Shown: one piece after another, positions 1 to 45,874 of the stretch
How positions within the stretch are numbered: the first letter of the stretch is position 1
Layout: each line of letters starts with the position of its first letter
Source: Herpetosiphonaceae bacterium
GTDB taxonomy: Bacteria > Chloroflexota > Chloroflexia > Chloroflexales > Kallotenuaceae
Length of the DNA stretch: 45,874 nucleotides
Assembly: GCA_036374795.1 (NCBI GenBank)
Contig: DASUTC010000358.1
Span: forward strand, 1-45,874
Reading direction: 5' to 3'
Notes under the pieces: model-generated
Databases searched by the model: none
The model's input: the letters and a program-made list of their open reading frames with translations, nothing else
Told to the model about the DNA's origin: nothing
Position numbers and translations under genes: made by a program

Positions 1-303
1 GATTCCCGAATCGTCGGCGGGTGGGCTGAGAAAGGTCTTGAGGCCAAGGTAGCAGAGGTAAAGGCCACCGATCAGACGCAGCCAGAGGTAGTGGCTGAGC
101 AGCAGGCTGGAGATAAAGGTCAGGCCAAATCCGGCGATACAGCCATAGACCGCGTCGGCGGTGGCCGCGCCCAGGCCGGAGACAAAGGCGCTGCGGCGTC
201 CGTCGGTCAGCGCGCGACGAATACAAAGCACCCCGATTGGTCCTACCGGGGCCGCGATCGAAAAGCCGAGGAGACATCCCCGCAAGAGTACTTCCATGTC
301 CAT
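1..303 (-). CDS. LysE/RhtB-family exporter, N-terminal part (cut by window edge)
   Basis: These are the first 101 codons of a minus-strand gene that continues past the left edge. The translation is hydrophobic. It begins MDMEVLLRGCLLGF, continues with SIAAPVGPIGVLCIRRALTDG and then a Gly/Ala-rich helix (GLGAATADAVYGCIAGFGL). This is the usual N-terminus of LysE/RhtB exporters, which move amino acids or related small molecules out across the cytoplasmic membrane. The substrate cannot be told. The start at 303 is chosen because AGGAG lies six bases upstream; a second ATG two codons in (297) is possible. The nearest upstream gene on this strand ends at 715 and is separated by a strong terminator, so this gene probably has its own promoter in the repeat-bearing gap. 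Confidence 0.8.
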   Translation of the reverse strand, partial: MDMEVLLRGCLLGFSIAAPVGPIGVLCIRRALTDGRRSAFVSGLGAATADAVYGCIAGFGLTFISSLLLSHYLWLRLIGGLYLCYLGLKTFLSPPADDSGI

Positions 304-323
304 CGTTTGCTCCTGGTGTATGA

Positions 324-452
324 GTTTCAAGTTCAAAGTTTCAAGTTTCAAGTTTCAAGTTCAAAGTTTCGAGTTTTGAGTTCAAGGTTTTCCTTGTTCC
401 TTTGTGCGCCCAGAGGGCACCCGGTTCCTTTGTTCTCTTGTTCCTTTGTTCT
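324..452. repeat. Composite heptanucleotide repeat: GTTTCAA block then TTTGTTC block
   Basis: From 324 to 386 nine 7-bp units run in perfect phase (GTTTCAA, GTTCAAA and close variants). A T-rich block follows from about 387 to 452, built on TTGTTCC/TTTGTTC words and interrupted by a short GC-rich stretch (about 408-424). The same two blocks occur inverted at 5123-5194 and in degenerate form at 9779-9830. It fills the gap upstream of the LysE-type gene. It is not a CRISPR: the units are 7 bp and have no spacers. Confidence 0.85.
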
Positions 453-469
453 CGCGTGATTCCGACCAT

Positions 470-506
470 AAAAAAAACCCCGCCTGACCGATCGTGGTCT
501 GGCGGG
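470..506 (-). terminator. Rho-independent terminator, minus strand
   Basis: CCCGCC/GGCGGG (479-484 with 501-506) and GACC/GGTC (486-489 with 496-499) form a stem with one T-T mismatch and a six-base loop. Read on the minus strand it is followed by eight T (470-477). It would end transcription coming from the NYN-domain gene at 715-1215. The 200 bases between that gene and this site hold no convincing gene. Confidence 0.8.
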
Positions 507-714
507 TGCTCGACACGAAACGCGACGGGCGCAGCTATCCAGACCTCCGATCGGAGACGAATCCGAGGTTTTGCTGCTGCTGTGGGCTGCTGATCACTAT
601 GTCGTCACGTTTATGCATCACACGTCTACGCTTCATCTTGTGCGGCAGCCTAGCAAGCCGCAGGCGTCGCTGTCAATAGACCATTGGACCAATCGGCCGG
701 GCAGAGGTTGATCG

Positions 715-1215
715 TCAGGCATCGGGCGCAGGCTCGTCGGAGTCTACGCCAAACTCTTTGAGCCAGCGATCGACCTCGGCTTTGGAGAGCTTGGGCTCTG
801 GACGTGGGCGCTGCGGCCTACGGCTGCGGGCGGGTGATGTCGGCTGCTCAAGCTGGGCGGCGAAACGCTCCGCGCGGATGACCTCGATCTGCCTGGCATG
901 CGCCACGGTCGCAACCGAGCGATCGGAGGTGACGACGCGGTACTGCCGGGGCTCTGTCACCCGGTCGATCAGCCGGATCAGGCGCTCGTCGGCGTCCTGG
1001 GGCGAGCGTGCAAAGACCGCGCGGATGCCGGGCGGCTCAAGCGCCTGCGGATGTCCGTACACGCCGCCATCGAAGACGACGGTGATCCGGTGGCGGTGAT
1101 GGCGCAGCACCCAGCGGTGCAAATAGTCCACCAGCCGGGCCTCGTCGTCGGGATCGGTGAGGCGGATGGTGCGGCACTGCCCGATTAAGTTGTGTCCATC
1201 GATGATGTAATGCAT
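715..1215 (-). CDS. NYN-domain (YacP/Rae1-like) ribonuclease-family protein
   Basis: The 166-residue protein opens with YIIDGHNLIG, the first acidic motif of NYN/PIN-fold nucleases. It then shows VVFDGG (about residues 46-51), an acidic SPQDADERLIRLI segment (about 91-103) and VVTSDRSVA (about 113-121). These are the spaced Asp residues that bind metal in the YacP branch. Bacillus Rae1 (YacP) cleaves mRNA on the ribosome, so a role in RNA turnover is likely, but this exact function is inferred. The C-terminal 40 residues are basic and Pro/Arg-rich (ARSRRPQRPRPEPK), then acidic, and may contact RNA or ribosome. The Shine-Dalgarno is weak. The gene stands alone, with a terminator about 200 bases downstream. 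Confidence 0.8.
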   Translation of the reverse strand: MHYIIDGHNLIGQCRTIRLTDPDDEARLVDYLHRWVLRHHRHRITVVFDGGVYGHPQALEPPGIRAVFARSPQDADERLIRLIDRVTEPRQYRVVTSDRSVATVAHARQIEVIRAERFAAQLEQPTSPARSRRPQRPRPEPKLSKAEVDRWLKEFGVDSDEPAPDA

Positions 1216-1364
1216 CGCCCGACAACCTGATACGCGGTCAAAAACGCGGCTATTGTCCCAGAGCGATCTGTCATCGATCTGTCATATGATCGCCCGTACA
1301 CTACTACCATCTTCGGCCTTGATCAGACACAATAGCTAATGAACACGTTGTGCAAGAGGCCACT

Positions 1365-1736
1365 GTGACATCACCCAATTACATCCTGATCGCAGATGAT
1401 GACCATAAAATCCGTGCACTGTTAGTACGAGTTGTGCAAAATGTCGCGCCGAACGCCGTGATTGTTCAGGCCACAAGCGGCACCGAGGCATTGTCTGCGC
1501 TCCAACAACATAGCTTTACGCTCGTGATCACAGATTACCACATGCCGGGCGCGTCTGCGCTTGATATTCTCGCCGCGACACACGCTCGGGATGCCGATGT
1601 GCCTGTGATTGTCGTCTCGGCTCGCTCCCAGGTCGAACCAAAGGTCCGCGCGGCAGGAGCAGCCGCGTTTTTCTCCAAGCCCTTCGAGATCGAGGCGCTC
1701 ACCGCGATTGTCCGGCGCGCGCTGCACTCGTCGTAG
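1365..1736 (+). CDS. Single-domain response regulator (CheY-like receiver)
   Basis: The protein is a receiver domain with no output domain. It shows the acidic cluster DDD (residues 11-13), the phosphoacceptor Asp57 in VITDYHMPG, the switch Ser85 in VIVVSARS, and Lys105 in FFSKPF. It should be phosphorylated by a histidine kinase and act by protein contact, but no kinase is adjacent. The GTG at 1365 is preferred because AAGAGG lies five bases before it; an in-frame GTG at 1350 would add five residues but has no ribosome site. A terminator follows directly, so it is a single-gene unit. Confidence 0.88.
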   Translation: MTSPNYILIADDDHKIRALLVRVVQNVAPNAVIVQATSGTEALSALQQHSFTLVITDYHMPGASALDILAATHARDADVPVIVVSARSQVEPKVRAAGAAAFFSKPFEIEALTAIVRRALHSS

Positions 1737-1761
1737 TCCCACTCCACAATCCGGGTAACAC

Positions 1762-1795
1762 TAAGCAGCGCATCTGCGGCGCTGCTTATTTTGTT
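1762..1795 (+). terminator. Rho-independent terminator after the response regulator
   Basis: A perfect 10-bp stem (1762-1771 with 1779-1788, core AAGCAGCGC) with a seven-base loop is followed by TTTTGTT. It starts 25 bases after the receiver gene's stop codon. Confidence 0.88.
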
Positions 1796-1843
1796 GATCC
1801 GTTTACGGTCGGATCGCCCCGATGTGTCATCGCAGGAGCCTCG

Positions 1844-1852
1844 TGCTATACT
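1844..1852 (+). promoter_or_regulatory. Extended -10 promoter element for mazG
   Basis: TGC-TATACT, an extended -10 box, sits 60 bases before the mazG start. No good -35 is visible at 17 bases. The same TGn-TATAnT form recurs before uvrA, before the tail-collar gene leader and in the 28.5 kb island, which raises confidence. Confidence 0.55.
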
Positions 1853-1911
1853 ACAAGCGTAGCTGAACGTAATAATCGGACATTGTACACACGTCCGTAG
1901 AATATGCATCT

Positions 1912-3453
1912 ATGGCAACACTCACTATTCTAGGGCTGGGGCCGGGCAGCGCCGAGCTGCTCACGGCTGAGGCGGTCGCTCATCTTCAGCAGATCGAAGA
2001 GCTGACTCTGCGCACACAGGTTCATCCGACGGTTGGGCAGCTTCCGGCCCATCTGCGTATCCGCTCGTTCGATGCGCTGTACGAGACGGCGACGGATTTC
2101 GCCGCGATCTACCGCCGGATCGCCGAGGAGCTAGTCGCGCGGGCTGCGCGCGGCGAGGCGGTGACGTACGCCGTGCCCGGCCATCCGCTGGTCGCCGAAG
2201 CGACGACGCGCCAGATCCGCGCGCTTGCCCGTGAGCGCGGCATCGATCTGCGGATCATCGCCGGTCTTTCGTTTCTGGAGCCGGTCTGCGAGGCGCTGGA
2301 TCTCGATCCCTTCGAGCGCGGCCTGCAACTGGTCGACGCGCTGGAGTTTGGCGGCGCGGCCTCGTTTCCAACGGCTACCACGCCGGAAACGCGCGCCTGG
2401 GCTGAGCTGCAAGGGCACGGGCCGTACGAGCCGCCGCTGCTGCCGTTTCCGGTGCTGACCACGCAGCCGGTGCTGATCGCGCAGCTTTACAACCGGCGCG
2501 TCGCCTCGATGGTCAAGCTCGCGCTGCTGGCGCGCTATCTCGCCGAGCATCCGGTGACGATCGTGCGGGCGGCAGGCGTCAACGGCCAGACGCAGGTCGG
2601 CACGGTGGCGCTGCATGAGCTGGATCACGATCCGGCGCTCGATCATCTGACCGTAGCCTATCTGCCGCCGCTGCCGGTGCATGAGGATGTGCGCGGGATC
2701 GATGGCATCCACTGGGTGATCGCGCGGCTGCTGGGGCCTGCGGGCTGTCCCTGGGATCGCGAGCAGACCCATCACTCGCTGCGGCCATTCCTGCTGGAAG
2801 AGGCGCACGAGGTGCTGGAAGCGCTTGACGCCAACGATCCCGAAGCGCTCAGCGAGGAGCTTGGCGATCTGCTGCTTCAGATCATGCTGCACAGCGAGAT
2901 GGCGCGGCAGGCCGGAGACTTCGATTTTGGCGATGTCACGGCGCATATTGCGACGAAGCTGATCCGGCGGCATCCGCATGTGTTCGGCGATATTGCGGTC
3001 GGCGGCACCGCCGATGTGCTGCGCAACTGGGAGGCGATCAAGGCGCAGGAGCACGCCCAGAAGGGCAAGACTCGCGCCAGCCTGCTCGACGGCATTCCGG
3101 TCAGCCTGCCAGCGCTGGCGGCGGCGCAGAAGCTTGGCGAGAAAGCGGCCAACGTCGGCTTCGACTGGCCCGATGTGGCGGGTGTCTGGGCCAAGGTGCA
3201 TGAGGAGATCGAGGAGATTCACTCGGCTGCGCCTGAGCAGCGCAGCGAGGAGTTTGGCGATCTGCTGTTCGTTGTATCGCGGCTGGCCTCGTGGCTGGAT
3301 GTCGATGCCGAGACGGCGCTGCGCGAGGCTAACGCTAAGTTCCGCCGACGCTTCGCCGCCTGTGAGGGTCTGGCCGAAGGCCGCGATCTGAAACAGATGA
3401 GTCCGCAAGAGCTGGATGTGCTGTGGGAGCAGGCGAAACGCATGGAAGTCTGA
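1912..3453 (+). CDS. mazG: MazG nucleoside triphosphate pyrophosphohydrolase with N-terminal tetrapyrrole-methylase-like domain
   Basis: The 513-residue protein has two parts. Residues 1 to about 230 match the methylase-like domain of YabN proteins: ILGLGPGS at the N-terminus and [10 protein letters not shown] near 84-93. The second part is a tandem MazG. The first MazG copy carries [12 protein letters not shown] then EEAHE and EELGD; the second carries EEIEE and EEFGD. These acidic pairs bind the metal needed to hydrolyse NTPs to NMP and pyrophosphate. MazG cleans the nucleotide pool and in some bacteria lowers ppGpp. The methylase-like domain has no confirmed substrate in this family. It starts a plus-strand run with DUF951 and nfeD. 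Confidence 0.93.
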
Positions 3454-3486
3454 GGCTCTCGAACGCTGTGCCTGATTGGATGAGCT

Positions 3487-3744
3487 ATGCCAGGACCGAT
3501 ACCGCTCCAGGTTGGTGATACTGTACAGATGCGCAAGCAGCATCCATGTGGTGGCGATACGTGGCGGATCGTGCGGATCGGCGCGGATATTGGGATTCGC
3601 TGCCTGACCTGTGATCGCAAGGTGCTGCTGCCGCGCTCGGAGTGCGAGCGCCGCATCAAGCGCATGCTCGCGCGCGCAGCCGACACGACCACAGGCGATC
3701 CGCCGACCGATCAGGTCGTTCCATCCGAACGCGACGCGCGATAA
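3487..3744 (+). CDS. DUF951 family protein
   Basis: This 85-residue protein matches the small DUF951 family (YyzM-like), found in Firmicutes and Chloroflexota. Visible family marks are [14 protein letters not shown] (about 13-26), [10 protein letters not shown] (about 30-39) and [12 protein letters not shown], giving three cysteines, two in a CxxC pair that may bind metal. The fold is probably a small beta barrel. Its function is unknown; homologues often lie near translation and replication genes. The C-terminal 25 residues are polar and poorly conserved. It begins 33 bases after mazG and is probably co-transcribed with it. Confidence 0.85.
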
Positions 3745-3783
3745 CGTGGAACTGCACGCCCGCTCGAACGTACACATAACTGC

Positions 3784-5112
3784 ATGAATTGTTTTTCAAA
3801 ATCCTGCTTCGCCGTCTGGCTGATGGTCTACTTGTTCCTGGTAGCCTTGCTGCCGTCGGGGATCGGCGCGCAGAGCCAGGGCCAGGTATACTACGTGGCG
3901 GCGGAGCAGGGCCTGACTACTCCGGCGATCAGCCTGGTGCGCCGCGCGCTGCGTGAGGCGGAGGCCGCCAACGCAAAGGCGCTGGTGATCGAAGTGCGCG
4001 GCGGCGGCTCGCTCGACGGCACCTGGCAGCTAGCGCGCGATCTGGCCGCAGCGCGCGTTCCGGTCGTGGCCTATATCGCGCCGCGCGGCGGGCGCAGCGG
4101 CCCTGTCGGTACGCTGCTGGTGACGGCGGCGCATGTCGCGGCGATGGCTCCCGGCGCGACGATTGGCTTTGCCGAGCCGCTGGTCGATATTCCCTCCAAC
4201 TTTTCCCCCACGACGCAGCGGTTGGTCGTCGAGGATGCCGTCAAGCAGCTTACCGCGTGGGCACAAGCGCGGCAGCACAACGCCGACTGGATCGAGCAGG
4301 CCGTGCGCAGCGGCGCGATCGTCACTGCCGAGCAGGCGCATGCGTTAGATCCGCCGGTGATCGACGTGGTGGCGACCGAGGATGAGCTGCTGGCAAGTCT
4401 GCAAGGGCGGCGGGTGACGCTGGCTCATGGCGAGACGCGCACGCTCGAAACGCTGGGGGCGCAGGTGCAGCGCGTCGAGCCGATGGTCTGGGAGTCGCTC
4501 GGCCAACTGCTCGCGCTTCCATCGATCGCGTTCGTGCTGTTTGTGCTGGGCGGTATCGCGCTCTATCTTGAGCTGGCGAATCCTGGCGTGGGTATTCCGG
4601 GCATCGCGGGTGCAATCCTGGTAGTTGCGGCGCTGGTTGGCTTTGTGCTCGGCGAAGTTCGGCCTCTGGCGGTGCTGCTGCTGGCCGCCGGGCTAGTCGT
4701 CGTTGGTCTTGAGCATGTGGTCATGTCGCATGGCGGCCTGACCGTCGCCGGGCTGATTCTGCTGGTGCTCGGCGCGCTGTACCTCGTCGATCCGGCGCGC
4801 ACGCCCGGCCTGGGCGTGTCGTCGCTGGTGATCGCGGGCGTGGCGCTGGTGCTGGCTGGCGCTGCAAGCGGTCTGGTCGCGCTGGCGGTGCGGGTGCGCG
4901 CCCGCAGGCCGGTGACGGGACGCGACGCACTAATCGGGCAGGTTGCGGAGGTGCGCCAGACGGTCGCGCCCGAAGGGCAGGTCTTTGTCAACGGCGCGCT
5001 CTGGTCGGCCTGGACCGATGATGGGCCGTTCGCCGTGGGCGACTTTGTAGAAGTTGTCGGCGTCGAGGGGCTGCGGCTGTATGTACGGAGAGTAGGCCAG
5101 GAGGCGGAGTAG
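3784..5112 (+). CDS. NfeD-family membrane protein with ClpP-like domain lacking the catalytic serine
   Basis: The 442-residue protein has a signal segment (about 9-29), an extracytoplasmic ClpP/crotonase-like domain (about 35-230), four to five membrane helices (about 240-365) and a C-terminal OB-fold NfeD domain (about 375-440). Long NfeD proteins are usually Ser-Lys peptidases that cut stomatin-like partners, and the next gene here is a stomatin, the classic pairing. The expected nucleophile motif (SAGT) reads PVGT at residues 107-110, and the upstream TPGG is RGGG (72-75). The lysine expected near residue 145 also seems to be missing. It therefore looks like a scaffold rather than a protease. 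The alignment was made by eye. Confidence 0.85.
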   Translation: MNCFSKSCFAVWLMVYLFLVALLPSGIGAQSQGQVYYVAAEQGLTTPAISLVRRALREAEAANAKALVIEVRGGGSLDGTWQLARDLAAARVPVVAYIAPRGGRSGPVGTLLVTAAHVAAMAPGATIGFAEPLVDIPSNFSPTTQRLVVEDAVKQLTAWAQARQHNADWIEQAVRSGAIVTAEQAHALDPPVIDVVATEDELLASLQGRRVTLAHGETRTLETLGAQVQRVEPMVWESLGQLLALPSIAFVLFVLGGIALYLELANPGVGIPGIAGAILVVAALVGFVLGEVRPLAVLLLAAGLVVVGLEHVVMSHGGLTVAGLILLVLGALYLVDPARTPGLGVSSLVIAGVALVLAGAASGLVALAVRVRARRPVTGRDALIGQVAEVRQTVAPEGQVFVNGALWSAWTDDGPFAVGDFVEVVGVEGLRLYVRRVGQEAE

Positions 5113-5122
5113 CGAGAGCGAA

Positions 5123-5194
5123 GAACAAAGAACAAAGAACAAAGAACAAAGAACAAAGGGAATCACTTGAAACTTGAAACTTGAAACTTGAAAC
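5123..5194. repeat. Composite heptanucleotide repeat: (GAACAAA)5 then (TTGAAAC)4
   Basis: Five exact GAACAAA copies (5123-5157) are followed after nine bases by four exact TTGAAAC copies (5167-5194). This is the reverse complement of the 324-452 element in both unit sequence and block order. It fills the gap between the nfeD-like gene and the stomatin gene and ends 22 bases before the latter's start codon. Confidence 0.95.
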
Positions 5195-5216
5195 AAGATC
5201 ACGAAAGGATACGACG

Positions 5217-6134
5217 ATGGCCGAGTTAGGCGGTTTGGGCATCCTGCTCTGTTTGGGCGGCCTCTTCTTTATTGGACTCATGTACCTGTTCGCCGCAATT
5301 CGGGTGATACCTGAGTACGAGCGCGGCGTGATCTTTCGGCTGGGCCGTTTGGTCGGTGCGCGCGGGCCGGGCCTCTTCTTTGTCTGGCCGCCGATCGAGC
5401 GCATGATCCGCGTGGATACGCGCGTGCTGACGATGGACGTTCCCGCGCAGGAGGTGATCACCCTCGACAACGTGACGATCAAGGTCAACGCGGTGCTGTA
5501 CTTCATGGTGATCGATCCGAACAAGGCCGTCGTCAACGTGATGGACTACATCCGCGCCACGATGCAGATCGCGCAGACCACGGTGCGCAGCGTGATGGGC
5601 AAGGTGGAGCTGGATACGATCCTGGCCGATCGGGCGCGGCTCAACAGCGAGATCCAGCAGATCATCGACGAGCAAACCGAGCCGTGGGGCGTGAAAGTGA
5701 CGATCGTCGAGGTCAAAGACGTAGAGCTGCCGCAGCAGATGCAGCGCGCGATGGCGCGTCAGGCCGAGGCCGAGCGCGAGAAGCGCGCCAAGATTATCCA
5801 CGCAGAGGGCGAGTTCCAGGCATCCAAGCAGCTTGCGGCGGCGGCGGATATTATCGCCCACGAGCCGGTGACGCTTCAGCTACGCTACCTGCAAACGCTG
5901 ACTGAGGTCGCGACGGAGAAGAACTCGACGATTCTCTTTCCCTTCCCGCTCGATATTGTTCGTCCGTTCCTGGGCATGATGGGCACGTCGGAGGAGGTAG
6001 AGCTGAAAAGAGCCGCGATGCAGCAGGCGAATGCCGCCAGAGCATCACAGCGGCCAGCGGTGCAGGCAGGACCGGCTGCGCCAGCCACGCAGCAGCTCCG
6101 CCCTGAGCCGAATCGCGCTCCGCCCACGGAGTAA
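5217..6134 (+). CDS. Stomatin-like (slipin, SPFH domain) membrane protein
   Basis: The 305-residue protein has one N-terminal membrane segment (about 6-26) and then the SPFH domain. Typical slipin blocks are VIPEYERGVIFRLGR, GPGLFFVWP, VDTRVLTMDVPAQEV and the helical MQRAMARQAEAEREKRAKII with the following AEGE. Such proteins form large membrane-bound rings and organise membrane microdomains together with NfeD partners. The ATG at 5217 is chosen for AAAGGA seven bases upstream; an in-frame TTG at 5181 lies inside the heptamer repeat and is unlikely. The last 50 residues are Ala/Gln/Pro-rich. It forms the usual pair with the nfeD-like gene before it. A hairpin follows its stop. Confidence 0.93.
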   Translation: MAELGGLGILLCLGGLFFIGLMYLFAAIRVIPEYERGVIFRLGRLVGARGPGLFFVWPPIERMIRVDTRVLTMDVPAQEVITLDNVTIKVNAVLYFMVIDPNKAVVNVMDYIRATMQIAQTTVRSVMGKVELDTILADRARLNSEIQQIIDEQTEPWGVKVTIVEVKDVELPQQMQRAMARQAEAEREKRAKIIHAEGEFQASKQLAAAADIIAHEPVTLQLRYLQTLTEVATEKNSTILFPFPLDIVRPFLGMMGTSEEVELKRAAMQQANAARASQRPAVQAGPAAPATQQLRPEPNRAPPTE

Positions 6135-6159
6135 CCTTACACCTATACCATCATGGGGA

Positions 6160-6199
6160 TTCGGATCGTAGGGGCACGGCACGCCGTGCCCCACATGAT
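6160..6199. terminator. Hairpin between convergent genes (GGGCACGG family)
   Basis: A perfect 10-bp stem (6171-6180 with 6183-6192, arms GGGGCACGGC and GCCGTGCCCC) with a two-base loop is flanked by ATCATG/CATGAT outer arms (6160-6165, 6194-6199). It lies between the stomatin gene and the convergent glycosyltransferase, so it may end both transcripts. There is no T-tract. The core also occurs at 44121-44146. Confidence 0.55.
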
Positions 6200-6209
6200 G
6201 ATTTGGGCA

Positions 6210-6998
6210 TCATTTACTCGTCGTTTTTTTTGGCAACGACGGCACGACCGTGTAGCGTCCGCGCAGATCGTTCCAGCGCACGCGGACAACATCCGAGAAG
6301 TTCCGCCACGAGTCGCGGATCGGATCGACTTTTGTTTCGACACCATAGCGCCAGGTGACGGGCACTTCTTTGATGCGGTAGCCAAACTTGCGCGCCAGGA
6401 AGAGCACTTCGACATCGAAGGCCGTCACCGCCGCGCCCTGCACAAGCTTTGCGTCCGCGCCATAGAGCTGCACGCTGCTGAAGATCCGGTGCGCTACCTC
6501 GCGTCGAAAGGCTTTGAAGCCACACTGGGTATCTTGGATGCCGCCCAGCGCGATCAGCCGAACGACCGCGTTGAAGATCCGCCCCATGAAGTGACGGTAG
6601 CGGGGCTCGCCCAGGCGTCGCGCGCCCAGCCCCTCCCGCGAGCCGATCGCAATGTCATAGCCCGACTCAAAGGCGGGCAGCAGCTTGCTCCACTCGTCCA
6701 TTGGCACCGCGAGGTCGGCATCGGTGAAGAGAATGTAGCGGCCCTGAGCCAGCAGCATCCCTGTGCGCACGGTGTAGCCCTTACCACGATGGTCGTTGCG
6801 GATCACGCGAAGCCTGGGCTGCGTCGCCTGGATGCGCTCGGCGATCTGAACGGTCGCGTCGGTACTGCCGTCGTCGACCACAATTACCTCGGCGTCGAAG
6901 GGCTGGTCGGCGGCGAAGGCGAGGATTGCTTCGAGGGTTGCCTGCAAACGTCGCTCTTCGTTGTAGGCGGGAACTACCACGGAAAGAAGTGTCGTCAC
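6210..6998 (-). CDS. GT2 glycosyltransferase, dolichyl/polyprenyl-phosphate glucosyltransferase type
   Basis: This is a 262-residue GT-A fold enzyme. It has VVVPAYNEERRL at the N-terminus, VVDDGSTD (about 40-47), the metal-binding DAD in FTDADLAVP (about 91-99), GSREG, and DTQCGFKAFRR, a block typical of the ALG5/DPM1-like branch. Such enzymes move a sugar from a nucleotide to a polyprenyl phosphate on the inner face of the membrane, supplying lipid-linked donors for glycan assembly. The start is GTG at 6998 with GGGAG just upstream. It follows the next GT2 by only eight bases and is the last gene of a three-gene operon with an RmlD-like reductase. Confidence 0.88.
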   Translation of the reverse strand: MTTLLSVVVPAYNEERRLQATLEAILAFAADQPFDAEVIVVDDGSTDATVQIAERIQATQPRLRVIRNDHRGKGYTVRTGMLLAQGRYILFTDADLAVPMDEWSKLLPAFESGYDIAIGSREGLGARRLGEPRYRHFMGRIFNAVVRLIALGGIQDTQCGFKAFRREVAHRIFSSVQLYGADAKLVQGAAVTAFDVEVLFLARKFGYRIKEVPVTWRYGVETKVDPIRDSWRNFSDVVRVRWNDLRGRYTVVPSLPKKTTSK

Positions 6999-7006
6999 GG
7001 CTCCCT

Positions 7007-7954
7007 CTACTTGTGCAGCGCTGCGATAAACTGAGCATCGGCAAGGCGCTGGCGCTCACGGATCGCGCGGCGCTTGGCGATGAAGCGCGGCAGATCGCGC
7101 AGGCCCGCGATCTGGCCGCGTAGCCGCGCGCGCGCAGCGGCTCCTCGGATGTGGCGCAGGGCATCTAGCGTGATCAGCAGTTGTCGTTTGAGAAACGCAA
7201 AAAAATATTTAGAGACGGCTGTGGTCGGCATGTTTTTGCTCCAGACCAGGATAAAATTTCGCCCACAATAATAGCTGGCAAGTGGCCCGCCGCCGGTCGC
7301 GCTCAGCTTATGATACACGATCGCCGTTGGCACAAACAGCGTGCGATAGCCAGCCAGCCGGGCACGAATGTTAAGGTCGACATCTTCGCAGTACATAAAC
7401 AGATCTTCATCAAAGACTCGGCCATCGACGGCTACGGCTTCCAGCGCCGCACGACGATAGGCCGCCGCGCCCGCGCACGGACCGAATACGTCGACCGAGG
7501 CATCGTACTGGCCGCGATCGACCTCCCAGACGCCACGGTTGAAGGGCAGCCCATCGATGCGGTAGCCATCGCCCGCCGAGTGAATCACGTCGCGCCGATC
7601 GTACAGGCGGAGCTTGCTGGCCGCAAACGCATACTCCGGGCGCTGCTCAAGCGCCCCGACCAGCTCTGCCAGCCAGCGCTCGTCGACCTCGGTATCGTTG
7701 TTGAGCAGCACGACGTACGCACCCTGCGTGACGGCAATCGCCTGGTTGATCGCCCTGGCAAGACCGCTATTCTTCGCCAGCTCGACCACCTGCACCTCAG
7801 GGTAGCGCTCGCGCAGCAGCGCAACCGAGCCGTCGCTGGAGCCATCGTCGACGACGGTGATCTTGAAGTCCCGGCGCGTCTGGCGACGCAGCGCATCCAG
7901 GCACACCGGCAGGAGCGCCACTCCGTTATAGTTTGGGATAATAATATCAATCAT
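7007..7954 (-). CDS. GT2 glycosyltransferase (rhamnosyltransferase-like)
   Basis: The 315-residue enzyme begins DIIIPNYNG, then VVDDGSSDGS, NSGLARAINQ, LLNNDTEVD (metal-binding NDT) and a long C-terminal segment with EDVDLNIRARLAGYR. This pattern is that of the WbbL/RfbN-like GT2 enzymes that add rhamnose or similar sugars to cell-surface glycans. The exact donor and acceptor are not visible. The start codon overlaps the stop of the RmlD-like gene by four bases (ATGA), and no separate ribosome site is evident, so its translation is probably coupled. The neighbouring dTDP-sugar reductase supports a deoxysugar donor such as dTDP-rhamnose. Confidence 0.87.
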   Translation of the reverse strand: MIDIIIPNYNGVALLPVCLDALRRQTRRDFKITVVDDGSSDGSVALLRERYPEVQVVELAKNSGLARAINQAIAVTQGAYVVLLNNDTEVDERWLAELVGALEQRPEYAFAASKLRLYDRRDVIHSAGDGYRIDGLPFNRGVWEVDRGQYDASVDVFGPCAGAAAYRRAALEAVAVDGRVFDEDLFMYCEDVDLNIRARLAGYRTLFVPTAIVYHKLSATGGGPLASYYCGRNFILVWSKNMPTTAVSKYFFAFLKRQLLITLDALRHIRGAAARARLRGQIAGLRDLPRFIAKRRAIRERQRLADAQFIAALHK

Positions 7955-8802
7955 TGGCTATGGTTGTCCGCAAGGCTGGAGAGAAATGTAGCGAGCGCTG
8001 CCTGCCATGGACGAAGCTGGATCTGAAGATCAGTCGCACCTACAAAATTACGGAGCGCACCAAAAGCTGGGGGCGTGCTCTCACGTTTATATTCAGCCAG
8101 TTTAATCGGCTTTAGTATACCATCTGTGTGCCCGCTCTGCCGTAGGATCTCGCGGGCAAACTCGAATCGCGAGCAGTAGCCCTCGTTGACGAAGTGGTAG
8201 GTGCCGTAGGCCGGATGCTCGATCAGGCGGGCGATAGCATCGGCGATGTCGGGCGCGTAGGTTGGATTGCCAATCTCATCATCCACCACCGCGAGCTCGG
8301 GCCGCTCCTGGGCTAGGCGCAGGATCGTACGGACAAAATTACGCTCGCCGCCGAAGACCCAGGCCACGCGCACGATATAGAAACGTTTGAGCACCTGCTG
8401 GACGACGTGTTCGCCGACCCATTTGGAGTAGCCATAGGGGTTGATCGGCTCAGGCCGATCGAACTCAAGATAGGGCTGCGCTGCCCGTCCGCTGAAGACT
8501 TCGTTGGTGCTGATATAGACGAGCGGAATATCGAGCTGCTGGCAGGCGAGCGCGACGTGCTTGGTACCCAGGCCGTTCACGAGCAGCGCCCGATCGGGAT
8601 CGCGCGCGCAGCCGTCGACGTTGGTGTAGGCCGCCGGGTGAATCACTAGATCGGGCTGCTGCTCGACAATCGCGGCGGTCGCGGCGGCTGCGCTGATGTC
8701 GAGGGTGGCATGGCTGCCAGGAATGAGTGAATGGTGCTCTTGGAGCCGAGCTACGAGCGCCTGTCCTACCTGGCCCTGCGCTCCGGTTATCAGAATACGC
8801 AC
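7951..8802 (-). CDS. rfbD: RmlD-like dTDP-4-dehydrorhamnose reductase / SDR sugar reductase
   Basis: The 283-residue protein is an extended short-chain dehydrogenase. It has the NAD(P)-binding GAQGQVG (7-13), HPAAYTNVDGCARDP, STNEVFSG (usually STDYVFDG in this family) and the catalytic YGYSK. The C-terminal half carries GNPTYAPDIADAI and YHFVNEG, all RmlD hallmarks. It would reduce dTDP-4-dehydro-6-deoxy sugars to make dTDP-rhamnose or a close relative. The rmlABC genes are not in the window, so the precise product is uncertain. The start is GTG at 8802 with AGGAT upstream. It is first of an operon with the two GT2 genes, behind a promoter at 8922-8950. Confidence 0.87.
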   Translation of the reverse strand: MRILITGAQGQVGQALVARLQEHHSLIPGSHATLDISAAAATAAIVEQQPDLVIHPAAYTNVDGCARDPDRALLVNGLGTKHVALACQQLDIPLVYISTNEVFSGRAAQPYLEFDRPEPINPYGYSKWVGEHVVQQVLKRFYIVRVAWVFGGERNFVRTILRLAQERPELAVVDDEIGNPTYAPDIADAIARLIEHPAYGTYHFVNEGYCSRFEFAREILRQSGHTDGILKPIKLAEYKRESTPPAFGALRNFVGATDLQIQLRPWQAALATFLSSLADNHSQ

Positions 8803-8842
8803 GCTGTTATCCTATTGCCTCATCTAAGAACAGGGATTCTGT

Positions 8843-8908
8843 GGGCAAGCCCACCGCCGGGTGCCATGCCGGGCGCCCGGCATGGCAACAGCCCCGGCCT
8901 GGCGGGGC
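8843..8908. promoter_or_regulatory. Three stacked hairpins in the leader of the RmlD-GT2 operon
   Basis: Three inverted repeats follow one another: GGGC-AA-GCCC (8843-8852), a perfect 26-bp palindrome (8862-8887, left arm TGCCATGCCGGGC), and GCCCCG...CGGGGC (8891-8908). If the promoter at 8922-8950 is right, all three lie in the untranslated leader. They could equally end read-through from rph. No T-tract follows on either strand. Confidence 0.6.
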
Positions 8909-8921
8909 ATGATCGGCGGGC

Positions 8922-8950
8922 ATGGTAGGGGATAGCGGCGTGGTTGTCAA
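8922..8950 (-). promoter_or_regulatory. Promoter for the RmlD-GT2-GT2 operon
   Basis: On the minus strand a perfect TTGACA (8950-8945) is followed by a 17-base spacer and TACCAT (8927-8922). Transcription would begin near 8915, about 110 bases before the GTG start. Confidence 0.55.
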
Positions 8951-8992
8951 CCATCGAAGAACCTGGGTGAGGGCCTCTTGTACGCTCAGCGC

Positions 8993-9712
8993 TCACGGCA
9001 CGGCACGCAAGCTGGCCTGCTGGATCAGAAACAGCTCACGAATCCCCTGAGTGCCAAGGTCCAGCATCGCGTCGAGCTGCCGCCGGTCGAAGGGCTGCCC
9101 CTCTGCCGTGCCCTGTACCTCGACGAACGCGCCGCTGCCCGTCTGGACAATGTTACAATCGACGGCGGCGGTGCTGTCCTCCTCGTAGCTCAGATCGAGC
9201 AGCGCCTGCCCGCCGACGATGCCGACGCTGATCGCAGCGATCTGAGTGATCAGCGGCGAGACGGTGAGCGTGCCGTCTTTGAGCAGCGTCTCGACGGCGT
9301 AGGCGACGGCGACATAGGCTCCGGTGATCGCGGCTGTGCGTGTGCCGCCGTCTGCCTGAAGCACATCACAATCCAGGGTGATCGTACGCTCGCCGAGGAG
9401 CTGGAGATCGATTGCGGCGCGGAGCGAGCGCCCGATCAGCCGCTGGATCTCCTGGGTACGTCCGCTTGCTCCGTTGCGCTCGCGGCGCGTGCGGGTATGC
9501 GTGGCGCGCGGCAGAAGCGAGTATTCGGCGGTGATCCAGCCCTGGCCGCGTCCTTTGAGCCAGGGCGGAACGCCCGCCTCGACGCTGGCGCTGCACAGGA
9601 CGTGCGTGTTGCCACACTTGATCAAGACCGATCCCTCGGCATATTTTTGCACATGGGCGACGATCTCAACTGGACGAAGCTGATCGGGTCTGCGGCCATC
9701 TGAGCGCTGCAT
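8993..9712 (-). CDS. rph: Ribonuclease PH
   Basis: The 239-residue protein has the normal RNase PH length. It shows [13 protein letters not shown] at the N-terminus, [58 protein letters not shown] and [16 protein letters not shown]. The arginines and aspartates of these blocks form the phosphate-dependent active site. RNase PH trims the 3' end of tRNA precursors using inorganic phosphate. The ATG at 9712 is preceded by a strong GGAGG at five bases, so upstream in-frame ATGs are rejected. It is transcribed away from uvrA. Confidence 0.96.
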
Positions 9713-9778
9713 GGAGCCTCCTTCTATCATCGTTGGCGAGTATTGTAGCAAGCATTATCTAGTCCAGAATCAAGGCGA

Positions 9779-9830
9779 GTTCAGCGTTCAACGTTCCAGG
9801 TTCAAGGTTGCTTCCTTGTTCTTTTGTGCT
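9779..9830. repeat. Degenerate composite heptamer repeat between rph and uvrA
   Basis: Five 7-bp units in phase (GTTCAGC, GTTCAAC, GTTCCAG, GTTCAAG, GTTGCTT; 9779-9813) are followed by TTGTTCTTTTGTGC. Block order and the terminal TTTTGTGC match the element at 324-407, so this looks like a decayed copy. The rest of the 374-base gap holds the uvrA promoter and no gene. Confidence 0.7.
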
Positions 9831-9904
9831 TTTCCCGCCGAACCCGCGACCGCAATCGGCCTGTTAAGTGAGCGGCTTGTGGATGTGCGCGGGAGTCGGT
9901 ATCA

Positions 9905-9933
9905 TTGATCGTAAAGCAAATGAGTGCTATACT
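9905..9933 (+). promoter_or_regulatory. Promoter for uvrA
   Basis: TTGATC (9905-9910), a 17-base spacer and TATACT (9928-9933) preceded by TGC make a good extended -10 promoter. It predicts a leader of about 145 bases before the uvrA ATG. No LexA-type operator was recognised in it. Confidence 0.7.
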
Positions 9934-10086
9934 TCTTTGGTACAAGTGTTCGTGTCGCTGCCCATCTTATACCTCGCCACTGTCGGATGAGCCGCGACTT
10001 TTTTTTGCCTGCTGTAGCACGCGGGCCATAGACCGATTGCCCATACCCGGCTCGGATCTCCGTGGCAATGGGTGGAGAAGCGCTGC

Positions 10087-13365
<3,279 letters not shown>

Positions 13366-13393
13366 GCCAGCGCAAATCCAGATCCAAGCGGAG

Positions 13394-13417
13394 CAGGATA
13401 GCCAGATGGCTATCCTG
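13394..13417 (+). terminator. Hairpin after uvrA
   Basis: A perfect 10-bp stem (13394-13403 with 13408-13417, arm CAGGATAGCC) with loop AGAT lies 28 bases after the uvrA stop. Only TTCGATTCT follows, so termination may be partial or Rho-assisted. Confidence 0.6.
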
Positions 13418-13922
13418 TTCGATTCTATCAATTCCAATGAGCACGAATAAAATGCTAGCTTTTTGATAGACGAGTATGGTATAGTGGAGCAACATCCTCA
13501 CGTACGATGCACCAGCTACTCTTAGAGATGTTTGTACAACCGTAGAGCATAGAGATATAGAGCGCGGCATTCAACTCCCACATCCCCTCAAACGTCCTAT
13601 TAACGCACACACGAGCGTGCTCTTGCTATCCCGATGCTGATACCACCTCGCGTGTCCCGTTTGTGACACGCCTGAGTTTTATGAAGCCGCTCCAGATCTG
13701 CCTATAGCAGTTCCATTCTGATCGCTTGTATTAGAGCCTGTCGTTCTGTGTAGTGCGAAGTTTCCCTAAGCCAGTGCTCACCGATGGGCCAAGCACCGGT
13801 CATGTTCCCCACGTTCGCTATCCCACGCACTCAAACGATTGAGTATCCTCACGAGATCTCGGTAGCGGAATTTGTTGAGCAGGCGGTCATTTCACGCTAG
13901 CGCCCTGAAGGAGGGTCTTGTT
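13418..13922 (+). promoter_or_regulatory. Gene-free gap with promoter and long leader of the tail-collar gene
   Basis: No gene is supported in these 505 bases. TGG-TATAGT (13477-13485) is an extended -10 box without a clear -35. If used, it gives an untranslated leader of about 430 bases. The leader holds a 7-bp hairpin GCGTGTC/GACACGC (13650-13656 with 13665-13671) followed by CTGAGTTTT, which could act as an attenuator. Base composition is lower in G+C than the flanking genes. No known riboswitch was recognised. Confidence 0.4.
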
Positions 13923-14471
13923 ATGGAAGGCTACATCGCCGAAATCCGGTTGTTTGCTGGCAATTTTGCGCCACGGGGTTGGGCTTTTTGCAACGGCCAA
14001 ATCCTCTCGATCGCGCAGAACACGGCGCTCTTCGCCCTGTTAGGCACCACCTATGGCGGCAACGGACAAACAACCTTCGCCCTCCCGGATCTGCGCGGAC
14101 GTGTGGCGGTTAGTCCGGGTCAGGGTCCTGGATTGCCAGCCGTGAATCTTGGTCAGATGTCGGGCGAACCGACGCACACGCTGATCATCACCGAGATGCC
14201 AGCCCATAACCATACCACCCAGGTCACGAATCATGCGTTTGACGAGGGCTTTGGAGGCGGCGGTAACAGCTCTGTGCCAACCAACAACTACTGGAGTTCG
14301 GTTGCCAGCGGCGCACCCTACAACACCACTACCAACACCGCGATGAATCCCGGTGCCGTACAAGTCGTGGTCGGCGTTGCGGGTGGTAGCCAGCCCCATA
14401 ACAATATGCAGCCCTACCTTGGCGTTAACTATATTATTTGTATGGAAGGTATCTTCCCATCACGTAACTAG
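13923..14471 (+). CDS. Phage-tail-collar domain protein (microcystin-dependent protein family)
   Basis: The 182-residue protein matches bacterial Mdp-type tail collar proteins. The N-terminal collar has [24 protein letters not shown] in outline, then [26 protein letters not shown]. The middle contains EMPAHNH, and the C-terminus ends [20 protein letters not shown]. These blocks are shared with short-tail-fibre collar domains, but no phage genes are nearby, so it is a chromosomal family member, probably a trimeric surface or particle protein. It has no signal peptide. The ATG at 13923 has GGAGGG eight bases upstream; a longer reading from 13872 lacks support. The role is not known. Confidence 0.85.
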
Positions 14472-14599
14472 GCGTATCCTCCTGGCGATGGAGGCGCTGC
14501 TTTTGCCTCAAACTCCGCGTCTTCAGCGATTCTGACTTTGACTACGTTGTGCCGGGTGTGTCCGCGTGGTACCTCGCGAGCGAAAAGGAGTACTCACTC

Positions 14600-17056
14600 A
14601 TGCGTAAACAGGCCCCGTGGATGGTCGGCGTGATCGTGCTGATGGCCCTGCTGCTCTTCCCAGCGGCAACACCTGTCTCAGCCGCCACCATCGTTGTCAA
14701 TCCGGGTGGTGGTGGCAACTATACGACGATCCAGGCGGCCATCAACAACGCCAGCCCTGATGACACCATCGCCATCAAAACTGGCACCTACAACGAAAAT
14801 CTTAACCTCAGTCTCATGGGCAGCGCCATCGGTGGCGCAACCGGCAACCTCCAGCTCGTCGCTGTCGATGGTCCCGGCACTGTAAACCTCACTGGTACGG
14901 GCACCAAGATCACCCAGAGTGGTGCTTTCAACGGTAGCCTGATCATCAACGGCCTGCGCTTCTCCACCAGCAATGAGGACGGCATTCGGTTGAGCAGCTT
15001 CAACAGCCTGCTGATCGTCAACAGCACCTTCGGTCCGATCGGCTCCGACACCAGTCTGCACAACGGCCTGGAGCTAACGATCGGCAGCGGCGCTCCCAAC
15101 GTCGTACTGTACAACAACACCTTCCGCAACATCTCGAACGACGCGATTTTAGCGGTCGCTCAGGGTAGCGCGCAGCCAACCTTTACGATTGTCTCGAATA
15201 CGATCTCCGACGACGGCACCCACGGCAACACCACGGATCAGGCGATCTCGATTGAGATGCGCGGGACCGTCAACGGGCGGGCCACGATTGTCGGCAATAC
15301 GCTGACACAGCTTGAGAGCCGGGCTGTCGTCGTCGCGGCGAACGAGGCCGCGCAAGTGCGGGCACAGATCGTCGGCAACACGATCGACACCATCACCACG
15401 GTTGACCAGGCGATCGTGGCGGAAACGCTCAACGGCTCCACGACCGCGCTGCTCGACGTTGCGATCAACAACAACACGATCAGCAATGTCAGCAGCGGTA
15501 ACGGTATTTCGGTGTTCATGGGCGGTATCGTGGCAACACCCAGCACGCCGCGTATCGTCGCCAGGATCATGGGTAATACCCTGACCAACATCGGCAACAA
15601 CGACTTCGATCGCGGCATCGCGATCATCCCAGGCATCAACAACAATACCAACCTGAATGGTACGATGAACGTGCTGGTCGAGGGCAACCAGTTGACCAAC
15701 ATCGCGGCATCCGGCCTGTACATCCTCGCAGATGACAGCATCGATATTGATGCGACGGTGCGCAACAATACCTTCACCAACACGGTGACGTTCACCAGCG
15801 CCAACGAAGCGGGCTTCCTGTTCCGCACCAACAATGCAAGCGCGCTCCTGCGGCTGGCGCTCACCAACAACACAGCGACGACGGCCACGCCCGCTACCAA
15901 CCGCGAGATTCGGCTGCTGCATCAGTTGGGAACCTTCCAGCTCGAAGGCAATCCGGCCCTGACGGTCGAGCAAAACGTGGCGGCGGATAATCCAAGCGCG
16001 GCGGGATCGATTCTGGTCAACGGCACGATCAGCATTATTCCACGTGGCACAGTTGCAGCACCGGCTGCCATGGACCCGCCAGTCGCCCAGGACGACACGG
16101 CAAGCGCCATGAGCGGCACGCCCACGACGATCAATGTGCTGGCGAACGATCTCGATCCGAACGGGACGCCGGTCGGACTCCAATACTTCACCTTCACCTC
16201 GTTCCGAGGCGGCACTGTTACCCGCAACGACAATGGCACGCCCGCCAATCTGACCGACGATCGGCTGGTGTACACGTCGCCAGCGGGCTATGCCGGCACC
16301 GATACGCTCTACTACACGGCAACTGACGGCACAGGCACCGACGTGGCGCTGGTAACAATCACGGTCATTCCGCAGCCGACGGCAACGCCGACGAATACGC
16401 CGACGGATACGGCCACGCCGACGCCGACCAACACGCCGACCAACACGCCAACCGATACGGCCACACCGACGCCGACCAACACGCCGACGAATACGCCAAC
16501 CGATACCGCGACGCCGACGCCGACGAATACGCCGACGGATACCGCGACGCCGACGCCGACCAACACGCCGACGAATACGCCGACGGATACTGCGACGCCG
16601 ACGCCGACCAACACGCCGACGGATACCGCGACGCCGACGCCGACCAATACACCAACCAACACGCCGACGAATACTGCGACGCCGACGCCAACCAGCACCG
16701 TGGTCTACAACTTCACCGGCTTCTTCCCGCCAGTCGATAACCCGCCGGTGTTGAACTCCGTGAAGGCGGGCCGTTCGATCCCGATCAAGTTTAGCCTCGA
16801 CGGCTACCAGGGCCTCGACATCTTCTGGAGCGGCTATCCTGTGTCGCGGAAGATCACCTGCGACTCCAGCGATCCGATCGATACCATCGAGGAGATCTCG
16901 GCACCAGGATCGAGCGGCCTTTCCTACGATGCAACGACCGATCAGTACACCTACATCTGGAAGACGGAAAAATCCTGGGCCAACACCTGCCGCCAGTTGA
17001 TCGTCAAGCTGGCTGACGGCAGTGAGTATGTCGCGGAGTTCAGGTTTACCAAGTAA
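14600..17056 (+). CDS. Secreted beta-helix protein with Thr/Pro linker and C-terminal PxKF domain
   Basis: The 818-residue protein is exported: signal peptide about 1-28 ending TPVSAA. Residues about 30-490 are a right-handed parallel beta-helix, shown by [17 protein letters not shown] and many NNTI/GNTL turns. Next is a cadherin-like [10 protein letters not shown] module (about 500-590), then a linker of about 100 residues of [12 protein letters not shown] repeats. The C-terminal domain has [15 protein letters not shown], the signature of the PxKF family. Beta-helices of this kind bind or cleave polysaccharides; no catalytic residues were recognised, so a structural or adhesin role is equally possible. 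The ATG has AAAGGAG nine bases upstream. It may be co-regulated with the tail-collar gene 128 bases before it. Confidence 0.82.
16377..16695 (+). repeat. In-frame tandem repeat coding the Thr/Pro linker
   Basis: Units of 36 bp (coding [12 protein letters not shown]) alternate with 12-bp units (NTPT), all multiples of three. Copy-number change would alter linker length without a frameshift. Confidence 0.85.
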
Positions 17057-17057
17057 G

Positions 17058-17099
17058 CGCCTTCGGGCGAGGGAGCGCTGTTCTCGCCAGCGCTTCCTC
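17058..17099 (+). terminator. Double hairpin after the beta-helix gene
   Basis: A CGCC-TTCG-GGCG tetraloop hairpin (17058-17069) begins one base after the stop codon and shares its last base with a 12-bp stem (17069-17080 with 17088-17099, one G-T pair, seven-base loop). No T-tract follows. Confidence 0.55.
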
Positions 17100-17176
17100 C
17101 GCTCGAAATCGGTCGCATCGGCGGCGCTGCAACGCGGCACCACAGCCGATCAGAGCTTCTTCAACATGAATCGCAT

Positions 17177-17202
17177 GAGCCGGATCTCCCAAGATCCGGC
17201 TC
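17177..17202. other. Perfect 11-bp hairpin upstream of the methyltransferase promoter
   Basis: GAGCCGGATCT (17177-17187) pairs with its complement (17192-17202) around a four-base loop. It lies between the beta-helix terminator and the TTGACA promoter and may be a second terminator or a protein-binding site. Confidence 0.5.
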
Positions 17203-17219
17203 GTCGCGTGCTCCGAATT

Positions 17220-17249
17220 TTGACATTCGCACGATCCAGCGGCTATAGT
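17220..17249 (+). promoter_or_regulatory. Promoter for the DNA methyltransferase
   Basis: Perfect TTGACA (17220-17225), an 18-base spacer and TATAGT (17244-17249), 40 bases before the ATG. Confidence 0.72.
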
Positions 17250-17288
17250 GTGCGCTATGCTAACTTCCGTTTCAACAAGGACTCAATC

Positions 17289-18290
17289 ATGGGGCGCGGC
17301 GCTTTCGAGCATAACTATCAGTCGTTCGATCTGCCTGAACTGCGAACACAACACCGTGATGTCGAGCCGACGCCGCTGCCGCTGGTGTGGCAGGCGTCGC
17401 CCGGCGCGGTCCACGCCGATCTCTTCTGCGGCGATAATCTGGCGCTTGGTAACTGGCTGCTGGCGCGCGGCGCGGCGTTTCGGCTGATCTATCTCGATCC
17501 GCCCTTTGCCAGCGGCAAGCGCTACGCGGCGCGCGTCAACGGCGCGAAAGGCGTCCAGTCACAGGCGATCCATGCCTATGACGACGACGACGATCTGGAG
17601 GCGTATCTGCGCTGGCTTGAGCTGCGTCTGGTCGTAGCCCGCGATCTACTGGCGCACGACGGCACGCTCTACGTGCATCTCGACTGGCACGCGGTTCACT
17701 ACGTCAAGGTGCTGCTCGATCGGCTGTTTGGTCGGTCGCGCTTTCTCAACGAGATCATCTGGTGCTACCACGGCCCGTCGCCGATCACCTCGGCCTTCAA
17801 GCGCAAGCACGACACGATCCTGGTCTATACCAAGAGCCGGGCCTACTATTTCAACGCCGATGCCGTGCGCACGCCCTACGACGAGTCGACGGTGCGGACG
17901 TTTCGCAGCAGCCGCAAGGCGGGCTTTGGCAAGGTGCCCGATCTGGAGCGCGGCAAGGTTCCCGAAGACTGGTGGTATTTTCCGGTGGTCGCGCGGCTGC
18001 ATGGTGAGCGGGTCGGCTACGAGACGCAGAAGCCGGAGGCGCTGCTCCGGCGGGTGATCCTTGCGTCGAGCGCGCCCGGCGATGCGATCCTTGATCTCTT
18101 CGGCGGCTCAGGCACGACCGGCGTCGTCGGCGCGCAGCTTGGGCGGCATACCACGCTCTGCGACAGCAATCCGGTCGCGATCGAGAAGACGCTGCTGCGG
18201 CTGCGTGGCCTCGATCCGTGTCCCGATGTGCGCGTCTGGCGCTACTCCACGGTCGCGACGCCGCCGTCCCAGCTTACCGGAGACGAGTGA
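17289..18290 (+). CDS. Orphan beta-class DNA N6-adenine/N4-cytosine methyltransferase
   Basis: The 333-residue protein carries the catalytic DPPF (residues 70-73, in LIYLDPPFASGKRY) before the S-adenosylmethionine motif FGGSGTT (about 271-277). This order defines the beta class of DNA amino-methyltransferases. Between them are YVHLDWHAVHYVKVLLD and IIWCYHGPSPITSAFKRKHDTIL, common in type III-like and orphan enzymes of this class. No restriction gene or specificity subunit is adjacent, so it is likely an orphan (regulatory or relic) methyltransferase. The target site cannot be read. The ATG at 17289 has AAGGA seven bases upstream and a good promoter 40 bases away; the longer open frame back to 17022 overlaps the beta-helix gene and is rejected. 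Confidence 0.9.
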   Translation: MGRGAFEHNYQSFDLPELRTQHRDVEPTPLPLVWQASPGAVHADLFCGDNLALGNWLLARGAAFRLIYLDPPFASGKRYAARVNGAKGVQSQAIHAYDDDDDLEAYLRWLELRLVVARDLLAHDGTLYVHLDWHAVHYVKVLLDRLFGRSRFLNEIIWCYHGPSPITSAFKRKHDTILVYTKSRAYYFNADAVRTPYDESTVRTFRSSRKAGFGKVPDLERGKVPEDWWYFPVVARLHGERVGYETQKPEALLRRVILASSAPGDAILDLFGGSGTTGVVGAQLGRHTTLCDSNPVAIEKTLLRLRGLDPCPDVRVWRYSTVATPPSQLTGDE

Positions 18291-18292
18291 TC

Positions 18293-18871
18293 ATGCTGCA
18301 AGGGTTGAAGGCGGTCGCGAAGTGGGCGATCGTGCGGGCGCTAACGGCCTACGTCGTCGCCAAGTACCGGCTGCTGCGCGGCGATCGGGTGCAGTTCGGC
18401 CCCGGCTTTCAGGCGAATCGCAAGCTGGTGATCAAAGGGCCGGGCCGCGTGATCTTCGGCGCGCATGTCAACGCCTGGGCGCACGAGGAGCGCAATGTGA
18501 TCATCACGTACGGCCCCGACGTGACGATCGCGATCGGCTCGCATGTGCGGCTCAACGGCGTAGGGCTGATGGCGAAGCGCGGCATCACCATCGGCGATCA
18601 CTGCATCCTGGGCTCGACGCTGCTGGTCGATACCGATTTTCACAGCGTCCGCCGCGACCGCACGACCAATCCATACGCGCCTGTCCACAGCGCGCCGATT
18701 ACGGTCTGCGATAATGTGTGGCTGGCCGGGCAGACGGTAGTGCTCAAGGGCGTGACGATCGGCGCGAACTCGGTGGTCGGCTTCCGCGCCGTGGTGACGC
18801 GCGACGTGCCGCCCGATGTGATCGTGGCGGGCAATCCGGCGCGCGTGGTGCGGGGGGTGGATGAAGGGTAG
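18293..18871 (+). CDS. Left-handed beta-helix (hexapeptide) acyltransferase
   Basis: The 192-residue protein has an N-terminal amphipathic segment (LKAVAKWAIVRALTAYVVAKY) and then hexapeptide repeats: IAIGSHVRLNG, ITIGDHCILGS, TVCDNVWLAGQTVVLKGVTIGANSVVG and VPPDVIVAGNPARVV. The latter blocks are typical of maltose/galactoside and colanic-acid O-acetyltransferases; the DTDFH segment carries the likely catalytic His. It should acetylate a sugar, perhaps in surface glycan synthesis. It starts two bases after the methyltransferase stop; a GTG at 18287 overlapping that stop is an alternative. The two genes are probably co-transcribed, although their functions are unrelated. Confidence 0.85.
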   Translation: MLQGLKAVAKWAIVRALTAYVVAKYRLLRGDRVQFGPGFQANRKLVIKGPGRVIFGAHVNAWAHEERNVIITYGPDVTIAIGSHVRLNGVGLMAKRGITIGDHCILGSTLLVDTDFHSVRRDRTTNPYAPVHSAPITVCDNVWLAGQTVVLKGVTIGANSVVGFRAVVTRDVPPDVIVAGNPARVVRGVDEG

Positions 18872-18889
18872 AACAAAGGAATGTTGAAC

Positions 18890-19162
18890 TCATCCGCCGA
18901 ATAGCTGCACGATGCCGCGCACAGTGAAGATCAGGCCGAGCACAAAGGTGGTGCCGAGGTAGCCCATGATCAGCCGTGGATCGCGCAGGAAGCATTTGCT
19001 CTGGCGCAATCCCTGTCGCCAGGCGTTGGCGTAGGCCCACAGTCCGAGGCCGCTCATCAGCGCTACGGCGAAGGGCGGCCCGAAGGCCCAGGCGATCAGC
19101 GCGACGGTCGTAAAGACGCAAAATCGTATCGGGTCGAAGACTGTTGATTCGGAACGCTGCAC
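18890..19162 (-). CDS. Small two-helix membrane protein
   Basis: This 90-residue protein has two or three hydrophobic stretches: about 15-45 (VFTTVALIAWAFGPPFAVAL) and about 65-88 (LIMGYLGTTFVLGLIFTV). They are separated by a polar loop with RQSKCFLRDPR. No family was recognised. The start is GTG at 19162, supported by an AGGAGAGG tract. It begins 15 bases after the radical SAM gene stop and is almost certainly co-transcribed with it, so it may be a membrane partner. Its stop lies 18 bases from the convergent acyltransferase stop, in a gap that holds a remnant GAACAAAG/GTTGAACT word. Confidence 0.6.
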   Translation of the reverse strand: MQRSESTVFDPIRFCVFTTVALIAWAFGPPFAVALMSGLGLWAYANAWRQGLRQSKCFLRDPRLIMGYLGTTFVLGLIFTVRGIVQLFGG

Positions 19163-19177
19163 GGTACCTCTCCTCGC

Positions 19178-20749
19178 TTACGGAGCCATGTCGACCAAGG
19201 GAATAGCTGGTGCCTGCTGGCGCAGCGCGCGCTCGGCGAGCTTCATCCGGCCAAGCTGCGGCCACGCCTGGATCGCGCAGAAGGGCACGCACTGATGCTG
19301 CGCCTCGCTCTGCGCGCCGACATGCACGCAGCATTGCAGCAGCCGCTCCTCAAGCATCGTGTGCATGTCCATGAACGGCTTGACCGTAATGCGCTTGATA
19401 CGCCGTCCAAGCAGCTCGCGCAGCCGGTCTTGCCGTCCCAGCAGCGCGCTACCGGCCATCCGCAGCATCGTGCTCAGGCCGAGATCGCAGTTGTCGCAGA
19501 TGTTACGAAAGAGATCGGTGATCGTCGGGTGCGTCAGCGAGCTTTGTTCGCTCAGCAGGCCGAGCAGCGATTGCTTGACCAGCTCGCGCATCTGCGCGGG
19601 AATCTCGCGGTCGGCGATGCGATTGCTGACGAGATCGAGATGCTGCTTGAGCTGATCGTGGCCGATGATCCCGACCAGCGACCTCCACTCGCCCTGGTCG
19701 GTCTGGAGCATGTAGCCGACGCTGCAACAGTGCGGGTGCGAGCACGGCAGCGCGGTCAGATCGCGCCAGGTGACAAGGTCGCCGGTCTGCGGGCCAAGCC
19801 GGGCCAGCACGCCGGTATGGGTCAGGCGATGGCGCGGATCGAGCGGCTGGGCGCGGCCTGAGCCGAACTGCGGCTGGATCGACACGCCGCCGACAAAGGG
19901 CGTGTCCAGCGCGTAGCGCACCACCGCGCCGATCTCGTCGTCGTTGACGCCCAGCGCGGCGGTCATGGTCAGCGTCGTAAAGATGCCGCTCGCCGTAAGC
20001 CGCTCGATCGCCCGCTGCTTGATCCGCCGCAGGTCGGCGCTGCGGTGGTAGCGATGCGTTTCGAGCCGGAAGCCGTCGAACTGAAGATAGACCTCGATCC
20101 GCTGGTTGTGCCTGGCGAGAAACGCCAGCAGCGCATCGTTCTGCGCGATCTCGATGCCGTTCGAGTTGATCAGGATGCGGATGATGTTGCGCCGCATCAC
20201 CTGCTCCAGCAGCTCCGGCAACTGCGGGTGCAGCGTAGGCTCGCCGCCGCTGAGCATCAGCACGTCGAGCTGGCCGTTTTCTCGCTCTAGCCGCTGATCG
20301 ATATTGGCGAGAATCTCCGCCACCGGCACCACGCCCGCCAGCTCAGGCGACGACGCGGCGAAGCAGTTGGGACAGCACAGGTTGCAGTGCTGGGTAATAT
20401 CCTCAAGCAAAATGCAGGTATGCTGCGTCTGCATCTCGCCCAGGCCGCGCAGATACGTGCCCGGCACAGCGTCCCAGTTATTGGGCGTATCCGGCGTGTG
20501 GGCTTTCGTCGGCGCGGTCCACTCTTCCAGGTAGCGCAGAATCTCCGGCGATTCGTCGTAGAGCGTGGCGATCTTGCCGTGCCGGGGACAGCCCCGCACC
20601 AGCCAGACCCGTCCTTCGTCTTCGGCGAGATAGCCGCCGAGCCGCTGCACCTCTGCCAGCGGTCGATCGGGCTGCTCGGCATGGCAGGCGGGGCAGAATG
20701 CGTTGACGTAGCGTAAAATGCGATCGGTGCGGAGCGGCATGCCGGGCAT
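19178..20749 (-). CDS. Radical SAM protein of the Tes (tetraether synthase)/MJ0619 type
   Basis: The 523-residue protein has an N-terminal zinc-ribbon-like part (CPAC at 19-22, CPRH at 54-57). The radical SAM domain begins CNLCCPNC (122-129), giving the CX3CX2C cluster of Cys122, 126 and 129. The cluster is followed by MLSGGEPTLHP, LINSNGIEI and YLQFDGFRLETH. The C-terminus has more cysteine groups (CSHPHCCSVGY, CDNC, CCVHVG, CVPFC) for extra clusters. This layout matches the family with archaeal tetraether synthase and the pterin methylase MJ0619; those enzymes work on unactivated carbons of lipids or pterins. The substrate here is unknown. It is flanked by two membrane-protein genes at 15 and 21 bases, which favours a membrane-related substrate. 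ATG has AAAGGA upstream. Confidence 0.82.
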   Translation of the reverse strand: MPGMPLRTDRILRYVNAFCPACHAEQPDRPLAEVQRLGGYLAEDEGRVWLVRGCPRHGKIATLYDESPEILRYLEEWTAPTKAHTPDTPNNWDAVPGTYLRGLGEMQTQHTCILLEDITQHCNLCCPNCFAASSPELAGVVPVAEILANIDQRLERENGQLDVLMLSGGEPTLHPQLPELLEQVMRRNIIRILINSNGIEIAQNDALLAFLARHNQRIEVYLQFDGFRLETHRYHRSADLRRIKQRAIERLTASGIFTTLTMTAALGVNDDEIGAVVRYALDTPFVGGVSIQPQFGSGRAQPLDPRHRLTHTGVLARLGPQTGDLVTWRDLTALPCSHPHCCSVGYMLQTDQGEWRSLVGIIGHDQLKQHLDLVSNRIADREIPAQMRELVKQSLLGLLSEQSSLTHPTITDLFRNICDNCDLGLSTMLRMAGSALLGRQDRLRELLGRRIKRITVKPFMDMHTMLEERLLQCCVHVGAQSEAQHQCVPFCAIQAWPQLGRMKLAERALRQQAPAIPLVDMAP

Positions 20750-20770
20750 ACGAGATCCTTTGCTGTCGCA

Positions 20771-21424
20771 TCAATAGCTGCTGTAGATGATCGCGAGACA
20801 GATGCCGAAGAACAGCGCCAGCGCGACCACCGGCAGCATCGAGATCGCAATGCCCCAGGCCAGGCCCCGCGCTACCGCCCGGCTGCGTGTCCGTGCTGCG
20901 ACGGCTGCGGCGATCTCAAGCACGACCAGCGTGGGGATCAGCCACAGGATTTCAATCGGCGCGACGTTGAAGCTTATCAGGCCCAGCGCCATCCAGACGA
21001 CATAGTTCAGCACAAAAAGGCCGAGCGCGGTCAGGACGACCGTCCTTCTGTCGGAAACCTCCGGCTTGCCTGAGGGCCGCACCGCGAAGCCGTAGACCTG
21101 CGCGGCTGCCAGATCGACCGCCTGGGGCTCGTGGCCGTCGGCCAGCAGCTTCTGGCGAAGCGCCTCCTGGGTGTAGGTCTGGCGGTGCTGCTCCAGATAC
21201 GCCGTGATCCGCTCCACCGAGTCAGGCTGATCAGCCGCCTGGCTATCGGGCGCTATCGGCTGCGCCGCCGGCTCCGCGCCGTAGACCTGGGCGAGGGCCT
21301 GCTCGACCAGTTGCGGATCTGCGCCGTCCTGAAGGAGTCGCTGCCGGATCGCCGCGCGATCGGCGCTTTGACGATGCTGCTGAATGTAGCCAATCAGGGC
21401 GTCGAGTTGCGGCTGGTTTGTCAT
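20771..21424 (-). CDS. Membrane protein with two N-terminal 40-residue repeats
   Basis: The 217-residue protein is not recognised. Residues 10-49 and 73-112 are a clear duplication: each reads roughly I-x-Y-(I/L)-x-Q-H-R-Q...(A)(I/L)RQ-(R/K)-L-L-x-D-G...AQVYG, predicted all-helical and cytoplasmic. A linker rich in Ala and Pro joins them. Three membrane helices follow (about 124-150, 155-172, 190-215). The repeats look like a small helical protein-binding module. It lies 21 bases upstream of the radical SAM gene in the same direction, so they likely form an operon. The ATG has TGAGG just upstream. Confidence 0.65.
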   Translation of the reverse strand: MTNQPQLDALIGYIQQHRQSADRAAIRQRLLQDGADPQLVEQALAQVYGAEPAAQPIAPDSQAADQPDSVERITAYLEQHRQTYTQEALRQKLLADGHEPQAVDLAAAQVYGFAVRPSGKPEVSDRRTVVLTALGLFVLNYVVWMALGLISFNVAPIEILWLIPTLVVLEIAAAVAARTRSRAVARGLAWGIAISMLPVVALALFFGICLAIIYSSY

Positions 21425-21494
21425 GCGGCCTCACAAGCGCTAAGCGGCGATCGGAATGTGGGCCATTATACGCAGCCTGTCAATATGGCGCGGA

Positions 21495-21926
21495 TCAGCG
21501 ATTGTGGAGCCGCATCAAGAACTGTCGCGCGCGATGATATTTTTTGAGCCGCTCAAGGTCTTTGTCGGTGACTGTATCGATGCGTCGCAGGTCCATATTA
21601 TCTTCGAGATCGGCCAGTTTCACGCTGCGAGCGATGGGATTGGTGCTCGCGCGCTCGATAAATGCCTCATACGTCTCGTGCGCTTGCCGCGTGAGGCAAT
21701 GCAGCGCCTCGATCACCTCTTCGGCAAAGCCCTCCTCGCGAAGCTGCTCGAAGGTCCAGTCAGTATCTTCGACCAGATCGTGAAGCACGGCGACGATCAT
21801 CTCAGTCTCGGTGCTCATCCGCATCAGCATGCGCATCGGGTGGAGCATGTAGGGCGCGCCCGCCTTGTCGATCTGATCCTGGTGCGCCTGCGCGGCGATG
21901 GCAATCGCCCGTCCCAAGGTAGCCAT
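21495..21926 (-). CDS. Small HD-domain hydrolase (SpoT/Mesh1-like)
   Basis: The 143-residue protein is a stand-alone HD domain. It shows AHQDQIDKAGAPYMLHP (metal His29), LHDLVEDT (His48-Asp49, with EDT), and VKLADLEDNMD. These are the blocks of the (p)ppGpp hydrolase domain of RelA/SpoT and of short alarmone hydrolases. No synthetase domain is present. It probably cleaves ppGpp or a related nucleotide, although family members with other substrates exist. The ATG has AAAGGA six bases upstream. It sits between lgt and the membrane-repeat gene with 36- and 70-base gaps on the same strand. Confidence 0.85.
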   Translation of the reverse strand: MATLGRAIAIAAQAHQDQIDKAGAPYMLHPMRMLMRMSTETEMIVAVLHDLVEDTDWTFEQLREEGFAEEVIEALHCLTRQAHETYEAFIERASTNPIARSVKLADLEDNMDLRRIDTVTDKDLERLKKYHRARQFLMRLHNR

Positions 21927-21962
21927 GCTGGTCCTTTCTGCATCTATGAAGCTGAGAATACG

Positions 21963-22769
21963 CTACGCCTCGCCGGTCGGGATCGGCTCCAGCGCCGGAA
22001 TCTGGTACACGCCGCGCCGCCACTGCCGCCAGAAGTAGGCCAGCAGCAGCAGCGTCGTGGGGATCAGGAATAGCTGCGAGCGCGATAGTCCCTGCCAGAC
22101 CGCCTGGTTGCCGCGCACGAACTCGACCGCAAAGCGAAAGAGCGCGTAGCTCAGCAGGTAGATCTTGAACAGCTCGCCCTTGACGTAGACTCGCGGACGC
22201 AGCCACCACAGCCAGCCAAACATGACGGCGTGAAAGACGATCTCGTAGAGGAACGAGGGATGCATCTTGACGCCGCTGGCGCAGTAGGGACAGTTCGGGA
22301 TATGCGCGGCAACTCGCAGGCTGACGGAGAGGCCCCACGGCAGCGTGGTCGGCGTGCCGATCTGCTCGGTCAGGAAGCAGCCCCAGCGCCCGATCGCCAT
22401 GCCCAGCGCCACGGCAGGCGCGAAAAGATCGCCGGTCGGCTCGCGGTAGCCGACGATACGCTTGGTCAGGATCGCGCCAAAGTACGCGCCCGCCAGCCCG
22501 CCGAGGATGCTCTTGCCGCCGCGCTCCAGCAGGCCCCACAGCGACGGCTCAGGCGCGAGCGTGATGTACTGCCACCCGGTGCTTAGCTTCGCCAGCAGCG
22601 CCCCGCCGATCAGCGCGCCGACGGCGATCCAGAGCATCTGCTCGCTCAGCATCGTGCGCCGCCGCGCCTCGTAGAAGAAGACGATCGTCGCGGCGGTGAC
22701 GCCGAGCAGCACAAACACGTCGTGGGTGCCGACCGCGTACGGGCCGATGTGAAACAGGGTCGGGAGCAT
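21963..22769 (-). CDS. lgt: Prolipoprotein diacylglyceryl transferase-family protein (Lgt-like, divergent)
   Basis: The 268-residue protein has about seven membrane helices and the Lgt signature region GMAIGRWGCFLTEQIG, then HPSFLYEIVFH. Lgt moves diacylglycerol from phosphatidylglycerol to the lipobox cysteine of lipoproteins. At the position of the well-known SFHGG block (with the His needed in E. coli Lgt), this protein reads GKSILGG, so that His is missing. It belongs to a divergent subgroup, and its activity is less certain. Lipoprotein precursors are present in the window (30229-30924, 44174-45316). The ATG has AGGAG four bases upstream. Confidence 0.8.
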   Translation of the reverse strand: MLPTLFHIGPYAVGTHDVFVLLGVTAATIVFFYEARRRTMLSEQMLWIAVGALIGGALLAKLSTGWQYITLAPEPSLWGLLERGGKSILGGLAGAYFGAILTKRIVGYREPTGDLFAPAVALGMAIGRWGCFLTEQIGTPTTLPWGLSVSLRVAAHIPNCPYCASGVKMHPSFLYEIVFHAVMFGWLWWLRPRVYVKGELFKIYLLSYALFRFAVEFVRGNQAVWQGLSRSQLFLIPTTLLLLAYFWRQWRRGVYQIPALEPIPTGEA

Positions 22770-22820
22770 AGATCTCCTGCGCTCTCTTGGCCTGATTCCT
22801 TGCCGCTGTAACTACGCAAT

Positions 22821-23167
22821 TTATAGTTGGAGTAGCCATGATGAGAGGTGATGCTTAATTCGCTTAAGCCGCTCCGGTGCAATCTGTCCAATTGCTCCAA
22901 GCAATATCTGCCCTTCAGCTACGGCAAGCCGCCCCACCCGGATCACACTTGCTTTTTTCAGCCCACTCTCGGCAAAGTCCACATCCTCTTCACGGATAAG
23001 CTCATCAAACTGGTCGATGTAGTGCCGCGTTTGGCTGGAAATCATGCAAATAAGCCAATCATCATAATTGCCAGGCAGCTTCCCAGGAGTAATGCAGGCC
23101 GTAGCTTTCCTTCATCAAGGTCAGTCTGAGGAAAGCGAAAGAGGACAACTTGGCCCGCTTGTTTCAT
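22821..23167 (-). pseudogene. MazF/PemK-type toxin, broken by a one-base frameshift
   Basis: Translation from the ATG at 23167 gives MKQAGQVVLFRFPQTD, then EGKLRPALLLG, the start of PemK/MazF growth inhibitors, and soon hits an early stop. Reading one base offset from about 23080 restores the expected KLPGNYDDWLICMISSQTRH, then DFAESGLKKASVIRVGRLAV and a normal C-terminus at 22821. A missing A in the run GGAA(A)G near 23080-23084 explains it. The repaired protein would be 115 residues, the usual size. Toxins of this family are ribosome-independent mRNA endonucleases. The start codon overlaps the antitoxin stop by one base (TGATG), so translation was coupled. A sequencing error is the main alternative. 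Confidence 0.85.
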
Positions 23168-23391
23168 CAGAAGACTACCTTTAAATCGGCTAGCGTGTAC
23201 AAAGAAGTTTCATCGTCTTCTATATCTCGCATAGCCGCTGTGAGCGAAAACCCTGACCATACCAATTCTTCTTGCCGCAGAGCTTCACGTTCCGCTTTGA
23301 CCAACAGGTATTCGACAAAATCCAGTACTTCGGCCTGAAGTGTGGTCGGTAGCCGCTGAACCGACTCTTGAATCTTTTGCACTACTGCCAT
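23167..23391 (-). CDS. DUF2281 antitoxin-like protein
   Basis: This 74-residue acidic protein has the DUF2281 pattern: QKIQESVQRLPTTLQAEVLDFVEYLL at its start (split here for clarity: QKIQESVQRLP, then EVLDFVEYLLVKAE), followed by a variable segment with WSGFSL and a C-terminus ending LADLKVVF. DUF2281 genes often sit directly before PemK-like or PIN toxins and are thought to be the antitoxin. Here the next gene is a frameshifted PemK-like toxin. The ATG at 23391 is preferred for GGAG eight bases upstream; an in-frame ATG at 23409 is possible. Confidence 0.78.
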   Translation of the reverse strand: MAVVQKIQESVQRLPTTLQAEVLDFVEYLLVKAEREALRQEELVWSGFSLTAAMRDIEDDETSLYTLADLKVVF

Positions 23392-23491
23392 CGCTGCATC
23401 TCCTGGCATCTGTTGTGTTACCTGGTATCGGATTGTACTCTAATCACCTGTGCTTGCGCAATTGGGGTATTCAACACCACCCGCGATCAAC

Positions 23492-23530
23492 GCATGGGGC
23501 GCGATCCATACGCCGGATCGCGCCCCATGC
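23492..23530 (-). terminator. Strong hairpin after the MFS gene
   Basis: A perfect 16-bp stem (23492-23507 with 23515-23530, arm begins GCATGGGGCG) and a seven-base loop lie 20 bases after the MFS stop. No T-tract follows. It separates the transporter from the toxin-antitoxin pair. Confidence 0.65.
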
Positions 23531-23549
23531 ATCGCGGCCCCGACAGGAG

Positions 23550-24899
23550 CTAGCCCTCGCCCGGCAGCGCGTCCGTGCCTTCCCAGGTGCGCGGGTGATC
23601 CGAAACCGGCTGGAGGATCACGTAGCTGATCACCATCAGCGTCAGCAGCACCAGCACGCCGATGCCCTGCCCCACGCGCGGCGCGAGATCGAAGACCTGG
23701 ATCGTCAGGTAGGTGACGAGCGCCCACACTGCCGGGCCGGTGATCGCCGAGAAGCGCCCGACCATGCCGTACAGCCCGTAGAACTCGCCGATACGCGCCG
23801 GAGGTGTTAGCCGCAGCATGTAGGGCCGATCCGCCGACCACACGCCGCCCAGCGCGAAACCGGCGGCGGCGGCGACGACATACAGCGTCCACAGCGGCAG
23901 CCCGACGATGCCGATCGCCGCAGCGCCGACGAAGATCGCGAACCAGGCTTGCAGCACCAGATTAAGCGTGCGCTTTGGGCCGAGCTTATCGGTCAGCCAA
24001 CCCCAGAAGAAGCCGCCGATCACGGCAAAGGTGATCGCCGACATCAGGATCAGATTGGCCTGATTCTGGCCCTGCTCCTCGCTCAGGCCGGTGCTGACCG
24101 CGATGTTGACGGTGTAGAGCGCCATGATCGCGATCACCGTGTTGATCGAGTCGGTATAAAAGATGCGGCCAACCAGAAACCGCAGCAGGCCGGGATAGCG
24201 ATTGCCCTCCCGCAGCGTGCGGATCGTCTCGGCGGTCGACTCGCGCACGGTGGTAAGCGTGATCCGACGGGGATTCGGGTTGCCGCGCTCTTTGACGAAA
24301 AGGAAGCACGGGATCGCAAAGAGCAGGAACAGCAGCGCGATCATCAAAAACAAAAAGGGCTTGTCGCCGACGCCGAAGATCAATCCCAGGCCGACCGCGA
24401 TGTACGAGCCGAGATAGCCGATGCCCACGCCGATCCCGCCGATCTTGCCGCGTGTCTCCTCGGTGCTGACCTCAGGCAGCAGCGCGTCGTAGAACTGAAG
24501 CCCGGCCTGATACGCGATATTGGCGATGATAAAGCAGATGATCGTGGAGTAGTAGCCCACCCGCGCCAGCAGCGCCGTGAAGGCCACGCAGATCAGCGTG
24601 CTGACGATCAGGAACGGCATTCGACGCGGCGTGCGATCGGTCATCGCGCCCAGCAGCGGCGAGACGACAAAGATGATCGCCATCGAGATCGCGGTGATGA
24701 TGCCGTACGCCGAATCCGCTCGCTGCGGCCCAACCTGATCGCGGACCCAGAGCGAGAAGAAGAGCGAAACCACGCCCATCGAGAAGATCGTATTGGCGAG
24801 GTCGTAGAGCACCCAGCTTGCAACTGCGCGCCTGGTGATCACGTGTGGCCGCGCGGCTGCCGCAGTGGTGCCGGTGCGCGCCATTTGGGACTCGATCAT
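23550..24899 (-). CDS. MFS transporter of the UMF1/Atg22-like family
   Basis: The 449-residue protein has about 12 membrane helices. It starts with WVLYDLANTIFSMGVVS, the N-terminal mark of the UMF1 branch (compare YDWANSAF in relatives). It continues with SPLLGAMTDRTPRR in the helix 2-3 loop, FYDALLPEV, GIGVGIGYLGS and FFWGWLTDKLGPKRT. The family includes yeast Atg22, a vacuolar amino-acid exporter; bacterial members are mostly uncharacterised, so the substrate is unknown. The ATG at 24899 has AAAGGAAA six bases upstream. The upstream gap holds an inverted GAACAA repeat cluster. Confidence 0.86.
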   Translation of the reverse strand: MIESQMARTGTTAAAARPHVITRRAVASWVLYDLANTIFSMGVVSLFFSLWVRDQVGPQRADSAYGIITAISMAIIFVVSPLLGAMTDRTPRRMPFLIVSTLICVAFTALLARVGYYSTIICFIIANIAYQAGLQFYDALLPEVSTEETRGKIGGIGVGIGYLGSYIAVGLGLIFGVGDKPFLFLMIALLFLLFAIPCFLFVKERGNPNPRRITLTTVRESTAETIRTLREGNRYPGLLRFLVGRIFYTDSINTVIAIMALYTVNIAVSTGLSEEQGQNQANLILMSAITFAVIGGFFWGWLTDKLGPKRTLNLVLQAWFAIFVGAAAIGIVGLPLWTLYVVAAAAGFALGGVWSADRPYMLRLTPPARIGEFYGLYGMVGRFSAITGPAVWALVTYLTIQVFDLAPRVGQGIGVLVLLTLMVISYVILQPVSDHPRTWEGTDALPGEG

Positions 24900-24943
24900 G
24901 CCCAGTTTCCTTTGCTAGTGCGCCGAGAGGTAGGAGGCTAGGA

Positions 24944-25017
24944 GAACAAGGGAACAAGCGAACAAAAGAACAAAACGCACACCTTGCTTGTTCCTTTGTT
25001 TCTTTGTTTCTTTGTTT
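24944..25017. repeat. Inverted GGAACAAGC repeat cluster with octamer tract
   Basis: GAACAAG/GAACAAAA words (24944-24975) face their complements at 24986-25017. A 12-bp arm pair (24948-24959 with 24986-24997, one G-T) could fold, and the right side ends in three exact CTTTGTTT octamers (24994-25017). It lies upstream of the MFS gene. The remaining bases to 25126 hold no gene. Confidence 0.8.
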
Positions 25018-25126
25018 TCATCGTAGTGTAGCATACGGGCCGCAGGCTGAACAGCGGGCGATCTCCTGTGCCGGTGCGATCCAGATGGGCGATGCCGCCG
25101 CATGCCCCTGGTAGCGCCGCGCTTGC

Positions 25127-26209
25127 CTACTGCGCCACAAGACTGGCCGCGATGCGCAGCGCGCGCTCGAAGTGCCGGTCATGCTCCAGCATGTTCAGCT
25201 CGTCGCCGATCACCTGCTCAAGCGGCTGCGATGCAAGGCTCGCCATGCGCTCGATCGGCGTGCTGCCGGGCAGCGCGATCTCCGTTCTGAGGCAGCCAGT
25301 CTCCGGCCTGTGCTCGATGGCAAACTCAGCGTCGGCGCTGCGCAGCGTGACCCTGTGGATGCCCGCGCTGCCCTCGCGCTTCCGCAGCTCGATTGTCACC
25401 GCTGTCTGCCCGCTCCGCAGCGCGATCTGCTGATCGCCGGTCCAGGCAACTGCTCCATCCAGGCCGCTGGCGAGCCAGCCGACGAAGAGCAGCGCTGTGA
25501 CATAATCGTGATCGTCGGGGGCGTGCTCGATCGTCACCTGCCGCAGACGGTACAGCTCAGGCGTGGCGCCGGGCATGTCGAAGCACTGGGCGGTCATTCG
25601 CCGCCAGGGTGTCAGCCGCGTCCAGTGCAGATCGGTGTAGGCGATGTGCGGCGCGTGCTGCGCGGCGTTGCGCGCCAGCGCTCGCAGCGTCGCGAACGGA
25701 TTCTGCCAGGTCTGCGAGTCGACGATCACCCGATCGGCGATCTCGACGAAGCTATCGAAGATCGGCGCGGCAAAGGGTGGATCGCCGTGCCACCACAGGA
25801 AGACCGGCAATCCCGCGACGATCAGCGAGGCGGCCAGGCTCGGCAGTGGCGCGCCGCCACTGCCGCTGGTGATCGTGATCTGCTCGCCGCAGAGCTGCTT
25901 GCCGCTGTTGCCCAGGCGGCAGGCGATCGCGACGTTGGCGACTGGCGCTTGCTCGTCGTCGGTGACGATCATCGTGATCGTGCGGCCCGGATGCTGCACG
26001 GCGGCGATGTCGATCGCCCGGAGCGTATCGGCGTCGGCGTGGGCCGCAGGGACGAAGACCAGCAGGTTGAGCGTGCGCACCTGCATCACCGATGTTTCCG
26101 CGCCCTCGCCGTTGGCCTCGTTCCACAGCCGTTGCAGCACGCTTTCGATCTCGGACGGCCTGACAATATACGTCTCGTCCTGCGCAAAGCTCAGATCTGA
26201 TCCGCTCAT
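25127..26209 (-). CDS. opcA: Glucose-6-phosphate dehydrogenase assembly protein OpcA
   Basis: The 360-residue protein matches OpcA, which helps assemble or allosterically tune glucose-6-phosphate dehydrogenase in cyanobacteria, actinobacteria and Chloroflexota. Visible blocks are RTLNLLVFVP, HPGRTITMIV, LPSLAASLIVAGLPVFLWWHGDPPF and DSFVEIADRVIVDS, then YTDLHWTRLTPWR. The last part forms a more variable beta domain. It follows zwf with a four-base ATGA overlap plus GGAG six bases before its ATG, so the two are translated together. No disulphide-forming cysteine pair of the cyanobacterial type is evident. Confidence 0.92.
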   Translation of the reverse strand: MSGSDLSFAQDETYIVRPSEIESVLQRLWNEANGEGAETSVMQVRTLNLLVFVPAAHADADTLRAIDIAAVQHPGRTITMIVTDDEQAPVANVAIACRLGNSGKQLCGEQITITSGSGGAPLPSLAASLIVAGLPVFLWWHGDPPFAAPIFDSFVEIADRVIVDSQTWQNPFATLRALARNAAQHAPHIAYTDLHWTRLTPWRRMTAQCFDMPGATPELYRLRQVTIEHAPDDHDYVTALLFVGWLASGLDGAVAWTGDQQIALRSGQTAVTIELRKREGSAGIHRVTLRSADAEFAIEHRPETGCLRTEIALPGSTPIERMASLASQPLEQVIGDELNMLEHDRHFERALRIAASLVAQ

Positions 26210-27753
26210 GGTCGTCTCCAGCGCCGTCCATCGGCTTCGAGCAGCCGGTCGGCAGCCTCCGGCCCCCAGGTTCCGGCCTCGTAGTTCGGGAAGTCTTCGG
26301 GCGGCACGCTCGCCCAGGTGCTCAAGATCGGCTCCACGATCGTCCAGGCGGCCTCGACCTCGTCGCGCCGCGCAAAGAGCGTGCTATCACCGAGCATCAC
26401 GTCGAGCAGCAGCCGCTGATATGCCTCGGCGGGCGCGGTCGCAAACGCAGCGCCGTAGCGAAAATCCATGCCCACCGGACGATGCCGCGAGGTCTGGCCC
26501 GGCGCTTTGACCTCGAACTGGAGCGAGATGCCCTCGTCGGGCTGAATCCGCAGCGCCAGCACATTGGGCGTAGTCGGGCCGAAGAGCAGATGCGGCACCG
26601 GCTTGAACTGGATCGCGATCTCGCTGACGCGCTTGGGCAGGCGCTTGCCGGAGCGCAGATAGAAGGGCACGCTCTGCCAGCGCCAGGTATCGATGAAGAA
26701 CTTGGCCGCGACATACGTCGCCGTGTGCGATTCGGGCGCGACCTTCGTCTCGTGGCGGTAGGCGGGCACGCGGCTGCCGTCGATCCAGCCCTGGCCGTAC
26801 TGCCCGCGCACCGTATCGCGCAGCACCCGCTCCTGGTCGAAGGGCCGCACGCCGCGCAGGACTTTGACCTTCTCGTCGCGCACGGCGTCAGCGTCGAACG
26901 AGATCGGCGGCTCCATCGTGGTCAGCGTGAGCAACTGCATGATATGATTTTGCAGCATGTCGCGCACGACGCCCGCCTCTTCGTAGTACCCGCCGCGCGT
27001 TTCGACGCCCAGGCTTTCGGCGACGGTGATCTGGACATGATCGACATAGCGACGATTCCAGATCGGCTCCCAGATCGCGTTGGCGAAGCGGAAGTGCAGA
27101 ATATTCTGGACCGTCTCTTTGCCAAGGTAGTGATCGATGCGATAGACCTGCGCCTCGTCGAAGACGTTATGCACCACGCGATTCAGATCGCGCGCGGTGT
27201 GCAGGTCGTGACCGAAGGGCTTTTCGATCACCACCCGCGTCCAGCCAGTCTCGTTCGCTTCGGGGCTGACCAGACCGGCCTTGTCGAGATGCTGGATGAT
27301 CACCGGGAAGAACGAGGGCGGCGTTGCCAGGTAGTAGATGTAGCTGCCCGCCGTGCTGCGCTCCCGATCGATCTGAACCAGCGTTTCTTTGAGCCGATAA
27401 AAGAGTGCCGGATCGTCAAAGGTGCCGTGTACGTAGTACAAGCCCTGAAGAAACGAATCCAGCATGGCCTTGTTGATCGTGGTGTCTTCGGCGATCGACT
27501 CGCGTAGCTGCTGACGAAACTCCTCGTGACTCATCTCGTTCCGCGCGATGCCGACGATCGAGAAGCCGGGCGGAAGCTGCTGGGCCTCGTTGAGCGCCCA
27601 CAGCGCCGGAAGCAGCTTGCGCTTCGCCAGATCGCCCGACGCGCCGAAGATCACCATCACGCACGGCGACGGCGTGCGCTCCAGGCGTAGCCCGGCGCGC
27701 AGCGGATTGCTGGCTTCGGTCGGCGCTGCTGTTGGTGTAGCCGTATCTATCAT
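26206..27753 (-). CDS. zwf: Glucose-6-phosphate 1-dehydrogenase
   Basis: The 515-residue enzyme oxidises glucose 6-phosphate to the 6-phosphogluconolactone with NADP, opening the oxidative pentose phosphate pathway. It shows the dinucleotide fold start VIFGASGDLAKRKLLPAL, the EKPFGHDL block, and the active-site RIDHYLGKETVQN with its conserved His. Also seen are YLRSGKRLPKR and the C-terminal EAYQRLLLDVMLGD. Length and order are normal. The ATG has AAAGGAAG upstream. It is followed by opcA; other pentose phosphate genes are not in the window. Confidence 0.96.
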   Translation of the reverse strand: MIDTATPTAAPTEASNPLRAGLRLERTPSPCVMVIFGASGDLAKRKLLPALWALNEAQQLPPGFSIVGIARNEMSHEEFRQQLRESIAEDTTINKAMLDSFLQGLYYVHGTFDDPALFYRLKETLVQIDRERSTAGSYIYYLATPPSFFPVIIQHLDKAGLVSPEANETGWTRVVIEKPFGHDLHTARDLNRVVHNVFDEAQVYRIDHYLGKETVQNILHFRFANAIWEPIWNRRYVDHVQITVAESLGVETRGGYYEEAGVVRDMLQNHIMQLLTLTTMEPPISFDADAVRDEKVKVLRGVRPFDQERVLRDTVRGQYGQGWIDGSRVPAYRHETKVAPESHTATYVAAKFFIDTWRWQSVPFYLRSGKRLPKRVSEIAIQFKPVPHLLFGPTTPNVLALRIQPDEGISLQFEVKAPGQTSRHRPVGMDFRYGAAFATAPAEAYQRLLLDVMLGDSTLFARRDEVEAAWTIVEPILSTWASVPPEDFPNYEAGTWGPEAADRLLEADGRRWRRP

Positions 27754-27810
27754 CGCGACGCTTCCTTTGTTAGCTCACGTGTGTAGGATACACCATCTTT
27801 CAAGTCAGGC

Positions 27811-28380
27811 TTAGCCGGGCGTCCAGTTGGGGTTGGTCAGGCTGGTCAGAATGTGGTCCTGCCACGAACCATCGATCAGCAGATAGTCGCGGGCATAGCC
27901 CTCGACGACAAAGCCCAGCTTGCGCAGCAGCCTGCCGCTGCGCTGGTTGTGCGGCAGGTAGTTTGCCATGATCCGGTGCATGTGCAGCTCGTCGAAGACG
28001 TAGCGGATCGCCGTCTCCAGCGCCTCGGTCATGTAGCCCCGGCCCTGGTACGCCGCCGCGATGCTGTAGCCCAGGTAGCAGAACTGGCCTACGCCGCGCA
28101 TAAAGCCGTTGAAATTCGCGTCGCCGATCATCGTCTGCGGCGCGGCGCGATCGAAGATGCACAGGCGCAGCGAGCGATCGTTGTGGAAGTCGTCGTGATT
28201 TTGCGCGATCTGCTCCTGCCAGAATGCCTCGGTGAAGAAGCTGGCGGGGCGGATCGGGGAAAAGGGCGCGAGGCGCTGCTGGTTGGCGGTGAAGTAGGCC
28301 AGGATCGCGGGGATGTCGGCGCTAGTCGCCAGCCGCAGCACCATTCGCCTGGTTGTCAGAGCAGGCAGCTCTCTCGGCAT
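27811..28380 (-). CDS. GNAT-family N-acetyltransferase (RimJ-like)
   Basis: The 189-residue protein begins LTTRRMVLRLATSADIPAIL, the RimJ/RimL start, and has the acetyl-CoA loop AAAYQGRGYMTEAL, then HMHRIMANYLPHNQRSGRLLRKLGF, split by family convention into beta5 and the alpha4 region. The end EGYARDYLLIDGSWQDHI is typical too. Family members acetylate protein N-termini, antibiotics or small molecules; the substrate here is unknown. The ATG has AAGGA seven bases upstream. It is separate from zwf by 57 bases. Confidence 0.86.
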   Translation of the reverse strand: MPRELPALTTRRMVLRLATSADIPAILAYFTANQQRLAPFSPIRPASFFTEAFWQEQIAQNHDDFHNDRSLRLCIFDRAAPQTMIGDANFNGFMRGVGQFCYLGYSIAAAYQGRGYMTEALETAIRYVFDELHMHRIMANYLPHNQRSGRLLRKLGFVVEGYARDYLLIDGSWQDHILTSLTNPNWTPG

Positions 28381-28899
28381 CCGCTCGTCCTTGTGCTCGA
28401 TATGCGTGGCGATAGAAGTCGAATCAGCGCTTTCAGAACGTTCTCATTTGGTCATCATAAGGTTTTCATGTTATTGTATTACGCGAATGTGCTATAGTCC
28501 CAAATGCCACCATCATTAAACCAATTTATACCATAGAACGTACTTACTATGTCGAATTTTCGACGTTTGGGCGCTATCATTCATGTTAGCGTTATTTTTT
28601 TGTATCATTTATTGCTGCTGGATCCTTTGCCGGAACAATATCCCTGCGCTGGTGTTTTTCAAGAAGGTCAACGTCGCGACAATATAGCACAAACGTTATT
28701 CTTGATCTTAGGTTCTTCAAGAAACTCCACCGCGAATCACGGATCTACTCGATTGACGTCATGCGGCATGCATTGGCAGAACAATTCCGAAAGAAACATC
28801 GGATGTACCTCCCGACGGATAGTTATCATTAGCATGTTGTTTCGGATACTCTCAAAGTGCTCAGTTTCTCAAACTCAATATTTCTCCTTGGAGGTAAGT
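28381..28899 (+). promoter_or_regulatory. Low-GC gap with extended -10 promoter and long leader
   Basis: No separate gene is supported here. TGC-TATAGT (28490-28498) is an extended -10 box, with GTTATT as a poor -35. It gives a leader of about 395 bases before the peptidase ATG. The frame of the peptidase stays open upstream to an ATG at 28549, but that start has no ribosome site and the added residues look non-coding. Composition is clearly more AT-rich than the genes on the left. Confidence 0.45.
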
Positions 28900-29388
28900 A
28901 TGTCTCGAAGTATATCACGGCACTTGAACGCGATAGTTGCAACGTGGTGTTGGGCAGCAACGATACAACTCGTTGCGCGCTATTATGGGCAGGCCCTCGA
29001 TCACTCCCAATGCACAATTGTAGATAATGCATTTTGGGGATGGGGGTGCCCGAATGACCCCAATACAATTACTGAGATCCAACGGCAACTCCGCAACTAC
29101 TATGGAGTTACAAGCACGTACGTCGCAAGTACTGTGGCATTCGGCACTCTTAAACAAGGCATTGATTATAACCGGCTCGCTGTTCTTCGGTGGGGTTGGG
29201 ATAGTGGTGGTGGACATTTTGTGACCGTGCGCGGTTACTGGCAGGATACCAGCACTGCTGAACAGTATGTTTCCTACGTCGACCCATGGGATGGGAGTTA
29301 TCGCTCAGGAAGCTATGAGTGGATGAAGCGAGGAAATAGCTGGGGATGGCACACCTGGACTCATACTCTGTACTATGTTTACAGATAA
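28900..29388 (+). CDS. Papain-like (C39/C70-type) cysteine peptidase-fold protein
   Basis: The 162-residue protein has the motif WCWAATIQLVARYYG with nucleophile Cys17, as in papain-like families whose core reads NWCWAA. It then shows a conserved-looking QC (37-38), GGGHFVTVRGYW with His106, and YVDPWDGSY with Asp128, completing a Cys-His-Asp triad. The oxyanion Gln usually five to six residues before the Cys is not seen. There is no signal peptide. The ATG at 28900 is chosen for GGAGGT a few bases upstream. An exported protein follows 64 bases later in the same transcript, so they may act together. Activity and substrate are inferred from the fold only. Confidence 0.75.
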   Translation: MSRSISRHLNAIVATWCWAATIQLVARYYGQALDHSQCTIVDNAFWGWGCPNDPNTITEIQRQLRNYYGVTSTYVASTVAFGTLKQGIDYNRLAVLRWGWDSGGGHFVTVRGYWQDTSTAEQYVSYVDPWDGSYRSGSYEWMKRGNSWGWHTWTHTLYYVYR

Positions 29389-29452
29389 GTAGGCTCCAAC
29401 GATACAACAGAATGAGAAATCCTACCAACCACATCAGAAAGGAATACGCGGT

Positions 29453-30121
29453 ATGTCGAAGCGTACGATACTGCTCGTTGCAACACTTAGCGCACTGATC
29501 GCGCTCGGCACTTTGATCAGCTTGTATCCATCTCACTCGTTGGCTGCCTTAACAGTTGAGGAAGTGGCCCGCCAAGAATTACCCAGGATGCTCGACCGTA
29601 TTCGCTCTGACTATCAAGGCTATGGGTTTAGGGATGAGCAGGAACTAAACATTGCGACCCTTGGCCGTCCATATCAAGTGTACGGGCTTTCGCCCAACGC
29701 TGTACAGGCGTATCGCCCAGATCAGCCCGTGTCTGCTATTCTTTTCGAGGAACAGTGGTGGGAGTTTCCTGTTCTAATAGATGGTGAAGCAAGAGGCTTG
29801 CTCACGCTTGCCCAAATGAACGGGCAGTGGAAAGCTGTGGAGTTTGGTAGTCTACCTTTAAGTGTACGAATCACGCAGTTGCAGCAGAAGTTGGCACATA
29901 CTGATGTAAGGGTCAAGCTGGTCAAAGTTCCACACATTTACGGAACATTTGCATTGCTGGAACAGGGGCAGAACGAGCAGTTAGTTCATCTCGGAAGCTA
30001 TCCGGGAGTATTCAAAACTATTGACCGAGAAGAGTTGACTGCCTATGCGGCATCGAAGTTGATGCCTGAGATTCGAGAGGCTATTGCTCAGGTCAAGGCA
30101 GCGGAGAAGTCGAAACCGTAA
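29453..30121 (+). CDS. Exported protein of unknown function, paralogue of 30229-30924
   Basis: The 222-residue protein has a signal peptide (about 1-31, ending SLAAL). The mature part is not a family I recognise. Blocks GFRDEQELNIATLGRP, EEQWWEFPVLIDG, LPLSVRI, VRVKLVKVPHIYG and a final LMPEIREAI match in the same order the neighbouring lipoprotein at 30229-30924, so the two are diverged paralogues. It lies 64 bases after the cysteine peptidase gene with AAAGGAA before its ATG, and both end at one terminator. It could be a substrate, inhibitor or chaperone of that peptidase. Confidence 0.7.
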   Translation: MSKRTILLVATLSALIALGTLISLYPSHSLAALTVEEVARQELPRMLDRIRSDYQGYGFRDEQELNIATLGRPYQVYGLSPNAVQAYRPDQPVSAILFEEQWWEFPVLIDGEARGLLTLAQMNGQWKAVEFGSLPLSVRITQLQQKLAHTDVRVKLVKVPHIYGTFALLEQGQNEQLVHLGSYPGVFKTIDREELTAYAASKLMPEIREAIAQVKAAEKSKP

Positions 30122-30144
30122 GGATCGGTTCGCTTATCAATGTC

Positions 30145-30182
30145 AAAGAAATCCGCGCCATATCCACGGCGCGGGTTTCTTT
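30145..30182. terminator. Bidirectional terminator between convergent paralogues
   Basis: A 15-bp stem with one T-G pair (30145-30159 with 30168-30182, core CCGCGCC/GGCGCGG) is flanked by A-rich and T-rich arms (AAAGAAA/TTTCTTT), so it can end transcription on both strands. Confidence 0.85.
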
Positions 30183-30228
30183 TGCTAAACTCACGAAAAA
30201 GGGATACGATCGTAAGGAATCGCCACAC

Positions 30229-30924
30229 TTAGCAATGGTTGAACGGCCATCGTCCACAATGGTGAGTCAGGGCGCTGTTGATTGCTGGTAGCAACTGCTC
30301 TGGAACCATCGGCTGATACGCCTGGGCATCAAGGTCTGCAAAGTATCCTTGTGGGCTAAGATATGCTAGAAATTCCTCATTGCCTCGTTCAAATACTACA
30401 AAGTCAGTAAATAGTTGTGGAATCGTCAGGACCTTAACCGTCGTGGTTGGATCATCCCAATATGGGAGTAGTACGTTTGGATCATTTCGGAGTGGCAATG
30501 CACGATACCCAACAAGTGATGTCCCTGATACAAACGCCAGCCCTCGCAATTGTTTGCCGGCAAGGACGGGAACTACCCAATGCTCCTCCTGTCCGAGGAG
30601 ATCCGCAAAGCGCTGACCACGGCGGTAGCTGCGGAGTACTTCCACTGATGACTCATATCCTGGGGCTGGTCGCCCAAGCACCATAGAAGCTAATTCCCCT
30701 CTATCTTTGAAGCCATTTTGGGCAATGTTATTGAGAGTTTCGTCTTCTCGGAATAATTTCTCGCGCAGTGCTGGGAGAATATGGTGCGCCAACGTATTGG
30801 CATCTGGCGGTATCGGCGTAGGAGCGATAGTTATAGGAGCGTTTGATTTTCTGGGTGCCACCGATTGACCACAGGCCGTTAGAACGAGCACGAATGCAAT
30901 TGCGTGTATCAGGAGGTGCTTCAA
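30229..30924 (-). CDS. Lipoprotein of unknown function, paralogue of 29453-30121
   Basis: The 231-residue protein has a lipoprotein signal with lipobox LTAC (Cys18). A short Pro/Thr/Ile stretch follows. The rest parallels the protein at 29453-30121: ILPALREKLF, GFKDRGELASMVLGRP, EEHWVVPVLAGKQLRGL, ALPL, TTVKVLTIPQLFTDFVVFE and QLLPAINSAL. The pattern suggests a small beta-rich extracytoplasmic fold. The start is TTG at 30924 with GGGAG seven bases upstream. It faces its paralogue across a shared terminator. Unlike the paralogue it is anchored to the membrane. No peptidase gene is adjacent on its own strand. Confidence 0.7.
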   Translation of the reverse strand: MKHLLIHAIAFVLVLTACGQSVAPRKSNAPITIAPTPIPPDANTLAHHILPALREKLFREDETLNNIAQNGFKDRGELASMVLGRPAPGYESSVEVLRSYRRGQRFADLLGQEEHWVVPVLAGKQLRGLAFVSGTSLVGYRALPLRNDPNVLLPYWDDPTTTVKVLTIPQLFTDFVVFERGNEEFLAYLSPQGYFADLDAQAYQPMVPEQLLPAINSALTHHCGRWPFNHC

Positions 30925-31026
30925 AACGTTGCTCCCTTAATAACCCCCATGAGAAGATCTTCATGCGCCGACCTTGCAGCGGCCTCATTCAACGAAGATT
31001 AAGGTGCTGACACCCACACCAGCCGC

Positions 31027-32994
31027 CTACGGGCCGGTATAGGTGTCTTTGTAGATCACGAAGGTGCCGTTGCTGTACAGCACGTAAATGCGCTTGCCGT
31101 GACCGTTGACCGCCGGGCTGTAGAGCATGAAGCCGTTATCGAAGCGCTGGATCACGCCCGTAAACCCCACCTCCGGCGTTGTCGCCCAGCCGAGCGCCTG
31201 ACGGATCGCCGGATCTTTCTGCCACAGCCTGCCGAAGCCGCTCGACGGCGTGAGCAGCCCGTCGGGCGCGGGATCGGTCGGCTCCGGGTCGCTGGGATAC
31301 ACATCCAGCCGCCTGCGCCAGGTGCCGCTCACGCCGCCGTCGAAGATCCAGAACTGATCGCCCGCCTCGCGGTAATACATCTGGCCGCCCTGGAAGATCT
31401 GCTCGACGGAGTAGCCCGGCAGCTCCTCCTCAATCGGACAGCCGATCGCAGCGCGGACCTCGGCGTTGGTGCGCCACAGGTTGCCGAAACCACCCGTGAG
31501 CACGGCCTGACAGCGCGGCAGCGCAGGCGTTGCCGTGGGCTGTGGCGCTGGCGGCGGGGTTGGCTGTGGCGTTGGCCTGGCGGTCGGTCGTGACGCTGGC
31601 CTGGCGGTTGGTCGTGACGCTGGCCTGGCGGTCGGTCGTGACGCTGGCCTGGCGGTCGGTCGTGGCGTTGCCTGCGCCACGACGATCGGCGCGGTTGTTG
31701 TCTCCGTCGGCGCGGTGGTGCTCGTAGCGGTCGGCTGCGTGGTCGCGCTCGGCTGCGTGGTCGCGGTCGGCTTCGCCGTCGCGGTACGTGTCGGCGCTGC
31801 GGTGCGCGTCGGCGTCGCGGTTGGGGGAGCACTGGCCGCCTGAGCCGTCTGCGTGGTCGCGAGCAGCGCAACGCCTGCTGCGTCCGCCGACTGATTCATG
31901 AAGCGCGCGAGCACGCCGCCCGTGCCCACCACCAGCAGCAGCCCGATCGCCATGATCATCAGCATCCGTCTGGAGCGCCATCGGGATCGAGCGGACGGTG
32001 ATTCGGAGAGTTGCTCGGCTGCTGGCGGTGTGGTTGGTCTGGTCGCGGACGCAGGCGCAGGTACGATCGACGCCTTGAGCGCCTGCGTGGTCTGCCGGGT
32101 ATGCGCGTCGCGCCGGATCGATGCCGGTGGGAAGACCACGCCCACCTCGGTCTGATCGCTGAAGCTCTCGCTGAGCGCCTGGACGAACTCACTCGCCGTG
32201 TCGTAGCGCTCCTCCGGTCGCTTCGCCATCACTTTGGCGATAACCGCGTCAACGCCCGCCGAGAGCTGCGGCACGACTTCCGAGGGCGGTATCGGCTGAT
32301 CTTGCAGATGCGCCAGCAGCACGGTCTGCGCCGAGCCGTCGAAGGGTCGGCGGCCCGTCAACATGCGGTAGACCAGCGCGCCCAGCGAGTACAGATCGGC
32401 GCGGTGATCGAGCTTGCCGTTCGGCGCGAGACGCGGGTTGATCTGCTCCGGCGCGATGTAGTCGGGCGTGCCCACGATCACGCTCGACTCGGTCAGCGAG
32501 GGCGCGTCCAGCGACTTGGCGATGCCGAAGTCGGTCAGGATCGCGTTGCCACGACTGTCGAAGAGCACGTTGCCGGGCTTGATGTCGCGGTGGATAATGC
32601 CATGCTGGTGGGCCTCGTCCAACGCCAGGGCAATTTGCTGTGCCAGCGTCACCACCCGCTCGGCAGGCAGCCGCGGCTCGCGCTGGAGCACATCGGCCAG
32701 AGACGGCCCCGGCAAGAGCTTCATCGCCAGGTAGACGATGCCGTCGTCCTCGCCCACGTCGAAGATCGGCGCGATATGCGGATGATCGAGCTGCGCAGCG
32801 GTGATCGCCTCACGTCGGAAGCGTTCGACAATATCGGTGTCGGCCAGATACTGCGGGTACAGCATTTTGAGCGCGACATGCCGCTGCAAACGGGTATCGA
32901 GCGCGCGATACACCGCCGCCATGCCGCCGCGCCCAATCAAGGCTTCGATGCGGTAAGGTCCAAGTTGACGATCTATGAGGTCGTTGAGCCGCAT
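31027..32994 (-). CDS. Membrane Ser/Thr protein kinase with extracytoplasmic repeat domain
   Basis: The 655-residue protein has an N-terminal Hanks-type kinase: glycine loop GRGGMAAVY (21-29), Lys43 in VALKML, HRDIKPGNVLF, TDFGIAK and GTPDYIAPEQ. One membrane helix (about 340-362) leads to a Thr/Ala/Pro-rich linker containing RPTARPAS repeats. The outer C-terminal part has two related blocks, GGFGNLWRTNAEVRAAIGCP and SGFGRLWQKDPAIRQALGW, resembling LGFP-type repeats that may sense cell-wall glycans. The kinase would signal envelope state into the cell. It overlaps the preceding GT9 gene by 22 bases, suggesting one transcript. Confidence 0.92.
   Translation of the reverse strand: MRLNDLIDRQLGPYRIEALIGRGGMAAVYRALDTRLQRHVALKMLYPQYLADTDIVERFRREAITAAQLDHPHIAPIFDVGEDDGIVYLAMKLLPGPSLADVLQREPRLPAERVVTLAQQIALALDEAHQHGIIHRDIKPGNVLFDSRGNAILTDFGIAKSLDAPSLTESSVIVGTPDYIAPEQINPRLAPNGKLDHRADLYSLGALVYRMLTGRRPFDGSAQTVLLAHLQDQPIPPSEVVPQLSAGVDAVIAKVMAKRPEERYDTASEFVQALSESFSDQTEVGVVFPPASIRRDAHTRQTTQALKASIVPAPASATRPTTPPAAEQLSESPSARSRWRSRRMLMIMAIGLLLVVGTGGVLARFMNQSADAAGVALLATTQTAQAASAPPTATPTRTAAPTRTATAKPTATTQPSATTQPTATSTTAPTETTTAPIVVAQATPRPTARPASRPTARPASRPTARPASRPTARPTPQPTPPPAPQPTATPALPRCQAVLTGGFGNLWRTNAEVRAAIGCPIEEELPGYSVEQIFQGGQMYYREAGDQFWIFDGGVSGTWRRRLDVYPSDPEPTDPAPDGLLTPSSGFGRLWQKDPAIRQALGWATTPEVGFTGVIQRFDNGFMLYSPAVNGHGKRIYVLYSNGTFVIYKDTYTGP
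31574..31669. repeat. 24-bp tandem repeat (four copies) in the kinase linker
   Basis: Four near-identical 24-bp units starting GGCCTGGCGGT code on the minus strand for RPTARPAS repeats. They differ by only a few bases, so they are a recent expansion, and they keep the frame. Confidence 0.88.
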
Positions 32995-34163
32995 ACCTGT
33001 CCAATCAGGGATCGAAGGCGCTGACGCACAACCGCCAGCACCTGCTCCACGCTAATCCGTTGTAAACATGTTCGATCGGGACAGCCGTTGGGCGTGCCCA
33101 GGTGATGGTCGCGATAGATGCACGGGCTGCACGCAATCGCCGCTTTGAGCGCGCGATGCTCTCCCGCTTGTAGGATCTCGACGCCGTTGGCGAAGCTGCT
33201 CTGCGGCTGCCAGGACTTGCCGCCGTACGGCCCCCAGGCGCGCGGATCGGTCGGCCCGAAGATCGCGACCACCGACGTGCCCACGCTGCCCGCAAGATGA
33301 GTCAGGCCGCTGTCGTTGCCGACGAAGAGCGTGCAGCGCTTGAGCACCGCCGCCAGATCCTCCAGCCCTGTACGTCCGCCGAGATCGAGCACCGCTGGCG
33401 CGTGACGCATGCCGTTCAACATCCGCCGCCGCACGTCGGCCTCTTCCGCGCCGCCGACCAGCACGATGCTCGCGCCATCCTCGATCAGCGCGTCGGCTAG
33501 CTCTGCGAAGCGCTGCGGAGGCCAGCGCCGCGCCGGTGCGAACGCGCCCGACCCCGGATGCAGCGCGATCAATGGCTGCTCGGCTGTAGCCTCGCCAAGC
33601 AGCGCCGCAGCGCGGTCGGCGGCAGCCTGCGAAACGGCCAGCCGTGGCTGGGGCCGGTGCGCCGCGCCAAGCAGCCCAACCACCGATAGCCAGTACTCGG
33701 CCTGGTGCTGCGCCCCGAACCCCACATCAGCCACTCGATCGGTCAGAAAGAAGCCGCGCCCGTTATCCAGACCGTAGCGCCGTGGAGCGCCGGAGGCGGC
33801 AGCCAGCGCCGCGTATTTCAACGTGCCGAACCACGTCGTCAGGTGGTGTAAGAGCACACAGGCATCGAATCGTCCGCCGCGCAGCCGCCGCCAGAGTCGT
33901 ACGGCATAGCCTAGATTGGCAGGCCGGAGCAAGGCGCGGGGTGTGTTAAAGCGCTGCTTTTCAAACACGATCAGCGCGTCGTGGGGTTGACCGCGGAGGA
34001 TAGCCGCGCCGAGCGGCGTTGTCAGGACGCTGATACGAGCTGCGGGAAATGCCTGCCGTAGCGCATGCAGCGCGGGTATGATCAGTAACGCATCGCCAAG
34101 ATCGGCTAATGTGACGAGCAGGATACGATTTGGTGTTGCGTTGGATGTAGAAAGGCGATTCAT
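32973..34163 (-). CDS. GT9-family (heptosyltransferase-like) glycosyltransferase
   Basis: The protein (396 residues from 34163) has the GT9 double Rossmann fold. Marks are ILLVTLADLGDALLIIPALHALR at the N-terminus, LHPGSGAFAPARRWPPQRFAEL, IVLVGGAEE and FVGNDSGLTHLAGSVGT, then FGPTDPRAWGPYG. ADP-heptose:LPS transferases share these, but Chloroflexota lack LPS, so another sugar and a surface glycan acceptor are likely. The tail CSPCIYRDHHLGTPNGCPDRTC has paired cysteines seen in many family members. Neither the ATG at 34163 nor that at 34172 has a ribosome site; an extended -10 box ends 10 bases before the former, which suggests a nearly leaderless mRNA. Confidence 0.85.
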   Translation of the reverse strand: MNRLSTSNATPNRILLVTLADLGDALLIIPALHALRQAFPAARISVLTTPLGAAILRGQPHDALIVFEKQRFNTPRALLRPANLGYAVRLWRRLRGGRFDACVLLHHLTTWFGTLKYAALAAASGAPRRYGLDNGRGFFLTDRVADVGFGAQHQAEYWLSVVGLLGAAHRPQPRLAVSQAAADRAAALLGEATAEQPLIALHPGSGAFAPARRWPPQRFAELADALIEDGASIVLVGGAEEADVRRRMLNGMRHAPAVLDLGGRTGLEDLAAVLKRCTLFVGNDSGLTHLAGSVGTSVVAIFGPTDPRAWGPYGGKSWQPQSSFANGVEILQAGEHRALKAAIACSPCIYRDHHLGTPNGCPDRTCLQRISVEQVLAVVRQRLRSLIGQVCGSTTS

Positions 34164-34173
34164 GCGTAGCATA

Positions 34174-34182
34174 AGTATATCA
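34174..34182 (-). promoter_or_regulatory. Extended -10 element for the GT9 gene
   Basis: On the minus strand TGA-TATACT ends at 34174. Transcription would start near 34167, only a few bases before the ATG at 34163. Confidence 0.5.
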
Positions 34183-34279
34183 TGTCGCTGCGATTCATGG
34201 CTGTGTCCGGGCTGATGCATGCATGATTGCGGTTTGAAGAGCCAGAGTGTAGGTCGTAAACATATCATTGTTTAATATA

Positions 34280-34299
34280 TTCTAAACTATTTCTAAACT
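34280..34299. repeat. Two direct repeats one helical turn apart
   Basis: TTCTAAACT occurs at 34280-34288 and 34291-34299, an 11-bp period, in an AT-rich tract upstream of the GT9 promoter. This spacing suits a regulator binding one DNA face. Confidence 0.4.
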
Positions 34300-34329
34300 C
34301 CTCATGATGAGATTGCAGGAGAAGATGGG

Positions 34330-35448
34330 CTACGCGCTGTGCCCGGCATCCTCCAGCACCGCCAGCGTTTGCCGCGCGGTTCGCTCCCAGGTCCAATCCA
34401 CGGCATGGTGCAGCCCGCGCTCCCGCAGCTCGGCGCGGAGGTTGGCATCCTGCACCAGCCGCACGATCGCATCCCGCATCGATACCACATCGTAGGGATC
34501 GACCAGCAGCCCGGCATCACCGACGACCTCCGGCAGCGATGAGACATTGGAGGCGATCACCGGCGTGCCGCACGCCTGCGCCTCAAGCACGGTCATGCCA
34601 AAGCCTTCGTAGAGCGAAACCATCAGATAGGCCAGCGCGCCGCTCAGCAGCGCAGGGAGATCGGCGTCGTGGACGTAGCCGACAAAGCGGACCTGATCGG
34701 CGACGCCAAGATCATCGGCCCGTCGCTCGATCTGCTCGGTCATCCAGCCGCGCTTGCCCGCCAGCACCAGCAGCGGCATCTGCGCCGCGCCGAGCAGCGC
34801 GCGCGCCTGGGCGAACGCTTCGATCAGGCGGCTCACGTTTTTGCGCGGCTGGATCGTGCTCACGAAGAGCAGATACGGCTGCGCGATGCCATAGCGCTGC
34901 TGTACCTGATCGAGCAGCGCGCGGTCGGCGATGGGCTTGAAGCGGGCGTGAACGCCATGATAGATCACCGCGATCTTTTCGGCTGGCGTGCCGTAGAAGC
35001 GCTGAAGATCGCGCTTGGTCGCCTCCGAGATCGCGATAATCCGTGTGGCGCGGCGTGCGCTCAGGCGCGTGAATAGCCGATAGTAGATCCGCTGGACGCG
35101 GGTATGCGCTTCGGGATGATGGAGAAATCCAAGATCATGGATCGTGACGACCGAGCGCCTGGGCGGCACGATCGGCAGCGCGTGGGCCGGCACAAACAGC
35201 AGGTCGGGCGCATGCAGCAGCATCTCAAGCGATAAACGTCCGTGCGACCAGGCGCGGGGCAGCGGGATGGAACGGAGCACAAACGAGGGCGGCAGCGGCG
35301 GCACCACCTGCGGCAGGCCGTTGCAGTAGAGCAGGTAGCGGTTGTGCCGATCGACCTCGCCGAGCGCCTGCAACAATTCCCAGGTGTAATGCTCGGTGCC
35401 GGTCCGCGCGGACACGCCCAGGCGCGAGGCATCAACTCCAATCAACAT
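34330..35448 (-). CDS. GT4-family (GT-B) glycosyltransferase
   Basis: The 372-residue enzyme has [26 protein letters not shown] at the N-terminus (donor-independent Gly-rich loop), [24 protein letters not shown] and VIYHGV. The C-terminal GT4 signature follows: [39 protein letters not shown] and [23 protein letters not shown], with the EGFG...E motif that holds the nucleotide sugar. Relatives are mannosyl- or related transferases in polysaccharide synthesis. ATG 35448 has AAGGA seven bases upstream. It is followed at some distance by the GT9 gene on the same strand. Confidence 0.9.
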
Positions 35449-35913
35449 GATCCAGTCCTTGTGATACGCCGATCGTTAAAAAAGGGTAATTAACCCTCTT
35501 TACAACTATTAACTTTGCTGTTAGTATAGAGACACTCCCAGTGGGATGAACTTGGGCAAACCAGGCCCAGGCACAGATGTCCGTCACCCGAATGGAAGGA
35601 GGTGGGTTTTTCTTACGCCTCTCTGTACTGCTGATGTACCGCTTCGTGTAACGTCTGCTTATCGTGCCAGAATCTTGTGACATTCATCCGTCTGCGGTCA
35701 ACGTAGCGGGACAAGATTCACCGCCGTCTAACGGCTCTACACACTCCCGGCACGAATCCTTGGATCGGTTGTTCGCGCTCCTCAGCGGGATCGCGATTAG
35801 CTTACCACACCTTTACTGAGAGGCGAGTCATCTCGGCCAAACCGAGCGTCCGCTGCATGTGTCGCAACGATCTGCGACATCTACTCCTACACTTAGGCTA
35901 AGGAGACAAGACT
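35449..35913 (+). promoter_or_regulatory. Gene-free 465-base gap: promoter and long structured leader of the subtilisin gene
   Basis: A candidate promoter is TTTACA (35499-35504), 17 bases, TAGTAT (35522-35527). The leader would be about 380 bases. It contains CTTGGGC/GCCCAGG (35551-35557 with 35565-35571) and a TCCC/GGGA mini-hairpin just before it. A near-palindromic AAAGGGTAATTAACCC tract (from about 35482) lies between the promoter and the divergent GT4 gene and could be an operator. No gene was found. GGGCAAACC at 35554 recalls a riboswitch core but the rest does not fit. Confidence 0.4.
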
Positions 35914-37617
35914 TTGAAACGGTTCGCATTGACAGTGCTGGCAATTTGCGCCGTCCTAGCTCTGTTCGTTCCAACATCCTCAGCTTCCGTTCAGTCTGCC
36001 GCCACGTCTTCAACGCGCGGCAACACGCAGGCTCCTGCCGTCTTCGGCGAGTACCTGATCAAGTTCAAGCCGGGCACGTCCAAGCAGATGCGCGAGTCTG
36101 CGATCAAAGCGCAGGGTGGCCGCATCTTCGATCGTGTCGCCGCTCTTGACGTCGAGGTTGCCGAGTTCCCGGCGCTCAAGTCCAACAAGAACGCGCGCGC
36201 GGCTGAGGTCATCGTCAACGCATTCAAGCGCAATCCCAACGTCGCCTATATCGAACCGAACTATATCTACAGCGCGGACTTCACGCCGAACGATCCGGGC
36301 GTGAGCAGCCAGTATGCCTGGGGCCGGATTCAGGCCTATACCGCCTGGGATGTCACCCAGGGTAGCTCCACCGTTGTCGTCGGTATCGTCGATACCGGCA
36401 TTCAGCGCAACCACCCGGATCTCGACTCCAAGATCGTCGCGGGCTACGACTTCGTCGACAACGACAGCGCAGCCGATGACGGCAACGGCCACGGCACGCA
36501 CGTCGCGGGCACCTCGGCTGCCGAAACCAATAACGGCACCGCTGGCGCAGGCACCTGCCCCAACTGTAAGCTGATGCCTGTTCGTGTGCTGAACAACAGC
36601 GGCAGCGGCACGCTGGCTGGCGTGGCGAACGGTATCAACTGGGCCGCCGACAACGGTGCCAAGTCGATCAACCTGAGCCTCGGCGGCACCGGTGGCGCAA
36701 CCACGCTGGAGAGCGCGGTCAACTATGCCTGGAACAAGGGCGTCTTCCTGGCCTGCGCCGCTGGCAACAGCAACACCACCGCTCCGAGCTATCCGGCCTA
36801 CTACACCAACTGCTACGCGGTTGCCTCGACCGACAGCAACGACGCGCGCTCGTCGTTCTCGAACTATGGCAACTGGGTTGAGGTCGCAGCGCCCGGCTCG
36901 AACATCTACTCGACCTGGATCAACAGCGGCACCAACACCATCAGCGGCACCTCGATGGCAACGCCGCACGTCGCCGGTCTGGCCGGCCTGCTGGCCTCGC
37001 AGGGCCTGACCAACGCGCAGATCCGCGACCGCATCTGCAGCACCTCTGACGCGATCAGCGGCACCGGCAGCCTGTGGACCTGTGGCCGCATCAACGCCTA
37101 CCGCGCCGTGACGGGCGGCGGCGGCACGCCGACGCCGACCCCGACGCCGACCCCGACGCCTCCTCCAGGCGGCACCGAGAAGATCGTCAACGGCGGCTTC
37201 GAGAACGGCACCAGCCCGTGGGTCCAGTCGTCGAGCGGCGGCTACCAGCTGATCGACACCACCCGCCCGCGCACCGGCTTCTACAGCGCGTACCTGGCCG
37301 ACTACAACAACGGCGTCGACTCGATCTACCAGACCGTGACGATCCCGACCAACGGCACGCTGACCTACTGGTGGTACATGACCACCCAGGAAACCACGCA
37401 CTCGTGGGATTACCTGTACGTGCGCCTGTACAACACCAGCGGCGGCCTCGTCGCAACGCTGCGCACCTGGAGCGACGGCAGCGGCGCTGGCGTCTGGCGG
37501 CAGGACACCATCAGCCTGGCGAGCTACGCGGGCCAGACCCTGCGCCTCCAGTTCACCGGCACCAACGACGTCACGCTGCCGACCGCCTTCTTCGTCGATG
37601 ACGTAAGCGTGAAGTAA
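35914..37617 (+). CDS. Secreted subtilisin-family (S8) serine peptidase with C-terminal beta domain
   Basis: The 567-residue protein has a signal peptide (about 1-24), an I9-type propeptide (about 45-120, from GEYLIKFKPGTSKQMRE to NPNVAYIEPNY), and a thermitase-like catalytic domain. The triad is Asp160 (GIVDTGI), His193 (GHGTHVAG) and Ser347 (SGTSMATPH), with oxyanion Asn285. After a TPTPTPTPTP linker comes a beta-sandwich domain of about 150 residues beginning IVNGGFENGTSPW, as in carbohydrate-binding or MAM-like modules. It is exported, activates itself by removing the propeptide and degrades extracellular protein. The start is TTG at 35914, with AGGAG eight bases upstream. Confidence 0.95.
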   Translation: MKRFALTVLAICAVLALFVPTSSASVQSAATSSTRGNTQAPAVFGEYLIKFKPGTSKQMRESAIKAQGGRIFDRVAALDVEVAEFPALKSNKNARAAEVIVNAFKRNPNVAYIEPNYIYSADFTPNDPGVSSQYAWGRIQAYTAWDVTQGSSTVVVGIVDTGIQRNHPDLDSKIVAGYDFVDNDSAADDGNGHGTHVAGTSAAETNNGTAGAGTCPNCKLMPVRVLNNSGSGTLAGVANGINWAADNGAKSINLSLGGTGGATTLESAVNYAWNKGVFLACAAGNSNTTAPSYPAYYTNCYAVASTDSNDARSSFSNYGNWVEVAAPGSNIYSTWINSGTNTISGTSMATPHVAGLAGLLASQGLTNAQIRDRICSTSDAISGTGSLWTCGRINAYRAVTGGGGTPTPTPTPTPTPPPGGTEKIVNGGFENGTSPWVQSSSGGYQLIDTTRPRTGFYSAYLADYNNGVDSIYQTVTIPTNGTLTYWWYMTTQETTHSWDYLYVRLYNTSGGLVATLRTWSDGSGAGVWRQDTISLASYAGQTLRLQFTGTNDVTLPTAFFVDDVSVK

Positions 37618-37630
37618 GCGGCTCGTAGGG

Positions 37631-37663
37631 GTGACGCGAACCAAGTTACGCGGTTCGCGTCAC
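37631..37663 (+). terminator. Hairpin just after the subtilisin gene
   Basis: A perfect 12-bp stem (37631-37642 with 37652-37663, arm GTGACGCGAACC) with a nine-base loop lies 13 bases after the stop. No T-tract. Confidence 0.55.
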
Positions 37664-37732
37664 CACACACCGAATTCCATTCGCTGACGGACAACTTGTG
37701 CCTGGTAACAGCTCTGCGGCATGCAGGCTGAT

Positions 37733-37796
37733 CCGATGCTCCGCTTCACTCGACTCACTGGGGGTGTGCCGAACGAAGCGGAGCATCGGAATTTTT
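37733..37796 (+). terminator. Rho-independent terminator with a 27-base loop
   Basis: A perfect 15-bp stem (37733-37747 with 37775-37789, arm CCGATGCTCCGCTTC) encloses a 27-base loop and is followed by AATTTTT. It is over 110 bases after the subtilisin stop and is the more convincing stop signal there. Confidence 0.8.
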
Positions 37797-37853
37797 GGCC
37801 CCGGAGTGCGTTGGTCCGTGATACCACTCGCCAGGTTTGTTCAGCGCGTCAGT

Positions 37854-37887
37854 AGACGCAGGAGCGACCATCGCCGCTCCTGCGTCT
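37854..37887. terminator. 13-bp hairpin between convergent genes
   Basis: AGACGCAGGAGCG (37854-37866) pairs with 37875-37887 around an eight-base loop; GTTTAAT follows on the plus strand. It is 17 bases beyond the stop of the minus-strand PH-like gene. Confidence 0.6.
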
Positions 37888-37903
37888 GTTTAATGAAGGC
37901 GAG

Positions 37904-38770
37904 CTACTCGGCGACGGTGGCGATAAACCAGACCGCCAGCAGCAGCACGATCTGCACAACAACGCTGCCCAGGAGCAGCAGCTCAGCTACCAGCCGCGAG
38001 CGGCGGTGTTCCAGCAGCCCCAGGACGAGATTGACGAGCCACACGCCTGTGGCGATCACCGGGAGAAGCAGCGTCGATGTTTTGGCGCGCGTTCCTGCCG
38101 TGCCGCCCAGCGGATCGAAGCGGACCGGCACGGTGGTCGGCAGCGTGGGGAAGCGCCAGGTGAGGAAGGCCCACAGCGCGAGATTGAGCAGCACGCCCAC
38201 GATCAGCAGCCGCCGGGTAGCTGCGGCTGCGAAAAACTGGTGGAGTGCTGGCCGCGTCCAGGTCTGTCCTTCGGGTAGGATCTGGACAACGCCAAGCTGG
38301 CGGCGCTCCTGTAGCTCACGTCCAAAGTGATTGCGCTCGGCTAGCGCCAGCCTGTACATATACTGCTCGGTTTCGACGAGAAGCTGCTGCCTTGGCTGCC
38401 CGCGCCCGAACACGATCGTTTGTTTGGTGGTCTGCTGCGGCTGCTCGCCCGGCGCGATTGCCACGACCTGATCGAGCGGGATGGTATAGCGGCTCCCAGG
38501 CTGTGCAATATAGATGGCGTTGCGATCGAGCGCGTACACGAGCGCCATGTACTGAACGGCAAGCCACACTAGTACACCCGCGCCGATCACGCTGACGATG
38601 GCTGCCAGCGCCCAGCCGAAGGTACGGATCGTCACCGCCCACTCTTCGATCGGACCCTGAAGGTCGGCGGCCACCCGCGTGGCGGCAGCCAGCGCAAGAC
38701 CAAGACCAACGATCGCGCCAATCAAGCAGACGAATACGATGAGATCGCGGGGCGCACGCCAGCGTTTCAC
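37904..38770 (-). CDS. Membrane protein with PH-like and DUF1648-like parts
   Basis: The 288-residue protein has two membrane helices (about 10-32 and 52-78), then a beta-rich stretch resembling bacterial PH domains (ALDRNAIYI, then YTIPLDQVVAI, and VETEQYMYRLAL). After it come helices with the segment FPTLPTTVPVRFDPLGG, typical of DUF1648-type membrane proteins, and two final helices. The function is unknown; PH-like membrane proteins may take part in membrane homeostasis. The GTG at 38770 is preferred because GGAGG lies six bases upstream. It lies 71 bases after the foldase gene on the same strand. Confidence 0.6.
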   Translation of the reverse strand: MKRWRAPRDLIVFVCLIGAIVGLGLALAAATRVAADLQGPIEEWAVTIRTFGWALAAIVSVIGAGVLVWLAVQYMALVYALDRNAIYIAQPGSRYTIPLDQVVAIAPGEQPQQTTKQTIVFGRGQPRQQLLVETEQYMYRLALAERNHFGRELQERRQLGVVQILPEGQTWTRPALHQFFAAAATRRLLIVGVLLNLALWAFLTWRFPTLPTTVPVRFDPLGGTAGTRAKTSTLLLPVIATGVWLVNLVLGLLEHRRSRLVAELLLLGSVVVQIVLLLAVWFIATVAE

Positions 38771-38841
38771 ATTTTGCCTCCACAGATAACACACAGAGGA
38801 GCGGGCACTGCCCCGCTCCTCTGCGCGATACGGGTTTCTGG

Positions 38842-40380
38842 TTACGGTGTGGTCGTCGCCTCAGGCTGCGTCGTGCCTTCGGCTGGCTGCGTGGTTTCGG
38901 CGGGCGGGACCGTCGGCGTCGCGGTCGGCGGCGGCTCGATTGTCGCCTTCGCGCGCTGCTCTTCCAGCCACTTGTCGAGCGCCTCTTTGCGGAGCCGATC
39001 GAGCTTTTCCTTCGGATCTTCCGGTACGCGTTGGATGATGTGCCAGCCAAAATCGGTGCGCACGGGCTGGCTGATCTCGCTCGGCTTCAACTGCCACGCG
39101 GCATCGACGAACGGCTTGACCAGCGTCTGGCCCTGGCTGCCGACGACGTTGCCCTCACGATCGAAGGGATCGAGCCTGCCGCCATTCGCCGCCGAGCTGG
39201 GATCTTCCGATTTTTCCTGCGCCACCTGCGCGAAGGAGTCCGGATTATCCACAAGCTGCTTGTAGAGCGCGTCGGCCTCGGCTTTGCGCTTGGTAAAGAG
39301 CTGCTCCAGCTCCTCCGGTGAAGGTGTGGGTACGGGCGTTGGGATCGGCGTTTCCGTGGCCTCCGGCTCCGCAGTTTCCGTCGCGCTCGTCGCCTCGTCG
39401 GGTGTGGGCGTTGGTGTTTCCTGCGGCACGCGCAGCAGGATATGCCGCGTCTGGATCGAGGTCGGCTCGGTCTGGTCGTCGGCTGGCACTTCCTTGACGA
39501 GCGCCTCGCCGACGCGATCACGGATCACCTGCTCGCGCGCGGCATCGCGCATCACGCGCAGCATCTCTTCTTTGTCGACCTGCGGCGTGCGCTGCCGCTC
39601 GGTCGCGCCTTCGGGCAACGCTTCGAGGATGTTGGTGTACTCGGTGTAGAGCACATCGACGATCTCGCTGACTTGCTGAGTCGCCTCGTCGGGCAGCGGC
39701 GTGGCGGTCGGCAGCGCGGTGGCGGTCGGCGTTCCGGCAGCGGCGCTCGTGGCCGCGCTCGTGGCAGCCGCGCTGGTTGCAGCGGCGGTTTCGACGGTAT
39801 CGGTCGCTGTGGTGGTCGCGGTGCCGGTGACAGGCTCGGCAGCGTCGAGCAGCGCGCCGAACTGAGCGACCAGCGCTTGATCGATCTCGCCCTGCTGCGG
39901 ATCGATGCTCAGCTCTTGCTTGGCTCCCTGCTCTAAAATCTGCCGATCGACCCACTGCTGGACGGTGGCGTCGTCGCGCGGCTGCTGGCGGTCCCGCGAG
40001 GTGCCGATCTCGGTCAGGCGCACGTTGGCCTGAATGATTTGCTCGTCGAAGCGTCCGCTCTGTCCCAGGCTCTGGTTCGAGCCGAAGAGCTTGCTGAATT
40101 GTAGGCCCTGAACGATCTGCTGGATCGTGTTGGCGCGCACCAGCTCTTCGTACTTGCCCTGCGTGAGCGTCTCGTTGTTGACGGTCTTGACCGTGGCGCT
40201 CGGCTGGATCAGAGCGGCGTAGACGAAGCCGCCGATAATCAATAGGAGCGCCAATCCGACAGCTCCTCCGATCGCAAGCAGCGCACGGCGTTGAACGTTA
40301 GCCTCGCGCTGTTGGGCCGCGAGCTGGCGGCGGGTTGGGCGGCGCTCAGGAGATTGAGAAGGACGTGGTCGGTTGCTCAT
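38842..40380 (-). CDS. Membrane-anchored parvulin-type peptidylprolyl isomerase (SurA/PrsA-like foldase)
   Basis: The 512-residue protein has a basic cytoplasmic N-terminus (about 1-32), one membrane helix (about 33-57), a SurA-like chaperone part (about 60-300) and a parvulin domain (about 305-475). The parvulin marks are TRHILLRVP, FAQVAQEKSEDPSSAANGGRL, VDAAWQLKPSEISQPVRTDFGWHII. Such foldases catalyse prolyl isomerisation and help exported proteins fold outside the membrane. A Pro/Thr/Glu-rich insertion of about 40 residues splits the parvulin domain after its first strand, and Ala/Thr-rich low-complexity segments occur near residues 190-230 and at the C-terminus. The ATG at 40380 follows AAAGGAA. 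Confidence 0.9.
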   Translation of the reverse strand: MSNRPRPSQSPERRPTRRQLAAQQREANVQRRALLAIGGAVGLALLLIIGGFVYAALIQPSATVKTVNNETLTQGKYEELVRANTIQQIVQGLQFSKLFGSNQSLGQSGRFDEQIIQANVRLTEIGTSRDRQQPRDDATVQQWVDRQILEQGAKQELSIDPQQGEIDQALVAQFGALLDAAEPVTGTATTTATDTVETAAATSAAATSAATSAAAGTPTATALPTATPLPDEATQQVSEIVDVLYTEYTNILEALPEGATERQRTPQVDKEEMLRVMRDAAREQVIRDRVGEALVKEVPADDQTEPTSIQTRHILLRVPQETPTPTPDEATSATETAEPEATETPIPTPVPTPSPEELEQLFTKRKAEADALYKQLVDNPDSFAQVAQEKSEDPSSAANGGRLDPFDREGNVVGSQGQTLVKPFVDAAWQLKPSEISQPVRTDFGWHIIQRVPEDPKEKLDRLRKEALDKWLEEQRAKATIEPPPTATPTVPPAETTQPAEGTTQPEATTTP

Positions 40381-40479
40381 AGTTCCTTTTCCAAAGCAAC
40401 GGACACGGGGCATATCTGCTCCCGTGCCCGGTCAAATCGGTCAGCTCAACATAGGTTGAACCTGCGTGCGCGGTGGGGG

Positions 40480-40818
40480 TTAGCCGCGCGTCGGCGCTGC
40501 CACGAAGGGCAACAGCGCAATGTGGCGGGCACGTTTGATCGCCGTCGCCAGGCCGCGCTGATGCTTGGCACAGGTGCCGGTCCGGCGTCGCGGCAGGATC
40601 TTGCCACGGTCCGAGATATAGCGCTGGAGGCGCTTGATGTCTTTGTAGTCCGGCGTGTGGATCTTGTCAGCGCAGAACTGGCAGACCTTACGCCGGGGCG
40701 TGTAGCGGCGGCGGGTTGCGCCGCCCGAAACGGTTGTCGCGGCAGGAGTGATGCGCCGACGGCCCTGGATTGGCTGGGGCTCCTCCTGCTCTTCTGGTAG
40801 ATTTGTATCTTCAGCCAT
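40480..40818 (-). CDS. rpsR: Ribosomal protein S18 (zinc-type)
   Basis: The 112-residue protein has an unusual acidic and then basic N-terminal extension (about 1-45) before the core [44 protein letters not shown] and [13 protein letters not shown]. CxxC plus the later Cys and His form the metal-binding C+ form. S18 pairs with S6 in the 30S platform. The usual length is 70-90, so the extension is notable. ATG 40818 is chosen; a TTG six codons upstream lies in the CAATTAT repeat. It is third in the rpsF-ssb-rpsR cluster. Confidence 0.96.
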
Positions 40819-40826
40819 GCTCTCAC

Positions 40827-40889
40827 CAATTATCAATTATCAGTTATCAATGAACACCCGTGTGATTCACGCTCGATACTTGATAATTG
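40827..40889. repeat. CAATTAT heptamers upstream of rpsR with inverted partner
   Basis: Three 7-bp units in phase (CAATTAT, CAATTAT, CAGTTAT; 40827-40847) and a CAATGAA lead-out precede rpsR. CAATTATCA (40827-40835) has its exact complement at 40881-40889, so the ssb-rpsR gap can fold into a long AT-rich hairpin. Confidence 0.75.
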
Positions 40890-40902
40890 TTTTTACTCTC
40901 AA

Positions 40903-41382
40903 CTAGAACGGAATATCTTCGTCGCTAAATCCGCCATGATCTTCATACGTGCTACGGCTGCCGCCGCGTGGACCACCTGCCGAGCGCGAGCCGCCGAATC
41001 CGCGCTCACCGCCCAGGTCATCGCCGGGATCGGCACGACCGCCAGGACGGCTTTCGAGGATGATCATGTCGTTCGCGACGATTTCGGTACGGTAGCGCTT
41101 CTCCCCCGATTGAGCATCGTCCCAGGAGCGGTTTTGCAGCCGCCCCTCGATATAGACGCGCGCGCCTTTCTGGAGAAATTCGCTACAGATCTCGGCCAGC
41201 CGATTCCAGGAAACGACGGTGAACCACTCGGTTTCGTCGCGCTGGTTGCCCTCGCTATCGCGCCACTGCCGCGAGATCGCCATGCGGAACGTCGTAATTG
41301 GCACGCCCTGCTGGGTGTAGCGCAGCTCAGGCTCCGTTCCCAGGCGGCCAATCAACATCACCTTATTCAAGTCCTTCGCCAT
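40903..41382 (-). CDS. ssb: Single-stranded DNA-binding protein
   Basis: The 159-residue SSB has the OB-fold blocks LNKVMLIGRLGTEPELRYTQQG, FRMAISR, TEWFTVVSWNRLAEICSEFLQKGARVYIEGRL and YRTEIVANDMIIL. A Gly/Arg/Ser-rich linker leads to the acidic tip ending SDEDIPF, which recruits repair and replication partners. It protects single-stranded DNA during replication and repair. It sits between rpsF (80-base gap) and rpsR (84-base gap), the common bacterial order. The ATG has AGG close upstream. Confidence 0.97.
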   Translation of the reverse strand: MAKDLNKVMLIGRLGTEPELRYTQQGVPITTFRMAISRQWRDSEGNQRDETEWFTVVSWNRLAEICSEFLQKGARVYIEGRLQNRSWDDAQSGEKRYRTEIVANDMIILESRPGGRADPGDDLGGERGFGGSRSAGGPRGGSRSTYEDHGGFSDEDIPF

Positions 41383-41461
41383 AACCTCTTACCATGCACA
41401 TGTACCGATGCACTGGTGTGCTTCGATCGTGTTCGCTCGCGGCTCGCCGCTCATGGGCTTG

Positions 41462-41776
41462 CTACTCAACAACGGTGAGGAGATAGCGCATGATCTGCTC
41501 GGTCAGCTTCAGGTCGCGTTCGATCGTCGGAATCTGCTGCGGCTGTGCCTCGAACCGAGTGAAGACGTAGAAGCCCTCTGTCAGATCCTGGCCGTTGTGG
41601 CGGATCGCGTAGGCTAGTTTGCGGCGGCCAGTGGGAGCGATGGCCTCGCCATCCTGTACCGTCGCACCGGCATTGGCGATATAGCCCTGAACCCGCTCGG
41701 CGATGGCGGTATAGTCTTCATCGCCTCCAACCGTGGGGTCGATGATGTACATCAACTCGTAGTTACGTGCGCGCAT
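41462..41776 (-). CDS. rpsF: Ribosomal protein S6
   Basis: The 104-residue protein matches S6: RNYELMYIIDPTVGGDE, VQDGEAIAPTGRRKLAYAIRHNGQ, EGFYVFTRFEAQPQQI and the end LTEQIMRYLLTVVE. It binds S18 and 16S rRNA in the small subunit. ATG 41776 has a perfect AAAGGAGGT five or so bases upstream. It is first in its operon behind a strong promoter and a leader hairpin. Confidence 0.97.
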   Translation of the reverse strand: MRARNYELMYIIDPTVGGDEDYTAIAERVQGYIANAGATVQDGEAIAPTGRRKLAYAIRHNGQDLTEGFYVFTRFEAQPQQIPTIERDLKLTEQIMRYLLTVVE

Positions 41777-41819
41777 GTTGCACCTCCTTTCTATGGAATT
41801 AGCCCTGCGAACAAGCAAC

Positions 41820-41844
41820 CGACGGCGCGCTGTGGTCGCCGTCG
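41820..41844 (-). promoter_or_regulatory. Hairpin in the rpsF leader
   Basis: CGACGGCG/CGCCGTCG (41820-41827 with 41837-41844) with a nine-base loop lies in the rpsF leader. In many bacteria S6:S18 bind a leader hairpin to repress this operon; whether the needed CCG bulge is present here was not confirmed. Confidence 0.4.
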
Positions 41845-41874
41845 CAGAGCAGAAAGGTGTTAATTTCCTCGGCG

Positions 41875-41903
41875 ATTATACCAGAGGTGCCCGATGGTAG
41901 CAA
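41875..41903 (-). promoter_or_regulatory. Strong promoter of the rpsF-ssb-rpsR operon
   Basis: On the minus strand TTGCTA (41903-41898), a 17-base spacer and a perfect TATAAT (41880-41875) preceded by TGG. The transcript would start near 41868 and carry a 90-base leader. Confidence 0.8.
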
Positions 41904-41952
41904 ATGGGGGGACGAGTGTAGCGAGGCCGAGGGTGTGAGGGCCTACCAGAGA

Positions 41953-42009
41953 ACAGAACAACAAAGGAGCAAAGGAACAAAAGCGTCAGGCCGCGTCTCT
42001 TGTTCCCTT
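41953..42009. repeat. Inverted AAGGAACAA repeat cluster upstream of the rpsF promoter
   Basis: GAACA/GGAGCAAA/GGAACAAAA words (41953-41982) face TTGTTCCCTT (42000-42009). The arms AAAGGAACAA (41971-41980) and 42000-42009 pair over 10 bp with one G-T. It resembles the cluster at 24944-25017. The gap to 42046 holds no gene. Confidence 0.75.
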
Positions 42010-42046
42010 GGTCGCTGGTTCCCCTGGTCTATCGCTGATTCCGCCC

Positions 42047-43312
42047 TTACTCGTGCCTGAGCGCCATCAGCGGATCGAGACGCGCGGCGCGGTTCGCGGG
42101 GTAGAGCCCGGCGATCACGCCGATCAGCGTGGCGAACAGCAGCGCCACCAGCGCCAGCGTCGGCGTTACTACGAAGAAATCGCCGCGAACCGGCAGTTGC
42201 TCGCGCTCGATGTACCACAGGATCACGCGGTTCAGCAGCAGGCCCAGCGCCCAGCCAGAGATGATGCCGATCACGCCGCCGATCACGCCGATCATGCCGG
42301 CCTCGATCATGAACATCAGCCGAATGTCGCCCCGCGACGCGCCGATCGCTTTGAGCGTGCCGATCTCGCGGGTGCGCTCATAGATTGACATAATCATCGT
42401 GTTGACGATGCCCAGCGACGCGACGAGCAGCGCCAGGCCGCCGACGGACGAGAGCATGACGTTGATCACGGTAAAGACCTGATTTGCCAGTTCGAGGATC
42501 AGCTCAAGCGACTGAACGCGAAAGCCCTCGCCGCGCAACTGCTGCACCAGCGTACTGGCCTCAGCGATGCTGGTCGCGCGCATCGTCACCGAGTCGTAGC
42601 CTTCGGTTTCGAGCAACTGCGGTGCGTTGAACCACCAGCTTTTCATCGCGGCACGGTCGGCGAGCGGGATGCGCACCACCTGCCTTTCCTCAGACGACAC
42701 GCCTACAACCTCGAAGGGAAAGGTCTGAGTCTCGCCGCGCGGCGCTTGCAGCACGATCTCCACCTGCTGCCCGATCAGCTCACCGAAGCGGCTGCGCGGA
42801 ATATCCAGCTCATCCAGCGCGTCCACCGTCAGCACGATCTTGCCCGGCTCCTCCGGCACCTCGATCGCGCCTGCCAGCGCGGTCGGCGGCGTCTCGAATG
42901 GGTCCTGATCCAGCGGATTAATCGCGCCGGCCACGCCTATCTGCTGCGCTCGCTCGCCGATCTTCAGCGCGCTCGCCACGCCCAGCGGCAGATCGACATT
43001 GGGGATGACCTCGATCACGTTGGGCTGCTGCCGCCAGCGCTCGACATCGGCCTGCAAGATCGGCCTGGTGCGCTCCGGGCGGGCAAACTGCGTGAAAAAG
43101 TTCTGCTCGTCCTCCTGAGGCCGCACAAAGACACGCTCCAGCCCGATCGCCTGAAACTGCTTGTTGATCTCCATGCGCACGCCAATGCCCAGCGAAACCA
43201 TCGTCACGATCGTTAGAATGCCCACGATCACGCCGATCGAGGTCAGCACGGTGCGGACCTTGCGCCGACCGAGATTGGAGAGCGCGGTGCGGACCATATC
43301 GCCCATCATCAT
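42047..43312 (-). CDS. ABC transporter permease, MacB/FtsX type
   Basis: The 421-residue protein has the MacB layout: membrane helix 1 (about 20-42, LTSIGVIVGILTIVTMVSLG), a large periplasm-side MacB-core domain (about 43-270) and three C-terminal helices (about 280-305, 330-360, 385-405) of the FtsX family. EIGTLKAIGAS and the final LDPLMALRHE are typical. It works with the ATPase gene just upstream as a mechanotransmission-type exporter or lipoprotein releaser. ATG 43312 overlaps the ATPase stop by four bases and has GGAGG upstream, so the pair is translationally coupled. Confidence 0.92.
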   Translation of the reverse strand: MMMGDMVRTALSNLGRRKVRTVLTSIGVIVGILTIVTMVSLGIGVRMEINKQFQAIGLERVFVRPQEDEQNFFTQFARPERTRPILQADVERWRQQPNVIEVIPNVDLPLGVASALKIGERAQQIGVAGAINPLDQDPFETPPTALAGAIEVPEEPGKIVLTVDALDELDIPRSRFGELIGQQVEIVLQAPRGETQTFPFEVVGVSSEERQVVRIPLADRAAMKSWWFNAPQLLETEGYDSVTMRATSIAEASTLVQQLRGEGFRVQSLELILELANQVFTVINVMLSSVGGLALLVASLGIVNTMIMSIYERTREIGTLKAIGASRGDIRLMFMIEAGMIGVIGGVIGIISGWALGLLLNRVILWYIEREQLPVRGDFFVVTPTLALVALLFATLIGVIAGLYPANRAARLDPLMALRHE

Positions 43313-44055
43313 CGTGTCACCTCCACCGCCTCGGTCGCCGCGAGATGCCCGTCGCGCTCAGCAGCCGTCTCGATGCGCTGAATCCGGCCATCCAGCAGAT
43401 GCACGATCCGGTCGGCGTAGCCCGCGACGTTCATATCGTGTGTTACCAGCACCAGCGTCAAGCCCTGCGTCTGAAGCAGATCGCGCAGCATGTTCAGAAT
43501 ATCCTTGCCGGTCTTCGAGTCGAGGTTGCCGGTCGGCTCGTCGGCCAGCAGCAGGATCGGGCTGTTGGCGAGCGCGCGGGCAATGGCGACGCGCTGCATC
43601 TCGCCGCCGGATAGCTCGTTCGGCTTGTGGCGGGCACGCTTGCCCAGGCCAACCTGCTCCAGCAGGTGCAGCGCCCGCTCGCGGCGGGCTTTGCGGCCCT
43701 GTCCGGCCAGCATCAGCGGCACCTCGACGTTTTCGACGGCGCTGCGCGTGGGCAGCAGGTTGAAGCTCTGAAAAATAAAGCCGATGCGATCACGGCGATA
43801 ACGTACCAGACGTTTATCGCTGGCCTTGCCCAGCTCCAGATCCTCGACCCAGATCTCGCCCTCAGTCGGTCGATCCAGGCCGCCGATCAGATTCAGCAGC
43901 GTTGATTTGCCCGATCCCGACGGCCCGACCAGCGCGACGAACTCTCCGCGCCGAATGTCGACGTCGACACCGTTGAGCGCCATGACCGCTTCCTTGCCCA
44001 TCGTGTAGCGGCGGGCCAGGCTGCGCGCGCGGATCAGGTTGCTGTCCTGTTGCAT
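43309..44055 (-). CDS. ABC transporter ATP-binding protein, LolD/MacB type
   Basis: The 248-residue ATPase has Walker [11 protein letters not shown]-loop [10 protein letters not shown], the signature [15 protein letters not shown], Walker [13 protein letters not shown] and the switch [21 protein letters not shown] is typical of LolD/MacB subfamily members. It powers the FtsX-type permease that follows. A LolA-like lipoprotein gene lies upstream on the same strand, after a hairpin, and may be a functional partner. The ATG has GGGGA upstream. Confidence 0.95.
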
Positions 44056-44120
44056 GTGCTGTCCCCGTACTCTTCAGACTGTCTCGAAGGCGACACCTTC
44101 AATTTTAGCACTATAACGAC

Positions 44121-44146
44121 CAGGGCACGGCTTAACCCGTGCCCTG
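44121..44146. terminator. Hairpin between the LolA-like gene and the ABC genes
   Basis: A perfect 10-bp stem CAGGGCACGG/CCGTGCCCTG (44121-44130 with 44137-44146) with a six-base loop lies 28 bases after the lipoprotein stop. It shares the GGGCACGG core with the hairpin at 6171-6192. No T-tract. Confidence 0.55.
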
Positions 44147-44173
44147 CGATCGTCTGCGACCATCTTGGCCGTG

Positions 44174-45316
44174 CTACTTGAGCGACTCGGCGATCCGGCT
44201 CGCTTCGTCGGGCGTCAGCGTTCCGGCGATCACGATCGTCACGCCCTGCTCCTGCCAGCGCAGGAGCGTGCCCTGCTGCGCGCCGCCGCCGGTGATCAGC
44301 GTGGCGCTCTGCCCGCGCACCGTAACCTGTTGCGTCTGCGCTCCGTCTGGCATGCTGCCCTCGCCTGGGAAGCGGCCCTTGCCCTGCACCAGGCTAAAGT
44401 TGATCGTGCCTGAGTAGTTCTGGATCACGGTTTCGCCGCGCATATTGAGGAGCTGAACCTCGTCGAGCTGCACGCCGTCGGGCAGCGTCGCCGGTGCCAG
44501 CACCGGGAAGGACGCCTGCGTACGCGCCTCGTCCAGCGTCGTCGCCTGCGGTCGCGCCTTTTTGGCGATCTCGGCGGCGTTGATCACATCTGCTCCGGCG
44601 GGCGGCGTAAAGCTGAAGTGGTCGCCGTCGATCGGCTGATTGAGATCGAGCGTCGTCGCCGTGGCTTCGAGCCTGCCAAGATCTTTAGCGTCGATCAGCG
44701 CTTTGACCGGCAGGTCGCTCTGCTTATCGACCCACAGCGTGGTGTCGATGACGTTGCCGAGCTGCAACTGCTGCTGCGTCTCCGGCTTGGGCGTCAGGCG
44801 AATCTTCCAGGTGTCGCGGCCAGCCACCTGCTCGCTGCGATTCTCGATCGTGACGTTCGAGCCGTCGATCAGTTGTTGCAGCATCTCCTGCATTCTGAGC
44901 ATCTGCGCGGCGGGATCGGCTGCGCCCGCCTGGCCCTGCTTCAGGTCGCTGCGCTTGCCGGTAATCACCTTGTTGGCCTTGGGATGGTACAGCCAGAACG
45001 TATCGCCGTCGCTGACGAACTCGCTGCCGACGACATCCTGCTCGCTGGCGTTGAGCACTTTGGCGTGCAGCTTGCCGATCGGCTTGCCTGCGGCGTCGGT
45101 CTGATCGGTCTTTTCGGCCCAGGCCTCCACGGTGAACGAGCCGTTACGCTCCGGCGTCGTGAGCGAGACATCGGCGATCACATGCGCGGTTTTCAGATTA
45201 TTGCGCGCGGCCTCCATCCGGCGCATGATCTCGTCGGCTGTCACCTCCTGCGGCGCACACGCGGCCAGCAGCAGCCCAAGCAGGCCAACCAGCGAGCCGA
45301 TACGAAGAATCCGCAT
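44174..45316 (-). CDS. LolA-like lipoprotein (outer-surface lipid/lipoprotein carrier fold)
   Basis: The 380-residue protein has a lipoprotein signal with lipobox LAAC (Cys20). Residues about 25-245 resemble the LolA/LppX-type half-barrel: EIMRRMEAARNNLKTAHVIADV, DGDTFWLYHPKANKVI, RDTWKIRLTPKPE, TTLWVDKQSDLPVKALI and GDHFSFTPPAGADV. The last 120 residues form a second domain like DUF4367 (FPVLAPATLPDGVQLDEV, then GTLLRWQEQGVTIVIAGTLTPDEASRIAESL). Family members carry lipids or sense envelope state. The ATG has AAAGGAA six bases upstream. It precedes the LolD/FtsX-type ABC pair. Confidence 0.82.
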   Translation of the reverse strand: MRILRIGSLVGLLGLLLAACAPQEVTADEIMRRMEAARNNLKTAHVIADVSLTTPERNGSFTVEAWAEKTDQTDAAGKPIGKLHAKVLNASEQDVVGSEFVSDGDTFWLYHPKANKVITGKRSDLKQGQAGAADPAAQMLRMQEMLQQLIDGSNVTIENRSEQVAGRDTWKIRLTPKPETQQQLQLGNVIDTTLWVDKQSDLPVKALIDAKDLGRLEATATTLDLNQPIDGDHFSFTPPAGADVINAAEIAKKARPQATTLDEARTQASFPVLAPATLPDGVQLDEVQLLNMRGETVIQNYSGTINFSLVQGKGRFPGEGSMPDGAQTQQVTVRGQSATLITGGGAQQGTLLRWQEQGVTIVIAGTLTPDEASRIAESLK

Positions 45317-45756
45317 AGCTTATTCCTTTCGATACATCGTCTTTCTACGATCTATGATACGTCGGTTGCGGCTGCGTGTGTATGACCGTGCCATGAACAG
45401 CCTGTTAACAATTGTTACCGCCTTCGTGTGGCGCTGCGGTCCTGAGTAGCGATAAGGACTTGACGGAGCGACGATCGATGAAGTAAATTTCTAGTAAAAT
45501 TTCTGGTGTGAACCCCCCAGATTCCTCTCACGCCAATCTCAAAAGCTCTCCCATAGCTGGCCGTGGCTTGCGGCATGCGCGGCTGTCGCGGCGCGTGCTC
45601 CAATCATTCAACAACCCTGCTCCGCGCGGATCGTTTTTGCGCAAGACAAAGGAGGTGCGGCGGAACAAACGATTGATCGATCGCCGATAGACTCGTGACA
45701 GCGTAGGCCGTTGCCAGGCGTATGTCGTCTTAACCAAGTAACCAGAAAGGTGTACG
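45317..45756. promoter_or_regulatory. Divergent 440-base gap with palindrome and promoter
   Basis: No gene is supported. A 12-bp perfect palindrome TAACAATTGTTA (45406-45417) lies between the divergent genes and looks like an operator. A plus-strand promoter candidate is TTGACG (45460-45465), 18 bases, TAAATT (45484-45489), giving a leader of about 260 bases to the next gene. The DNA near 45480-45510 is AT-rich. Confidence 0.45.
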
Positions 45757-45874
45757 ATGAGCCAGCACGTATCTACTTCTCTTCGACGCGGAACACCACG
45801 CTGGATTTCGATCGCGTGGCTGCTCGTCTTTGCCGCGATGTTTTCATGGAAAGCCGTGCCGGTTACGGAGGCGT
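45757..45874 (+). CDS. Start of an exported protein (cut by window edge)
   Basis: The first 39 codons are visible. After a polar, basic N-terminus (MSQHVSTSLRRGTPRW) comes a hydrophobic stretch (ISIAWLLVFAAMFSW) and then KAVPVTEA, which fits a Sec signal peptide with cleavage after the last Ala or a little further. ATG 45757 is supported by AAAGGTG upstream. The family cannot be told from this part. Confidence 0.6.
   Translation, partial: MSQHVSTSLRRGTPRWISIAWLLVFAAMFSWKAVPVTEA

Follow-up and report, generated by a model that had tools for sequence, protein, structure and literature searches.

Heptamer repeats in bacteria are usually put down to slippage. In many bacteria, heptamers are reported to be over-represented or to be the most frequent class of long SSR (PMC4679880, PMC4692102). 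In Xanthomonas and Nostoc, GGGNATC and GGGGA(C/T)T heptamers make up about one to two hundred dispersed, mostly intergenic arrays per genome; these are rare between divergent genes, lie closer to the 5' neighbour whatever its direction, are found on the coding strand when they follow a stop and on the non-coding strand when they precede a start, vary in unit number and, in Xanthomonas, frequently form convergent inverted pairs (PMC4692102). TAACTGA direct repeats, patchily distributed across phyla (marine Beggiatoaceae, cyanobacteria and Bacteroidetes), resemble the family described here in being intergenic heptamer direct repeats with a polarity preference toward the downstream start codon, but differ in having one unit, repeated 2 to 6 times in the genome mainly studied and mostly ending within a few nt of the start, with no second block or hairpin reported and one inverted case (PMC4679880). 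Heptamer-derived (GATAGRA)n satellites are likewise scattered through a Chloroflexota genome, that of Chloroflexus aurantiacus, where they were probably transposed according to the authors, although their unit is different and no two-block order was reported (PMC6749651). A report cited in PMC4692102 describes three different ones, dispersed and in tandem, in Calothrix PCC 7601. The STRR of filamentous cyanobacteria, to which the present repeats are likened by description, are also dispersed tandem heptanucleotides. To our knowledge, a fixed two-block composite has not been described among them.

Such composites are present in the window analysed here, a stretch of 45,874 nt from a Herpetosiphonaceae bacterium (contig DASUTC010000358.1, assembly GCA_036374795.1). 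The original prediction described heptamer blocks in inverted arrangement at 324-452 and 5123-5194, and these are real, with spans of 322-453 and 5121-5194, the first being the B-A composite of the second on the opposite strand. In the second composite, block B (5121-5158, + strand; (GAACAAA)5.4, 100% perfect) starts 8 nt past the stop codon of an NfeD-like protein gene (3784-5112, + strand), and block A (5165-5194, + strand; (TTGAAAC)4.3, 100% perfect) ends 22 nt before the start codon of an SPFH/Band 7 (stomatin-like) gene (5217-6134, + strand), directly upstream of its GAAAGGA ribosome-binding site. The first composite is seen on the forward strand as an imperfect GTTTCAA/GTTCAAA array (TRF: 323-376, 7.7 copies, 80%), beyond which TTTGTTC words continue to 453. 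Its block A (322-390) consists of GRAACTY heptamers read on the - strand and ends about 20 nt upstream of the start codon, at 303, of a partial LysE-type translocator gene (1-303, - strand). Its block B (391-453) holds GAACAAAG/GAACAAGA units, also on the - strand, which are split by a GC-rich near-palindrome at 408-422 (- strand; GGGTGCCCTCTGGGC, with GCCCAGAGGGCACCC as the other reading given) that had been missed in the earlier description of these blocks.

A decayed copy in the same order was correctly placed at 9779-9830, upstream of an RNase PH gene (8993-9712, - strand). It comprises a block A of 4.4 copies at 83% (9779-9809, - strand), after which comes CTTGTTCTTTTGTGC, and a decayed block B (9810-9830; GCACAAAAGAACAAGG on the - strand). 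The terminal TTTTGTGC said to be common to the copies is approximate at best, as the first copy has CTTTGTGC at the flank of the palindrome and the copy at 5121 has no such word. Three other members were found in the window: an inverted B-loop-B element (24942-25017), with B units on the + strand at 24942-24975, a short loop and B units on the - strand at 24983-25017, sitting in the gap that separates two - strand genes (24899 and 25127); a remnant, TAGAACAAAGG (18868-18885, + strand), overlapping the stop codon of a gene ending at 18871; and a degenerate inverted B element at approximately 41947-42000. Runs of period 7 reached 31 bases in the window, compared to at most 9 in 20 first-order simulations. 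An Rfam search of the window gave no match, and the exact composite had none in the named genome collection, which may leave out this bacterium's own genome.

For the degenerate array scan, the reversed sequence proved unsuitable as a null, since an A unit read backwards is similar to a different variant of A; exact patterns and TRF, run without bias, were used in its place. The census sample, 1.96 Mb of the 7.7-Mb genome, contained 151 elements, and extrapolation from this quarter of the genome gives at least a couple of hundred copies. The two heptamers, previously taken to be unrelated, are both GAAC words on the same strand, with B reading GAACAAA, GAACAAGG or GAACCAA and A reading GRAACTY, and the unit length alternates between 7 and 8 nt. 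Among 75 neighbouring A/B pairs in the sampled genome, 70 were B+A+, one A+B+ and four A+B- (p of about 3e-36 against an expectation of 1/4), which upholds the fixed order and polarity of the original prediction. The composite is thus defined in order and polarity, although not as an obligate pair: both blocks also occur singly, and B additionally in inverted pairs. With layouts that include inverted B-loop-B hairpins and composites with an internal GC-rich hairpin, the repeat family is modular, and the two-block composite is one of its layouts. The near-palindrome of 408-422 is itself dispersed and recurs within 9 of 54 composites in this orientation and within 1 in reverse. A recognised hairpin was missing from 42 of the 54, so that the common descent of these is argued mainly from order and polarity.

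The composites appear to have been copied. Alignments of the 54 begin and end in or near the element borders, 95% of them reaching no further than about 15 nt to the left and 19 nt to the right, and hairpin-bearing composites are 72 to 87% identical over 113 to 142 nt with unrelated flanks. (The marked exceptions to this border rule were NRPS-like gene modules.) In the congener G001, the second block is GAACCTA and has a preferred order of its own, seen in 9 of 12 pairs. There, the imperfect block GAACCTA-GAACCCA-GAACCTA-GAACCTA accounted for 51 of the 100 four-unit matches listed, compared to 10 perfect ones, an excess among these matches with p of about 6e-24 if units were independent. The G001 blocks have thus spread by copying and not by slippage alone. 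Replication slippage as the only process, with short GAAC seeds expanding independently in each gap and order arising by chance or local sequence bias, would suit perfect arrays such as 5121-5158, the (GAACAAA)n arrays of unrelated phyla and the general abundance of bacterial heptamers. However, independent slippage yields homogeneous arrays or mixed orders, not the 70:5 order and polarity, the hairpin cores common to several composites or an identical imperfect block at dozens of G001 loci. We therefore consider it very unlikely and, for the composites as a whole, strongly disfavoured, while for changes in unit number it is likely, and slippage probably also shapes copy number. In the present genome, the unit order within block A differs between loci, a pattern that would fit a predominance of local slippage or mutation in this genome.

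The earlier view of a mobile or copied element, as opposed to random slippage, thus stands better for copying, given the border-limited similarity of composites, than for mobility. No enzyme linked to or encoded by the elements was found. A profile search of the genome revealed no intact RAYT (Y1_Tnp) gene, the one PF01797 match being decayed (it spans 36 of the profile's 121 positions and lies in an open frame of 52 aa with a stop), and RAYT mobilisation was rejected for a genome lacking the intact enzyme; fuller matches were present in G001, G002 and G003. The family is like REP/RAYT systems in being short, copied, intergenic and tolerated in gaps, with REP-like GC-rich palindromes in some composites, but its heptamer blocks are non-palindromic and the genome has only the broken PF01797 fragment. 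With congener flanks about 80 to 87% identical and array ends fuzzy, neither a target-site duplication nor an exact empty site emerged.

Distribution in relatives also pointed to a recent origin. Block A occurred at 98 places in this genome and at none in 59 relatives, and the composite 20 times here and in none of 150 other genomes of the phylum. The inverted B form is common to this genome, G001, G003 and G048. (GAACAAA)n arrays are present in unrelated phyla, showing that the B word itself can arise repeatedly. In five family members, the 5121-5194 element was missing from the NfeD-stomatin gap, with the ribosome-binding-site flank retained in G001. At the orthologue of the 18868-18885 remnant, G001 carries a large element, and at another orthologous site the same stop codon is followed by a composite here and by an inverted B element in G001. 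Orthologous sites show element gain or loss between species, and the composite has the look of a copied form, young and confined to this species, of a known kind of bacterial spacer repeat.

The elements are concentrated between genes, where array bases are 45-fold enriched. Arrays of at least 3 units were intergenic in 123 of 131 cases (about 94%) in the first set and 21 of 25 in the second, as were 166 of 188 period-7 arrays in 1.56 Mb; neither random orientation nor an equal frequency inside genes was found. Elements occupied 11% of the gaps between co-directional genes and 12.5% of convergent ones, compared to 4.4% of divergent ones (Fisher p 0.0016). Block B lay nearer the 5' neighbouring gene (151:38 and 24:5), with block A mirroring it (64:16), and TAG stops to which the element contributes (TAGAAC) were only mildly enriched beside B (41/74 vs 617/1445). 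Within 50 nt past a stop, B was on the coding strand in 108 cases against 20; within 50 nt of a start codon, A was on the coding strand in 38:0 and B on the non-coding strand in 38:4. These biases, together with a sense preference of A arrays in co-directional gaps (51 vs 20 antisense, p 0.0003; 10:2 in the smaller second set), could be taken to mean that the composite is a functional cis-element in the mRNA between operon genes, either an RNA-binding-protein site or a translation or processing signal preceding the ribosome-binding site, whose function would keep order and polarity; a similar proposal exists for TAACTGA repeats (PMC4679880). We find this rather unlikely, as the near-start asymmetry is largely a consequence of the element's two ends being different blocks, B and A, 20 A arrays are antisense, elements also occupy convergent gaps, where start codons are absent, none of the other family members seen has the element in its NfeD-stomatin gap, and composites lack a marked RNA fold (median z about -0.5). 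The 51:20 bias could still be a pointer to function.

The inverted B form has long inverted arms with variable loops, and the composite has no terminal inverted repeats of the kind that mark MITEs (non-autonomous DNA transposons). The inverted form folds strongly (median z about -4.9 vs shuffles). A long hairpin in which blocks B and A pair imperfectly (CAAAG/CUUUG, CCAAG/CUUGG) was considered and proved not general (median z about -0.4 to -0.65 vs shuffles). The fold of the inverted form, its location behind stop codons, its presence in G001, G003 and G048 and the orthologous site that is inverted in G001 and composite here would agree with a transcription terminator or 3'-end stabiliser, from which the composite derived after hairpin loss. 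This seems quite improbable to us: the inverted form also occurs in operon-like gaps, 10 to 30 nt before starts, its loops vary, a separate U-tract is absent, and the shared site gives no direction of change.

We therefore favour, with a probability of roughly 0.6, a modular family of copied cassettes that are edited by slippage and tolerated in gaps. The composite would be one layout of a non-coding intergenic repeat family of the genus, built from tandem 7 to 8 nt GAAC words, with block B at the 5' end, block A, in this species only, at the 3' end and sometimes a REP-like GC hairpin in between. Preassembled blocks or whole cassettes may be copied into new intergenic sites, via transposition in trans or recombination-mediated copying, and replication slippage and point mutation would afterwards change the length and sequence of the arrays in place. 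Elements would persist mainly in gaps, just past a stop codon and short of the following ribosome-binding site, since an insertion at that position spares both genes, and a host function would not be needed.

Intergenic heptanucleotide repeats are known as a kind, and the two-block composite is a real new variant. Like the GGGNATC type (PMC4692102), the family consists of dispersed intergenic tandem 7-nt units, avoids divergent gaps, places its B block nearer the 5' gene, follows the same strand rule at stops and starts, forms inverted pairs and varies in unit number; unlike it, the unit is the A-rich GAACAAA, the length switches between 7 and 8 nt, and a second, different block follows in fixed order. 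G-quadruplex potential (four G-tracts) is a feature of the GGGNATC type only, GAACAAA and GRAACTY having no G-tracts; the placement rule has been published for G-rich heptamers, unrelated to these, from other phyla, so that G-quadruplexes need not underlie it. Speculatively, and with low probability, a dedicated copying process would put polarised heptamer cassettes behind stops, and the same process or constraint would impose the identical rule (the 5'-most block points out of the gene, divergent gaps are avoided) on heptamers that are unrelated between Chloroflexota, Xanthomonas and Nostoc. The two-block grammar, the species-private second block and the identical imperfect block in the sister species show copying of preformed arrays, and the spread and placement of such repeats thereby become testable questions in this genus.

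The original prediction of three sites combining two unlike heptamers held with small corrections. At 5121-5194, a perfect (GAACAAA)5.4 array (block B, built of GAAC words) was followed, after a six-base gap, by a perfect (TTGAAAC)4.3 array (block A, GRAACTY heptamers). The same B-then-A arrangement was found in imperfect form on the opposite strand at 322-453, with a GC-rich near-palindrome (408-422) within its B part, and a decayed copy of the composite was located at 9779-9830. For all three copies, the strand reading B then A pointed to the next gene start (LysE-like, stomatin-like and RNase PH, respectively). The 7-periodic run in the window reached 31, compared to at most 9 in first-order simulations.

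To place these copies in the draft genome (7.75 Mb, 373 contigs), we analyzed a first set of 29 contig segments plus the window (1.56 Mb) and a second set added later (0.39 Mb), with genes called by a purpose-written script (1199 genes, 85% coding). Since a large share of the segments came from contigs with known matches, element densities are biased, while order, polarity, and position should be unaffected. In the first set, scanned for tandem repeats without bias, 166/188 period-7 and 64/83 period-8 arrays lay between genes, and nearly all units were GAAC words (AAAGAAC, 63; AAACTTG, 30; AACCAAG, 20; AACAAGGG, 15; AAAGGAAC, 14; AAACTCG, 13; AACTTGG, 12). Block B units consisted of GAAC plus A/C-rich letters, mainly spaced at 7 and 8, and block A units were spaced at 7 with very rare exceptions. 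An exact B 15-mer had 140 genome matches compared to 0 for its reversed control; the exact A 15-mer had 98 compared to 23 for a reversed control that is itself A-like. Elements of three or more units numbered 151; among them, 54 were composites, 40 consisted of B only, 26 of A only, and 25 had the inverted form (B-loop-B). Two other features were also noted: long ACGCCGACG-type repeats at 16375-16698 of the window, within a gene (14600-17056) encoding a protein with a bacterial Ig domain, and a decayed, stop-containing remnant of a RAYT (Y1_Tnp) gene on another contig (C210:33821-33928), with fuller matches in the congener G001 and the family members G002 and G003.

The order of the two blocks was nearly invariant. 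Among neighboring blocks at most 150 bp apart, both lay on the same strand with B first in 57 pairs of the first set and 13 of the second, i.e., 70/75 (p ~3e-36 against one quarter); A before B on the same strand was seen once, and A followed by B on the other strand in 3 and 1 pairs, respectively. Inverted B pairs numbered 25 and 1 in the two sets. GC-rich palindromes (GGGTGCCCTCTGGGC; a longer one with the end GGGGTGAGGGCC) were present inside 12/54 composites, nearly always in the same orientation.

Array bases were 45 times denser between genes than within them, and elements occupied 100/892 co-directional and 25/200 convergent gaps, but only 9/206 divergent ones. In co-directional gaps, the median distances were 17 nt to the upstream stop and 42 nt to the downstream start. 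Block B was closer to the 5' neighbor gene (151:38, first set; 24:5, second set; 19:5, G001) and block A to the 3' neighbor (64:16, and 13:5 in the second set); within 20 nt after stop codons, B pointed outward in 74 cases and inward in 2. Sense A arrays outnumbered antisense ones in co-directional gaps (41:18 and 10:2 in the first and second sets). The heptamers obey the same placement rule as that published for the GGGNATC heptamers of Xanthomonas and Nostoc, including the convergent inverted pairs of Xanthomonas (PMC4692102); TAACTGA repeats (PMC4679880) and the heptamer satellites of Chloroflexus aurantiacus (PMC6749651) are further precedents. In the literature searched, which left out most subscription journals, no heptamer element with two blocks of fixed polarity was described.

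The main rival explanation is that the composite acts as a cis-acting RNA element, for which the best support was that A faced start codons in 38 cases and never the reverse (38:0). This ratio follows partly from the composite having two unlike ends. Inverted B pairs had strong predicted RNA folding on both strands (median z ~ -4.9), and no strong fold was found for the composites (median z ~ -0.5). We favor the reading that the composite is a copied, non-autonomous intergenic cassette, which would be tolerated after stop codons, probably neutrally, and reshaped by slippage. The data directly show its order, its location, its restriction to one species, and the copying of blocks.

When the 54 composites were aligned in pairs along with flanks of 200 nt, the alignments ended at or close to the element borders, with marked exceptions in NRPS-like gene modules (C242, C241). 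Three composites (C242:30465-30503, 33668-33713, and 50399-50460) lay inside genes that, judging by eye, look like NRPS genes, in the linker following an RLVAYVV-like motif, and B arrays of G001 were seen in the same kind of place; the elements seem to add peptide stretches to such linkers. The strongest evidence for copying came from sequence patterns in G001. The A word had no exact counterpart there, but this species has a different second block, GAACCTA, with an order preference of its own: it preceded B in 9/12 pairs. Among 100 listed of the 116 four-unit matches in this genome, tallied by hand and partly overlapping within one array, so that not all are independent sites, the imperfect order CTA-CCA-CTA-CTA accounted for 51 (p ~6e-24 if units are independent), CTA-CTA-CCA-CTA for 24, and the perfect array for 10, while the other two single-variant orders, CCA-CTA-CTA-CTA and CTA-CTA-CTA-CCA, were seen 1 to 2 times. 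Since slippage would homogenize or scramble such a pattern, it argues for copying of a preformed block. The unit orders within heterogeneous A blocks of the own genome were diverse, so these blocks probably undergo local turnover as well.

Orthologous sites differed between species. The NfeD-stomatin gap, which holds the 5121-5194 copy in the window, carried no element in G001 or in the family members G002 to G005; in G001, it was short, with the same ribosome-binding-site flank. The site of the 322-453 copy lacked that element in G001, where an element of another kind occupied a different part of the gap. Site 18866 held a large element in G001 and a remnant in the own genome, and after the stop codon of the gene preceding C139:17674, G001 had an inverted B element and the own genome a composite. 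Judged from this handful of sites, elements are gained, lost, or rebuilt among species of one genus. In the window, a terminator-like AAAAAAAACCCCGCC..GGTCTGGCGGG followed by GCGCAGCTATCCAGACCTCCG (454-560), without an Rfam match, was conserved in the LysE-NYN gap of G001.

The composite was restricted to its species, with none in 150 other genomes of the phylum and no exact A word among 59 relatives. The B word had 83 matches in G001 and 100 in G048, from another family, but few or none in the rest of the order; the inverted B form was common to the own genome, G001, G003, and G048. A Roseiflexaceae metagenome bin had the same B arrays, which along with the gene content suggests a Chloroflexota origin of the window. 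(GAACAAA)3 or longer also occurred in Bacteroidetes, an Oscillatoriales bin, Treponema, and others, in many cases adjoined by other T-poor words. Other genomes of the order carried intergenic-looking arrays of the related words GAACAGG/GAACAGA, GAACATA, and GAACCCA. It is as if each lineage of the order used its own dialect of GAAC-word arrays.
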